DNA of 64,000 nt from Boswellia sacra. Taxonomy: Eukaryota; Streptophyta; Magnoliopsida; Sapindales; Burseraceae. Numbering within the stretch: the stretch's first letter is position 1; every line of letters starts with the position of its first letter. Shown here piece after piece: positions 1 to 64,000 of this stretch. The notes beneath the pieces were generated by a model, which worked only from the letters and a program-made list of their open reading frames with translations, did no database searches and was not told the DNA's origin. The position numbers were made by a program, and so were the translations under genes. The stretch is taken from positions 62,001-126,000 of the forward strand of contig SNVD02013686.1 in assembly GCA_013180625.2 (NCBI GenBank), given 5' to 3'.

Positions 1-1634
1 AAAAAAAGAAAAAGAAAGAAAAAAATATATAAAATGAATGAATACCCCCTACCTAAGGTTGTTAGTCTTAACAAATATTAGAACCAATATGGCTCCTTTC
101 TAATAAGCCTCATAGTCATGTGTTGACTGATCACAAAAAGAAGATTTATTGATATATTGACTGGAGGGTACATGAGTTATTAAAAAAAAATCGGTTGAGA
201 GTTTGTTTATTTGGATAAAATCAAGGAGAGTGCAATAATGATCACCTTGGATGTAAAATTCTATAAATCACTTCTAAATAATAACGTTATAATTGCTAGG
301 GACTAGCAATAAGCTGGTTGAGGGGTGTGATGAATACTTAAATATGTATGCTTAATAAGAGATTAATTAATCATATTGCATTAATAGTGTTATTAAATTC
401 CTCAACTTAAGCATGTTTGTAGCCTTTGCATCTTTAGAATTAACTTTCTCTTAATTTTGGTTTTGTTACAGGTTTGGTAAAATAGGCATAACTGTCTATT
501 TATAGATCAGAATGGTGCAAATCTTAATCTTTTGGAAAGCTGATTAAATTATCTACAAGATTAAATTTTACAAGAATCATCAAATTTGGGCTCTTAGTGG
601 GCCAAAAATAGGCTTGAAGTGAACCCATCTACAGTCTCGACCCAGTCTGACCATGCCTTAGTATTTTGATCATATCTCTCAAAATACACATCCAAATCGT
701 ATGAATCAAGATGTTCTAGAAACCTAAGAGAAATATCTACGACTTTCATGAAGACATGTGATCAAAATTCTTAATAATTCAATGTCAAAATCGGTGGTCA
801 AAATTGGTTTACTTAATTACCCTAATTGTCAAAGTTGGTGCACCTAATATTTGAAATTTATTCCTTTGTAATTTGACAAGTTTGCCCCTGAATGTATCTT
901 AAATAGAGGTGCCTTGTGACCCACTAGGGCATCTTGGCCTTGTTGAGATCTTGTATTGTGTTTCTCTCTTGTGTTTTTATGCTATTAATAAATCTTCTTT
1001 TTCTTGCAAATTTGTTTCATTTCTTTTATAATGTCTTTCTAATTTCTCTTTTGCTAAGGTGAAAGGGTAAAACCCTTGATATGAGAGTAAGGATTCTCTA
1101 ACCCTTGATATGAGAGTAAGGATTCTCTAACCCTTAATAAAAATAATATTATTTATTTTATATGATTTATATTTATTTCTCTAATCAATCTTGACACCAA
1201 TCGTAAAGTGGAGGTCTTGATCCATTGTAGACAATCCTAATTGGCACATGAAATGCTTGGATCCTTTCTAGATGTCATATGGTTCTTCCTTACCGACACG
1301 AATCTAGTTAGGAATTTTGATTTGTTGTTGACATATGGAGATTGGCACATTGGATGCTTGAACCCATTTACAAGAAGTGGTATAAATATTGGTAACGAAG
1401 CAAATATAATTCATATAACTTAAACGGGTTGTTTATCTTTATTTGAAATATTAAGGGCGGATCCCCTAACTTTAGCTTTTATTATTATTGTGTTGATTTC
1501 TCTTGTGTGATTCTCATTTATTGTTTACGAACTTGTTCTTACTTATATTTGTTGATATTATCTTGTCATCTCTTTAAATCATCCATATCATATTTGCTTA
1601 CTTTATAGTTTGTAGCGCTTAAATTCCCTTCCTC
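1..1634. other. Noncoding, retroelement-like sequence
   Basis: No gene is visible here. The stretch around 470-1010 reads like the body of an LTR or untranslated leader, with T-rich tracts and no open frame. Positions 1228-1275 and 1329-1375 are loosely similar to each other around a shared ATTGGCACAT core. The reading frame at 1241-1423 has no recognisable domain and I do not treat it as a gene. Confidence 0.4.
1072..1129. repeat. Two-copy 29-bp tandem repeat
   Basis: Two back-to-back copies with a 29-bp period, each starting ACCCTTGATATGAGAG and ending in GGATTCTCTA. A third, truncated start (ACCCTTAATA) follows. The copies look identical, so the duplication is young or conserved. No function is apparent. 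Confidence 0.9.
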
Positions 1635-2530
1635 ATGAATCGACCTCGGTCTCACCGAGTTTATTACTTCGACACTCCTATACTTGGGAGACAATCCTAT
1701 TTCGGATGTGTCAATGGTGTTCCTATGAGTTCAAAAGAAACCTTTAAAATTTTGTTGAAGTCGATCACAAAAGGCTTTTTGACTAGATTGTATGACAAAT
1801 CTAATTTGCTTGCTCTTGAACTAAAACCAAAAAGAGTCAAAACCAATTCGATGAGTAATGTGGAAAAATAACTTGCTTTAATCAATGTTGCCCTAGTTGA
1901 TATTGTGCAGGATATCTAGGAAATCAAGGAAAAATAATTGGGATTGGAGAGGAAAATTGAAGGCCAAGATATTGCAGATGAGCAACCTCCCATGGAAACT
2001 AGGAAAATCATTGAGGAGAATCCAAAGGAAACTAGACCAGAAGAGGAGAAAGTTGAACAAACTACTGTTAGGATAAATCAGAGAGCAGAGAAGAAGAACA
2101 AGAACAAGAAAAAGGATGCAAAGTAGAAATCTAAAGACACTGAGCTAAAGAGACAGAAAAGGGTCAAACTTGGCATGAAGAAGTCTGCAAAGAGCCAAGT
2201 TATTGTTGAGGAAGTTTCTGATGAACCAGTTATAGGATAGCCATCTCTTGTTTCACATCCTGATGAACCATTACATGTATAACCAGATCAAGAAGAGCCA
2301 GCACCATTTGTTTCTGCACCACAGCATTCTCCACCACATGATGCAGAGAATTCACATGACGCAGCTCCTGAACCAGAGCAGCCAATAGAGGAGATTCCAT
2401 CAACCTTTATAGTTGAATCCCTTATGGAGTTGTTGCATAATACTGAGACTAGTGCTAAAAAACTTCACAAGGCTATTCGTAAAATTGTGGCAGAAGTCAC
2501 TGCCTCTTTATCGGATACAATAGGAAGCAG
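1635..2530 (+). pseudogene. Decayed retroelement ORF, env-like position
   Basis: A chain of plus-strand open pieces (1635-1871, 1938-2126, then interrupted frames to about 2530) with stop codons between them. The second piece is highly charged, rich in Glu and Lys, and probably coiled-coil; the later part is Pro/Glu/His-rich. It lies about 700 bases upstream of a polypurine tract and a 3' LTR, where SIRE/Maximus-type copia elements carry an extra 'env-like' frame after pol. The position and charged, coiled-coil character fit such a frame, but no diagnostic motif is visible, so the identity is inference. It is broken and cannot be a working gene. Confidence 0.35.
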
Positions 2531-3197
2531 GCCATTCTAGCAGCTTTTGAGCAACCTACTACATCCAGCAGAGGCAAAAGGTTCAAGACCAAGGTTGGCA
2601 GGTCTAAGAAAAAGCCTAGAATTCCATCTCCACTTCCTGTGCACAAATCAGCTAGATTTCACTGATTTGGTATCAGTCTATGCATTTTTTTTTTGTTTTT
2701 TTGAACTTGTTCTAAAACCAAGAGACAGAAGAGTGGTTTCTAATTTTCTGATTTTTATATGTGTTTGTGTTTATTTTACTTTGCTCTAAACTGATCCTTG
2801 AATTAAGGAGGAGTAAATAAGGGGGATTATTGCTTTGATTTTTTTATTTGTAAGAACTAATATGTTTTGTGTTTTTATGTTTTTGCCTGCATATTTGAAT
2901 TGTCTGTTTTTGTGTTTGATGCATTTTATTTACTTCGTTATGATTATGTTAATGCATATAACTTTACTTGCAAGTTATTTGACAGGATAGTCCCATTAGC
3001 TCTGATTCTTTTTCTTGTAGGTTATTTGCATTCAGTCATTTTTCTATTATGACTGATTCTGTTATGTGTTTTATAACTGATGAGCCATTATGGTACTTTT
3101 AGTTATGTGTGATATGTTTGTTTTCAGTTGCATTAAACTTGTTTTTACATATTGATAATTGTTTAGAAATAGTTTGATATTTTCATCACAAGTAGCC
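2531..3197. other. 3' noncoding part of copia remnant
   Basis: T-rich sequence between the decayed ORF and the polypurine tract. Short open frames (2547-2789, 2867-3052) are low-complexity and hydrophobic, and I see no domain in them. It is best read as retroelement 3' untranslated sequence. Confidence 0.4.
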
Positions 3198-3211
3198 AAA
3201 AAAGGGGAGAT
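3198..3211 (+). promoter_or_regulatory. Copia polypurine tract
   Basis: AAAAAAGGGGAGAT lies directly before a TGTTAG LTR start. This is the standard plus-strand primer of plant copia elements and sets the element's orientation as plus. Confidence 0.7.
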
Positions 3212-4046
3212 TGTTAGTGTCAAACATGTGCCATGCACATGATTATTTTGGACAAACTTGTAATTAAAATATTGGGTTATATTCTTTCTTATTTTACTGT
3301 TTCTAGAAGTCTATTTTAGGAAGTATTTGATTTTTAGTGAATATCTCTTATTAGATTAGGATATTATTCTAGTATCCTAAGTTAGGAGCATATTTTATTT
3401 ATGTCCTAATTTACTTAGAAGTTTATTTATAACACTTCCTATATTATTGATTTATCCTATTCTTACAAATTGCGTTTGATTGAGATTCTACATGATATTG
3501 TTGAGAAAGGGCAATCGAGTTATATATATATATAACATTATTTTACATAACATATATGTAAGTGTGTATGTTACGGCATTTCAAGAAAATAGTGGAGAGC
3601 TTCAATGCGAAATTGCAATACTACTTTGATTATGTTCTGTGAGGATTTTATTCATTTATGAGAGGTTGTGATCATGCATAATTTGTTTATGTCTGTTTGA
3701 GTTAATATTCACTTGAGAGGAATTGTGAGTTGAGTGTTTATATAATTTAATATCAGACATCATGGTTATGCATTACTTAACAGTGTGTTATTAAGTTGTC
3801 AGCAGCAGAGAATAGACAGTGTCGCTAGAGTTTAAGATCTTGGAAGGATTTTGTTTTACAAAGATTAGATCAGTGTGTGAGAGTGAGTCAGCACTATAAA
3901 CGCACCTAAAGATTGTACAAATAAGAACTTAGTGAATTGTAGATCTAAACTGTCCGTGGTTTTTATAATCAAACCATGTAAATCTTCCTGTAACAGTTTA
4001 TATTATAGTTTACTGTTATATTACATATAACTACTCCATACTTTCA
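3212..4046 (+). mobile_element. 3' LTR of a copia retrotransposon
   Basis: The sequence begins TGTTAGTGTC immediately after the polypurine tract and is AT-rich throughout. I place the end at the CA of ACTTTCA near 4046, giving about 835 bp; the start is firm but the end is a guess. No matching 5' LTR is inside the window. It lies downstream of the broken copia ORF, so 1635-4046 is probably the 3' part of one old element. Confidence 0.5.
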
Positions 4047-4626
4047 GATCTTCTAGAGTTAATAAATTATATAGTTGTTTTATAAGAATGAATTTTATAA
4101 ATGAACTTTTGAAAGAAAGAGTTGTTTATATGTTTTTCAATAAAAGAAAAAGAGCAATAATTTCTTTGAAAGAGATTAAATATTGAAATACTTTAAAAGA
4201 AAGTTTTATTAAAGAAATGAGTTTTGTAAAAGAAAGGAATAAAAAATTTTATTTTGTAAAATTATATACACTCATTGAGCCTTCATCTATTTTTTTTTCT
4301 TATTTTTTCCCCACCAGGCACTAGAGGTTTGGTGCTAAGTTGCCTTTGATGCTAAGGAAGGCCACACGATATATAGCTAGAGTTCATGCAATAAAAGCAT
4401 TTAAATTATTTATTTATCTTTGTATAAATTTCTAAATTTTTAAGCATCTTGAGCATGAGCTGTATTTATCGTTTGCATTTGATGGTTGTTGAGGACAAGA
4501 GTCCTAGAAGAAGTATGAGTTGAGAAAGTATTTTTAGAAGTGGTAAAATTTGTGTGTTTTGGCGGGGGGATTAAGTAAATATAGGGGAAACTCAAATTTT
4601 TATTAAAAATTTTTAGAGTATTTTAA
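4047..4626. other. Unassigned noncoding sequence
   Basis: AT-rich spacer between the copia LTR and the plastid-derived block. I see no gene, RNA or terminal repeat that I can support. Confidence 0.4.
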
Positions 4627-4972
4627 AGGTTCGAATGATCAACTCTGCAATTAGTTGTTAGAATCAATAGGTCTTCAAATTGTTCATTTGAAAAAATTGA
4701 AACCATTCTTATTGGATGATAGTTCCCAAAAATCGAAATTCTTGATCAATGGAGGTATCACCATTTTTGTTCAATAAGATACCAAAGTGGATGATTGACT
4801 CATTCCATACTAGAAATAATCACAGGAAATCTTTGATAACACGAATTCCTATTTCTTAATATATCTCACGTTCAAGACAATTGGCTGAATCCTGTGAAAC
4901 TTTTTCATAGAAGTTCATTGATATTGTCTTTTTATAAAGCAACTCGACTTCAATTCTTGAATTGTCACGCCC
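4627..4972 (+). pseudogene. ycf2: Plastid ycf2 fragment, part 1 (NUPT)
   Basis: Plus-strand translation gives stretches matching the middle of chloroplast Ycf2, such as [26 protein letters not shown] and IDSFHTRN, in the right order but with small indels and stops. Ycf2 is a very large plastid protein linked to the inner-envelope import motor; a nuclear fragment like this is not expected to work. The match stops at 4972, where a solo LTR begins, and continues in order after the LTR at 6764. The native coding sequence, ...RFLNNPH..., is rebuilt if the LTR and one copy of TGAAT are ignored. This is transferred plastid DNA later split by a retrotransposon. Confidence 0.85.
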
Positions 4973-5439
4973 TAACATCTCTTATTTAGAGATTTTAAGG
5001 GTGATTGAATAAGAATTTATAAAAATTACGTCATCCAAATCTCATAAGGGTTGTTTTCCTTTGTTTTTTTCAAATATATATATATCACAAGAATCCATTA
5101 CAACTTATGACAATTTATTCAAAATTAATTTTACATACATTAGTGACTAAAATTAATACATTAGTTAATTAGTCACCTAACGAAACCTCCCATTACAACT
5201 AGGAGAATCAAGACGGTCCCAAAAAAAAAAAAAATCATTAGATGCATGCAGACTCCAGGCTCCCTAAGAAAGCTTTGAAACATCGCTAGGATGAGCATCC
5301 TTCTGTGTACCTGTGGAGGGAGGGGTGAGCACAAAGCCCAGTAGGAACATTCTAACATTATACTAAATCATAGGCAATCCACAATTATTCAATCACAGAA
5401 TTAGACATCTAATAATAATAGATTAAACAATTATGTTCG

Positions 5440-5695
5440 TTCGCACATCAAATTTATGTTCGTGTTTCCCTTGGATTCGTATACAGAACGGCCAATCCAA
5501 GATCTAACGCATCATATCGTTATATTTATGTTCCCTTTGAGTCCGTATACACCCAAGGTCCAACACATCACATCGTTATATTCGTGTTCCCCTTGGGTCT
5601 GTATACAGAACGATCCACCCAAGGTCCAAGATTAAGAATATATTATCCGCATTCTCCTTGGATCCATATACAAAATGGCCCATCCAAGGTTTAAT
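5440..5695. repeat. Diverged tandem repeats in the LTR
   Basis: Several imperfect copies of a module containing TCGTATACAGAACGG and CCAAGGTCCAA recur across this stretch (around 5455, 5525, 5575 and 5650), spaced roughly 60-85 bases. They lie in the first half of the solo LTR. Confidence 0.75.
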
Positions 5696-5814
5696 GCATA
5701 CATTAACAATCTTTCAATATCATTATTATGATAAATCTCAAGAAAATATGGTTTTTATGCGAAATCCATGACTTTTTGGGAAGTGTACAGTCGATTTGGG
5801 GTGGTTCTGAAATT

Positions 5815-5990
5815 TCGCTCGACACTTGACACTGTTCAATCGATAGTACTGTTCACTCGACAGAACACTTGACACTGTTCACAAAATACTATTCACTCAA
5901 CACTCGACACTGTTCACTATTCACTCGACACTGTTAACTTGACACTCGACACTGTTCACTCGACAACACTGTTTACTGTCGAGCGAAACA
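5815..5990. repeat. ACTCGACACTGTTC microrepeats
   Basis: About ten scattered copies of a short word close to CTCGACACTGTTCA fill this stretch of the solo LTR, with variable spacing. Such word-rich blocks are common in chromovirus LTRs. They may be transcription-factor sites or simply slippage products. Confidence 0.75.
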
Positions 5991-6694
5991 CCAGAATCGA
6001 ATTCTAGAGTTGGTTCAAAACATCCCATTTCCAGATTTCAACTCCCAACTTAAAAAATTCACCAAAAATCCGTTTTAACTCTAAATTCAACGAAATCAGC
6101 GGCTATTTAAAGCTTAATCTGTCTATTTTCTTACACAAATGGAAGATCATGCAATTCTCAATCTAGAAAAATGCATCAACTCAACAACACAAGACAATCA
6201 CTTAAACTACAACTCCTCACAAAACTATTTCTACTCCACTTCATCAACACTTAATTTCACACATACTTCTTCATTCAATCACAACAAACAACTTGCAATA
6301 AGTAACTTCACTAATAATTCATCATCCAAGCAACCAAATTAACTTAAAACAAGTCACATGCATAACAACTAATATCAATTCAACAACAAAACAAATAACA
6401 TGAAGTAAGTACAGTGTTAGAAACCCCTACATGTTTTTCAAGCTAAACTTCTTGAATCTTTTCCTCTCTTTTCTTTCCTCTCCTTTCTCTTTCTCTTTTT
6501 CTTTTCTTTTCTTCCTAGAACCGTGAACTCCTTCTCCTCTTCTCTTCTTTTTTTTTTCTTCTTTTCCTTATCCTTCATTCTAGAAAACCCCATCTCTTCC
6601 CTAAATATAAGGCCTTGGCTCAATGGGCCTAAGTCCACCAACTTCCAACCCATTAATATTTTAAACATAATTTCTAAATTTGTAATATATATAA

Positions 6695-6699
<5 letters not shown>

Positions 6700-6741
<42 letters not shown>
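6700..6741. repeat. (TA)n microsatellite
   Basis: An uninterrupted run of about 21 TA units near the 3' end of the solo LTR. Confidence 0.97.
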
Positions 6742-6744
<3 letters not shown>

Positions 6745-6763
6745 TTACATTTGAGATTCTACA

Positions 6764-7072
6764 TGAATAATCCACATCGCTTCTATTGTAACAAAAGATT
6801 CACTTTTTATGTGGAAAATGCTTGTATCAATAATTATGATTTTACGTATCGACAATTCCTCAATATCTTGTTCATTCACGCAACAAAATATTTTCTTTGT
6901 GCGGCGGCAAAAAAAAAAACGTGCTTGTTTGAAGAGAGATACTACTCCACCAATTGAGTCACAGGTATCTAATGTATTCATACCTAATGATTTTTCACAA
7001 AGTGGTGACAAAAGGTATAACTTGTACAAATCTTTCCATTTTCCAATTCAATTCGATCTATTAGTTCGTATA
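6764..7072 (+). pseudogene. ycf2: Plastid ycf2 fragment, part 2 (NUPT)
   Basis: This continues Ycf2 in the same order as 4627-4972. Visible stretches include [27 protein letters not shown] and, after a frameshift near 6905, [15 protein letters not shown] and [11 protein letters not shown]. The frameshift lies in a run of ten A residues. The match ends near 7072, where the next block is a different Ycf2 region in the opposite orientation. The first five bases are the second copy of the TGAAT target duplication. Nuclear plastid-derived pseudogene. Confidence 0.88.
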
Positions 7073-7218
7073 GCTAATAGAATCCGTTACTTGAATGAAA
7101 CTATATCTTGTGGAGTCATATTGAATATTTGACGATACATTTCATACCTTGCTAAAAAATCGATCCTTGTTTACCAACCACATGTTGTCTAACCAAATCC
7201 AATTCTCTCTCGAAATGT
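7073..7218 (-). pseudogene. ycf2: Plastid ycf2 N-terminal fragment, inverted
   Basis: The reverse strand reads through SRENWIWLDNMWLVNKDRFF and [16 protein letters not shown], which belong to the N-terminal third of Ycf2, far from the part in the preceding block. It is therefore both out of order and inverted relative to its neighbour. It includes an in-frame stop after the KV that follows RFFS. Its Ycf2 interval ends where the next block begins, and about nine codons (SFIQVTDSI / SFVQVIDSI) occur in both, once in each orientation. Confidence 0.85.
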
Positions 7219-7308
7219 TCCTCAAGATCTAGTTTTGTTCAAGTAATAGATTCTATCCAATTGAAAGGATCTTCTGATCAATCAAGAGATCATTTCAAAA
7301 ACTCTTGA
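7219..7308 (+). pseudogene. ycf2: Plastid ycf2 N-terminal fragment, direct
   Basis: The plus strand encodes [21 protein letters not shown], the Ycf2 interval directly following the inverted fragment. Together the two blocks form a head-to-head arrangement with a short shared segment, as expected from end joining of plastid pieces rather than simple copying. It stops near 7308, where atpE sequence begins. Confidence 0.82.
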
Positions 7309-7424
7309 AATAGCGGAAGCTAACTTGAGGAAAACTAAAAGCAAGAGACAAAAAATTGAGGGAAATCTAGCTCTCAAACGAGCTAGGACACGAGTGGAGG
7401 TTATCAATGTGAGATCGTAACTAC
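7309..7424 (+). pseudogene. atpE: Plastid atpE 3' end (NUPT)
   Basis: This encodes [17 protein letters not shown] and then [15 protein letters not shown] before a stop, which is the C-terminal helical end of the CF1 epsilon subunit of chloroplast ATP synthase. Only about the last 38 codons are present, with several substitutions. In plastid genomes the next gene is trnM-CAU on the opposite strand, and the remnant of that gene follows at 7663-7733, so 7309-7733 keeps plastid gene order. Confidence 0.85.
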
Positions 7425-7662
7425 TTTGTGTGCCCAAATAGAATAATCCAAAGAATTTCTATTGATACCCCCTATTTTGATTTGGATTCTGCCGATTGAA
7501 TATAATCAAATACAATCAAATGGAATCATATTCTGATGGAAAGAAAAGAGTTTCACTTTCAACTCGAAAATCAAATCGAATAGGATAGAAAAGATACAAG
7601 ATCAATAAAACAAGGTGAGTAGAAAATTATTAGATACTATTGGCTGTGGTATCTAATAAGTT

Positions 7663-7733
7663 CTACCTACTATTTGATTTAAACCAATGACTCCTACCAT
7701 ATGAACGCAATACTCTGACTACTTAGTTAAGTA
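7663..7733 (-). pseudogene. trnM-CAU: Degenerate plastid trnM-CAU
   Basis: The reverse strand gives a 71-base sequence with the plastid elongator tRNA-Met pattern: TACTTAACTAAGTAG at the start, a CAT anticodon in GTTCATATGGTAG, and TCATTGGTTTAAATC in the T-arm region. It is slightly shorter than the plastid gene and the T-loop lacks the normal TTCAA core. Strand and distance from the atpE end match plastid genomes. I class it as a transferred remnant rather than a working nuclear tRNA gene. Confidence 0.8.
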
Positions 7734-9356
7734 ATGAGAAACTAAAAGAGACCCATCACATCACCATCCCATTGATGGATTATAAATGCAATATGACTTC
7801 CACTACAAGAAACCGGGGCTTATAACATACCCATTTGCGTCGGTTTTTAAAAACCACAATAAACAGAAGCTATGCGTATTGGTATGCGGCGATTTTTAGA
7901 ACCACAGTTTAAATGGCCTAAAAGGCCCCAAATCAATTTTACCCTAGTCGCTTCTTGTATCAAAATTGCTCTCATCCCTCTCACATTTTCTCTCGCATCC
8001 CAATCTCTCACATCTCTCTCACTTTCTTAATATGATTAATTCTTCTGTGTTTGTTAACAAAATCAAATACGTTTAACCATTTCAACCTTCACTTTCTCGC
8101 TTTCACTTTCACTTTCGCATTTCAGTAATTTCTTTACTGATAGCCCTAAAAATCATTGTTTCGCATTTGATTAATTCTTTTAAGTTTATGTGTGTTGCAT
8201 ATTCAAAATTTCTCCTCTGCTTTCTGCTCTCCCTGGCTCTAAGGTTGTGTTTGCTGTAGATTAACTTTCTCCTCTGCCCTATGCTCTCTCTTTTTTACAG
8301 ATTGAGGTAACTTTGCCTTTCGTATTAAACTATTTGTTACAGATTTTAACTATTTGCTGGTTCAATTTTTGCGTTTCAATAACTAAGACATTCTTTTATT
8401 TTGAAGAGTGATTGTGATTCATGGTTCGCTTTGAATAAAAAATGCAAGAACGAATCCTAATAGTTCAATTTCTCATCTATATTGTTAAATCTTCAATTAA
8501 CATATCAAATTTGATGTTTGAATTAAATATGCTTTTTACTTCTATTTTGTATCTTAATTTCTGTAATTCTATAGTTACAATGTCAGTGGGTCTTGTCTTG
8601 CATTGTTTGGTTTCTTAAATATTCTATGGTCATGTGATCTTTGGGTTATGTCATGCACCAAATGTTGGATAAATTACCACAATAGATTTTACCCATTCCT
8701 TTCATTGTGTAATTCCTTAATCAAGCTCTCTTGTTTAATATTGATGACATGACCAGCAATCATTCAGTTTCAAAGCCTAATGATTAGCTTGTTCTATAAT
8801 TATTGATATGGTGACACCTTGATTTGTTTTTCTTGTAAAAGAGTGAGTTCATTCCTCTCCTAAATTTTAAGATTTTTTGGATTTTTAATTTCTTTCAAGT
8901 CCAACATTATAGACACTAGAATCTATAAACACGTGAAAGAAGAGTTGTTGTATTCAACTTTCAAATTGAAAAATGTAATGCAATAGTTGACGGTACATAT
9001 AATATATATGTGAACTTGAAACCAATAAACAATATTTTGCGGTAATCTTTGTTTTAACTTTTAATTCTTTTCAGCAAATATTCTTTGGCAATTACGCAGG
9101 GTCATGCAAGCTAAGTAAACCATGAAACAGAGATAATGGAACTGAGTTGAATAAATGAAAAATAGAGTAAAATAAGGTGAGAATCATGCTTTTTCATTCT
9201 CATTGTTGATGTATGTATGTTTAGGGCTATGAAGTTCAACTTATTGTGTGTTATCATTTTAAGGAATAAATTTTCCATTTAGATTTTGTTATAACATCTT
9301 TATAATTCAATTGGTAATTTTGTGAATTATATGACCATTATCTATTTGTCAAACAG

Positions 9357-9452
9357 GAAGAGGGACTAATAAGTCTTGGTAATTTGAGGAGCTTCACTTT
9401 CAGGGAACTTCAAGTAGCCACAAACAACTTTATCTCCAAATAAGAAAAATCA
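9357..9452 (+). pseudogene. LRR receptor kinase exon fragment (NIK/SERK-like)
   Basis: The plus frame reads EEGLISLGNLRSFTFRELQVATNNFISK and then a stop. The phrase LGNLRxFTFRELQxATxNFxSK is the juxtamembrane segment just before the kinase domain in plant NIK/SERK-type leucine-rich repeat receptor kinases. It is preceded by a T-rich intron-like tract ending in CAG (GTCAAACAG). The glycine-rich loop that should follow is missing and stops appear at once, so the fragment is dead. Its position inside a CACTA element suggests transduplication of a host gene. Pieces at 9560-9610 (PSAAEIVQAMDEIS) could be another captured exon, but I cannot assign that one. Confidence 0.7.
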
Positions 9453-11704
9453 AGTGAATGTAGTGCTAGGCGGTAGAAAATATGATATACAAGAATTTCT
9501 TTGGATATATTTGAGTTTTGAGTTGTAGCAGATACCAAGAAAATTAAATAGATGAGATGCCTTCAGCTGCTGAGATTGTACAAGCAATGGATGAGATTTC
9601 TAGTACTGTAGAATAATAATGAATAAGTTGGCTGCATTATGAATCATTCAATAGTTTTCTTATACTTTTATACATTGAATTGCAGAGGTGTTGCTAGTAA
9701 TCTTATTGGTATGCTTCTTTGTTGGCATACATGGTGTCTTAATACAAATCATACTGTATATGATGCCGTGAAGAAAGCAAGGAAAGATCATCATTGCTTT
9801 CTATGGAAGTTCATGAGGTTGCCAATCATTTACAAATTCACTTTGAGAGGGGTGGAATTCATCTCTGTCTAGGTATCTGTGATGTAAATATCAACTTTTA
9901 GTTTTGTCATTGGACAATTTTCTAGATTAAGATATAAGCATCCTACTTTGCCTTGTAGAAAAGCTAGATTGAGGAAATCAGCAAGATATAGATATATTTC
10001 AGTTGTGTAGGGTGTAAGTATAATATCCCTTCTACCAATGCACTTCTTACAACTTAAATTTAGTAACATGGTTTGTGCAATTAATGATTTTACTGTTTTG
10101 CCTATTTGATACTCCTTGTTCTTTAATCATATTTTCTCTACTAGGCTAGTTTGAGTACATCAAAATATTGTTTTACGAATAGATAAAGGTAAAGCAAACT
10201 AGCTTTTGTCCCTTAGGATTCCAAAAGCTGAATCTAACTACTTATTTAACTGTAATTTTAAGGATCGGAGAATTTACTTTAGGACCAGAGAATTGAGTAT
10301 TCTTTTCTTTTTCTATTGCTTTTATTTCATAATTTTAATTAAAAAAAATGCTAGGCATGGTAAGTTTTATGCAGAATCTTAATATAGTACACATAAATGC
10401 AAATTGGAAAAATATTAACATTTTCCTCATCTAACCTCAATTAATTGTGGAAAGTCAAGCCATGAACTTAAATAATATCCTATATTCTTTTTTTCTTTAT
10501 TTATTTATTTAAATTTACAAATATAATTAAAATATGCTCCTTTGGTTGTGTCCTTTTTGGCTACCATGTGCCATTTTGGACCTTCCCCTTGTCATTTGCT
10601 TTTGGTGCAAATGATGTTTTTTAAATGTTTCCTATTCACTTGAAGACAAAATCATATCATTCTACTCTCTTTGCTTAATGGACTGCTTTATAGTTCTATT
10701 AACCATTGATTTCTTAATTTTTTTTCCTAAATTTAGTATTGGTCCTTGAAAATTTCATTTATCTTGGGTATATAATTTGATTTCATTTCACTTAATTGTC
10801 TTTAAATTTTTCATTTTGAAGCAGATTTTTTCTCCAGCTATCAATCACTCTTATCAATGTCATCTTTGATCCCTTCGCTTCCCGTTTTTATTGTAGGTCC
10901 AAGTAAAAAAATAAATAGATCAAAAATCTTATTATTTTTTTCTAGAACATGGTTGAAATCTGAAATCTATAATATTCATTGTGTTGCTTAACATTTCTTC
11001 ATATATGTCAATGTTTATGTGAAAAATGAAGCATTTATTATTATTTATTGAATTTATTTTATCTTTTTTCGATTTATTTATCAGGTAGAGCACTGGAGGA
11101 AATCAGAGTAACACTTTACAATGACCATTGAACTTCAGAGGGAGCCACACGCCAACAACAAAAATTTTGTGGACCGGTGGTGGTAGTGACCTTCAATTTT
11201 ATCATCTCTGTTGGGCTTATTCTCACAAATAAACTTGTTAGTTTCTTTTCCTTCTTTGTCAAGCATTGCAGTTTGTGCATCTCAACAAATTTGCAGCTTG
11301 CATAGATTTAAGATTCAAAAGAAATAAATGCTTTTGTTCAGCTTCGTGAATTTTCTTATTTGAAACCACTTGAAATTTTTAATTGTAACATTGTAGTATT
11401 GAAAATTGATTTCTTATTGTGTTGTTGGTCTCTTAATAAAATTTCACAAATTTTAATTGTTTTTTTCCTCAAGTTTTGGATTGGACTATTCTACTCAAGG
11501 AAATAGAAAAAATTGTTGAATTAGTTCTTTAATATATGTTCTTTTTACATTATATTATTGAATTAGGTTATTGTATATCTTTGGAAACAAATGTTTGTAA
11601 GGAGAATTAAAAAAAAAAAAAGCTCTACTTTTAAGAATTTTAATAAATTTAAGAATTTTAGTAAATAGCATTAAACTAGCCTCTCTTTTTTTTTTAAAAA
11701 AAAA

Positions 11705-12075
11705 TCACCTTTTACGATGGTTTCGTGACTGTCGCAAAAATTTCGAACTATTTACAGTGGTTCGTTGCTCCATTTACGGCGGCTTAACAAAAAAGTTATT
11801 TACCACAGTTTGAAAACCTTTTACAATGGTTTTATGCTCGTCGTAAAAGTCTAACTATATACGACGGTTTATAACCGCCTCAAAAAGGTGTGGTGATCGT
11901 CAATCCTCTTTCGTCGTCTGTTTTTATGTCAAACAACTAAACTGCCGTATAAGATATTTTACGATGGGCCTAAATCACCGTTAAAGCTTTTACTGCAGTT
12001 GCTTTTGCGGCGGTTGGAAATCGCCGTATAATCGTAGTAAAAGAGTTTTTGCGGCGGTTTTGGCCTACCGTAAAT
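11705..12075. repeat. CACTA subterminal repeats, right end
   Basis: Many short degenerate units containing TTTACGATGG, GTCGTAAAAG, GCGGCGGTTTT and GCCGTAAATA in both orientations fill the last ~370 bases of the element. The left end carries related words (GCGTCGGTTTTTAAAAACC, GCGGCGATTTTTAGAACC). Confidence 0.75.
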
Positions 12076-12114
12076 AGTCATTTATGTTGTATGTTCTAAA
12101 CAATACCAATCAAA

Positions 12115-12285
12115 AAGATCCAATAGCTGTTGTATGTAACACGTTGGGATTATTTAGCGACTATGTTCACAGAAGGAATAACCGTAAATGGACCAGAACA
12201 GCTGAAAAATATTCAAATACCTAAAAGGGTCAGCTATATCAAAGTAATTATGTTGGAGTTGAGTCATATAACAAACATACCCTAA
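12115..12285 (+). pseudogene. ndhH: Plastid ndhH fragment (NUPT)
   Basis: The plus strand reads [19 protein letters not shown] followed by [13 protein letters not shown] and VIMLELSH, matching the N-terminal half of NdhH, the 49-kDa-type subunit of the chloroplast NADH dehydrogenase-like complex. Only about 50 codons are recognisable. Similarity stops abruptly after ELSHIT. In plastid genomes ndhH lies in the small single-copy region, far from atpE and ycf2, so this block adds a third plastid locus to the insertion. Confidence 0.85.
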
Positions 12286-13009
12286 ATCTTTATCTTACTG
12301 TTAAACATTTAACTTTAACATAAAATCCGAATTGCAAAAAATTGATGATTTCTGTATCTATTAGATTAGACTGAGCAATTTTTATTGGAAATCATTATGG
12401 GTAAAGATTTAGAAATACAAATCTTTTTCAAAACAAGACGAAAGAACGCTATCGTTGAAATAGAAGGATAGCAATCGATGAATAGAAGCATTTCATCAAT
12501 TTATGCATCCTTTCTTTGGCTTGGTCTTGTTGTATTTTATATGAAAGACCTAAACCACAAATAATTTTTTTATAAATATTTTTATCAGTGCAGTAGAAGT
12601 GTAGTGAGTTAGTTATTTGAAAGGTTGTTCTCTTAGTAAATAGTTTTAGGCATAATTTGCTTGTATAGCTAGGAGCAGGTTGTGTCATTAACAGCTCAGA
12701 GCCTCTATATCATTTTATGTAGAAAATTGATGTGCATGTTAAACATGCATCTTTAATACATGTAAGGATTCTAGGCAAATTAAGAAAACCATGGAGAAAG
12801 TGAAAGAAAATGTAAAAGAAAGAAGATTATGGAAATTGGAGGTTATTTTGTCTTCATAAAAACTAACTATAGTTTACATCTTTCCCTTTTTTAGATACTA
12901 ATAAAAAATTCTAACTATTAGTTTTTACAAAGTAGATTATGACATATAAATCCACATCAACGTACTTGCTTTACATAACTTTTTCCCTTGAACCGAACTC
13001 TCCAGAAAT
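12286..13009. other. Unassigned noncoding sequence
   Basis: No gene is supported. The minus-strand frame at 12449-12688 has no domain I recognise. Some of this could be further plastid-derived DNA that I cannot place. Confidence 0.35.
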
Positions 13010-13150
13010 TGAATACCCCATTCTTAAGTATGTTGATTGCTTGTCGCTAAGAAGATCCAACAGTCCCTTTTAATTTCAATTAATCTTTCAAAAGCTGGCA
13101 TTGAGAATGGCTTAGTTAATATATCTACTACCTTTACACCTTCGAACATT
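13010..13150 (-). pseudogene. Copia RNase H end fragment
   Basis: The reverse strand encodes KVVDILTKPFSMPAFERL and then a short tail with a stop. The phrase (V/A)DILTKxxxxxxFERL is the C-terminal signature of copia RNase H. Only this end is visible, with no LTR attached. It is a dead fragment of an old copia element. Confidence 0.7.
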
Positions 13151-13869
13151 ATTCACTAATAACTTTTTGTCGAGCAAAATAGAAATCTAACTAAATTTTT
13201 TTGTTTATTGAGTGTATAATAGGATTAGCTTGAAGAGAATTTTGGATTGGAAGGAGCAAAGGGAGAGGAGTAATGTAAAAGAAGTCAATGAACCTGTTGT
13301 AAATAGGTGTGCCTGGAGCAGCAAAGGCAGGGGTTGGTTGGGTTGGGTTGCCAAAAGTTGGGAAAAAAATTTTATAATAGACATGTTAAATTTTTTCACA
13401 TATTTGTCATATGGTCAAACAAAATAATTTATAAAAATAATATATGTTATTAAACATATTTATCTATTTTATGATGTTATTTTTTTTACCAAATTAGATA
13501 TATTTAGAAATAGGAAAAAAATGAAATTTATTAGTATCATTCTATACAAAAATTAAAAAAAAAATACTTCTTACCTGTTCTACATAAAAAGTGAAATTTA
13601 TTTCTATCATTCTATATAAAAATTAAAAAAAAAACTTACTTCTTACCTATTACGATTCCTAAATTCATATATTTTATAACAAAATACAATTTTAACACCA
13701 ATTTTGTTAATCTTAGTAAACAATTTTAAGTCTCCTACCCTCATACTTTTGGTAAGGAAAAAATTCTCTAATTTTTTTCTTAGTAAGCAAAAAAGATGTT
13801 CTCATTCAAAATCGTCATGTGAAATCTTTTTTCTTTTGTTCTAGATATATTTTCTGTTCTTTTTCTAAT
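13151..13869. other. AT-rich noncoding sequence
   Basis: AT-rich spacer. Overlapping frames on both strands at 13205-13427 are shadows of one another and have no domain. A two-copy tandem repeat lies at 13515-13655. Confidence 0.4.
13515..13655. repeat. Two-copy 70-bp tandem repeat
   Basis: Two near-identical 70-bp copies, each with TGAAATTTATT, a TATCATTCTATA word, an A-rich tract and CTTCTTACCT. No function is apparent. Confidence 0.85.
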
Positions 13870-14225
13870 CTTTTAAACTAATAATTTAGGATTATATGAA
13901 TTTTGTTAAAAGGTTTGTATTATTAATATTTATGACTAAAAATACTATCCATTAAGTTAAAATTACAATTAAATCTATAATATTCTTCATTAAGGCAAAA
14001 TTTCCATAGCGACTTTAGTTATACCTCAAAATTAGGTATTCTAGCTAGCCAGAATAGGGTGTTAATGTCTGTTAGAGGCTTGCATTTACTATTTTTGGCT
14101 TAAGAAACTATCCGTAGGGTTGAAATTACAAGGGAAATGGAAAAAAATTCTTCGTTAAGTCAAAATTTTATTTTCCGCCTCAAAGTTTATACCTCCAAAT
14201 TAGGGTCGTTAGTATCTTTATCTAT
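13870..14225 (+). repeat. ~180-bp repeat units, duplication copy A
   Basis: Two diverged units of about 170-180 bp. Each reads: a T-rich start ending in GGTTTGTATT or GCATTTACTATT; a TGGCTTAAGAAACTATCC-like word; AAATTACAA; CTTCATTAAGGCAAAATT; and ACCTCAAAATTAGG. The same units occur at 39420-39792 and 49331-49812. They lie upstream of a CYP96 5' end here and, once insertions are removed, upstream of another one in copy B. Confidence 0.85.
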
Positions 14226-15479
14226 CAATTTGGTTTCAGTATATATGACTAGTCAACATAACATTATATAGTTAATTTTATAAAAGTTCATCTAATACAG
14301 TAAGTTATTCATATTTGTAGTCTTATATCAATATGTGAGTTTCAGATTAGTAATTTATTTAAATAGTGAATTAGTATTTTTTTTAGTGTTATATATCCAC
14401 TCACTTAGCAATGGCACCTGCTTTTGTTTTTTCCTATTTTTCCTTCCATGTCTCTAGTGGTTGCAAGATCATGTGGATTGGTTTTCAATGATCATATATA
14501 AGATTGTTTTATGTGACATAATGATATATTTTTGCATCTTATTGATGTTGATTATGAGTTTTCTTCTATGCGAGGGATGAAATATCTCTAATTGAGTCGT
14601 TATGAATTTTTAGAAATGTTATATAAGCTGGTAATAGGTCGTAAAGTTCGAAAAATAAAATTGTATTATCAAATTATCATAAATTTGTATTACCATAGTT
14701 TTGTAGGAGAGATATAATGATTTAGTAACGTTCATTCAGTTGTGTCATTAATTGTTGGAATGCGTGATAGGGATGAGGTGTCCCCAAGGTAGTTTGAGTT
14801 GATAAATCATGCTTTTGGGAATGTCTTATCACTTCTATAGTGGGGATGGTTGGGTTGGTCCTACACGACGAAGATTATATGTGGCCTTCTGAAATGCTGT
14901 TAATTTCCGGGAATCCAGTACAAATTCAATTTAAATTGTATACGTTATCTCACCACAGATATTATTCAATGAAAAAGGTTTGGAAGGACATGTACCTACT
15001 GCAAACTTACTGAAATCATGGGTTTTAGCTACGGTGTATCACTTTTTTAAATTTTTATAAATTTTATATAAAAATTATAAATTTTTGTATAAAAATTATA
15101 AATATAAAAAAAAGTTGTAAATGAAAAATTGTATAGTTATTTTCAATTTTTTATAAATTAGTGTAAAAGTTGTAAATCATTGTATAAAAGTCGTAAATGT
15201 GAAAAATTATTCATTTACAACTTTTTTTCACATTTACAATTTTTATACAAAGATTTATAACTTGTACACTAAATTTACAAAAATTTTGAAAAATGGTGCA
15301 CCTAGTATGACCCGAAATCATGCGGCAATAAGTCCAAGAAGTTACCTAATGATAAAAAATTGCTCGTATCCCCCAGCCAATGCTATTAAATGCAAGTTTT
15401 CAGAAAGCTTTTAGTGCAAAATCTTCTCTTGGAAAAACGGAGATACCACAAGAATACACATAAAATAGCACCACTCGTC
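14226..15479 (+). other. Upstream region of CYP96 copy A
   Basis: Noncoding sequence that reappears in copy B at 49870-50451, 58599-59947 and 61200-61321. Shared landmarks include GTTGCAAG.TCATGTGGATTGG, GATTATGAGTTTTCTTCTATG, TAGTTTGAGTTGATAAATCATG and AATGCTATTAAATG. The stretch 15050-15290 holds an imperfect inverted repeat built on TTATAAATTTT and TGTAAATG words, which may fold into a hairpin and could be a small foldback insertion specific to copy A. The last ~100 bases before 15480 look like the P450 5' leader. Confidence 0.75.
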
Positions 15480-15660
15480 ATGACTTTAATTAGCCTTTTT
15501 CAAATCTGCTTGGCAATCATTTGCTTCTTGCTTCTTATTTGCTTAGGTAGCAACAACGGTGGGCTCCGAAATTATTTTCCAGTTGTGGGATGCTGCCACA
15601 GCTTCTTCTTAACACTCATCGCATTCATTATTGTTGCTCATCCAATCAGCGAAACCTCTA
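15480..15660 (+). pseudogene. CYP96-like P450 5' fragment, copy A
   Basis: The ATG at 15480 opens MTLISLFQICLAIICFLLLICL, a hydrophobic membrane anchor of the kind found at the N-terminus of ER cytochromes P450, followed by NYFPVVG. Then one missing base (GGGATG where copy B has GGGAATG) shifts the frame; the shifted frame continues MLPQLLLNTHRIH, the proline-rich hinge typical of CYP96/CYP86-clan enzymes (MAH1-like mid-chain alkane hydroxylases). Similarity fades after about 15660 and the rest of the gene is absent. CYP96 enzymes hydroxylate wax alkanes or fatty acids. This piece is a dead 5' fragment. Confidence 0.75.
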
Positions 15661-15850
15661 GCTATATAGCAACTCTGGGATTTCCCAACTGGCAACTCAT
15701 AATTCAATCAATTGATGAACTGCAAGTTATAGCAGATTCAATACATATCATAATCACTTGCTCAGCTCACCAGTCGTATGGAAGCTATATAGTGATCTAT
15801 GATCAATATTAGCTTCTTCATAATTTACCGCAATGGGGTTGAAGTATCAT
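15661..15850. other. Unassigned sequence after CYP96 copy A
   Basis: An open frame continues to 15812, but after the frameshift it is out of the P450 frame and shows no motif. I see nothing else. Confidence 0.3.
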
Positions 15851-16660
15851 ATAAAATTGTTAGGAAGAAATAATGAGATAAAATTCAGAAATTATAGTAT
15901 TAATTATACATTCATAGTAATATTGATGCCGGGCTGCTGAATTATGACAGATCAAGATAGGATCTTTAAGTTGATAAACAACTCAACCAATGGCTGGAAC
16001 AAACAAAATGGAACCCAACAAACATTCTTTCAAGGGATAACAAGCTCACCACCAAAGTAAACACCAATGGGATACAGAGAATTCACCAGCCAATGTAAAC
16101 AAAGGATACAGGGCTCAAACTAACTCACCACTCTGTGGAATCCACCAAGAGATACAGAGTTAAAGAGAAATCAGTATAAAGACTGAAATTTCATTCAAAT
16201 TCGAATTCAAAACTAAGCTCCTTTGAATACACAGCTTTAGGACTTAAATAACTTGGAACAACCCTCCAAGCATAGGTAAAACGTAATAATTAAATGTGTT
16301 CAACAATTACGGCTAAACTACTACATTGACAACTAAATTATTGACTAAGACTCATAAATAAACTCATTAGATAATAAAAGCACAAATAACTAAGCTAGAA
16401 AATTCAAATTCTAGAGTAGACTTAATGCTACATTAATTATGAGCTCGCTATAAAGAGATAGTCATAAATTCCTGCAGATAGCTCCAAATGACACATTGTA
16501 AAATGTGACATAAATCTTGACAATTAATTCTAAGCACATCAGTACCAGTTCTTTTACGAAATTGTACCTCATTCTGGTTCATGTGCACTCTTGATCATTG
16601 CAACAATTTGCACTTCCTCTGAATTGACCAATAGACCCGTGCATTATAACACTCCCGTGT
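15850..16660 (-). mobile_element. Possible LTR fragment, minus strand
   Basis: Read on the reverse strand, this starts near TGACACGGGAGTGTTATAATG and passes through a TCTGTATCTCTTGGTGG and CTGTATCC-rich leader-like part. The overall texture (AT-rich body, then short repeated CTCTGTATC words) is that of a plant LTR. No paired copy, primer site or target duplication was found, so this is tentative. Confidence 0.3.
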
Positions 16661-16663
<3 letters not shown>

Positions 16664-16717
<54 letters not shown>

Positions 16718-16724
16718 GTATGTA
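16664..16724. repeat. (TA)n(TATG)n microsatellite
   Basis: A run of about 20 TA units followed by about five TATG/TGTA units. Reading frames at 16591-16858 on both strands are translations of this repeat and not genes. Confidence 0.97.
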
Positions 16725-17106
16725 TTATTGTTTTTTACATGGAGTATTGATATATAACACAAACACATATTAGAGGAATATGTATATTTAACCCAAATAA
16801 GTTTATCAAATGTAAAATAGTACGTTACATGTCCCCATAAATTAAAAAATCTCCGCATGAAGTATTAGTGCATACATAGTCTCTTTTATTTCATGTCATC
16901 CAATCACATGATATTTTGAGATTTTGCCTTTTCTATGATTTATATATTAATAAATCTAAGATTTAATCTATCATAAATAAATATCAAAATATTATATATT
17001 TTCGGATGAAAATTAACTTAATCAAAAGAGAATTCACATCAATATATAGAGTTCATTCACTAATATAGAGATCGATTAGTAATCATTGAGGGAAATGACA
17101 CACTTA

Positions 17107-17835
17107 GGGGGTGTTCGTTTTCATCACTTAACACTTTTTAGGACTTAATTTATATTACTTAAAATCATGTTTGTTTATATTTTTACATACCACTTAATTA
17201 GTTTTCATCTGATTTTTTTACCCTTGTAATAAAAAATAAAAAATATTCGTATTATATTTTTTACAATTTTTAAAAATCAAATAGTCAATAAAATTAAACC
17301 AAAATTTATTTTTAAAATAAATGGATAGTTAATAGTATTTTTGTTACAATCTTTTAAAACTTAAATATTTTATAAAATTACTCTAAAATGCTTTTTTATT
17401 TAACTAGTTAATATTATATTTATAAAATCCTCTAAAAATTAAATAATTAACTAAAATTATTAATAACTATACATTTATTATTTATTATAATGATTAAATA
17501 TTTTATGTATTAATTTTACCTGTTAAGAATTATAACAAAAAATATAATTACAGTTGGTGCCGTCATAGAGAAGAGGTAGGTGGCGCTTGGGTAGGTGATG
17601 GCTTGGGTAAAAGAGGACAAAAGGTAAAAATTTTTAAATATTAATAGAGGGACTGTTTTGGTATTTTAATAGCTTAAAGAATCTTAAACAAAAAAAATAA
17701 AACTTTTTTACTTTTTCTATTCAGATGATTCAGTCTGAAAATAAGTGATAAGTCTATAAAACAAACAGTCTAAATTATTTCAATCATCTGAAATCTAAAT
17801 AGATTCAGATATAAATGAGTTAATCATACGGGACC
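17107..17835. mobile_element. Possible PIF/Harbinger-type MITE
   Basis: The left end reads GGGGGTGTTCGTTTTCATCA and the right end, reversed, GGTCCCGTATGATTAACTCA. Both are flanked by TTA (17104-17106 and 17836-17838), the target duplication of PIF/Harbinger elements. The interior is AT-rich with no open frame. The terminal repeats match only loosely, so the call is tentative. Confidence 0.4.
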
Positions 17836-18405
17836 TTAGTTTTCTCAAAGTAGCAGCATTTCACACATATATCTTGGTTACAAATATATTGTATAATAGC
17901 ATTCCATAATATGGAATTAAATTAATTGAATATTTTGTTTCAAAGGGAGAGGGGACAAGAGACAACATCATACTCACGAAGCATTGAAGTGTTAGCTAGG
18001 CAGCTTCTTTACAGAGGCTACCCGTCGGCTTATAGCGTTCAGACCTAGGAAAAGTAATTGTAGCGATCCACTAGATTTATCAGGGGGACAACATAAGTCC
18101 ATATAACAATTTCTATAGAATTAAATAGGACACACTTTTTTTATTTAACACAAAATTAAATTATCAAAATAGGACAACTACAAATTAAAGTAACTTATAA
18201 CACAGACCAAGAGGTAATCTACCACAGGCAAATAATAATAGTTAATTACATATTTTTGTATCAATCATTTACAACTTATGTTTATAAATGATGGATATAT
18301 AATATTATCTATACTATCAACATATCAAATGATCATATCAAAATTTAAAATTTGAAAAAGATAACATCCGGTAAGTGGTTGATGATAATAATTGAACATC
18401 CACCA
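17836..18405. other. Unassigned noncoding sequence
   Basis: No gene or repeat can be supported between the putative MITE and the 8-bp target duplication of the large hAT element (CCAACAAT, 18406-18413). Confidence 0.35.
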
Positions 18406-18639
18406 CCAACAATTAGGGATGGCAAAAACCCATCGCCCCGGGACCTCGGCCCCTACAAGGAATTCAATTCCCTGTCCCCGAAAATTTTTCCAGAAATTCT
18501 GGGGCTGAGGCGAGGTCGGGGAGTTGAATTACCCAGGTTATTTCCCTGGTTTGTATTTTTTTAATTTCCTCTGTTTGTATTTTTTAAACAAAGCTAAAAA
18601 CAAGCAACCTGCCAAAACGCTCGACAAAACTTGATAAAA

Positions 18640-19080
18640 CTCGGCTTGTCAGATGAAAGCTAGTGTTGAGTCATCTAACACTTGATGCCTTCAAAAATAG
18701 ACTGATATCGAGTGTCAGTTATGAATCTCTGACACTCGATGTCTTCTAAAATAGACTGATATCGAGTGTCAGTGTGAATCCGACACGACTCGACATGTAA
18801 GTATCAAGTGTCGGATTATACATTCGACACTTGATGTCTTCTAAAATAGACTGATATCGAGTGTCGGTGTGAATCTAACACGACTCGACATGTAGGTGTT
18901 GAGTATCGGATGATACATCTGACACTCGACACTTACATGTCGAGTCATCTAACACCCGATACTTACATGTCGAGTCATGTATCCGACACTCGACACTTAC
19001 ATGTTGAGTCGTGTATCCGACACTCGACACCTCCATGTTCACTTGTGTCGAGCTATATAGAGCGCGTCGAGTTTTGTCAA
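18640..19080. repeat. hAT subterminal repeats, left end
   Basis: About fifteen copies of words such as CGAGTGTCAG, CGACACTCGA and ACATGTCGAGTC in both orientations, including larger units of about 70-75 bp (TTCTAAAATAGACTGATATCGAGTG recurs). Related words fill the opposite end at 31625-31975. In Ac-type hAT elements such subterminal words bind the transposase; that role is inferred here. Confidence 0.85.
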
Positions 19081-19446
19081 GTGTTTTGGCAGGTTGCTTG
19101 TTTTAGCTTTGTTTTTTTGCTTCACTTGTAACCGTGTTAATGGGTTCGGCCTACTATTTTGCTGGTTTTGTTTCAAATTTATTGTTTATTATAAAAATTA
19201 GAAATTTATTGTTTCAAATTCAAGAACAAGTGAACAACTGAGCAACAATCCAACATTTATACCCCCTTGACCATATCAATTCAAGAACAAGCTGATGATG
19301 TCGATAGTTCTAATGGCTCTTCATCCTCATCATACACTGCTTCTTCTGTCGTTAATAACTCACACTCGGGAATCATACCTAGGAAAACGAAAAAGGAAAG
19401 AAAAGGTATTAGAAATATACATATATCATAAAATATAGATTGAACA

Positions 19447-20247
19447 TTAAAGAGAATATGAGAATATAATACCACATGACTGAGCCCATAAGCAATTATG
19501 AGTGCACATCAAAGCTTCCAATGTCTTTGAATGTAGTCTGCTACGATGGGGACTTAAATGCCTACCACTCGTACTAAATGTAGACTCATAAGCCACAGTA
19601 GAAACTGGAATAGACAAAATATCTTTTGCAATTTCAGCCAACAAAGGATATTTGCCTTCATTTGTCTTCCACTAACTCAAAATATCAAAATGGCCACTAG
19701 TGTGCTTCAAACATTGTTTCTCCAAATACAAATCTAACTCAGACTTAGTAACTGTATTACTAGTACAACCAATGTATGATTGATGCTCTAAGTTGGACTC
19801 AAAAGTCATATCTTCCAACCCACCACTCGTAGGAACCTCACTTGCTAATGACTCATCTTGTTCACCTACACCTATAGTGGCAACTGTAAGTTTGTATTCC
19901 TCTACTAAGTCATAAACAATGTCTTTGACATCTCTAACATACTCTAAAGCATTGTCTCCATAAATTTTTGGAAAGAAAAATGTGATCAATTGCATTTTAT
20001 ATCTTAGATCCAAGATAGTAGCCACTGCCAAAACACCATGAATGACCTCCCAGTACTTTTCAAATTTTTCTATCATTGATGCCATTTCTCTTATTTTAGA
20101 ATGAGGAGAATCACACCATTTAGTCAATGTCAATCTCAAGTCACAAATAAAAGCAAAAAACAAGTTGGAAGTGGGATATCTTGTACTTGAAAACACTTGG
20201 GTCACTTTATAGAAATACTTTAAATGGTCACACATCAACCTTGCTAA
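19447..20247 (-). pseudogene. hAT transposase, C-terminal half
   Basis: The minus-strand frames 20238-19672 and 19644-19447 form the C-terminal part of an Ac/RICESLEEPER-like transposase. The first carries the KFEKYWEVIHGVLAVATILDLRYKM segment (conserved as KxxKYW...VLDPRxK in the family), and the second the dimerisation end with IPVSTVAYESTFSTSGR and LHSKTLEALMC. A stop at 19672-19674 separates the two, so the protein is broken. The N-terminal half is 9.2 kb away at 29474-30878, separated by the gypsy insertion. A short exon-like frame follows at 19281-19475. The gene belongs to the surrounding hAT element. Confidence 0.85.
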
Positions 20248-20252
20248 CTCCC
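20248..20252. repeat. Gypsy target duplication, left copy
   Basis: CTCCC, identical to 29469-29473. A 5-bp duplication is normal for gypsy integration. Confidence 0.93.
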
Positions 20253-21666
20253 TGATGCGTTCGAAACTAGCAAGTATACTGGTCGCACAAGTAATAAAGT
20301 GATGAGTAAGATATCGTTCCCACGAGGATTGATTCTAATTGAATTTGTTATTCGAAAGCAACAATAAACTAAATGAGGGGGGTTTTGCTGATTGATTAAC
20401 TAGATGAAATATTAATGCAAGTAAAGAATAACACAATGCAAATTTAAACAGATTGAAAAATCAATGAGAGAAACATGGTTAAGGGATCCTTCTCTACCAC
20501 AAGATATGGATTTGCGAATTAATCATAGAATTGTCATCCAATTACACCATTGAAATTATCAACCGTAGATAACAACAAGCTCTGTTATCCCAATCTTTCC
20601 TTACTTTGTTGTTAAATAAAACAGGCTCTTTATTTAATCTCTATCCATTAAACAACCTAGAACAAGCTCTCTAATTTTAATTCAATGGATGCTTTACGAT
20701 AAGAAAGATAGGTTGATCTAAGCAATAAACACACAAGCTCGGATTATTTAACTTAGGTTGAATTCTCCAATTGCAATCTCTGATCACAATTTTGCTACTA
20801 AGGATTAGAAATTCAAGACAATTACGGATCAAGATTTCTAGTCTAGCAATAGACAACAACCAAATTATATTCAGTTGGCCATTCCAAATACAATCCAGCA
20901 AGCAATCATAAGCATTAAACATGGGAAAATACAAGCAACTTCAATTAGAGAATTGGATAACAATTCCTTGCACAATCAACTTACAAAAACCATATCAGGG
21001 GCTTTGAAATCACCCTCAACCAATTCAGATTCAGTTACACATGTTTAAGAACGTGGTAAATACAATACAACATGGAGACATTCCAGAAAATGAAAGGGAA
21101 GGGAAAAACTTAGCAAATTTGATGTAATTCTCTTTGGATTGTAGTTCTTCCTCTTTCCAAGCTTCCTTTCTCCTTCAAGAACTCAAGGAGATGAAAGAAT
21201 TCCAGAGCTGCAGCCTCCACCACGTTCTCCCCTCTTCAAGTTATCAAAATAAAACCCTAAAATGTGTTTAAATACTCTGCTACAGTAACCTGCTACAGTG
21301 TCCCGTATTATACATGCTACAGTGATTTGTGGAATTACATTTCTATACTTCTCACACTGTTTTGATTACAACTTTTGGTACACTGAATGGATTTATAAAC
21401 CGTAAATTTCTCCAGAAAATAGACTTCGAGAGCTTTCCAACGGTATATAATATGTCATCGGGTTCATTGTATATCAATACAATTAAATCCGAGAATATGG
21501 TTGACTAGCAGCGGTGAAAATGAAGGGTTTTACTCCATTTTTGTGCAAGTTGCTCTAAAACTCCTACAAATATCAAAACCACACAAAAACATAAAAATAC
21601 CAAGGAATATAGTAAAGAACGATGGACGAATTAATATGAAAATGATATATAATTAGACACCTATCA
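20253..21666 (-). repeat. 3' LTR of the gypsy element
   Basis: 1,414 bp; on the minus strand it runs from TGATAGGTGTCTAATTATAT to CGAACGCATCA. It aligns with 28056-29468 along its whole length. Tracts of GCTACAGT-type words (21280-21325) lie near a TATTTAAACAC that could serve as TATA box. Frame 20677-20934 is repeated in the other LTR and is not a gene. Confidence 0.95.
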
Positions 21667-21681
21667 AATTCCCCCACACTT
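21667..21681 (-). promoter_or_regulatory. Gypsy polypurine tract
   Basis: On the minus strand AAGTGTGGGGGAATT lies directly before the LTR start TGATAG. Similar GTGTGGGGG words at 22270 and 22400 are secondary copies, a habit of Athila/Tat elements. Confidence 0.85.
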
Positions 21682-22466
21682 AAACTTTACTAGTCCTTAA
21701 GCAAGTACAACGATATGAAACAAAACTAAACCAAAACAGAGTCAAAGAAAAATTAAAACACACAAATGCTTCAACTTGCAAATAGGCCTCAAAGATTGTA
21801 CTTAATTATAACCCAAGAAAAACTTCAAAATAATGCACTTGATCAAGAATTTCATCTCAAAGATTAGTTTCGCTTCACTTCAATTCCTCAAGTGTGTGTG
21901 TGTAGAGCCATTCTCACCTAATCACTTGTAACCCGGATGAGTTTATGCATAAAAATGAATCATATTTAATATTGAAGATGTGTGTATAAATGAACTCCAT
22001 AGGCCTGCTTTTCAAGTCACTCTCCACTAATGTAGACATGCACAACACCAAGGATCAAGTAGGACTTTATTAAGCTTGTAACGTTTGGCTTGGGTGAAGG
22101 TATGATAAAGGATAATAATTTGGCTCAAATCACCCACAAACACATAAATCATTCAAGACTATGTAGAGCTCAACCCTATAACACACCTTTATTTCAATTC
22201 ACCAAGTTACTTCCCCAAACTTATTTAGAACACTCAATCTTTTTTTTTTTTGGAGAAAACAAAAAGAAAACTACACCCCCACACTTTGTTGTTTCATTCT
22301 TTTTAAGAACACTTAAGGGTATAGATCTCTTATTCTTCTTCTTTTGTTCTCTTTTTTTCATTTTTTTTCATTTTTTCTTTTTTTTATTACACTTCCCCTC
22401 CCCCACACTTAAACAGCACATTGTCCCCAATGTGTAAGTATGTGGACAATAAGTACAGATTGGCTT

Positions 22467-22497
<31 letters not shown>

Positions 22498-23700
22498 AAA
22501 CACAATAGAACTCACTTGCATTGCTCATGACACATCCCAACCTTCTCTAACTTCCCAAAACCAGAACATAGCTCAAAATTTAATTGTGAATGATCTACAT
22601 GCTCATAGGTAAGGGATAAACTGTTTGGAACAAATTCATTTGAGGTTAGGAAATCTTTTAGTGAGTTAACAAAGAAAAGGCTTACAGAGGCTCAAAGGGG
22701 TAACTAGGGATCAATTTCTGTCAAGGTTGGCTATTAAGGCTCAAACGGTCCAAAGATGGCCTAACTCATTTCCCCAATGTTGCACAGCCTAGGATTTCGC
22801 CTTGAGTGACCATCAAACAAGTTCTAGAATTCATTGAAATCTGAAGAAACATTTAAATTACATAAACTTTCCTAAGTGAACAAATAACTCAGTGATAATA
22901 GCTCAGTGCTCAATGTTGCGCAAGGAATCAAAAGCAAAGCGAAAACCAATAAACATTTCAAGCCCACAGATCCATGCATCATTTATCATTTTCCAAGAGT
23001 TATTCTTAATTCAATCATTATCTTATCATCGACCCACAAAATGCAAGAAAAGAGGTACGTTGCGTTGTTACACCTGAGTCAAGATTGTATATTTCAACAA
23101 TCCTTAGGACCAGTAGCCCGCAGACTTAAGGTTTCCAGCCTATATACCTTTATTATGAAAGAACAAAACAAGAAACAAGACACTGCAGACAACATGAAAT
23201 AAACAAACTACAGATTTATTTAGAGAGAATGCGTTTCAAGAGTTAAGGAAACCCCATATTCTGCCATTCTCAGTTTTTCCACAATGTTTTTTTTTTTCGA
23301 ATCGAAACTGATAAAGACAAAAACACACAACAACTCTAAATTACACAAAACTAAACTTACTCATAAAATAACAAAGTCCAACAAGCCAGCAAACAAAAAC
23401 AAGTCAGTTAGAATGGGTCTAAAAAGTTTAGAAGTTGGCCTCCTTATTCAGCCATTATGGATTGAAGAGATCCAGAATGCATTTCAAGAGGAATTAAACT
23501 TTTTAAGCCACCACTCTAAAAGCCATGATTAGAAAATATTACCTGGGGCAAAAGAAATAACCTGAAAAAAAACTCAAAAGAAATGACATGAAAAATCTCA
23601 AATAAACACACTCAAAAGAAAGTAAACAAAAACGAAGCAAACCAATAGATAGAGATTACAGATGGAGCGTTAAATCCAGTTTACGCCTCTTATTGCCTTC
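21682..23700 (-). other. 3' noncoding region of gypsy element
   Basis: About 2 kb between the LOG-like frame and the polypurine tract, with long A/T tracts. It includes the minus-strand phrase CACATTGGGGACAATGTG followed by CTGTTTAAGTGTGGGGG (about 22399-22433), a hallmark of the 3' region of Athila/Tat elements. Plus-strand frames here (22090-22437, 22421-22612, 22892-23202, 23284-23532) are low-complexity and antisense to the element. I see no gene. Confidence 0.7.
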
Positions 23701-24306
23701 TCAAAACCAATCTATCCGAGATATTGTTGGATCAGGCGAATAGACGAATGCTTGTAATTTGTCAATTAACTCCCCTGCAGTTGAAGTTGTAACCAGGATT
23801 TGCCTCACTGACTGTGAGATGAAGTTTTTTTCTACTGCTTGATCAAGAAAAGACAACAAACCATCAAAAAAATTATTGACATTTAACAAACCAATGGGTT
23901 TCAGATGGAAGTTTAGCTGTGCCCAAGAGGTGATTTGAAATATCTCCTCTAATGTACCATAACCACCAGGTAAAGCTATAAATGCATCGGACTTAACAAC
24001 CATATGTGCAATACGCTCAGGCATGCTAGAGACCTGTAACTCTTCCCTGATTGTATTGCCTACGATATCTCGTACAGCTAATGGTTTAGGGATAATGACG
24101 AGAACTTTGCTCCCTCCTAGGGATGCAGCTGTTGACACACACCCTATTAACCCAAGACTACCCCCTCCATAAATCAAATGAATACCCCTCGCAGCTAATG
24201 TCCTACCAAGATCAAGAGCTACTGTTGTAAACTCTCCATCTTTACCAAATTGCGATCCACAAAATACGCATATATTTTGGAGTCGCCAAATTGGTGTTTT
24301 CTCCAT
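23701..24306 (-). CDS. LOG-like cytokinin phosphoribohydrolase
   Basis: An intact 201-codon, intron-free frame. LOG enzymes cleave ribose 5'-phosphate from cytokinin nucleotides to release active cytokinin bases in the cytosol. Visible motifs are: ICVFCGSQFG near the N-terminus (residues 12-21), YGGGSLGLIG (46-55), Arg98 in MPERIAHM, and the signature PGGYGTLEE (113-121) with its catalytic Glu. The Lys usually following the Arg is Ile here. The length is near the 190-240 residues normal for the family. Ordinary LOG genes have several introns, so the unbroken frame suggests a processed copy. It lies in the sense strand of a gypsy element lacking most of pol. Tandem G-box repeats lie 250-390 bases upstream. 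The frame could still be transcribed from the LTR or from those repeats; expression is unknown. Confidence 0.85.
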   Translation of the reverse strand: MEKTPIWRLQNICVFCGSQFGKDGEFTTVALDLGRTLAARGIHLIYGGGSLGLIGCVSTAASLGGSKVLVIIPKPLAVRDIVGNTIREELQVSSMPERIAHMVVKSDAFIALPGGYGTLEEIFQITSWAQLNFHLKPIGLLNVNNFFDGLLSFLDQAVEKNFISQSVRQILVTTSTAGELIDKLQAFVYSPDPTISRIDWF

Positions 24307-24517
24307 TTCTACAAGTGCTCTAACCTTGTGTAAGACAATGATGCACGTTAGGTAATATGCTTTTCAAGTGCAAGATAGGTTATAATAATGAAATTTGAAA
24401 ATATGGAGAATGGATATATACACACGTAAAACTCTCAAATTTGACACATGGGGACATAATTTCGGTGGGGTTGCTCGATGCAGATTTATCGCCCCAAGAT
24501 TTGAAAAAATGAGATAT

Positions 24518-24705
24518 GCTTTCGGCGGGGTTTGACAAAACCTACACACTTGTCTCCCACGTGAAGCATGAAAAATGGAAATACACTTTCGGCGGGGTTT
24601 GACAAAACCGCCACACTTGTCTCCCACGTGAAGCATGAAAAGTAGAGATATACTTTCGGTGGAGGTTGACAAAACCTCCACACTTGTCTCCCACGTGTAC
24701 TTATG
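24518..24705. repeat. Three 67-bp repeats with G-boxes
   Basis: Three tandem copies with a 67-bp period. Each contains TTCGG(C/T)GG, TTGACAAAACC, a TTGTCTCCC word and CACGTG. The CACGTG palindromes are at 24558-24563, 24625-24630 and 24692-24697. G-boxes bind bZIP and bHLH factors in plant promoters. The array lies upstream of the LOG-like frame in its transcriptional direction. Overlapping frames at 24364-24849 are translations of the repeat. Regulatory action is inference. Confidence 0.85.
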
Positions 24706-25033
24706 CCATAGGGTGGTCATATGGTTTGTCAAGAAGAAAACTTGAAATTGAAAAAAAACAAAATCAACAAACAACAACAACACGAAAACAACATTGATAA
24801 TCAGATCAAACGAAACAAGAAAAAAAATAAAATTCGACAACAACAACACACATTCAAATATACAAGTAGTTGTGATTGTGGCTCACATCGTCCTCTGGGT
24901 TTACGTCCAGTAACGGCTGAAACGCCTTCTATGAGTCGGGGATTTGCTTCCCATCCATTTTTCTTATAAACTGGCAAATAGGGTCGTTTTTAGTCAGATT
25001 CCCTAGACTATAACACTGCAATTCATCACGAAA

Positions 25034-25508
25034 TTATGTCCATAGATTAAGCAATTCACGCTGAACAAGTCCACAAGAATGTGACTCAAGAGTTAATAAA
25101 ACATTATCCAACGACTCATTACTCAGAACATTCTTAATAAATGAGAGTTTATCTTCTCTATTCCTGGACACAAAACCTAATGAACGACAAGTCTGGTTAC
25201 AATTCCATCTAGCACATTTATAACATACTTGTAACCTTTTTGCTCTTCGCCCCTTGGCGTAGTAGCTTTTCCCTAGACCAGGCATGTATTTTGCGAGATT
25301 AATGTCAGTCTCACCGGACAATCTTACCTTGGCTTCGATAAACCATCGGATATCCGTAGGCACATTTCGGAGCATCAATGCCCAAAGTCTAGTCATCCGT
25401 ACTTTATAAATTTTAAACACAGCATTTTGAGGAAGTGAAGGGAAATATTTACGAAGGTTTGACACAAAGATATCGGCATCTATTGAAGAGGAGAAAATGA
25501 GAGCTATT
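25034..25508 (-). CDS. Unidentified Cys-rich frame in gypsy element
   Basis: A 143-codon frame (25465-25034) that stays open further upstream to about 25540 without an ATG. It is basic and has a compact Cys cluster, CYKCARWNCNQTC (about residues 81-93), giving C-x2-C-x4-C-x3-C, preceded by a KGRRAKR basic patch. I do not recognise a family. It does not look like gag, protease, RT or integrase. A zinc-binding nucleic-acid role is conceivable from the Cys pattern and basic patch alone. It sits between the pol breakpoint and the LOG-like frame, in the same sense. It may be a second captured host-gene piece or a lineage-specific extra ORF. A further open stretch at about 25510-25620 (KRELKSLLEGLKRAYF) may be an upstream exon. 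Confidence 0.45.
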
Positions 25509-25887
25509 ACCGATAATGCAATTGAGTTTGTTTTTCTCTAAAATATGCACGTTTCAAACCTTCGAGCAATGACTTCAGCTCCCGTTTGGATGTTTCCTCA
25601 AGCTGTTGCACACATGAATTTGAAGTACGGAATAATCAAATTAAACAAAGGGAAAGAAAAGAAAAGAGCAGAAACGAAACTAAAGACACATAAAAGAGAT
25701 AACAACACAATAGCAAACAAAAGTCAAAAAAAAGTAAAAAATATAAAAACAAATGAGACAGATGGCAAAGAGAGATAAAACCTGATCAATTTGATGGCCT
25801 ATGAAAGAAACCTCCTCGAGACAAAAAAATCGATCATTATTACCTCATTTTATTTTTCTTTTCTTCTTTTTTTTATTTTTCAAAAAC

Positions 25888-25936
25888 ATTGGGTTGCCTC
25901 CCAATAAGCGCTTGGTTTAACGTCCTCAGCCCGACG
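25888..25936 (-). other. Athila/Tat 3'-UTR signature at deletion joint
   Basis: On the minus strand the sequence passes from pol codons (PPMMEP) into GTCGGGCTGAGGACG, TTAAACCAAGCGCTTATTGG and GAGGCAACCCAA. Intact Athila/Tat elements carry this GGGAGGCAACCC motif after the integrase stop codon. Finding it directly after the start of RT marks a deletion of about the whole RT-RNase H-integrase region. Confidence 0.7.
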
Positions 25937-26679
25937 TTGGTTCCATCATGGGAGGGTCCAATCTCCGCTGTGCTTCTCTAGTGGGCTTGGATCCTTTTTT
26001 CAATAAGAATTGGTGCATGCATATGGCTGGGCCTTGGATGTTAGCAATCGTCCACCCAATAGCTATTTTGTGATCTGTAAGTATTCGGACAAGTTTCTCT
26101 TCTTGTATTCGTGCAAGGCCCATTTCCATTGTAATTGGCAAAGTATCATTCTCACCCAAGAATCCATGATTCAAATGATCTGACAGTGACTTAAGCTCCA
26201 AGGTATTGGCTTTTGTCACAGAAGGAAGAAGTTTCTCATTAGATAAAGTAAATTGAATGTACGAAACATCATTATTTGTGGTTATTGCTATGGTCTCATC
26301 TAAGCTTGCCACAGCTTCCTCCATTTCTTTGGATACTTGTATCAAAATTCCTGACTCATTGGAATTTTTTGTCCCTATGTGCTCACTAATAGCTACATCT
26401 AATCCATTCTTGCGAGTTAACTCAAAATATTGTTGTGGCAAAGAATCAACAATGTCAACTGCAAAAACAGAATGTAAGTCACTAGAGTACCTCATTGCCT
26501 CAAAAATATTGAAACATATCACCTTGCCATCAAACTCTATGATGAGAGTGCCATCATGAACATCAATCATGGTTCTAACAGTTTTCGAGAATGGTCTCCC
26601 TAAAAGAATCGGAGTTAGATTAGGAGATGTCTCATCCTCTATTTCAAGGACATAGAAGTTTGCTGGGAAACCAATTGAT
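25926..26679 (-). pseudogene. Gypsy protease end and RT start
   Basis: Frame 26570-25926 and the preceding 110 bases carry TPILLGRPF and IDVHDGTLIIEFDGK (protease C-terminal side), then GFLGENDTLPI, KIAIGWTIANIQGP, CMHQFLL and PTREAQRRLDPPMME, the conserved entry into Athila/Tat reverse transcriptase. It stops before any catalytic RT motif. One frame change lies between this and the upstream gag-protease frame. The element's RT, RNase H and integrase are absent. Confidence 0.85.
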
Positions 26680-27960
26680 TCACCTGCACAAGCACATCTT
26701 CCACAACTCTTTTGGGATATGCATTAAAATGATCAGCAAGTTGAATGGTAATACCAGTTTTCGCAAAAGGTCCAAATTTAAAGAAGCATAAATAGAATAT
26801 GGCATGACATTAATAGATGCTTCTAAATCTAACATAGCTCTTTCAAACTTGGTTTTACCAATCGTGCATGGAATGGTGATCGTACCTGGATTATTGCATT
26901 TCGGAGGAATTTTTCTTTGTAGTATAGCTGAAACATTTTCTCCTGCACTTACTTTCTCATTCCCTTTTAATTTTCTCTTACTGGTGCATAACTCCTTGAG
27001 ACATTTTGTATAACAAGGTACTTGCTCGGTAGCATACAGAAGTGGTATATTTATCTTGATTTTACGAGAAGTTTCCAGGATTTCTTGTTTTTGTTCCTCC
27101 TTCTTCAATTTTGTCAATCTGCTGGGAAAAAGTAGAGGAGTAACATAAGAAGGAATAGCAGTTTTAAGACTTACCTTAGAGGATGATGTCTTGTTCATGG
27201 TGGAAGTGGTGTCATCTTCTTCATCAGTTTGTGATTTCTTTGGCAGGACATCTAATTGCTCTCCATTTTGCAAAGTTATCGCACAACAATTCTCTCTTGG
27301 ATTGATGACCGTTTGACAAGATAATTCTTCTGAGCCTTGGCCCTCGAATTTGCTCATGCTAGTGGCCAATTGTCCCATTTGATTTGCCAGGTTTTGGATA
27401 CTTGCCCCAGTTTCCTGCTGGAATTGCATTGTGTTAGTGGCAAGTGCATTAACAATATCCTGGAGTGACATACCTAAGTTTTCTGAAACTGGTTGTGGTG
27501 TTGGTTGTGGCATTGGTGGTGGTTGCATTTGAAAAGGTTGCTGCACTCTAAGTTGATTAAAACCTTGTTGCCAATTCGGTATGCCAGTTGGGGCGATTGG
27601 TTGATGATTCCCGTAACTAAAATTGGGATGATCTATCCATCCGGCATTGTAAGTATTAGAGAAGGGATCATACCATTGCCTTGATTGTCCTGGAAATCCA
27701 CCCATGGAATTGGCTTGTTCCATATCTTCTTCTTGTAAAGTTGGAGACATGTCCATTGGATGCTCCATGGTAGAATATACCCCACATGCATAAGATTTCT
27801 ACATATCTCCTACGGCCATGTTTTCCACAAGAGAAGTTAGCTCAGAAAGTTGTTGTTCAATGTTCTGAGTGCTTACCTCATTTACACTCCAATGTAATTA
27901 TGGCTCAAATCGGCTACTGAATTGTTGAAAGTTTACTGTCATGTTGCCTAAACACAAACA
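26680..27960 (-). pseudogene. Gypsy gag C-terminus and protease
   Basis: The 362-codon frame 27768-26680 has a Pro/Gln-rich gag C-terminus (GGFPGQSRQWYDPFSNTYNAGW) and then a retropepsin region with MLDLEASINVMPYSIYASL. The catalytic Asp is present, but the usual DLGAS has become DLEAS. Upstream, 27960-27769 adds QLSELTSLVENMAV and a decayed zinc-knuckle stretch, with stops. The N-terminal two thirds of gag are missing between here and the primer site at 28037, so packaging could not be self-provided. Confidence 0.85.
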
Positions 27961-28034
27961 ATCAGAAAAGAAAAACAAAAAAAATACCAATTAACAATGA
28001 AAACAAAATAACAAATCGATTAGAAAATCAATCC

Positions 28035-28052
28035 CCGGCAACGGCGCCAAAA
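28035..28052 (-). promoter_or_regulatory. Gypsy primer-binding site, tRNA-Asp type
   Basis: On the minus strand TGGCGCCGTTGCCGGGGA follows the LTR after four bases (TTTT region). It is complementary to the 3' end of plant tRNA-Asp, the primer used by Athila/Tat elements. Confidence 0.9.
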
Positions 28053-28055
28053 ACT

Positions 28056-29468
28056 TGATGCGTTCGAAACTAGCAAGTATACTAGTCGCACAAGTAATAA
28101 AGTGATAGTAAGATATCGTTCCCACGAGGATTGATTCTAATTGAATTTGTTATTCGAAAGCAACAATAAACTAAATGAGGGGGGTTTTGCTGATTGATTA
28201 ACTAGATGAAATATTAATGCAAGTAAAGAATAACACAATGCAAATTTAAACAGATTGAAAAATCAATGAGAGAAACCTGGTTAAGGGATCCTTCTCTACC
28301 GCAAGATATGGATTTGTGAATTAATCATAGAATTGTCATCCAATTACACCATTGAAATTATCAACCGTAGATAACAACAAGCTCTGTTATCCCAATCTTT
28401 CCTTACTTTGTTGTTAAATAAAACAGGCTCTTTATTTAATCTCTATCCATTAAACAACCTAGAACAAGCTCTCTAAATTTAATTCAATGGATGCATTACG
28501 ATAAGAAAGATAGGTTGATCTAAGCAATAAACACACAAGCTCGGATTATTTAACTTAGGTTGTATTCTCCAATTGCAATCTCTGATCACAATTTTGCTAC
28601 TAAGGATTAGAAATTCAAGACAATTACGGATCAAGATTTCTAGTCTAGCAATAGACAACAACCAGATTATATTCAGTTGGCCATTCGAAATACAATCCAG
28701 CAAGCAATCATAAGCATTAGATATAGGAAAATACAAGCAAATTCAATTAGAGAATTGGATAACAACTTCTTGCACAATCAACTTACAAAAACCATATCAG
28801 GGGCTTTGAAATCACCCTCAACCAATTCAGATTCAGTTACACATGTTTAAGAACGTGGTAAATACAATACAACATGGAGACATTCCAGAAAATGAAAGGG
28901 AAGGGAAAAACTTAGCAAATTTGATGTAATTCTCTTTGGATTGTAGTTCTTCCTCTTTCAAAGCTTCCTTTCTCCTTCAAGAACTCCAAGAGATGAAAGA
29001 ATTCCAGAGCTGCAGCCTCCACCACGTTCTCCCCTCTTCAAGTTATGAAAATAAAACCCTAAAATGTGTTTAAATACTCTGCTACAGTAACCTGCTACAG
29101 TGTCCCGTATTATACATGCTACAGTGATTTGTGGAATTACATTTCTATACTTCTCACACTGTTTTGATTACAACTTTTGGTACACTGAATGGATTTATAA
29201 ACCGTAAATTTCTCCAGAAAATAGACTTCGAGAGCTTTCCAACGGTATATAATATGTCATCGGGTTCATTGTATATCAATACAATTAAATCCGAGAAGAT
29301 GGTTGACTAGCAGAGGTGAAAATGAAGGGTTTTACTCCATTTTTGTGCAAGTTGCTCCAAAACTCCTACAAATATCAAAACCACACAAAAACATAAAAAT
29401 ACCAAGGAATATAGCAAAGAAACATGGACAAATTAATATGAAAATGATATATAATTAGACGCCTATCA
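28056..29468 (-). repeat. 5' LTR of the gypsy element
   Basis: 1,413 bp, aligned with 20253-21666. Differences are scattered substitutions and a one-base indel (GATGAGTAAG against GATAGTAAG). It is followed by the second CTCCC duplication at 29469-29473. Frame 28479-28736 is the LTR twin of 20677-20934. Confidence 0.95.
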
Positions 29469-29473
29469 CTCCC

Positions 29474-30878
29474 ACTCTGAATGCATAGGTACAGATCTGT
29501 AACTTTTTTCATGCACATGCAAACGAGTAAACACATCTCTGTATTCCAATGCAATAGACAACATCAAATAAGTTGAATTCCATCTAGTGCAACAATCTAA
29601 TGCCAATTTTCTTGTACAAGAAACTTTCATTTGTCATGCTTCACTCTTAAATCTGTCAATTCTTTTAGGTGTAGCAGACCAAAAGGTGACACTATTTCTA
29701 ATTTTATCAATCCCATCTCCAAGCACATCTAACCTATCTCTTACTATCAAATTCAAAATGTGTGACGTGCACCTCATATGAAATAATTTTCCCTTCAAAA
29801 TCATGTTATGAACACCCAATTTTTCTTTCAGTATAGGAATCAATGAATGATTAGTGGAGCAATTGTCAAGAGTAATACATGACAACTTACGATCAACATT
29901 CCAATCCATCAAATAAGGAGCTAGCTCATCAGCAAGTGCTTCAGCGGTGTGTGGAGATGGAACATATATGAACCTGAAACATATTTAATAGTAAAGGTCA
30001 AACACTAATTAGTAATTAAGAAATTAAGTCTTTTTCTTTTAAATGCATGATATTAGCATGTTCATATATGATATATTTACCTCAAGATGCAACTTTGTAA
30101 TCTCCAATGCTCATCAATGAAATGTGCTGTCACAACCATGTATCCTTTTTTTTTTTTATTACTTGCAGTCCACATATCAGTTGTTATTCCTATTCTACTT
30201 TTACAAGCATCCATCATCATCATGGTCTTTTCCTTCTCAATATCATATATCTTAAAGACCACATTCTTTAAAGTGTTTCTACTATAGGAACAAACAAAGG
30301 TTGAGCATAATATATTAACTCCCTAAAACCCTCATACTCAACAAAAGAAAGAGGGAGTTCATGCATTACAATCATTTTGGCCACCTTTTCCTTACAAATT
30401 CCTTTATCAAATGTCTTAACAACCATTTCCCATGAATTACTTCCATCTTGCTTCTTTTGAAAACTCAAGGATTGTTGCTTAATTGTTGCTTGTTTTTGAC
30501 TCTTACAACTTCCTAAATGGCTTGCCAAGTGTTTGGTTCCATCTGTATGGTGACCAACCAATGCAGCTTTGCAATGGTTACAAATAGCTTTATGTTTGCC
30601 CTCAATAATTTCTTTTGTAAAATGTTCCCAGACCCAAGATTGTTTTATTGGTTGACGATCCTCCTTTCACTTTGTGACAACACCTCGTGTTCCACCCCCA
30701 CGAGTGCTACGATCAATTGGTGGCCTTATTTTCTCGCGTCCTGTTTATGAATTTGTTGTAGATCCATCCTCAACCAAAATATCAACCATGTTGTCCTCAT
30801 AATCTTGCTCCATTTCATTTTCTTCCATTGGCATATCATCATTATAAGTAGGTTGATCATTTCCAGTGGATGTAGACA
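29474..30878 (-). pseudogene. hAT transposase, N-terminal half
   Basis: Minus-strand frames from about 30878 carry a BED-type zinc finger (WVWEHF, ICNHCKAALVG, HLASHLGSC at about 30640-30510), then LPLSFVEYEGFRELI, GITTDMWTASNKKKKGYMVVTAHFID, ITLDNCSTNHSLI and KGKLFHMRCTSHILNLIV. These are ordered hallmarks of Ac/RICESLEEPER-type hAT transposases, including the D of the TxDxWT motif and the CxxHxxNL segment. Stops occur at about 30749, 30265 and elsewhere. The frame is cut at 29474 by the gypsy element and continues at 20247. Confidence 0.85.
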
Positions 30879-30999
30879 TTATTTGTATATAACCTACAAG
30901 AATACAAAAATAAACCCCATTTATGCTACTAAACAAGGGAATCGTAAAAGCATGAACAAATGGGAGATGACATGAATTAGTTTTGTGAATTAGTCACAT

Positions 31000-31624
31000 A
31001 CAAAATCAAATTAGTCATGTACAATTACAAAGTGGGGAAAGCATCTAGTCTAGATTATGACCAAAAGGTGGTATCACAACACAAGCGAAGGGAAATACTG
31101 ACTGGAGCCTGGAGGTAAAACTTAAGTCATAACAACACCCAAATAGCTTTTATTGACAAATAAATTCAAACAAAGAACAATGAAGTACGAAATTATGGCA
31201 AACAATAAAAGAATTTCAAGAAAGCATAAAATATTATGCTTTTGTTTGAGGTCAAAGCAGAGAGACACTATGGCTACTGTGTCAAATAAATTGGATTTCA
31301 TGAGTTGATAGAGAAAAGGAAGAAGACGAATATATCAGAGTAGAGTTCGTAAAACATGGGTGCAGGTCAGGTGAAGCTCTCACCGTGGAGGCAAAGTCTA
31401 GAGAAGCTGTCACAGCCACAGGGTAAGTCTGGAGAAGCAGTGCAGATCAGAATAGCAGCGCTGGTAAGGGGAGGCAGTGCAAGTCAGGACCCAGGCAGCT
31501 ATGTCACCGTGGAGGCAGTGAAGGAAAGGACCAAGGTTAGGTTAAGCTTAGGCAAACGAAAGTAGTGAGAATGAAGGACTGAAGTGAAAGTTGAAATGTG
31601 AAGTCTGAAATTTAGACATCCCTA
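31000..31624. other. hAT interior without a gene
   Basis: Sequence upstream of the transposase. Frame 31356-31565 is GC-richer than its surroundings but has no domain. It may be a leader or captured sequence. Confidence 0.35.
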
Positions 31625-31975
31625 TGTTGTCAAGACTCGAATGTCGGATTTAGTTGAGCGTCAGATTTTACATTGTCGAGTGTTAGATTTCGTGATGTCG
31701 GGTGTCGGATTTCGTGATGTCGAGTGTTGGATTTCATCGAGTGTCGGATTTTATATTGTCGAGTGTCAGATTTCGTGATGTCGGATGTCGGATTTCATGA
31801 TGTCGAGTGTCAGATTTAGTCAGGTGTCAGATTTTATATTGTCGAGTGTCGGATTTCGTCGATGTCGGTTGTCAGATTTCATTGATGTCGAGTGTCGGAT
31901 TTCGTCGAGTGTCAGAATTTATATTGTCGAGTGTCGGATTTCATCGATGTCGAGTGTCAGATTTTATATTGTCTT
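31625..31975. repeat. hAT subterminal repeats, right end
   Basis: About twenty copies of GTCGAGTGTCGGATTT and close variants, nearly all in one orientation. They mirror the CGAGTGTC words at 18640-19080. The dense, regular spacing suggests local tandem amplification. Confidence 0.88.
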
Positions 31976-32198
31976 AAATTAAATAAATTAAATTAAATGT
32001 ATTTTTATATTTATTCCGGGTCGGGGCTGCGCCGAGGAGCCTAGTCCCCGACCCATGCCTGGCCCCGGGCATTCCTCGGGATTCCTCTCCCCGTCCCCGG
32101 CCATACTCCCTGGAAATCCGGGTAATTCCCCGATGAGAGCGGGTCGGGGATCTGGGTACCCGGCCCGCCAAGGGGTTTTTGCCATCCCTACCAACAAT

Positions 32199-33299
32199 TG
32201 TAAGTAGTGCACGAAGATAATTCTACCACGTAGTAATACATATGATTGATGTTTCAAATCAATAATTTGCTTTGTTATTTATTTGTCACATGATTTTATA
32301 TTTTAATTATAATAAATATAGAGTTTTAACATACGCTACAGATAATAATCAAATGCTAGATGTAATTCTACAACATACATTACAGGTGATAGATCTTATA
32401 TTTTCTTGTGCCCAATCTACGGAAGGAAAATTATATGCTCATACACTTGTAACTCAAATTTTCAAGTTTTATAATATCTATAAAATTATCGCCCACCCTT
32501 CATGAAAGTCATCTATGAGAGATATAAAGCTAGATAAAAGTCATCTAGAGCTGGAATTATAACTAATAATCCAAAATATTTTAGATTCATTATTTTATAG
32601 AATAAACTACACATATATAACTAATTCATATAATATGCACTGTGGTTTGATATTAAAAGAGTTAATAAATGAATAAGATCTAGTAAAAGATGCAATAACA
32701 ACCTCACCAATTTAATTGTGTCAAATCATTTTGTATGAGTTGATTGTATATATAATCTTGTTGTATTTTATATTTCAATTATGATATATATACAACAAAA
32801 TTGCACAATAATAAAAAAATTTAATAGATTCTTACTGATTTATAAGCTTTAATTCTATATATTTTTCTTTTTCAGTATCCCAATCTGTAAATTAAGCTGG
32901 TGCCCAAACCAATAACCATTCTTTTTTTCGCCTCTCTATCTTTTCTATTATCTTCACTTGCAAATACTAAAACCCATTATTTGGTTCTTTCTCCATTTAC
33001 TTGGTCTCCAATAGACAAACATATAGAAATGTTTACATTAACAACATATAAAGCATAAAGGTAATGAAATTGCAAAAAATTTAGCGAATTTAGCTAAAAA
33101 ACATAGCTTACGCCAAATTAGAGTTGTATCGACAAGCTGGAGTCTTTAATATCTCTCAACAAAATCAATGTGCTAGACATATTCTTTATTATGCATATTA
33201 AAAATAAATATTTTCTCCTTTATTTATGATAATATATAACTAGCAGTAACTCCAAAATAGAATCGCGTCCTGGCGTACAACAAAAGCTAATTAATTTAT
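32199..33299. other. AT-rich noncoding sequence
   Basis: Between the hAT element and the P450 pseudogene 3' end. Frame 32272-32505 has no domain. I see nothing I can support. Confidence 0.4.
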
Positions 33300-34833
33300 C
33301 ATTCAATACGCTGATCTTGCCTTAACTTTAGCCATCATCGCATGCTTCATGCGTAAGCTAATACTAAGAATAGGGATCACAGGGGCAGTTTCTAGTACTT
33401 GAATATCGTAGTTGTGGATGATAGTAACTGCAATGACTTTCATTAGAGTAAAAGCAATTTCCTTTCCAGGACAGTTTCTTGGCCTTGCAATGAATGCAAA
33501 AAATTTATGAGGTGGCTCATATTTAATGCTTCCATCTTCTGTGATCCGTCTTTCTGGCTTGACTTCATGGCAGTCCTCTCCCCATACCGATGCCATTCTT
33601 CCCATTGCATATGCAGAGATAGAAGAGTTGTCTTTTCATTGACTTTGTGACCACCTGGCAGGGTGTCAGCTGCTTTAGAGGTCCTATTTTCATAAGGTAC
33701 TGGCCCGAATAGCCTTAGTGCTTCACATAAACCTGCATGAAGATAAACAAGTTTACTCAATTCATCCAACTCAAACAGCCGCCCTTCGTTGATGACTTCT
33801 TTTTGCCGCAAATTTCTTCTTAGTGCTTCTCTGATTTTAATCTTAGCAACTGGATTTTTTGAAATCAACTAGAAGAATCAAGAGAGAGCAATACTTGTTG
33901 TCACCTGCAAAAATTACACCAATCAAGTTGTCTTTAACAACTTTCTCATCAGTGAGTGTTGGCCCAGCAATCTCATGTCCACCTAAGTAAAGTTTCAAGA
34001 TATCGAAATTCTCTTCATCTTCTGTTGTGGTCATTGAAGCTTTGCTAAGCTCTTCTCGTTTAATTGAAATGTGCTTAGGGTTTAGGCGGAGCAATGATTT
34101 AGGACTCTCGAAGCTTTACTGAATTTTCTCTCTTTCCCAATTGCTAACCATCTTAGCAACTTCTATAATCTTTCCCGCAAAATGTACCTGAAAAATATTG
34201 CTTCACAAGCATCATCAGTGGTCTCCGTAAATGGAATTTTAGGGAATCCAATACTGAGCGAATTGGGGTTTAAACCTGTGGCAGTGATGCTAACAAAATC
34301 AAATGTAAATCCTGAAGGTCCACTGCTACATCTTCTTTAGAGACATGCTCAAGAACTGGGATCAGCCCTTTCTCTATAATCTTCCGAATAATCTGTGCTA
34401 CAAGTTGTTGAAACTCCTTGTGGCTGAAATAGTTGCAAACTATTTTTATCTGGTGTCTCCATTTTTCAAGATTAGAATTGAAAGGACCATGATCTCCAAA
34501 GACATCAAATCGAGTCCGCCATTTGGTTCCTTTGGGATATCTTGAAAAGTTTGTAGTCATCACGTACTGCATATTCGCTGGATCGCTAGTGAATAATATA
34601 TTCTCTTGAGAGAGGCAGGATCGGATCATAAATGTGCCCTCACTTTTCTCCGGAACTTTGGTGACTTTGTAATGGAAGAGATGGAAGTTGAGGAGCACTT
34701 ATGGCAAAATTCCTAAGCATGGCAATCTCCGGAGCAACTCATTGCTTTTTGGGTAAAGATTGGGGCAGAGAAAGAGAAAGAGAAGAATTGTTAAGAGTAG
34801 GTATTGTAGATACGCTAAAGGTGGCACCATCAT
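33300..34833 (-). pseudogene. CYP96-like cytochrome P450 pseudogene
   Basis: A near full-length P450 read on the minus strand in several frames. From the ATG at 34833: a hydrophobic anchor (YLLLTILLFLFL), a hinge ending CLGILP and then a stop, the SDPANMQYVMTTNFSRYPKG block typical of CYP96 (MAH1-like alkane or fatty-acid hydroxylases of the ER), an IGKERKFSKA stretch, a K-helix EALRLFGPVP with the ExxR pair, a PERR segment in place of PERW, and a heme loop AFIARPRNCPGKEIAF. The heme Cys remains, but the conserved Gly four residues before it is Arg. Stops and frameshifts occur near 34700, 34270, 34170, 33870 and 33600. It is intronless and dead. It lies opposite in orientation to CYP96 copies A and B. 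Confidence 0.9.
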
Positions 34834-35915
34834 GGTTGCAAAAAATGAAAGTATCATGCAAGTAGTGGACAGAAGAGTAACACTGCCCTTGTTGTCGAGT
34901 TGGACTCTAATGCTGATATGTATGAATAGCTTATGCTAAGGCTTTTGTGCATATAGCTAGTTGACTTGAATGATTCTTTATCCCCCTAAATGCAATGCCT
35001 AGGTCTTCGTTTTATAGTTGATGATTGGATAATAGCTTGACTAGGATAAAGATAATATATGATCATTATCTAGATAATATATGAGAGATAAATACTAGGG
35101 ATTTATCTAGGATTAATAATATAAGATAAAGCATGGTATAAATAACTAAAGGTTAATTATCAAAAATAAGCATTTAGGATAATGTATGGATAATGCATGA
35201 GAGGACTCTAATCCTAATCAATCCTTTTTACCATCTTGCCTTCTTATCATCTTGCCTTCTTATCTCAAATTATTAATGATCAAAGTAGCCCCCAAGTGGG
35301 CTTTGGGTTTAACAATTTGGGCTAAATTGGGTCTCACTCCTTTTGCTTGTGCCAACCAAACCACAACCCAACTGAGAGCCCCCATGGGTGGCTTGGGTCT
35401 GCTTAGCTTGAGTCAGTTTCAGATTAAATACAACTTAGGACAAATATTGGATATAGATTTAGAAGGGGTTCTTAGTATTTGGTCCTAGGCTTCAAGATAC
35501 TATGAACCATAGCCCAATAGATCCAGACAAAGTGTACAGATAGAATGTATAGACAGAAGGTACAGACAGTCCTTGCGCACTAGCACATAGATGTTAGCCA
35601 GACTTTATATAGTTTGGGCTATCAGATTCTGAGTTCAGAGGTCTTTTACTGATTTATTGTACTAATTATACTATCATGCCATGGATTTTTTGTAACAAAA
35701 GTTAGATTCAGATTTGTTTGGGCCTTTCCTATTGACCTACTGAACTTGAGCAAAATCGAGCATCAACAAAGATTTTTAAAACAAATTCTGGGAGAAAGTA
35801 CACAATAGGATATAAAAGTGTCATTTAAAAGAAAAAAGAGTCAATCTTGGTCAATAATAACTTACTATCGGATGGGGTCTATGGATTAGTTTCCAAAATG
35901 TCGGGGCGTTACACG
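34834..35915 (-). mobile_element. Possible chromovirus LTR remnant
   Basis: On the minus strand a sequence starting TGTAACGCCCCGACATTTTGG at about 35914 resembles the TGTCACGCCCC start of Tekay-type LTRs. From there to about 34950 the DNA has LTR-like texture with no gene. The opposite end and any target duplication were not found. It would lie just upstream of the P450 pseudogene. Frame 35252-35488 has no domain. Confidence 0.35.
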
Positions 35916-35929
35916 TATTTTTTATAAAA

Positions 35930-36735
35930 AAGAAAGTATATATGCGTGTTTGGTGTGTTACACTATATAGTATAGTATTGTATTACATAGTATTGTAGAG
36001 TAAAAAAATAGTGCTATTCAAATTTTATTTTGTGTTTGGTGAAACTATGTATTGTATTAAAGATTTATTATTTATTATTTAAAATAAAAAAAAAAAGAAA
36101 AAAGCTGTTGTCATCATGTGCTGTTCACCACCACCAACTGCTAGAGAAATGGTGCATCTGGCAACACCATTGCCATCTTTTTGCTTGCCTTTCAACGCTC
36201 TACCCATCTATAAGAGCGTCGTTGGCTTTTACTCTATCAATCGTAGGAATCGGACGTTTAAAGTTTTGTCTCTGAAATTTTAATCGCCAAATCTTCGATC
36301 ATCAATAGCTCAAACCAATGAGATAGTTGATGGATCCTTATAGAACGAATGCCGGCAAGCATCATGGTAGTGGCGGTGTTGCCAGATGTGTCATCCCACC
36401 GATGACCGACAGCGATGACTCCCTTCGGTAGCCTTCTAGATTATAAATTTTAAATAAATTTGTTTTTTATAATTTATATAATAAATAAATGATTAATTAT
36501 TTTTAAAATTTAAAAAATTAAAGGGTATTGCTGGATATATACAATTTTATAGGGATAATATAAAATGTAATGCTAATGTCATGAATTAACTTAAATACTT
36601 TAATACAATATGCATGCATCTAATGGTTTTACTTTGCACAAATTAATACTATGCTAAATTACAACCAAACACATGCATTGCACTATCTAATACAATGTAA
36701 TAAAATAGTGCAATACAATGTCGTATACCAGATAT
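35930..36735. mobile_element. Possible MITE with GTATTGTATTACA termini
   Basis: The left part has GTGTTTGGTGTGTTACACTA and GTATTGTATTACATAG; the right part, reversed, has GTATACGACATTGTATTGC and CATGTGTTTGGTTGTAATT. These form a loose inverted pair around an 800-bp AT-rich sequence with a GC-richer core (36110-36430). Related words recur at 60650-60745. Exact ends were not found. Confidence 0.35.
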
Positions 36736-37567
36736 GACCATAGTGTCCTACCAATAACATGAAACACCATTCTTCCAAAACTCTTCGAGTTCCATAAAGC
36801 TTTTTGTTTGCCTTGTTGAAGCTAGAACTGAAGGCCCTTTGACAAGCGGCTATTGGGATCATTCATCTCTCTTTAGAGGAGCTTTTTCCATATCAAGTTT
36901 TTTTTTCCTGCTTGTTTCTGTTCTAAATTTTGAAATTTCTAATATTTGTTTCTGAAGATAAATTTCCCTGGAATGTCTGTCTTAACTTATTGTGTTTGAT
37001 GGAGTCCCTTATATATTTATTTTTTGTGTTGGTTGCATCTGAATGACAAAAGCATCTAATCGGTTTTGTATTGGGTGGTCATATGGTGAATTTGTGAAGT
37101 CTCTAAACTGCAACTAATTTTAGTTTAAGTCTCTAGGATGTTAACTAATTTTTCAATTTTATAATAGTAATATCCACAGCTAAGTGACTGAGATAAGTAA
37201 ATAACTTGCCAAATTGTTTGATGCACTGTTAGATATATTCTGTAATTTTTTTAATGGAAGTCAATGTTTCCTTTTCATGTTAACAGATGATGACTTTTGA
37301 AATAGACCATAAAGTGCCAAATTTAGGTTACAATCTATCGATTACTGGATGTGAAGTCTCTGTTGGAAATTGACTTACTCTGATACCACTTTTTTAGAGA
37401 ATAATTACTCAACTAAAACAAATCAAGCAACACAAGAATATAAACAAGAAGAAATTAAACTTTAAACTATAAGATTGCTCCTCCCAATGCCTTCTAACCT
37501 AGTTCTGATACCACTTTATTGGAATTCGACTTACTCTGATACCACTTTTTTAGAGAACAGTTACTCA
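36736..37567. other. Noncoding, with repeated primer-site-like words
   Basis: No gene. The word CTCTGATACCACTTTTTTAGAGAA occurs in two places (about 37379 and 37529), with CTGATACCACTTTATTGGAATTCG between them (37507). Reversed, GTGGTATCAGAG matches the initiator-Met primer site of copia elements, so this is probably the wreck of minus-strand copia ends, tandemly duplicated. The first copy also gives the empty site for the next element. Confidence 0.5.
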
Positions 37568-37576
37568 ACCAAAACA

Positions 37577-38198
37577 AGAGTAATTTATATTACCACCCCG
37601 AACGCTTAGGCGAAGTAACACTCTCCCTCAACCTTTAATGAAGTAACATTTAGATCCCTAATTTTTAAAATGCTGTTAGTCTATCTATTAAAATACTAGG
37701 AAAGACAATTTTACCCTTATTTATATTATAAGATTTATTTATTTATTTCTCTTTACAAAGGATAAAAATTTTAAAAACACCAATAGAACTCGAAAAAATT
37801 CATTTTTTTTAAACTTTGTAGAAAATGGTTTGTAAAAAAATAATTTTTTTAAAAATAAAAATAAAAAAGAAAATGGTTTACAAATAAATGAAAATGGTAG
37901 TCTAAATGGTTTTCTTTCTAATTTTTTAAGAAAAAATTATATTTTTTACAAATAAAAATTAAAAAGTAAAAAGAAAATCGTTCGTAAATAAAAATTAATG
38001 TTTTTAAATTTTTCCCTTTATAAAGAGAAATAAATAAAAAAATTTATAATATATATGGGGATAAAATTATCTTTCTATAATATGTTTAACGGATTGACTA
38101 ACGATATTTGAAAATTGGGGGTATTTATGTTTTTTTGTCAACGGTTGGAGGAAGAGTGTTACTTCACCCAAACGTTAGGGGCGGCAATTTAATTACTT
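37577..38198. mobile_element. Short Mutator-type MITE
   Basis: A 622-bp element with terminal inverted repeats of more than 100 bp: left AGAGTAATTTATATTACCAC, right reversed AAGTAATTAAATTGCCGCCC, continuing GAAGTAACACTC on both sides. The 9-bp duplication ACCAAAACA/ACCAAAATA (37568-37576, 38199-38207; one mismatch) fits the Mutator superfamily. A nearby paralogous copy of the flank (about 37408-37425) is uninterrupted. No coding capacity. Confidence 0.85.
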
Positions 38199-38207
38199 AC
38201 CAAAATA

Positions 38208-39419
38208 AATCAAGCAACACAAAAATGTAATGAAGAAGAAATTAAACTTTGAACTGTTAACTATTCTTCTTGATTTTTCTTATTTCTTGTTAATGAAATT
38301 GACAAATTACATGTTAATGAACTTGACAAATTACAAAGACTCATATATTAGATTCAATCATAATCCTACTCAAACCGTGAATACTAATATTTATAAAATA
38401 AACTAAACAATTAATACTACTCCAAAACTAGCTAGGAATGTTAATCCTTCTTTTAACATGACTTCTAAATTAATTAGTAATATAACTTCTAATCCTATTT
38501 TAACTTGGAGTTTAAATTCTAAATAAACTCTTAAGCTTTGTTTAAACTTCCAATAGTCTCTTTCTCCTATCTTAATCTTCTTCTCTATCTCACCGTTCAT
38601 GATTGATAAGGTCAAGTGAGCGTCTACCAGGCTGCCATGCTGCTTCGTCTGTCAATTCCATTCTAAGGATCATGGATTCCTTGTACCAAAGAAGTGCAAT
38701 TTGATTTGATAACTCCGTGTTTACAATTTTTTTTTAATAGAAACCTTGCTTAATATGATATGATTAAAAAAATAAGTATAAATAATAAATAAAACTAATT
38801 AGAATACTATGAGAGAAACTAAAATGAGACAAGCTTTATAATCAAATGAATTTGCTGATTTGATAAGATTATCCAATTATATCTTGATATATCATATTGG
38901 AAGATTATGAAAATAAAATATTAGTTGAGAAAAATCAAGAAAATAAAATAACCAAGGAATGGTAATTGAAGAAAACTCAAATTTTAACTGCTATAATATG
39001 TGATAAAATTTAAATGGTTAGGCTCATGTATGTAGATTGACTTGGTATGACACACTCATTTAAGTATTTCATATGATTATGCATTAATATTATATCATTT
39101 TATTAATAAATGTTTGTTTAAATAACTTATACATGGGCGAGATTACTAGCAATTATAAAATTCACTTTCACACGCATTTTTCTAAATATATTAAATATCA
39201 TACTTTAATAATTTAATTTCTATTTGACTAATCTTCAATTTTACAAATAATTTAATATCGCTAAACCTGTTAAGTATATGATCATTCTTACTTTAAAAAC
39301 AGTATTTTTTTCAAAAAAGTTGATAAGATGATTTTTTTTTCCAAAATATATATATATTTTTTATAAATATAGCATAAAACCCTAAACCCTAAAACCTATA
39401 AAACCTTGAATCTTAAATC
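38208..39419. other. AT-rich noncoding sequence
   Basis: No gene is supported. The minus frame 38403-38615 is low-complexity. A short run resembling two plant telomere units (ACCCTAAACCCTAAA) lies near 39380. Confidence 0.4.
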
Positions 39420-39792
39420 TTAGCCAGCTATAATTGGTTAGTTATGGTTATAAAGTTTTTTCTAAACGTTTTTATTTATAATTCTTGGCTAAAAATAGTT
39501 ATCCATCAACTGAAATTATCATGATAATCAATAACATTCTTCGTTGAGGCAAAATTTTCTTATCAACTTGAAATTCTACCTCAAAATTAGGTGTTGTGAG
39601 CAGGTAGAGTGGGTTATTTGGGGTTATAATTTTTTATTAAAAGTTTTTATTTACTATTCATGGCTAAAGAAACTATCCATCGGCTTGAAATTAGATTAGA
39701 CATTAAGAACGTTCTTCCCTTAGGAAAAATTACCTCACTGACCCCAAGTTGTAGCTCAAATTTGGATTTTAGCTATCTAGAAATAGGTTATT
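39420..39792 (+). repeat. ~180-bp repeat units, duplication copy B
   Basis: Two units of the family described at 13870-14225, with GGCTAAAGAAACTATCC, CATTCTTCGTTGAGGC and ACCTCAAAATTAGG. The array is interrupted at 39793 by a MITE and resumes at 49331, as shown by the shared TAG(G)TTATT at both breakpoints. Confidence 0.82.
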
Positions 39793-39806
39793 GTGTGGGA
39801 ATTATG

Positions 39807-40465
39807 TGTTGGACACTCAAGATTGTGAAAAACTCAAGCTTTAAGTTTATTTCAACAATACAATTGTAAAATACAATCAAAACTCACTCACTCTCACAAA
39901 TTTCACTCACTCAAAAAAACTTACACTTACACCCACACACACCTTTCCTTTATTATTTTCTTCTCTCCCTCTTTGGTTTCTTGCTTGCTCTCACACACCT
40001 GCTCCAAGTGATGCCCTCTATTTATAGTCTTCATGGTTAGTTAGGTGCCTTTCATTTTTTACTCTTTCTTGCACTTGTTACACATGAATGGTTGGTGAAG
40101 AATTCATCTAGAATGGTAGGCTTCTAGATGGACGGTGGAGGAGTTATTATTATTATTTTTTTTTGTAACCGAGGTGTCGGGCTAGCTTACGCGCACCACA
40201 ACTAATCCTCGTGGGAGACTAGCGTGACCACAACCCACTATCACAATCCCCTGCTTACCTTATGGAGAAAGACTATTGTGAAGAGTCGAACCCAGGACTT
40301 CACCATTGGCCTTACCAACTCCCTCCTGGGTCGTCCTTACCACTTGAACCAACCCATTATGGGTGGAGGAGTTATTTTCACATAGGAGAGTTCACATGGA
40401 AGATGAAAAACATGTATAAATGATGGTGTGCTTCTAGATATACAAATAAGGTTTAATATTCAACA
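39807..40465 (-). repeat. 3' LTR of the copia element, with SINE
   Basis: About 430 bp of LTR plus the SINE and its duplication. On the minus strand it keeps a good TATA box, CTATAAATAGAGGG (about 40013-40028). The matching site in the other LTR is mutated (CTATCAGTATAGGG). It is preceded on the minus strand by the polypurine tract GTTCAAGGGGGGA at 40466-40478. Confidence 0.93.
40149..40361 (-). mobile_element. tRNA-derived SINE
   Basis: A 213-bp insertion in the copia 3' LTR. On the minus strand it starts near CCATAATGGGTTGG, has a pol III A box TGGTTCAAGTGGTAAGG (40335-40351) and B box GGTTCGACTC (about 40283-40292), and ends in an A-rich tail followed by TAATAATAA. The target duplication GGTGGAGGAGTTATT is exact (40134-40148, 40362-40376). 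The other LTR keeps the empty site (about 48784-48798), which proves the boundaries. Confidence 0.95.
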
Positions 40466-40948
40466 TCCCCCCTTGAACTTTATTTGTGAAACCAAGAAAA
40501 TTTCTAATTCTTGTAAAATCTTCATGCTTTAGTGGCTTGGTAAAAACGTCCACTACTTGATCAAGAGACTTCACATTCTTCAATTTCACATCTTTTCTTG
40601 TGATACAATCTCTAATGAAGTGATTACGTGTGTCTATATGCTTGCTTCTATCAGGGAAGACTGGATTCTTTGCCAATGTAATCGCCGATTTGTTATCAAC
40701 ACAAATTTTAATGGGTTCCTCCTTTGGTGTGCTCAACTCCTTCAACAAGCTTCTAAGCCAAATTGCATGACAAACACAAGATGTAGCAGCCACATACTCG
40801 GCTTTACAAATGGAGAGTGTTACAATCGGTTGCTTTTTTGACATCCAAGTAAATATGGTATTGCCTAGGGAGAAAACAAATCCACCTGTGCTCTTTCTAT
40901 CTTCTATATCTCTAGCCCAATCACTATCATTATATCCAACAAGCTTGA
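40466..40948 (-). pseudogene. Copia RNase H
   Basis: The frame reads KLVGYNDSDWARD, DRKSTGGFVFSLG, FTWMSKKQPIVTLSICKAEY, VDNKSAITLAKNP and HIDTRNHFIRD, the ordered landmarks of copia RNase H with the DSDWA, KAEY and DNKSA acidic residues. It ends near the LTR with FLGFTNKVQGG. Frame 40994-40434 begins in the hAT insertion, so its first residues are not copia. The join to RT is broken by that insertion at 40949. Confidence 0.9.
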
Positions 40949-41679
40949 TAGGGTTGGCAATGGGCGGGGTGGGTCTGGGGTAGCTAGTACCCAACCCCGC
41001 CTTGCCCCATTACCTCTTAAAAGGGTGGGGCGGGGCAGGGCAAAAAATAAATGAGCAGATCCAGACCCGCCCCTCCCCTGTAAAATTCACATTTTGTAAA
41101 TTAAAAACCCCATTCTATTTTCCCATCATATCATATAGAAGTATACAATTAAGACCATTTTTTAATAATCATAAAGACAATATATTTTCAAACTAAATCA
41201 TACATATGCACAACAATCAACAACTAAAAAACCATCATTCCATTCAAAATCTAAAATTTCCAAGTAAACAATAATTCAACAAACAATACCAAGTTACCAA
41301 CAAACAAAATCAACAAGTACGTGGGGCCAACAATATTAAACACATCAAAGTAAACAACTCAAAACAATAAAAACATATCAATACCAACATAATAACAAGT
41401 AAATAAAAATAATGTCAACATTTTAACGAAACCAAACCAACAAGTTGATAGCACACAAGAACAACTTCCTACATTCAACACTCTAATGAAACAACCTCAC
41501 AAATATATCACTGAACTTCCTCCTTCTTCATCCAATGTTTCCTCTCCAACCATCTCTTCTTGAGGAATTACACCTAGAAACATATAATAACCAAATTAAT
41601 AACTAAACAAGGAAATTAAATAAAAGTAATAATAATCAATAAAATAAACATAGTATATTGAAACTTATACCTCGCGTTT

Positions 41680-42908
41680 TTAGCCATAACCAATTTTGGG
41701 TACACATTAATGCCTCTAATGTGTTAGGAAGAAGTCTACTATGATGTGAACTCAAAACTCTACCGTTTGTGCTAAAAGCGGATTCAGTGGAACTGTGGAA
41801 ACTGGGATAGCCGAAACATCTCTAGCAATAGTGGACAATATAGGAAACTTACTTTTATTCATCTTTTACCAAAGCAAAACATCAAAGTCAGGACCACTAA
41901 CTACATGATCCTCAAAATAAATATCAAGCTTAGACTTCTTTTGCAATCCCATATTAGTGCTTTCTTTAAATTTTTCATACTCAATATCAAACTCACTTGA
42001 TGCACTGTCTCCTGTAACACCTTCTGGATTTGGTAAATTTGTAACAAGTTCCCTTGACTCATTACCCAAACCAAGTTTACATTGATAATCTATCACCAAG
42101 TCTTCACAAAGAGTACGTACTTCCTCAATATGCTTAAAAGCACCATCTCCATAAATCTTCTTGTATACAAACTCTACTATTACCATTTTACATCTACGAT
42201 CTAAAACCACATCCATAGCTAACACTTCATGGATACCATTCCAATACTTTTTAAACTTTTCAATCATTGCATTAGCCATTTCCTGAATCTTTTTAAAAGG
42301 AGCATAAGCCAAGAGCTCAAAGATAATCTTAACTCACCAGTTTTTGGAAAAAAACTTGTTTTCTGTGGGATAATTTGTTCTAGAAAATATTTCAGTTAAC
42401 CTATAGAACTTTTCCAAATGATCACACACAAGTTTTGCTACTGCCCACTCCTCTTCCTTAGGCAAATCTATATATCTATATATTGACTATCACACTTCTT
42501 CAAATGAACAAACACATCTTTATAGGTCAAAGTTGTACTCAAGATCTTATAAGTAGAGTTCCACCTAGTTTTACAATCAAAAGACAATGTCTTATTAAAT
42601 GTCACTTTCAAGTGACGTGTATTCTCCTCAAACCTTTCCATTCTCTTAGGTGTAGATGTCCAAAAAGCAACAATTTCGCTAACCTTCTCAATGCCATTTC
42701 CTATCACTTCTAACCTATCTTTAACTATTAGGTTCAATATATGAGCACAACACCACATGAAAAAAAGTTTCCCACGCAACATCAAATCCCTATTACCCAA
42801 TTTATCAAGTATTTGCTTTATCATAGCATCATTGGTAGAACAATTATCTACAGTTAAAGTAGATAATTTCCTTTCCAAATTCAAATCATACAACCAATCA
42901 ACCAACAC
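41680..42908 (-). pseudogene. hAT transposase of the inner element
   Basis: Frames 42908-42468 and 42312-41866 plus broken pieces to 41680. Visible are LTVDNCSTNDAMI, KLFFMWCCAHILNLIVKDRLEVI, DCKTRWNSTY, KFKKYWNGIHEVLAMDVVLDRR and, at the end, IARDVSAIPVSTV with TLEALMCTQNW in a shifted frame. These are the central and dimerisation parts of an Ac/RICESLEEPER-like transposase. No BED finger is present. It is related to the transposase of the large hAT at 19447-30878 but clearly diverged. Confidence 0.85.
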
Positions 42909-43204
42909 TTATCTAAGACATTTTTCCGTATGTGGGGCTAGGACAAACCAAAACAATTATTCCTACAAAATTCTCCAAGCCTAAGGATACTCATTCCATG
43001 TCTGCTAATTAAACTCTCAAGGAAATAAAAAATCTAAGAAAGCTTAAAACACAAGTTAAACACTAAAAGCTTATTCTCAGTTCATCACTGCCATACATAA
43101 AAGCTTAAAACACAAGTTAAAGACTAAAATCTAATATACATGCATGTTGTTTCAACCTTGCTAGCTAGCTTAATTTGGCATTTCTACAACTTACTAACTC
43201 AACT

Positions 43205-43600
43205 CGTGTGGAGGCATGGAGGTCCTGCGACAACGAGCTGGAGGCGTGGAGGTCCTGCGACAACGAGCTGGAGGCGTGGAGGTCTTGTGACAACGAGCTG
43301 GAGGCGTGGAGGTTTTGTGACAACGAGCTGGAAGCTTGGAGTTGGTGCGATGTTGGAGTCGCGGAGGTGGCATAATGCTAGAGCTGCAACAGCGAGCTGG
43401 AGGCGTGGAGCTGCTGCGACGCTAGACTAGCAGAGGTGAAGCAACACTGAGCTGCTACGAGTTGGAGGTGCAGAGCTACTGCAACGCTGGACTCACAGAG
43501 GTGACACAACGTTGGAGTTGCGACAGCAAACTGCAATCACGGAGGTGCTGCGACACTGGAGCTGCGATGACGAGCGGGTGCTGCGACAGACGTTGGAGTT
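43205..43600. repeat. GC-rich 30-bp minisatellite
   Basis: Tandem units of 30 bp built on CAACGAGCTGGAGGCGTGGA and GGTCCTGCGA. About four copies are tight (43209-43330), then increasingly diverged ones to about 43600. The plus-strand translation gives repeats of EAWRSCDNEL (43175-43375), which I do not take as a gene. It occupies the part of the hAT where the transposase N-terminus should be. Confidence 0.88.
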
Positions 43601-44007
43601 ACGGATAGCCGGCAACAATTGGCAATGGTGGATGATTGATGGTCTAAATATTTTAGGATTTAAACAAGAACGAGATGGCACGACTTAGGTTTTAGGAGAT
43701 GTGAAGTTATTTTGTTTATATAGTTTAGTAAAATTACATGATATTCTAATATATTATAATTTATCATAATCACCCGTAAAAATTACTTGTAAGTTCGAAT
43801 ACTTTATTTTTTTCATATGCATCCTAATACTTTACGGGTCAGTGCAGGGCGGGTCAAACGAGGCTTGAGGGCCCGAACGGGTCAATACTTTTGGAGAATC
43901 AAACCCGCCTTTAAATTCAAAATAAACGGGTTAAGACCCACCCCTAAAACACAGGTCACACCGGGACCCCAGACCTGGCGGGTCATTTTGCCATCCCTAA
44001 AGCTTGA

Positions 44008-44646
44008 ATTGATTAGAAGATTGGTAAAGTAAGCCAAAATTACTTGTACCTTTTATGTAGCGAAGAATCCTCTTTACGGTCTTCAAATGAGTGGTGGTTA
44101 GAGTCTCTATGCACTAATTACTCCAATAACATAAAGAATGTCTGGCCTTATGCATGTCAAGTAACATTAACTTCCCAATAAACTCTTGGAAACAGTCGGG
44201 TTAACTTTTCTCCTTGTTCATCTTTAGATAGTTTGACTCACCATTCAATTGGTGTGCTCATGGGCTTGCAATAATCCATCTTAAACTTCTTGAGTACCTC
44301 TTTTGCATAACCTTCTTGCTAGATAAATACACCATCTTCCTTTTGCTTCACCTCTATGCCAAGATAGTATGACCTGAGTCTAATATCGATCATCTCAAAC
44401 TCCTTAGCCATTGTTTTCTTGAACTCCTTAAACATGCTTTGGTTGCTTCCAGTAAAGATTAAGTCATCCACGTACAAGCACACGGTCGAGACTTCTCCAT
44501 CTTGAATCTTGATGTAAAGAGCATATTCATGTGGACACTTGATAAAGTCATTATCTTGGAAGTACATGTCAATTCGGCTATTCCACACTGTTAGCGCTTG
44601 TTTTAATCCATAAAGTGCTTTCTTCAACTTCAAAACTAGCAATGTT
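44008..44646 (-). pseudogene. Copia reverse transcriptase, C-terminal part
   Basis: Frame 44675-44319 has LKKALYGLKQA, FIKCPHEYALYIK and VCLYVDDLIFTGSN, the last holding the catalytic YVDD of copia RT, then MIDIRLRSYYLGIEV. A continuation to 44008 has stops (for example in the KKVLKKFK region). The hAT element interrupts it at 44007 and a MITE at 44647. Confidence 0.9.
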
Positions 44647-45098
44647 CTTTTATGAATTTTGTGTTTTTTTTTCAAAATGATTTAGAAAACGTATTTGTTG
44701 TTTTTAGATATTTAAATTGGAATGAAGAATATGTGCTTGATAATTCTGAATATAAAATTCAGAAAACGATTTTAAGAATATGTGTTTGAAAATGAATTAT
44801 AAAAATGATATTCTGGAAATAAAAACAAACATGTGTTTGGAAATGTATCCTAGAATAAAATTTTGAAAATGAAATTCTAAAATTCTAAAAATGGAGAATA
44901 TAGAGAGAGAAGTTAATTATTTGAATAAAATGGAGAGAGAGAAAACATGAACAGTGTACGTAGAGAGATAGATAGGCTTTGAAATCCTGTTTTCGAAATT
45001 CAAACTTTCAAAACATAAGTGAACAACTACTAACCATTTTACACTACATTGGAATTTGCAAAAATCAGAAAATGAGATTTAGGAAACGTAAAGGAACA
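44647..45098. mobile_element. Small MITE in the copia RT
   Basis: A 452-bp AT-rich insertion in the RT reading frame. The flanks GCAATGTT (44639-44646) and ACAATGTT (45099-45106 start) match over CAATGTT, consistent with a 7-8-bp target duplication. The ends are loosely inverted (CTTTTATG left, CCTTTACG reversed right). RT codons on either side (KRQEDN and LLVLKLKKALYG) are separated only by this piece. Confidence 0.7.
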
Positions 45099-45700
45099 CA
45101 ATGTTATCTTCTTGTCTTTTCACTTCATAGCCCAGTGGTTGCTTGATGTAAACTTCTTCTTCAAGAACTCCATTCAAGAATGCTGACTTTACTTCCATTT
45201 GATAAATTTTTCACCTATTTTGAGCTGCCAATTAAATAATTAATCTTATAGTTTCTCAGCGAGCAACTGGAGCGAATACCTCTTCATAATCAATGCCTGC
45301 TTTTTTTCTATAGCCCTTTGCCACCGATCATGCTTTGTGTCTCTCAATTTCTCCTTTAGCATTCTTCTTTGTCCTTATAAACCCATTTCACTTCAATTGC
45401 TTTATGCCTTTTGGAAGAGTCGCTAGCTCTCATGTATTGTTCTTCATAATTGAATTGATTTCTTCATCCATGGCATTTCTCCATCTTTTACTTTTTACCG
45501 CCTCTTCAAAGTCAATTGGCTTACAATCTGCAAAGAGGCAAAATACGGTAAGATCATCAAGTTTCTCGGTTACGTCATAGAGATCTTGAATGCTCCTTAT
45601 TTGCTTTACTCTTCTTTCATTCAAGAATGATGGTTAGTTCTTGTTGGTCTTCTCTTGTTTGCTCCAAGCTTTTTTGTTAATTTTCAATGGGATAAGGGAT
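45099..45700 (-). pseudogene. Copia reverse transcriptase, N-terminal part
   Basis: Minus-strand pieces include KSKRWRNAMDEEINSIMKNNT (the entry into copia RT, W-xx-AM-xEE) in 45624-45430, then RKKAGIDYEEVFAPVAR-like and [18 protein letters not shown] in changing frames. Several frameshifts and stops are present. It is the N-terminal third of RT. Confidence 0.85.
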
Positions 45701-46560
45701 AAAGTTATAATCTTCATCATGTTTTTCCCAATCCCATTCGCCTTCTTCTTCAAACTCCATGTCTCTACTTAAAACTATCTTCTCAGTGCTTGGATTGTAC
45801 AACTTGTAACCTTTTGAGTTTGAATCATACCCAATAAAGACGAACTTCTCACTCTTGTCATCTAGCTTCATTCTTGTCTCGTCTAGGACATGTACTTAGG
45901 CAATGCTTCCAAATACTTTTAAATGAGAAATCTTCAACTTTTTTCCACTCCATGCTTCTTGTGGTGCTTTTTCCTAAACACTCCTAGTTGGTGAGCGATT
46001 TGACAAATAGATTGCACATGCCACAGCTTCTGCCCAAAGCTCTTTTGGCATCCTTTTGCTTTTAAGCATGCTTCGTGCTATGTTGAGAATAATTCTATTC
46101 TTTCTTTCAGCTACACCATTTTGTTAGAGAGATCTAGGAACCATTAGAGGACGTCAAATCCCATTTGTTTCACAAAAGTCTTGGAACTCCTTAGAAGTAA
46201 ATTCTCCTCCTCGATCGGATCTCATGACTTTAATTTGATGTCAACTTTCTTTCTCCACTGTTGCATTGAATTTCTTAAAGGCTTCAAAAACTTCTGATTT
46301 TTGTTTCAAGAAATATACCCAAGTTTTTCTTGAAAAATCATCAATCAAGAGGAAGAAATAATTGCTCTTACTGAGGGAGCTTGGTTTGATTTGACCATAC
46401 ACATCTGCATGTATAAGCTTAAGTGGCTTTAGGGCTCTCAAATTTGATTCCTTTGGAAAGCTTTTTCTAAATTGCTTCCCAAGCAAACATCCTTAGCATA
46501 GTTGATTAGGTTGATTGATGGAAGGTAGTCTTCTCACCATCTTCTTTTTGGACAGTAGTT
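45701..46560 (-). pseudogene. Copia integrase
   Basis: Frames 46486-46241 and 45871-45677 with broken sequence between. The catalytic residues are visible: Asp in HADVYG, Asp in RSDRGGEF and Glu in NGVAERKNR, the DD35E triad of copia integrase. The C-terminal part has FVFIGYDSNSKGYKLYNP. Stops occur before QIKVMRSDRGGEF and after ETNGI and PRSL. Non-functional. Confidence 0.9.
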
Positions 46561-47048
46561 CTAAGCCACCAAAGTTTAAGTGCCCAAATCGAAGATACCA
46601 AAGCCAATATTTTTTTTTATTAACAAGCTTTTAGACATTTTGCCACATTAGTTTGAATATTTAACAAGAACATTCTATTTTTCGACATTGGTACGTTAGT
46701 GATCAAATTATTTTTATCATCTCTTATAGAAAGACTACAATCTTTCATTTGAATATCATAGCCTTTCTTTAAGAGTTGTCCCAAGCTTAAGATATTATTT
46801 TTCATATTGGGCACGTTATAAACATTTGAAATAAATTGATGCCTTCCATTCTTCAAGCGAATTAATATGTTACCTTTGCCTCTTACTAGAATCTTGGACT
46901 CATCTCCAAAGGACACATTTCCACTTATCGACTCATCAATCTCTACAAACATGCTTATTCTTCCACACATACGGTTACTTGCACCAGTGTCAAGGTACGA
47001 TGCATTTTCTTGGCCTCCTTTTTTTTCTTGGCAAGCTAGTAACAACAT
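46561..47048 (-). pseudogene. Copia protease and GAG-pre-integrase
   Basis: The 142-codon frame 47048-46620 contains YLDTGASNRMCG with the DTGAS catalytic motif of copia protease, then NVYNVPNMKNNILSLGQLL. Its 3' side leads into the GAG-pre-integrase segment, which is frameshifted near 46620. Confidence 0.88.
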
Positions 47049-48030
47049 ATCATTTTCCTTGATGTTTTATTCCACAGAGTTAGACTTTCCTTCAACTTTA
47101 ATTTTGGAAGTTCTACATTCTGAAGCGTAGTGACCAAAATTTTGACAATTACAACATTGAGTTTGGGCTTTGCATTTAGAGGCATAGTGTCCATACCTTT
47201 GACAGTTGTGGCATTGGATTTAAGATCTTTCAACTCTAGTGTCACTTCTACCATGACCTCTTGTTGAACTTTCTCCTCTATTATAGTTGCTTTTGGAGTT
47301 TCTACTGTTACTCCAACCTTGTCCACAACCTCGACCTTGACCTCATCCTTGGCCACGAGCTCTCGCACGTTGACCTTGTTCATTGTTGAAGCTTTCTTCA
47401 CTTTCCTTAATATGAATCTTGAGAAGTTGCTCCATAATTCCTTGCTTCTTCTTGTGTTTTTCTTCATATGCATGTAGTGTTCCTTGAAGTTACTCTATTG
47501 TTATGTCTTCCAAATTCTTGGTTTCTTCAATTGTTACAACAATGTGCTCAAATTTTGGATCCAACGAGCGAAGAATTTTCTCCATGATTCTCACATCTTC
47601 TAGCTTCTCACCATTTCTTTTTAATTGGTTTTAAACAACCAAAACTCTTGAAAAGTAATCACAAATTGACTCATTTTCTTTCATGTGTAATGACTCAAAC
47701 TCACCTCTTGCAGTTTGAGGACGTACCTTCTTTACTTTTTCTTCTCCTTTGTAGGAAATTCTAAGTTTTTCCCGTGCATCCTTAGCGGTGGTTGCACTTG
47801 ACACCTTTCAAAACCATCATCCAATGCTTGATAAATAAGGGAGAGAGCTTTCTTATCTTTCTTTTTTACATCTCTCAAAGTATCTCTTTGTGCTTGAGAT
47901 AGTGATGCTTCATCTTGTGGTTTAATGTAGCCATTTCAAATTATTTCCCAAATATCATATGCTCCAAGGATTGCTTCCATCTTAATGCTCCATTTCTCAT
48001 AATTGGATTTGTTGAGTGATGGAACTTGAA
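47049..48030 (-). pseudogene. Copia gag (UBN2 type)
   Basis: Starting near 48030, the minus strand gives NKSNYEKWSIKMEAILGAYD and then, across stops, SQAQRDTLRDVKK and RVLVV, typical of plant copia gag. Two zinc knuckles (CHNCQRYGHYASKC and CCNCQNFGHYASEC, CX2CX4HX4C) lie at about 47225-47110, out of the frame reported at 47473-47036. Several stops and frameshifts make it non-functional. Confidence 0.85.
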
Positions 48031-48424
48031 AAGACCCCACACATTTGCCACATTTACTGACTAAAATAATAGATCAAAATTTTGCAAAAGGGTGACTGTG
48101 CAAAATTTTAAAGAAAATGAAACCTGGTTGGTTTTTGTCAAGACCAATCTATCACAAACTGAACTTTTCGGGCTTGGCTAACATTATACGAGTTGTAGAA
48201 CTAATATGATATTTGTCGTCGTAGGGGCTTGAGTGAAATTTCTTCTACAAAGAGTTGGCTGATATTTTTGGATGTAGGGAGCAAATTGAAATTTTTTGAT
48301 ACAAGGGGCTGAGTACATTTACCACCTCAGGGGGCAAAATGAAATTTGCCAATATGGACAGTATTCTGGATAGAAGACGTTTCTGCAGAAGCTTGGTTTT
48401 TTGGAAGAGGAAGTGTGGCTTTTG

Positions 48425-48438
48425 TGGCTTTGATACCA
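48425..48438 (-). promoter_or_regulatory. Copia primer-binding site
   Basis: On the minus strand TGGTATCAAAGCCA follows the 5' LTR within a few bases. It resembles the initiator tRNA-Met primer site (TGGTATCAGAGC) with one change. Confidence 0.85.
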
Positions 48439-48441
48439 CTT

Positions 48442-48558
48442 TGTTGGACACTCAAGATTGTGAAAAACTCAAGTTTAAGTTTATTTCAACAATACAATTG
48501 TAAAATACAATAAAAACTCACTCACTTTCAGAAATTTCACTAACTCAAAAAAACTCAC

Positions 48559-48592
<34 letters not shown>

Positions 48593-48887
48593 CTCCTTTA
48601 TTATTTTCTTCTCTCCCTCTTTGGTTTCTTGCTTGCTCTCACACACCATTGCTCCAAGTGATGCCCTATACTGATAGTCTTCATGGTGAGTTAGGTGCCC
48701 TTCATTTTTTACTCTTTCTTGCACATGTAACATATGAATGGTTGGTGAAGAATTCATTTAGAATGGTGGGCTTCTAGATGGATGGTGGAGGAGTTGTTTT
48801 CACATAGGAGAGTTCACATGGAAGATGAAAAACATGTCTAAATGATGGTATGCTACTAGATATACAAATAAAGTTTAATATTCAACA
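48442..48887 (-). repeat. 5' LTR of the copia element
   Basis: 446 bp, the partner of 39807-40465 without the SINE. It contains an (AC)n run at 48560-48590 that is short and broken in the other LTR, so it expanded after insertion. Confidence 0.95.
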
Positions 48888-49330
48888 TTATGAATCCCCT
48901 AAAGCTATCTCTACACACCTTCTCCAAGCATACTCAATACTAAATTAAAAAAATAAATAAATAAAATTTTGTCTAAAACAAACTAAATAATTTTGAAAGT
49001 AACATATATAATTATCAATACAAAATTAATAGAATAATTTTTGTTACATGAAAAAAAACAAAAAACTTTTATAAAAATTGATGAAAAAATGATAAAAAAT
49101 TATTTATATAATAAATCATGGAAATCATTAATAAATTTTTATTTTAATAATAATTTTTATTAAATACAGTAGTATGTTGTTGTATTATATTGGTTTTTTG
49201 GAGTTAATATTAAAATCATTTAATTTTTTGATGAAAATTAATTAGTCTAATTTGAAAATAGTTTATGCATTATTAGAAAATGGGGTGTGGAGAACATTTT
49301 AAGGGATTCATATAGCCCACCCTAGTTATT

Positions 49331-49812
49331 TGGGGTTATAAAACTTGTTTAAAGGTTTTTATTTACTATTCATGGCCAAAGACTATTCATTTGGTTGAAA
49401 TTACAAATGAAATCAACAACATTCTTCATTAACAAAAATTTCCCTTATTAACTTGGAAGTTGTACCTTAAAAATAGGTATTAAAGATTATTTGGGGTTGT
49501 ATGAATTTTGTTTAAAAGGTTTGTATTATTAATATTCATGACTAAAAATACTGTCCATAAAGTTTAAATTACAATTAAAATCTATGATATTCTTCATTAA
49601 GGCAAAATTTCCATGGCAACTTTGGTTACATCTCGAAATTAGGTACTAGCTATCCAAAAGGGGCATTTGGGGTTATAAAATTTTGTTAGAGGTTTGTGTT
49701 TACCATTCTTGGCTTAAGAAACTATCCATATGGTTAAAATTACAAGGGAAATGAAATAAATTCTTCGTTAAGGCAAAATTTTCTTTCTGCCTCAAAGTTT
49801 TACCTCAAACTT
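49331..49812 (+). repeat. ~180-bp repeat units, copy B continued
   Basis: Three units (about 49331-49490, 49490-49660, 49660-49812) of the family at 13870-14225. The middle unit (GTATTATTAATATTCATGAC, CTTCATTAAGGCAAAATTTCC) is closest to the first unit of copy A, and the third (GGCTTAAGAAACTATCC) to its second unit. Confidence 0.85.
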
Positions 49813-49831
49813 GTGTACATACATACATATT

Positions 49832-49832
49832 T

Positions 49833-49868
<36 letters not shown>
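49832..49868. repeat. (AC)n(AT)n microsatellite
   Basis: About twelve AC units followed by about seven AT units. Confidence 0.95.
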
Positions 49869-49869
49869 C

Positions 49870-50451
49870 AATTTTTTTCCACATATATGATTAGTCAACA
49901 TAACATGACATAGTTAATGTTATAACAAGCCAACTAATACAGTAAGTTATTGAGTTACTCAAATTTGTACAGTTTTATATCAACAAGTGAGTTTCAAAAG
50001 AGTAATTTATTTAAATTGCGACTTTAATTTTTTTATAAGTTATATCAACTCACTCAACTGTGGCACCTACTTTGTTTTCTATTTTTCCTTCCACGCATGT
50101 CTCAAGTGGTTGCAAGTCATGTGGATTGGTTTTCAAAGATCATATATAAGGTTGTATTATGTAACATAATATGATATCCTTTTGCATCTCATGACTATTG
50201 TATATATTTGTGGAGATATTTCTTTTCTAATATGGCGAATAGTACAATTTATGTATATAAATATTTGTGAAGTGCAATGTTATCTACTTAGATTTTTGTG
50301 GAGGATTTGAGATATATTGCTGTTGATTATGAGTTTTCTTCTATGTGAGGGATGAGATATCTCAAATTGAGTCGTTATGAATTTTTGAAAGTGTTCTATG
50401 AGTTGATAATGGGTGGTACAATTAGAAAAATAAAATCGTATTACTAAATTA
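49870..50451 (+). other. Duplication copy B, upstream part
   Basis: Noncoding. Collinear with 14226-14680 of copy A, with shared landmarks such as CAACATAACAT, GTGGATTGGTTTTCAA.GATC, GATTATGAGTTTTCTTCTATG and GAGTCGTTATGAATTTTT. The last three bases, TTA, are the target duplication of the following CACTA element. Confidence 0.82.
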
Positions 50452-50950
50452 CACCACAAAAAACAGAGAGCATCTGCTGCATGGCCTTAACCCAAAAAAC
50501 AAGGTCTTCTGTGGCAGGGGTATTGCTGACGTAAAAAGCTTTTTGTGGCTGCTTTATTGTAGCTGTTGAGCAGCCATAATTAACAAGCACCGTAAACCAT
50601 TTCTATCTGCCTTACAGCGGCTCTTTGGCTTAAACGGCTGCAATACTCCCGCCCTAAATGACATGCACGACTCCCTAGACCTCATAATTTAAAATTCTTT
50701 TGACAGATATCAATTTGGTATTGTGCTATTCACACAAACCCCCCTAGGTTTTAACTTAATTTCGTCTAAAAATATTATTTGTCGTTTTTCATCTGCGATA
50801 CCCCTGACTTTTCAAAATTCATCATGGACACGCCTTCCGTCAGATTTTCCGATTTTTCGTTATGTACTCGTTATGTATTTGTAATTATATTGAATATTGG
50901 GGGCATAATAGTCATTTAACACTATATATGAGTTTAAATAAATTTTATAA

Positions 50951-51015
50951 AGATCCGATTCGAACTCAAGACCTCCTACATTATAAAACGCTTGATTCAC
51001 CACCAAACTACTAGA
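50951..51015 (-). other. tRNA-like module 1 in MULE
   Basis: On the minus strand TAGTTTGGTGGTGAATCAAG resembles a pol III A box and GAGTTCGAATCGG a B box, about 55 bases apart. It is like a tRNA gene or SINE head, but no cloverleaf was checked. Confidence 0.55.
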
Positions 51016-51091
51016 TATTTTTGTTTAAAGTCAACAACAAATATATTTAAGTTACAAAGTATGCTATAAAATATGTCAAATTTTAGGTTGT

Positions 51092-51155
51092 TGGCGCTCG
51101 AACCCAAGACCCCTTCTTTCCTACATAACATGATCACCACCAGGCTATAACATAT
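51092..51155 (-). other. tRNA-like module 2 in MULE
   Basis: On the minus strand TATAGCCTGGTGGTGATCATG is A-box-like and GGGTTCGAGCGCC is B-box-like, followed directly by TRNA-style spacing to module 1. It resembles module 1 and may be a duplicate of it. Confidence 0.55.
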
Positions 51156-51179
51156 TTATGCATAATGTTAATAACAAGT

Positions 51180-52010
51180 AAGATATAATTGATTCAAATT
51201 AATTATACATTTATATATTTTAACTAATTTATTAAAATAAATAAATTCATTAATTAATAAGAATTAATAAATTAAAAAAGATTAAAATAAAAATTAATAA
51301 AAATAAATCTGTAGTTCCTCTTATTTAATTTATAATTGATTAAAATTAATTATAAATTTTAATTAATTTATTAAAATAAATTAATAAATTTATTAATATG
51401 AATTAATAAATTAAAATATATTAAAATAAAAATTAATAAACTAAATTAATAAATCTATAGTTTCTCTTATTTAATTTTATAATTGATTAAAATTAATTAT
51501 AAATTTCAATTAATTTATTAAAATAAATTAATAAATTTATTAATAAGAATTAATATCTTAAAATAAATATAAATAAATTAATAAATTTAGATTAAAATAG
51601 AATTAAAAAATAAATTAATAAATTTAGATTGAAATAGAAATCAAAAAATAAATTAATAAATTCAGATTAAAAGTTTAACTTTTGTATATTTTTGTTGGTA
51701 TTTTTTAACAGTTTTGTAATTTTATTGTATCAAAAATTAAAAAATTATAATTTTTAGATATTTTATTGAGTATTTTGTGAATTTTTAAATATATATATGG
51801 ATATTTTATTGGGTATTTTTCAATTATTTGAAATTTAATTGTATATTAGAAATGCTTTGATATATATTCTCTTATTTAATTTTATAATTGATTAAAATTA
51901 ATTATAAATTTTAATTAATTTATTAAAATAAATTAATAAATTTATTAATAAGAATCAATATATTAAAATAAATATAAGTAAAAAATAAATTAATAAATTT
52001 ATGGTTTTTC
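51180..52010. repeat. Tandem-like TTAATAAATT blocks
   Basis: Several imperfect copies of a block of about 120-160 bp containing CTCTTATTTAATTT, ATAATTGATTAAAATTAATTATAAATTT and AATTAATTTATTAAAATAAATTAAT (near 51320, 51465, 51870). The MULE interior grew by repeated duplication of this block. Confidence 0.82.
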
Positions 52011-52113
52011 TACTAATTTATTATTCTACTCACCATAAACAAAAATAAATTAATAAAGTACAATAAGAAGCTCTATTGTTTAAATATATTTTTATTCCTT
52101 TAGTGTTAAAAAA

Positions 52114-52182
52114 GTTGTTTGGTCGAGTGGTTAGAAGTCTTTGTGATAGTTTGGAGTCTTAGGTTCGAGTCCTTTCATTGCA
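52114..52182 (+). other. tRNA-like module 3 in MULE
   Basis: The plus strand reads GTTGTTTGGTCGAGTGGTTA then, after about 30 bases, TAGGTTCGAGTCC. A box and B box are both close to consensus for a tRNA with a long variable region, such as Ser or Leu. The acceptor stem could not be closed by eye, so it is either a pseudo-tRNA or a SINE head. Confidence 0.6.
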
Positions 52183-52419
52183 TTTGTTTCAACTAATTTT
52201 TTTTCTTAGATGGAATCTATAGTTAGGGGTATTTAGGTAATTGTAATGGTTTTGGATGGAACAGTGATGTCATTTAACGGCAAAAGTGACGGAAGGGTGG
52301 TTTGTGATGAATTTCGAAAAAGTTAGGGGTACCGCATGATGAAAAATGGTAAACAGTGTTTTTGAATGAAGTTAAGCCAAAACCTAGGGGGTGTCTGTGT
52401 GAATAACCCATTTGGTATT

Positions 52420-52922
52420 TCCAAATTAATTATTTACGCATATAAAATTGAAGATTGATTATCCCATGATTTCTACCCATATATTCCAAAAGCATTTCAT
52501 ATCATTAAATATTTTGACAAACAAATAAGAATTCGTTTCTTGTTGATAATTCAAATATATCATTTACAAATATTTAATGCTACTCCTTCCTTGCAAATTC
52601 CTGGAATCACAAACATAGAAGAAACAATTTCTTCACGAATTATTTGAAGTGACCCAACTTATCTTTCCACATAAATCTATTTTGGTAGCCTGGATCTTGG
52701 TGTAATGCTTGCTTGATGTCTTCAGAAGAATGAGAACTTAGAAACATGCTACGCTCAGCTACCTAGCATTATTTACCAAAATAAAAATTGATTAGTGTAC
52801 ACTTGGATGATATCAAAATATTAAAGATTGGAAAAGACATACCTCTGAACCTGAACTTGCATTGAGAAATCAATGTGACAACCTTGAACACACTGTTGAA
52901 CTGCAGGGCTAGAGATTTTAAT
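52420..52922. other. CACTA interior, possible minus-strand exon
   Basis: The minus strand from about 52760 to 52645 is open and reads SSHSSEDIKQALHQDPGYQN and then MWKDKLGHF. No family is recognised. It may be an exon of the element's own gene or of a captured gene. Confidence 0.35.
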
Positions 52923-53159
52923 TGTTAGCCCTAAGGCTACATGATAATTTTGATGATAATAATACACATTGATTCATTGTGATTTACTAACATATTTATT
53001 TATGTGCAAAAGTAATATCATTGAAATAATTGTAAAATCAAGAAAAGGCTTATTAAAATGAAGTGTTGAAGCTAAAGAGAAGACTACATGTTAAAGGCAC
53101 CAAAGTTTAAGAACAATGTTTGATTCAAGGAATGTGACACATGAGCAATGTTCAATCAA

Positions 53160-53830
53160 TTGGTCATATATTTCTCTACAAATGTCCAAATAATGTGATT
53201 CTTAAGCCTTTGGAAAGCTTACTCCATTTACAACATTTCATATGTCTTAAAGAAATTCAAATTTCAAGTGTAAGGTTGTCCAAATCATCATGGAACTTGA
53301 AAGACAAATGGAAGCAGCTGACATGAGCACTGAATACTCTTTTGGACATATCTTGAGCTAGAAAAATCAAAATAACTTGATTCTTATGGCATTGAAAAAA
53401 GAACTTAATGAAGCACATTTCATATGTTTTGAAGAAATTCAAATTTCAAGCGGAAGGCTGACATAATTGACATGCAATTCGGTAGACTGACACAGAGAAG
53501 AAAAATCAACTTATTTGAGCACCGAATGATATTTTGTTCATGTCTTGAGTTAGAGATGTCCAAATGACTTGATTCTTCTGGCATTGAAAAGATGATTCAA
53601 TGGAGCAGATTTTATATTATTTTAATAAAGTCATATTTCAAACAGAAGGCTGACATAATACACATGCAAGTCGGTCGACTGACACATAGAAGAAAAATCA
53701 AGTCACATGAGCACCGAATGGTTTTTTGGCCATATCTTGAGCTAGAGATATCCAAATGACTTGGTTCTTGATGCGTTGGAAAGCTATTCAATTTTTTATA
53801 TCTTTTATATTTTGCAGATTTTCAAATTTC
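53160..53830. repeat. ~190-bp tandem repeats in solo LTR
   Basis: Four diverged copies. Landmarks CATATCTTGAGCTAGA and CAAATGACTTGATTCTT recur near 53167, 53347, 53540 and 53732, giving periods of about 180-193 bp. Each also has a (C/T)ATTTCAAATTTCAA-like word. Confidence 0.85.
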
Positions 53831-54149
53831 AAATGGAACATTGAAAAAAATGGCAGAAAAATTTTGGTTTTTATGGTGGGCAGAAAATTTGGAGTTGGTG
53901 TCTTCACTTGATTAAGTTCATCCCATTTGCCTATAAAAGGAGCCCTTCTCCCATGCATTCAGCAAAGTGCAAGAGAAGCATCTATCAAGCAAAAAACAAG
54001 AGAAAAATCAAGTCTAGAGAGCTTTTATATTCTTTATCTACTCTTTGAAGAGAGTTGTACTTTTGTTGTAAAAATTATCCTTGTTCTTGTCTTGTGGTGA
54101 GAGTGAGATCTTTTTGTAAAGGATAAAAGTTATCCTTGAGAGAACTCTT

Positions 54150-54405
54150 TCCTTGGTGAGGTTGTTCATCAAGAAGAACTCTTGGTGGTGGTGTTATCAA
54201 AGAAGTCTTGGTGTGGTGTTATCAAGAGTTGAAGGAAGTTGCCTTGGTGAGGTTGTTCATCAAGAAGAACTCTTGGTGTGGTGTTATCAAGGGTGAAGGA
54301 AGTTGCCTTGATGAGGTTGTTCATCAAGAAGAACTCTTGGTGTGGTGTTATCAAAGGTTGGAAGAAAAAGTCTTGGTGAGGTTGTTCATCAAGCAAGTTG
54401 TAAAG
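54150..54405. repeat. ~64-bp tandem repeats in solo LTR
   Basis: Copies of CCTTGGTGAGGTTGTTCATCAAG, AAGAACTCTTGGTGTGGTG and TTATCAA start at 54151, 54242, 54306 and 54371 (periods 91, 64 and 65). Frames 54169-54420 on both strands are translations of this array. Confidence 0.9.
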
Positions 54406-54714
54406 AATTTTACAACTTAGTAGAAAGCTTAGCTCGTGAAGCTAGGAGCCCGTGGACGTAGGCAAGGTTTGCCGAACCACGTAAATTGAGTTTGCACTCT
54501 CTCTATCCCTTTCCTCTTTACATTTACATGCACTTGTGATTGTTCTTTATTGCTATTCTCTTGATTGCATTCTATTTTCATCTTCTTCACCTTTATTCTT
54601 AAAGAAAGAGTTAAATAATTTTGATTTTCAAGAAAAGTTTTCTAAATCCGTTTTGATAAATAAAAACCCAATTCACCCCCCCTCTTGGGTTGCCATACCT
54701 GGGTCAACACTAAT

Positions 54715-57700
54715 GTGCTTATTGTTGATAGCAATAATCCTGGCTTGTTTCTATAGTAAATAATATTCTAGCTATCAATTACTCCCTCTACATCAAACTA
54801 CAAAGCCATTAGAATAGGATATTAAGTACAAGTAATAAAATTGCTTGAAGGTTGATCAAAACATATTATGCTTTTCAAGGTTCTTGATGGAGCAGATCGG
54901 AAAAAGTTATACCTTGGGTGAATTTCTCACTGATGCTTCATATGGCTTTGCTCTTTGAGCTTCAATTTGAAACAACTTCTCACTCTTCTCTCAGTAACTT
55001 ATTGATCCTTTCTAGTAGCTCTTTTATACAATCAATGTTATCTAGATGTTCTGTCCATCTACTCAAACCCCATTAGTAATTTTAAGTCAAAAAACTTGAA
55101 ATATCAAACTATGACTTGTATCGAAAGTGAATATCTTTGTATTATTTTGTTTAAGCAAGTTAAACATATTATACAAATTATGCATAGATAATTACCTTGC
55201 TGCTCTTCCAATGTAGAAAAAAGGAACTAACCATACATTTATTCAAATACAAGAAGGGACAACAAGTACCCTGAAACACATATCAACCAAGAGTATTGTA
55301 ACTTAATTCTTAAGTGATCCTTTGCAGTGCTAATCATTCCTAGAAGCACTTTCCAATTGGGTTAATTGAGGCACAACAGAAAATTATTGATTAACATGCA
55401 GCCGCAAACACTTTTATGGATTAGTAGGTGCTAATAGTTTATGGATCCAACATAATTGGGTGATTATAGACAAAATATGAGGATGTTTATATGCTTATGT
55501 TATATATTCCTATTTTCAAAACGTCTTGTTTTAGATACCAACAGGCAACATGATAAGAAGACCTTTAATAACTATCATTTTGGGGAAAATTACAACATAC
55601 AACATTAAACAAAGCATGCATCTATCACCAGAATATAAACAATCCACCGTTAGAAGGAAAAAATATCCATTGGCATAGTTGATCTTGATCTTTTCTACGC
55701 ATATGCCACTTTTATCAATAGTATTACATAAAATTTCTGATGCAATTCTGCTCAAAGCAGTCTAGAAAAAATCCAAAGAATACAAACTTGAATACTTACT
55801 TTGTACATTCACACAAATATTACATATAGATGCATACACAATTACATATATCAAAATCTATACCATTGAAAGTAAAATCAGTTTTATTGTGAACACTTCA
55901 AATAAATTTTATTCAACATAAAATATTTAGCTATAAAGAGGAAGAAAGCTATAGAGATTGAGGAAGATTAAAGAAGGTAAGAGATCCAAAGAGAGATCGA
56001 GAAGTTGTTCATATTGTTAATGACGAAGGTTCTCATAAGATAAATAAGAAGGGAGAATAAGTACTCTGACTTGTGCTGTGCAGCAACAAGCATAAACCCT
56101 AACAAATGATAGGCAGAAATGGGCTACGTTATATATATATGGGTGCGCGGTTAGGATAGTTGTACATTAGAAGCTTAACAAAATCACAAAACCAATTAGC
56201 ACATATCCACCCTGTGTGTACACGTCACTAGGCCAAATATAATTTTTTAAGCTTCTATATCCAGTCCAATTTAAATTTATAGTCTTGCTTCTTAGAGTTA
56301 GACTTAAATCTTTTAGGCTAACATTATGTTTAAAGGCCTCTTAAGAGTCCAATTAGAGATTGCAGAGTTAATAAACAAGAATTAACATATCATGTGAATG
56401 TTAACCCACGTCAGAATACACTTCAAACAATGAAAAATACAGAACTAAGATTTTAACTTGAAAATTGAGTCTGAAGTCTAAAATATTGAATTTGAGAATC
56501 TAAAATGGCACAAAAGAGGAACAGGGGCATAAGCATTTAAGTTAAAATGTTAAAGGATAATCAAAATGAACAAAATTATATAAGAAATTAGCCAGAATCT
56601 TTATCACCTACTAATCAAAATAAATGTGTCTATATGTAAGATGTTCAGTGGTGCTAGAATAAAAATACTATATTTTGGCTTTAAGGGAGAAATAGAAAAG
56701 AGAGAAGAGCTCTTGACTTTAGGCCTTACCAACTACCATGCTTAATAACCTCCTTACTAGCAGCATCTAACACCTCAATCATTGAAGGATGAAAGAATAT
56801 AGTAGCTAAGGTGTATCTTCACTCTTCAGGTTATCTAGACTAAAATTAAATAAATAACAAGAATTGTAATTGGATAAGAACCAAATCAGTATCTTGAAAA
56901 CACCTTTAGTTTCTTTAAGTAATAAACACTTGCAAGAACTAAATAGGATGTGAAATACCTAGTATGTACAGAGCTTCATTGCTGATAAAAGAATTCTGCT
57001 GAAACTAAAGGAAACACCAACAAAGAGGATATATCATCATTTTCTAAATCAATATTCCCAAGAAATTAACCATGAAATAATCTGTTATGGGAAATAGATA
57101 AAATCAGCAAAGTTTAAAATGAGAAGTAACAAATAAAAAATATGCACTTCACATATCAGTAAACTTATGATAATGTAAGTTTCAAAACGATGCATTTGCG
57201 CACCAGAATTTTATGAAGGGAAGGGAGAATTAGCTTCAAACCTGTGGAAAGAAAGAAGCTACATTCTTTTGAGAAATAACAAATATATGTTGCGAAATTC
57301 CCATATTAACAAAAGTAACTAATTAAATATGATAACCGAAGTGGTACTAAAAATTGCACCGGGGCATCACATTGTCAGAGCTACCAACTACTGACATTAA
57401 AAGTAGATACAAAATCATAAACTGAATAATGCAACACATGTCAGTTAGATAAATCCAAACTCTTTTGGTTTTTATTATAAAAAGCTATTATCTACTTTAC
57501 CATCCTCTTTTGAAAAGAACTAGGTGACTTAAGATTAGTGTAAATCGCAACAGATTTTAATGAATTAAGAAAAATTACTCTTCAGTGAGACCATTCACAA
57601 GTTAGAACAGTATTGAAATAAAACTGAAGCAGTATTTTCTACAAAGTGAAAAAACTTTTACTATTAAAAAAATCACAAAACCAATCAACATTTTGCTTTG

Positions 57701-58440
57701 ATTGTTATATAAAACCTCAATAAGGCAGAAGCAATCAATAGGAAAATTAATATAATTTAATAACGAAATCATCTAAATTTAACCATACAATTTAATAACG
57801 AAATCATCTAAATTTAGTGTTGATTAAAGTCACAATTTATCATTTTACATCATCACAGCCAAACAATCAGAAACAACGCAAGGATTAGTTAACTATACAA
57901 TTTCCGTCATCAAAATGTCAGAAATTTTAGAATATAATTTCATTAGGTAAAGTTTCACAATACAATTCCAAATATTAAGCAAAATTAAAAAAAAAAAAGA
58001 AGTAGTTAACTCTGGTTAAACTGTGTCGTAATTTTTGAAAATTATTGCAGATAATTTAATCCAAAGCCCAAATGCGATATATCATATACAAATCATAAAA
58101 TTAAATGAATCAACAAAACAAAACTTCAAGATCTCAAAAATGAAACCTGGTTTTCATGGCTAAGAGATAGAGAGCAGCAACTTGGAGAGGAGCAGCAAGT
58201 CATTGATCTCATTAATGAACAGCTGAAATCAAATCTACTTTAGATAGAAGAAAAGCTGAAATTTAAAATGAATCTAATAGTTGACTTAGAGACTTCTAAG
58301 GGAGTGAATCGATTTAGGGTTAGAAATTTGGTAAGAGATCCATGAGCTTATGCTGACAGATCCTTAACCACGAGACCCTTAAACTTGGAGAGGGAATTGA
58401 TAGAGACGAGAAGTGAGCCATAGTTTTGATTTAAAAATAA
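54715..58440. other. CACTA interior without recognised gene
   Basis: About 3.7 kb of AT-rich sequence. A minus-strand exon-like stretch at about 55045-54915 reads LLERINKL.REKSEKL-type and QIEAQRAKPYEASVRNSPK before a GGTATAA that could be a splice donor. I recognise no family. Other frames (55531-55755) are unconvincing. It may hold a decayed multi-exon transposase or captured gene. Confidence 0.35.
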
Positions 58441-58598
58441 AAGAGAAGAATTGTTTTAAAACTGAGGGTCGGGGCTTTTGCGTCAGGGACTTTGCTGTCT
58501 TATTAGTGGGAGAGGTGCCACGAGGTGGAGACATATGTGGCTATACTTTAAGGCCGCCTTAAACGAGTGACGTAATTAGCGTGTTTTTTGTAGTGTTA

Positions 58599-59947
58599 TT
58601 ATAATTTTTTTTTTGAGAGACATAATGGGTTAGCAATAATTAGTGAGACCCATACAAATTATCTAAGGGGGGTTGTGTCATTAATCATTGGGATGCTACA
58701 GGGATGAGATGTCCCTAACGTAGTTTGAGTTGATAAATCATGATTTTGGGAATGTCTTGTCACTTCAATAGAAGCCCTTCAATCTTATAGATGTAGGGAT
58801 GGTTGAGTTGGTCCCGGCCCCTTGAAGCGTGGACTTAATTTGTGGGAATCCACTAAAGAGCGGAACTATATCATGGCCTTGTAGGGCCAAAGCCTCCCCA
58901 GCTTATTATAAATTGTTAAATAGCATATTTCTATAAAAGGTTCTTGGGGTAGACAACTTTGGCCTCTCCAGATTTTTCAAATGTCACTGCCCTTAACTTT
59001 TAAAACTTTTTGTGATAAAGTTAAATTTAGTCTTTCCATTCGGCGTTCAAAGTTTTTCGGTAATGATACGATTACCACATCATATTAGATAAATTCAACA
59101 AACTTTATTTAACAAAATTTAAGGAATAAAATATTTTCTTTTAAAATTTTATTAAATAAATATATGAGACAAGATAGATTTATTTACTTTTATCTTCTCA
59201 AATGATAATTTTATTATTAAAAACATAAATACAACGAAGATCTAAGTTAATATATGTGTGTAATATAATCTTTTTTATTAATTATTCTATTTAAGAGTGG
59301 TGCCACTCTTATAAACTATCCAAAAAAATTCATTGATATAAACTTATGTGTCATTATTAAATGATTGTCACATCATTCATATTAATTAATGTAATTAAAA
59401 TTTAAAATTCATTCATCAATCAGATCATGACAAATTAATCTATACTTTATATGTGTAAGTTTGTCTGCGTAATATGTACGAATAGTATTACTCTTTATAT
59501 TTAAACATTATAATGATACTTCATTTTTTACAGTTTAGGTTGAAAACTAATAATTTGTTTGTGCAAAGTGCTTTTATTCTTTTAAAATTTAGGTCAGTAT
59601 GTATTATTATAAATGTTTATTGAAATCATTTTGTATATATATATTTACAAACTTTTTTTAAATAAAAAAATTGAATTCTATATACTTGATGATAATTAAC
59701 TTAAAATAATAATTAATTTTTTCTTATACAATATAACAACTTAATAAAAATTATTATATTTTCATACTTGGAGGTCCCGTATCTGGTTCCCGCGTCCACC
59801 ACCTTTCCACTACAAATCAAATTAAATGTGTACTTTTATCACATCACAGATATCATTCAATCGACAAAGTTTGGGGGGAAATGTACCTATTGCGAACATA
59901 TAGAAATCATGTGGCAGCAAGTCCAAGAAGTTAGCTAATTATAAAAA
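58599..59947 (+). other. Duplication copy B, middle part
   Basis: Noncoding. It resumes collinearity with copy A at 14690-15350: GTTGTGTCATTAATCATTGGGATGC, TAGTTTGAGTTGATAAATCATG, TTTTGGGAATGTCTTGTCACTTC, then at the end ATCATGTGGCAGCAAG and GTCCAAGAAGTTAGCTAA. About 59000-59770 is extra AT-rich sequence not seen in copy A. The last nine bases are the target duplication of the next element. Confidence 0.78.
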
Positions 59948-61190
59948 GGGAAATTAACAGTGTGACCCCCTTCTTTTGGCTGAAGTAAGAGTCTACCCCC
60001 CACTTTTGGATAAGTAACATAGACATCCCCAGATTTCATCTGCCGTTAGAGAATCTATTAAAAAATTACACTATAACCCCCTTCTTTTAGCTGAAGTACA
60101 TTCTGCCCCGCACTTCTGAATAAATGACATAGACACCCCCAGATTCCATCTGCCGTTAGAGAATCTGTTATCTTAATTAGAATCTCTTGTGTAAAGACTT
60201 AACTACCCTTATTTGTCTTATTCATCAATAATTTTATATTGTGAAGCTTTCTATTGACGTAAATTAAAGAAGAAAAAAGTTGTTATGATGTCAGTAAGTA
60301 GAAAAAATAAGAATTAAAAAATCAAAAAGTATATTTTATACAAAACTAAAAATTTAATAAATAAAGAAGTCAATATGGGCTCATATATCTTATTTTCAAA
60401 CACAAGAACGAGTAAAGCTCTCACATGGCAGCTTATTTCCATATCTGAAACAACCTATTGTAGATTAATCAACAAAAAAAATAAGCAGCACACAAATATT
60501 TTTTCTATTTCTTTTTTTCAAATCAACTTTATTGAAGTTTAGAATAATTATTAATTTGAATTTATGAATTTTTATTTGTAATTAAAAATTTATATGATTT
60601 TGGTTGTTAATTATTTTAATTTAGAATAAAAAATTAATACACTATAATACAGTCTTTTATTAAACACAGTATTATTTAACATGTATACAATGCAATGACA
60701 AACCAAATACAGTATAAAATTTACTCAATTCTATGTAATGCAATTTAATACAATGTTAAAATTAAGGATACTTTATTCATTAGATCTTTAGTTTTTGTTA
60801 AAATATACTTTTTGATTTTTTAATTCTTATTCTTTCCACTTACTGACATAATAACAACTTTTTTCTTCTTTAATTTACGTCAATAGAAAACTTCACAATA
60901 TAAAATTGTTGATGAATAAGACAAATAAGGGTAGTTAAGTCTTTACACAAGAGATTCTAGCTAAGATAACAGATTCTCTAACGGCAGATGGAATCTGGGG
61001 GTGTCTATGTTATTTATCCAAAAGTGCGGGATAGACTGTACTTCAGCCAAAAGAAAGGGGTCACAGTGTAATTTTCTTAACAGATTCTCTAACGGCAGAT
61101 GGAATCTGGGGGTGTCTATGTTACTTATCCAAAAGTGGAGGGCAGACTGTTACTTCAGCCAAAAGAAAGGGGTCACAGTGTTAATTTCCC
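59948..61190. mobile_element. Foldback Mutator-like element
   Basis: A 1,243-bp element whose terminal inverted repeats exceed 300 bp. Left GGGAAATTAACAGTGTGACC, right reversed GGGAAATTAACACTGTGACC. A perfect 9-bp duplication TTATAAAAA lies at 59939-59947 and 61191-61199. Within each arm a block of about 110-120 bp (CTTCTTTTGGCTGAAGT to CTGCCGTTAGAGAATCTGTTA) is tandemly duplicated. No transposase. Overlapping frames at 61001-61305 are translations of the arm. Copy A (about 15350) shows the empty site. Confidence 0.94.
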
Positions 61191-61321
61191 TTATAAAAAT
61201 TGCGCACAACCTCCAACTAATGCTATTAAATGTAAAGTTTTTAGAAAGCTTTTATTGCAAAATCTTCTCTTGCATATATTGAGATCACACAAAAAATGCA
61301 CATAAAATAACACCTCTCGTC

Positions 61322-61660
61322 ATGGCTTTAATTGGCCTTTTTGAAATCTTCTTGGCTTTAATGGGCTCCCAACGAATTTTCCAATTGTGGGAATGCTGCC
61401 ACAGCTTCTTCTTAACGCTCACCGCATTCTCTATTGGTGCACGAGCTTGTTGAGAGAAGCCAATGCACTTTTCTATTCAAAGGTCCTTGGTTTGCTGACA
61501 TGGACATGTTGCTCACCGTTGATCCAGCCAACATTCAATAAATATTAAACACAAGTACATCCAACTTCCTAAAAGGGCCAAAGTTTGCAGGAAATATTCG
61601 AGGTTTTAGGTGATGGTATTATAAATTCCAACTCAGAAATCCAAAAAAAAGTTGCTTGAG
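61322..61660 (+). pseudogene. CYP96-like P450 5' fragment, copy B
   Basis: The ATG at 61322 opens MALIGLFEIFLAL, then about 38 bases of the anchor region present in copy A are missing. In shifted frames follow NFPIVGMLPQLLLNAHRI, LLREANALF, PTFNKY and GDGIINSNSEIQKKVA with a stop. This reaches the segment after the DPAN block of CYP96-type P450s, so it extends further than copy A. Frameshifts make it dead. It is the collinear partner of 15480-15660 after removing the CACTA and foldback elements upstream. Confidence 0.82.
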
Positions 61661-61695
61661 CGTTGATCAATCACCATAGATTCCACAAGTTTTTA

Positions 61696-62207
61696 TGATG
61701 TAGGACAATTTTGGCTTCGAGCCAAAGTTGCGTCCCTAGCCCATCAGATTTGCATTGCTCAGCCCTCTGGTTGGGAAGGTCTGATGCTTTCTTTTCCAAA
61801 GTCGCGTCCATACATCATCAAGGTCGCATCGCATTGAATTTCTAGAAAGTTTGATACTTTCATCTACAGAGTCGCGTTACTACCTCATCAGGGACGCGTC
61901 GCTATTTTGACTTTCTAGAATCCTGATTATTTTAGGAATGCTTTTAATTATTTATTTCTTTTTCAATTCAACTTAGGTTTTCTTATTTTGACTTATTTAA
62001 GTCTAATTAGGATTTCATTATTTTATGATATTTTATTATTCATGGGATTTCTTTTCTTATTCTAGTTTTACTTGTTTTACAAATATTAGAATTATTTAGC
62101 CTATATAAGGGAGAGTTTACCCTAGCTTTGTGATCATTCATATTTTTTATCAATTAAATAAACCTTGAACTTTGTTCAAAATTTAATCTCTTTTAGCTTC
62201 TGCATCA
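61696..62207 (+). mobile_element. LTR, possibly solo, with TATA box
   Basis: 512 bp from TGATGTAGGAC to CTGCATCA, with TGATG/CATCA terminal inversion. A TATA box CCTATATAAGGGAG (about 62099-62112) is followed by AAATAAACC-type poly(A) signal. A repeated module GTCGCGT(C/T)...CATCA(A/G)GG occurs three times at 61720-61905. Flanks TTTTA and TTTTG match four of five bases. The TTTTGGCGAAGACC directly after it could instead be a primer site, making this a 5' LTR. Confidence 0.55.
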
Positions 62208-62289
62208 TTTTGGCGAAGACCAGCCTGGCTAAGGTGGACAAAGGGCTCATTCTTATCCTTGAACATGTGCCCAAATAGGGCATAACAGT

Positions 62290-62642
62290 GACTTCAAGGT
62301 AAAGTCCAAGTTAAGTTAGGATTGAAGTTTATTGTTCCTAATTAATTTAGAATTTATGTGAAGAGGAAGGATTAAGATTCCTAGTTAATTATGGATTAGG
62401 ATTAAATATTGTTTATTTTAGAAATATTAGTATTCATGGTTTGAGTAGGATTAGAATTGAGTCTACTATATAAGTCTTTGTAATTTGTCAATTTCATTAA
62501 GAAGAAATAAAAAGAATCAAGTAGAGTAGTTAAGAGTTCAAAGTTTAATTTCTTTTTCGTTATATTCTTATGTTGCTTGAGTTTGTTTTGGTTGACTAAT
62601 TGTTCTCTAATAAAGTGGTATCAAAGTAAGCTGAATTCCAAC
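62290..62642 (+). mobile_element. 5' LTR of a copia element
   Basis: AT-rich sequence with a TATA box CTACTATATAAGTC (about 62462-62475), ending near CTCTAATA (62612) or CCAACA (62643). Two initiator-Met primer-site words follow, TGGTATCAAAG at 62616 and TGGTATCAAAGCT at 62647. The 5' end is not certain. Confidence 0.5.
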
Positions 62643-62659
62643 AAAATGGTATCAAAGCT
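62616..62659 (+). promoter_or_regulatory. Duplicated copia primer-binding sites
   Basis: TGGTATCAAAGTAAG and TGGTATCAAAGCTAG lie 31 bases apart. Both resemble the initiator tRNA-Met primer site; the second is closer to consensus. A local duplication at the LTR junction is likely. Confidence 0.65.
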
Positions 62660-62819
62660 AGGTTGCTAGGTCGTGGGAGGAGCAATCTCAAAGCTCGAAT
62701 AGAAAATCTTGTGAGGAAGCCGTTAGAGCTAGATAACAGACACAAAGATCCAAGTAAGACTTGTGAGAGAAGTAGGCACAAAAAAAAAAAAGCTAAATAG
62801 ACTCGAGCCATGAAGGTCT

Positions 62820-62925
62820 TAGAGTCTATCAAGCTTGTTAGAGTTGCCAATAAGGCAATTTCAAAGGTGCCAGTAAGGCAATTTCAAAGGTGCCAGTAAG
62901 GCAATTTCAAAGGTGCCAGTAAGGC
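62820..62925. repeat. Four ~25-bp tandem repeats
   Basis: AAGGCAATTTCAAAGGTGCCAGT recurs three to four times with a period of about 25 bp between 62851 and 62925 in the untranslated leader of the copia element. Confidence 0.88.
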
Positions 62926-62947
62926 AAAGAAAAGCAGTTAATTCAAG

Positions 62948-63400
62948 ATGGAACAAAAAGTTTCCAGATTTGATAGAAACAAGTACAACTTTGAGTATTG
63001 AAGAACCCAAATGCAAGTCGAGTTTCAGTATGGAGGCATGTAGGAAGTTCTAAATCAAAGTTTTCAAGTACTAGCAAATCAAGCAACATTAGCATAAGAA
63101 CAAAAGGAAATTCTTGAATGCAATCAAAAGAAAGATAAATTTGCACGAGTATTTTTGTTAAGGCATTTAGGATTTTCTGTTCACGATTCTATATTTGAGA
63201 AACTTGCTGCTTTAACAATTACTACAAAGCAAGCTAAAGAGTTTTGGGATTATTTGATGGACACCTACAATGATGATAAAGAAGAAAAGCAAGAGCTTTT
63301 TAAAGAAAAAATAGAGAGAATTGTCAAGAATACTATGAAAATTTAGAAATATCATCAAAAATTTTAGAGCCACAAGAGAGTGAGGAAGGAGGGAAGTCCC
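62948..63400 (+). pseudogene. Copia gag (UBN2-like), 5' part
   Basis: From the ATG at 62948 (MEQKVSRFDRNKYNFEY, then a stop) the frame continues through several stops. The clean part 63155-63346 reads LRHLGFSVHDSIFEKLAALTITTKQAKEF and YLMDTYNDD, typical of plant copia gag where the pattern is F(D/E)KI...T.AKEAW..L...Y. After about 63400 similarity is lost. It belongs to the LTR and primer site just upstream. Confidence 0.75.
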
Positions 63401-64000
63401 ACACCATCAATAGTCAAGGTTCGCCGTTAGCAGGCAAAAGTCGTCGAAAAGCTATCGGAAAGTTGCCGACTAGCAAGTGAGATCTCACATCCGCTGCTAT
63501 TAGATAGATAGGGATGCTTTGAACAAATTTTCCTTCTGTGCTAACAACAAATTCCAGTTGGAACACATTGAAAACATGAAAAAAAGTTGCAGAAAACACA
63601 TTTTTCCCTTGAAACTAACTCGCAAGAAAACGGCAAGTGAATATACACCTTCACTGTCAAACAACTCAGAATCATCGGATCTATGAAACCCATGAATAAA
63701 ATCGGAGTTTAGATGCCAAAAAACGTGTGCATTCATGATCATCATGGAAAATTCCATTTGGCCCCCTACAATGGCAACTATTAGTCAGACCCCTTTGGTG
63801 AAAAATTTCAATCTAGTCTAGTTTCACAGAGAATATCGTGTACGCCACCATGTTCTGTTTATAAGAAATAAGTCCTTGCAGAGTTTTATGTTAGTTCTTA
63901 TCTTTTCAAATTTTCATTATGAACCCCCAACAGAAAAATATATTCAAAAAGAGAAGGAATGTGATATTTTTTCGAAGAATTTAGAGAGAAAAGAATACAA
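63401..64000. other. Unassigned sequence at right edge
   Basis: Copia gag similarity has ended. Minus frames 63599-63414 and 63757-63500 overlap and show no motif. An insertion in the copia element, or its decayed remainder, continues beyond the window. Confidence 0.3.

Follow-up and report, generated by a model that had tools for sequence, protein, structure and literature searches.

A young non-autonomous Ty3/gypsy element of Boswellia sacra, probably Athila-like, with a virus-type NABP-like ORF next to a truncated LOG-like ORF

Analysis of a 64,000-nt stretch of Boswellia sacra DNA (the window) reveals an LTR retrotransposon that, with a probability of about 0.7, belongs as a young non-autonomous copy to an Athila-like Ty3/gypsy lineage with NABP-like and LOG-like extra ORFs (Table 1). 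Within this lineage, the NABP-like ORF probably represents an old extra gene maintained by selection, and in some members LOG follows downstream of it. A preliminary description of the element had treated LOG as its single acquired gene; the virus-type NABP ORF that adjoins LOG contradicts this.

Table 1. Features of the element and its insertion site (window coordinates; L001 is an independent contig described in the text)
Feature	Position	Strand	Basis
Target site duplication CTCCC, 3' side in element sense	20248-20252	.	read at element edge
3' LTR, 1414 bp	20253-21666	-	98.0% blastn match to other LTR
Polypurine tract GTGTGGGGGAATT	21667-21679	-	directly adjoins 3' LTR
3'-region motif ACATTGGGGACAATG...TTTAAGTGTGGGGG	22400-22441	-	resembles L001 2567-2607
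LOG-like ORF (TIGR00730/Lysine_decarbox), including tail	23659-24306	-	domain/profile matches, tblastn
Tandem repeat, 67-bp unit, 2.9 copies	24505-24697	-	between NABP and LOG
Conserved non-coding block directly 3' of NABP ORF	24837-24934	-	similarity to L001
Full-length betaflexivirus NABP-like ORF (Viral_NABP/Carla_C4)	24935-25474	-	Pfam, tblastn
Remnant, putative gag/protease, two overlapping frames	25926-27798	-	frames 26680-27798 and 25926-26723
Primer binding site TGGCGCCGTTGCCGGGGA, putative tRNA-Asp type	28032-28049	-	six bases from LTR
5' LTR, 1413 bp	28056-29468	-	aligned against 3' LTR
Target site duplication CTCCC	29469-29473	.	read at other element edge

The element lies in minus-strand sense and has the TG...CA LTRs, target site duplication, primer binding site, and polypurine tract of an LTR retrotransposon. 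Across 1413 aligned columns, the LTRs differ at 27 (14 transitions and 13 transversions; K2P 0.0194), with one internal gap. The approximately 2% LTR difference, the CTCCC duplications, and the complete set of cis signals reported in the preliminary description are thereby borne out, with TGGCGCCGTTGCCGGGGA being a site that we take to match tRNA-Asp; no tRNA genes were found in the 64,000-nt window. Joining the flanks in silico yields a single open frame of 246 aa that spans the insertion junction and that includes the RNase-H-fold part of a hAT transposase, identified in a domain search; the insertion is a clean one, into a hAT transposase frame. A search of Rfam gave no match within 21600-28100, and folding the conserved block and two other stretches as single sequences gave results no better than shuffles (z -0.53, -1.08, and -0.56).

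The coding remnant matched no Pfam family in 25926-27798, and we read it as gag/protease by inspection of the sequence rather than by a tool. The frame containing PPMMEP ends at 25926, only 451 bases from the next ORF (at 25474), an interval too short for RT-RNase H-integrase, which is therefore absent after this frame, as had been described. Consistent with this, a retroelement RNase-H-tail/integrase ORF used as a query had no match in the window (best E 8.6), and the gag-pol of an autonomous element is not present. What is presumably a 3'-UTR signature lies at about 25885-25945. For non-chromoviruses, the available part of PMC6317226 gives an Ala, Arg, Asp, Lys, or Trp tRNA primer, a 5-bp target site duplication, and a 3' forward extra ORF; the element has this set of features, which agrees with the Athila lineage and is also compatible with Tat.

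The NABP-like ORF sits sense-upstream of LOG and encodes a protein with a basic stretch and a C-x2-C-x4-C-x3-C finger. The window copy is broken, having one internal stop and no in-frame ATG at its start (uninterrupted part, 25034-25396), and scores above the cut-off in both carlavirus-type Pfam models (PF05515 and PF01623): Viral_NABP, E 1.1e-8 and 35.8 bits (cut-off 23), and Carla_C4, 22.9 bits (cut-off 20.9). A profile search found 1084 database relatives (best 120 listed), and a direct search found 25 close relatives, with Striga among their named sources. Named plant copies among the matches listed are from Populus x canadensis (cluster of 36), Xanthoceras (47), Acer (15), P. alba, and Rhamnella. 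A plasmid collection contained no match, and the PDB, searched by sequence, no meaningful one (one match at E 1.9).

Both viral models, which represent two separate families, are matched at E<=1e-3 by 17 of 17 aligned family members, and the Viral_NABP match spans about 80 residues, beyond the finger alone. These observations argue against the reading that the likeness is convergent, with a small and basic retroelement-derived zinc-finger protein that only resembles the viral one, or that viruses took their protein from plants or retroelements. We take that reading seriously without favouring it: the window scores are modest, the Carla_C4 score of the L001 copy (20.8 bits) falls just under the cut-off, the NABP alignment found no relative in IMG/VR, and no named viral protein is present among the NABP matches listed.

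Evidence that the ORF belongs to the lineage comes from L001, in which an integrase (PF00665, E 2.4e-16; PF17921, E 1.4e-12) is followed, 192 nt after its frame, by the start of an intact 186-aa NABP ORF scoring 33.9 bits with Viral_NABP. The ORF is thus encoded not by a betaflexivirus genome but in a retroelement, behind an integrase in the L001 copy. DNA similarity between the window and L001 extends beyond the end of the ORF: in bins of 50 columns, identity at the ORF end and beyond it is 83-92%, above most of the ORF itself, and the 3'-region motif shows a weak match (76% over 42 columns, E 0.62). Insertions such as the betaflexivirus-like replicase in cucumber (reported in the part of PMC3136472 available) provide a precedent for an endogenous RNA-virus fragment landing in the element by chance, an explanation rendered very improbable by the shared position behind integrase, the shared downstream DNA, and the fact that no other virus gene is recognised among the element's ORFs.

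The dN/dS of NABP between the window and L001 is 0.22 (bootstrap 0.12-0.35; 179 codons), a rough value because dS is 1.2, near saturation, and obtained from two DNA copies. This low ratio and the intact ORF behind integrase in L001 are the basis on which we consider NABP probably an old, selected gene of the lineage. Together with the exact length of 182 aa in 71 of 128 fetched relatives, they make it unlikely that the two extra ORFs, NABP and LOG, are decaying passengers, which the element's machinery copies without any benefit to the element, as the stops in both ORFs of the window copy might suggest; PMC6317226, in the text available, likewise describes extra ORFs as highly divergent and questions whether they have any function.

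The LOG-like open frame, 23701-24306, comprises 201 codons, is sense to the element and intronless, matches TIGR00730 (E 1.2e-46), and contains the motif PGGYGTLEE, in accord with the TIGR00730/Lysine_decarbox match and PGGxGTxxE motif of the LOG fold family; with the NCBIfam equivalog NF058542 it scores 108.8 bits, versus a cut-off of 300. Codon 201 is followed by an in-frame stop, then by EGNKRRKLDLTLHL, then by a second stop. In tblastn alignments, three of four relatives extend to 23659, across this post-stop tail, and 93 of 120 LOG relatives among the matches listed end in LxLxL. The frame is therefore full-length but not intact, with the stop removing a conserved basic, LxLxL-ending tail; of the original reading, the 201-codon sense frame stands and the word "intact" does not.

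The LOG copy shares no more than 71% identity with its nearest database relatives, and thus was not recently copied from any LOG in the searched database; it shares 49% with Arabidopsis LOG3. These values conflict with the first description, in which a young pol-deleted element would recently and privately have captured the mRNA of a cellular LOG gene, and nothing else. An intronless sense frame in a 2%-diverged element is what such a capture would leave; the second extra ORF, and LOG/YgdH already published in gypsy elements of other plants (PMC9289625, in the part available), make it quite improbable, and the latter also removes the novelty claimed for a cytokinin enzyme in an LTR element. 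A separate LOG retrocopy within the element is also unlikely, with no target duplication or poly-A tail of its own evident on reading the sequence. In a tree of 117 of the 120 LOG relatives among the matches listed (3 dropped for length), which is silent on which relatives are element-borne, the window copy clusters with P0003 and P0009 (support 0.87). A search of IMG/VR with the LOG alignment yielded a single match, L002, at 28%.

For LOG the DNA is this single copy, unlike NABP, with two. LOG was not found within 983 nt downstream of the L001 NABP ORF, and matched L001 in nothing beyond 13-aa scraps. Between the same two marks, one of them a 10-base word, the interval that holds LOG measures 1.29 kb in the window versus 98 nt in L001. 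A weak out-of-order match (L001 3026-3099 to window 22762-22689) indicates a 3' region without simple collinearity. Elsewhere, NABP and LOG together on one contig are only suggested, by relatives of each on contigs of equal size (8723 and 2128; contigs >=2 kb; chance about 0.016). As proof of linkage we rejected equal contig sizes, six being shared overall versus 3.6 expected by chance (P 0.15), and keep them as a hint.

In the arrangement that we propose, two sense extra ORFs lie between pol and the 3' LTR, NABP-like first and LOG-like second. NABP would be an old resident of the lineage, maintained by selection, and LOG would have been gained later downstream of it, or lost in the L001 type. 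The NABP protein may act in the element's favour through nucleic acid binding in the nucleus, through a weakening of RNA silencing, or through both, and an intact LOG may release active cytokinin or have a nuclear repressor-recruiting role; an effect favouring dividing cells could give the element access to the germ line. With pol lost and stops in both extra ORFs, the present copy would be mobile only with another element's help and is unlikely to spread a family-type LOG protein in complete form. More broadly, and at a little under even odds, a eudicot-wide LTR-retrotransposon lineage may carry a selected virus-type silencing-suppressor gene, beside which part of the lineage would have acquired LOG, as a cytokinin-activating or nuclear gene; this would make a putative counter-defence and hormone cassette and possibly a source or sink of genes held in common with RNA viruses.

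Should the NABP-like protein prove to suppress silencing, retrotransposons would possess their own specialised means of countering the chief defence that plants mount against them, and its protein type would be the one present in RNA viruses; gene exchange between retroelements and RNA viruses, along with hormone use by transposons, would become directly testable. With 1084 matches, the NABP family is also large enough to affect annotation: plant proteins of this kind labelled "hypothetical", and genes labelled "LOG-like", may belong to retroelements.

Among known systems, maize Bs1 is likewise an LTR element carrying a cellular gene, with a different gene in a non-autonomous element of copia-type size. 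Steinbauerova and colleagues reportedly described, in 2011, two Athila-like elements that show similarity to LOGL4. The presence of LOG in gypsy elements is not new: according to the available part of PMC9289625, which cites Steinbauerova et al. 2011 on this point, gypsy consensuses of Citrus sinensis and C. clementina and, with the paper's filter off, of P. trichocarpa contain the YgdH domain, taken there as equivalent to the LONELY GUY family. Those Athila-like elements, too, are Ty3/gypsy and have an extra ORF bearing a LOG-family domain; that part of the paper mentions no NABP-like neighbour, and the present copy differs in lacking pol and in its truncated LOG. We found no report of a conserved NABP-type gene in retrotransposons in the openly licensed PMC literature. 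With carlavirus-type proteins such as the PVM CRP, known for silencing suppression or nucleic acid binding (PMC10219291, in the text available), the NABP-like protein shares the basic stretch and C4 finger. Unlike the carlavirus gene, at the 3' end of an RNA genome, it forms a 182-aa retroelement family in plant chromosomes, behind integrase, and its window copy is broken. A parallel in kind is provided by Phalaenopsis gypsy elements, whose extra ORF encodes a different domain, an AlkB m6A demethylase, also present in plant RNA viruses and proposed to meet host surveillance (PMC9289625, same part): both are gypsy lineages with an extra ORF of an RNA-virus kind, the AlkB protein having been assayed in vitro and the NABP-like protein being known here from sequence.

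The pol-deleted Ty3/gypsy element (table) carries the matching LTRs, about 2% apart, that the preliminary description had reported: 27 substitutions separate the pair over 1413 aligned positions (K2P 0.0194), which corresponds to an age of 1.4 to 0.65 million years if each site changes at 7e-9 to 1.5e-8 substitutions per year. CTCCC duplications are present at both flanks, the primer site and polypurine tract were located, and only 451 bases lie between the putative gag/protease remnant and the NABP-like ORF. Removal of the element and one duplication yields an open 246-residue hAT transposase frame, indicating that the whole unit inserted in one event. The hAT gene hosting the element lies at window 19672-20235 and 29474 onward (minus strand), its frame open across the empty site. 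By reading only, a copia-type RNase H remnant (40434-41009) and a second hAT-like fragment (41866-42333), both on the minus strand, were also seen. Assignment to Athila is putative, drawing on the primer site, target duplication, extra-ORF position, and sequence motifs.

Features of the element, in window coordinates
Feature	Position	Strand	Basis or context
5' LTR	29468-28056	-	LTR alignment
Primer site	28049-28032	-	
Gag/protease remnant, two overlapping frames	27798-25926	-	by reading
NABP-like ORF	25474-24935	-	after gag/protease remnant
Tandem repeat, 67-bp unit, 2.9 copies	24697-24505	-	between NABP and LOG ORFs
LOG-like ORF	24306-23659	-	
Long non-coding stretch	between LOG-like ORF and polypurine tract	-	
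Polypurine tract	21679-21667	-	
3' LTR	21666-20253	-	

The NABP-like ORF is related to betaflexivirus nucleic-acid-binding (cysteine-rich) proteins. Its open part (25034-25396) exceeds the cut-offs of both Viral_NABP (35.8 bits against 23) and Carla_C4 (22.9 bits against 20.9), and tblastn with four relatives covers the full ORF, one alignment starting at 25468, across one stop. No in-frame ATG precedes the point where the alignments begin, as far back as the nearest stop; together with the internal stop, this indicates that the window copy is broken. One search returned 25 relatives among 32 candidates, and a profile search 1084 among 4198, of which 120 were listed. The length is exactly 182 residues in 71 of 128 fetched relatives, and each cysteine of C-x2-C-x4-C-x3-C is at least 90% conserved in a 56-row alignment. 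Most listed records are unnamed; those with names are plants (Populus x canadensis, Populus alba, Xanthoceras, Acer, Rhamnella, and Striga). No report of an NABP-type ORF in retrotransposons was found in the open-licence literature searched.

A pattern scan of GTDB contigs gave 27 matches, including one relative, L001 (3330 bases). L001 is a retroelement contig (DAIEQH010000041.1, 1-3330) filed in a Nomurabacteria MAG, and its content suggests that it is probably a plant contaminant. An integrase frame ending at 1594 (PF00665, E 2.4e-16; PF17921, E 1.4e-12) is followed by an intact NABP ORF (1787-2347; 186 residues, P0129). Over 179 codons, the window and L001 NABP copies give pN 0.229 and pS 0.603 (dN 0.273; dS 1.224, near saturation; dN/dS 0.22, bootstrap 0.12-0.35), with 53, 36, and 77 differences by codon position. 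The family is thus likely under constraint, as judged from these sequences, but the strength of that constraint is a rough figure, given the nearly saturated dS and a window copy that could decay freely once broken.

At the DNA level L001 resembles the window over 1991-2438 (78%), peaking at 83-92% per 50 columns at and just past the NABP ORF end. The non-coding block 3' of NABP (window 24837-24934, L001 2348-2438) exceeds most of the ORF in conservation; it folds no better than shuffles and has no Rfam match. A single copy of the word CAGGTAATAT is present in each sequence, separated from this block by 1.29 kb (repeats plus LOG) in the window versus 98 bases in L001. In the 983 bases downstream of the L001 NABP ORF, tblastn with three LOG relatives yielded nothing beyond scraps of 13 residues (best E 0.032). 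This spacing fits LOG being a downstream addition to an NABP-bearing element. LOG may equally have been lost from L001, and another weak window-L001 match is out of order. The 67-bp repeat, possibly a promoter or spacer, includes CACGTG-like and TTTCGGCGGGGTTTGACAAAACC stretches.

The LOG frame scores 158.7 bits for TIGR00730 (cut-off 96.35), matches Lysine_decarbox, and contains PGGYGTLEE; for NCBI's strict LOG equivalog it scores 108.8 bits, below the required 300. Its closest solved relative is Arabidopsis At2g37210, or LOG3 (49% identity over 193 residues). The frame had been described as intact at 201 codons; the stop after codon 201 instead cuts off a tail conserved in relatives, which the next 14 in-frame codons (EGNKRRKLDLTLHL) match. 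Among 8000 scored candidates 7686 passed; of the 120 listed, 93 have an LxLxL ending (one extra last residue allowed), 90 a basic run ahead of it, and 101 PGGxGTxEE. These tails resemble nuclear signals and EAR repression motifs; an EAR-like tail, present in most listed relatives (P0002-P0120), is unusual for a metabolic enzyme. Many separate LOG copies among the 120 matches listed come from Reevesia, Diplodiscus, Xanthoceras, and Populus.

Coinciding contig sizes give a hint that NABP and LOG share contigs elsewhere: 8723 bases is the longest contig of both LOG P0005 and NABP P0121, and 2128 bases that of LOG P0016 and NABP P0127. Among listed relatives, two sizes of at least 2 kb coincide versus 0.2 expected (P 0.016); for all listed sizes under 20 kb, six coincide versus 3.6 expected (P 0.15).

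PMC10219291 describes the potato virus M (carlavirus) cysteine-rich protein as suppressing both intracellular silencing and the spread of silencing. The NABP ORF would shield element RNA if such activity extends to the retroelement family; LOG might raise active cytokinin, or act in the nucleus through its tail, and either effect would benefit the element where cells divide. Because pol is absent and both extra ORFs are interrupted, the window copy is a helper-dependent relic of such an NABP/LOG-bearing lineage. An abstract by Steinbauerova and colleagues from 2011 reportedly describes two Athila-like elements similar to LOGL4. The novelty that had been claimed for LOG in an LTR element fails, since PMC9289625, citing Steinbauerova et al. 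2011, reports a YgdH domain among the gypsy consensuses from two Citrus species. That paper ties the domain to LONELY GUY proteins and, with its filter dropped, also reports it in P. trichocarpa consensuses.
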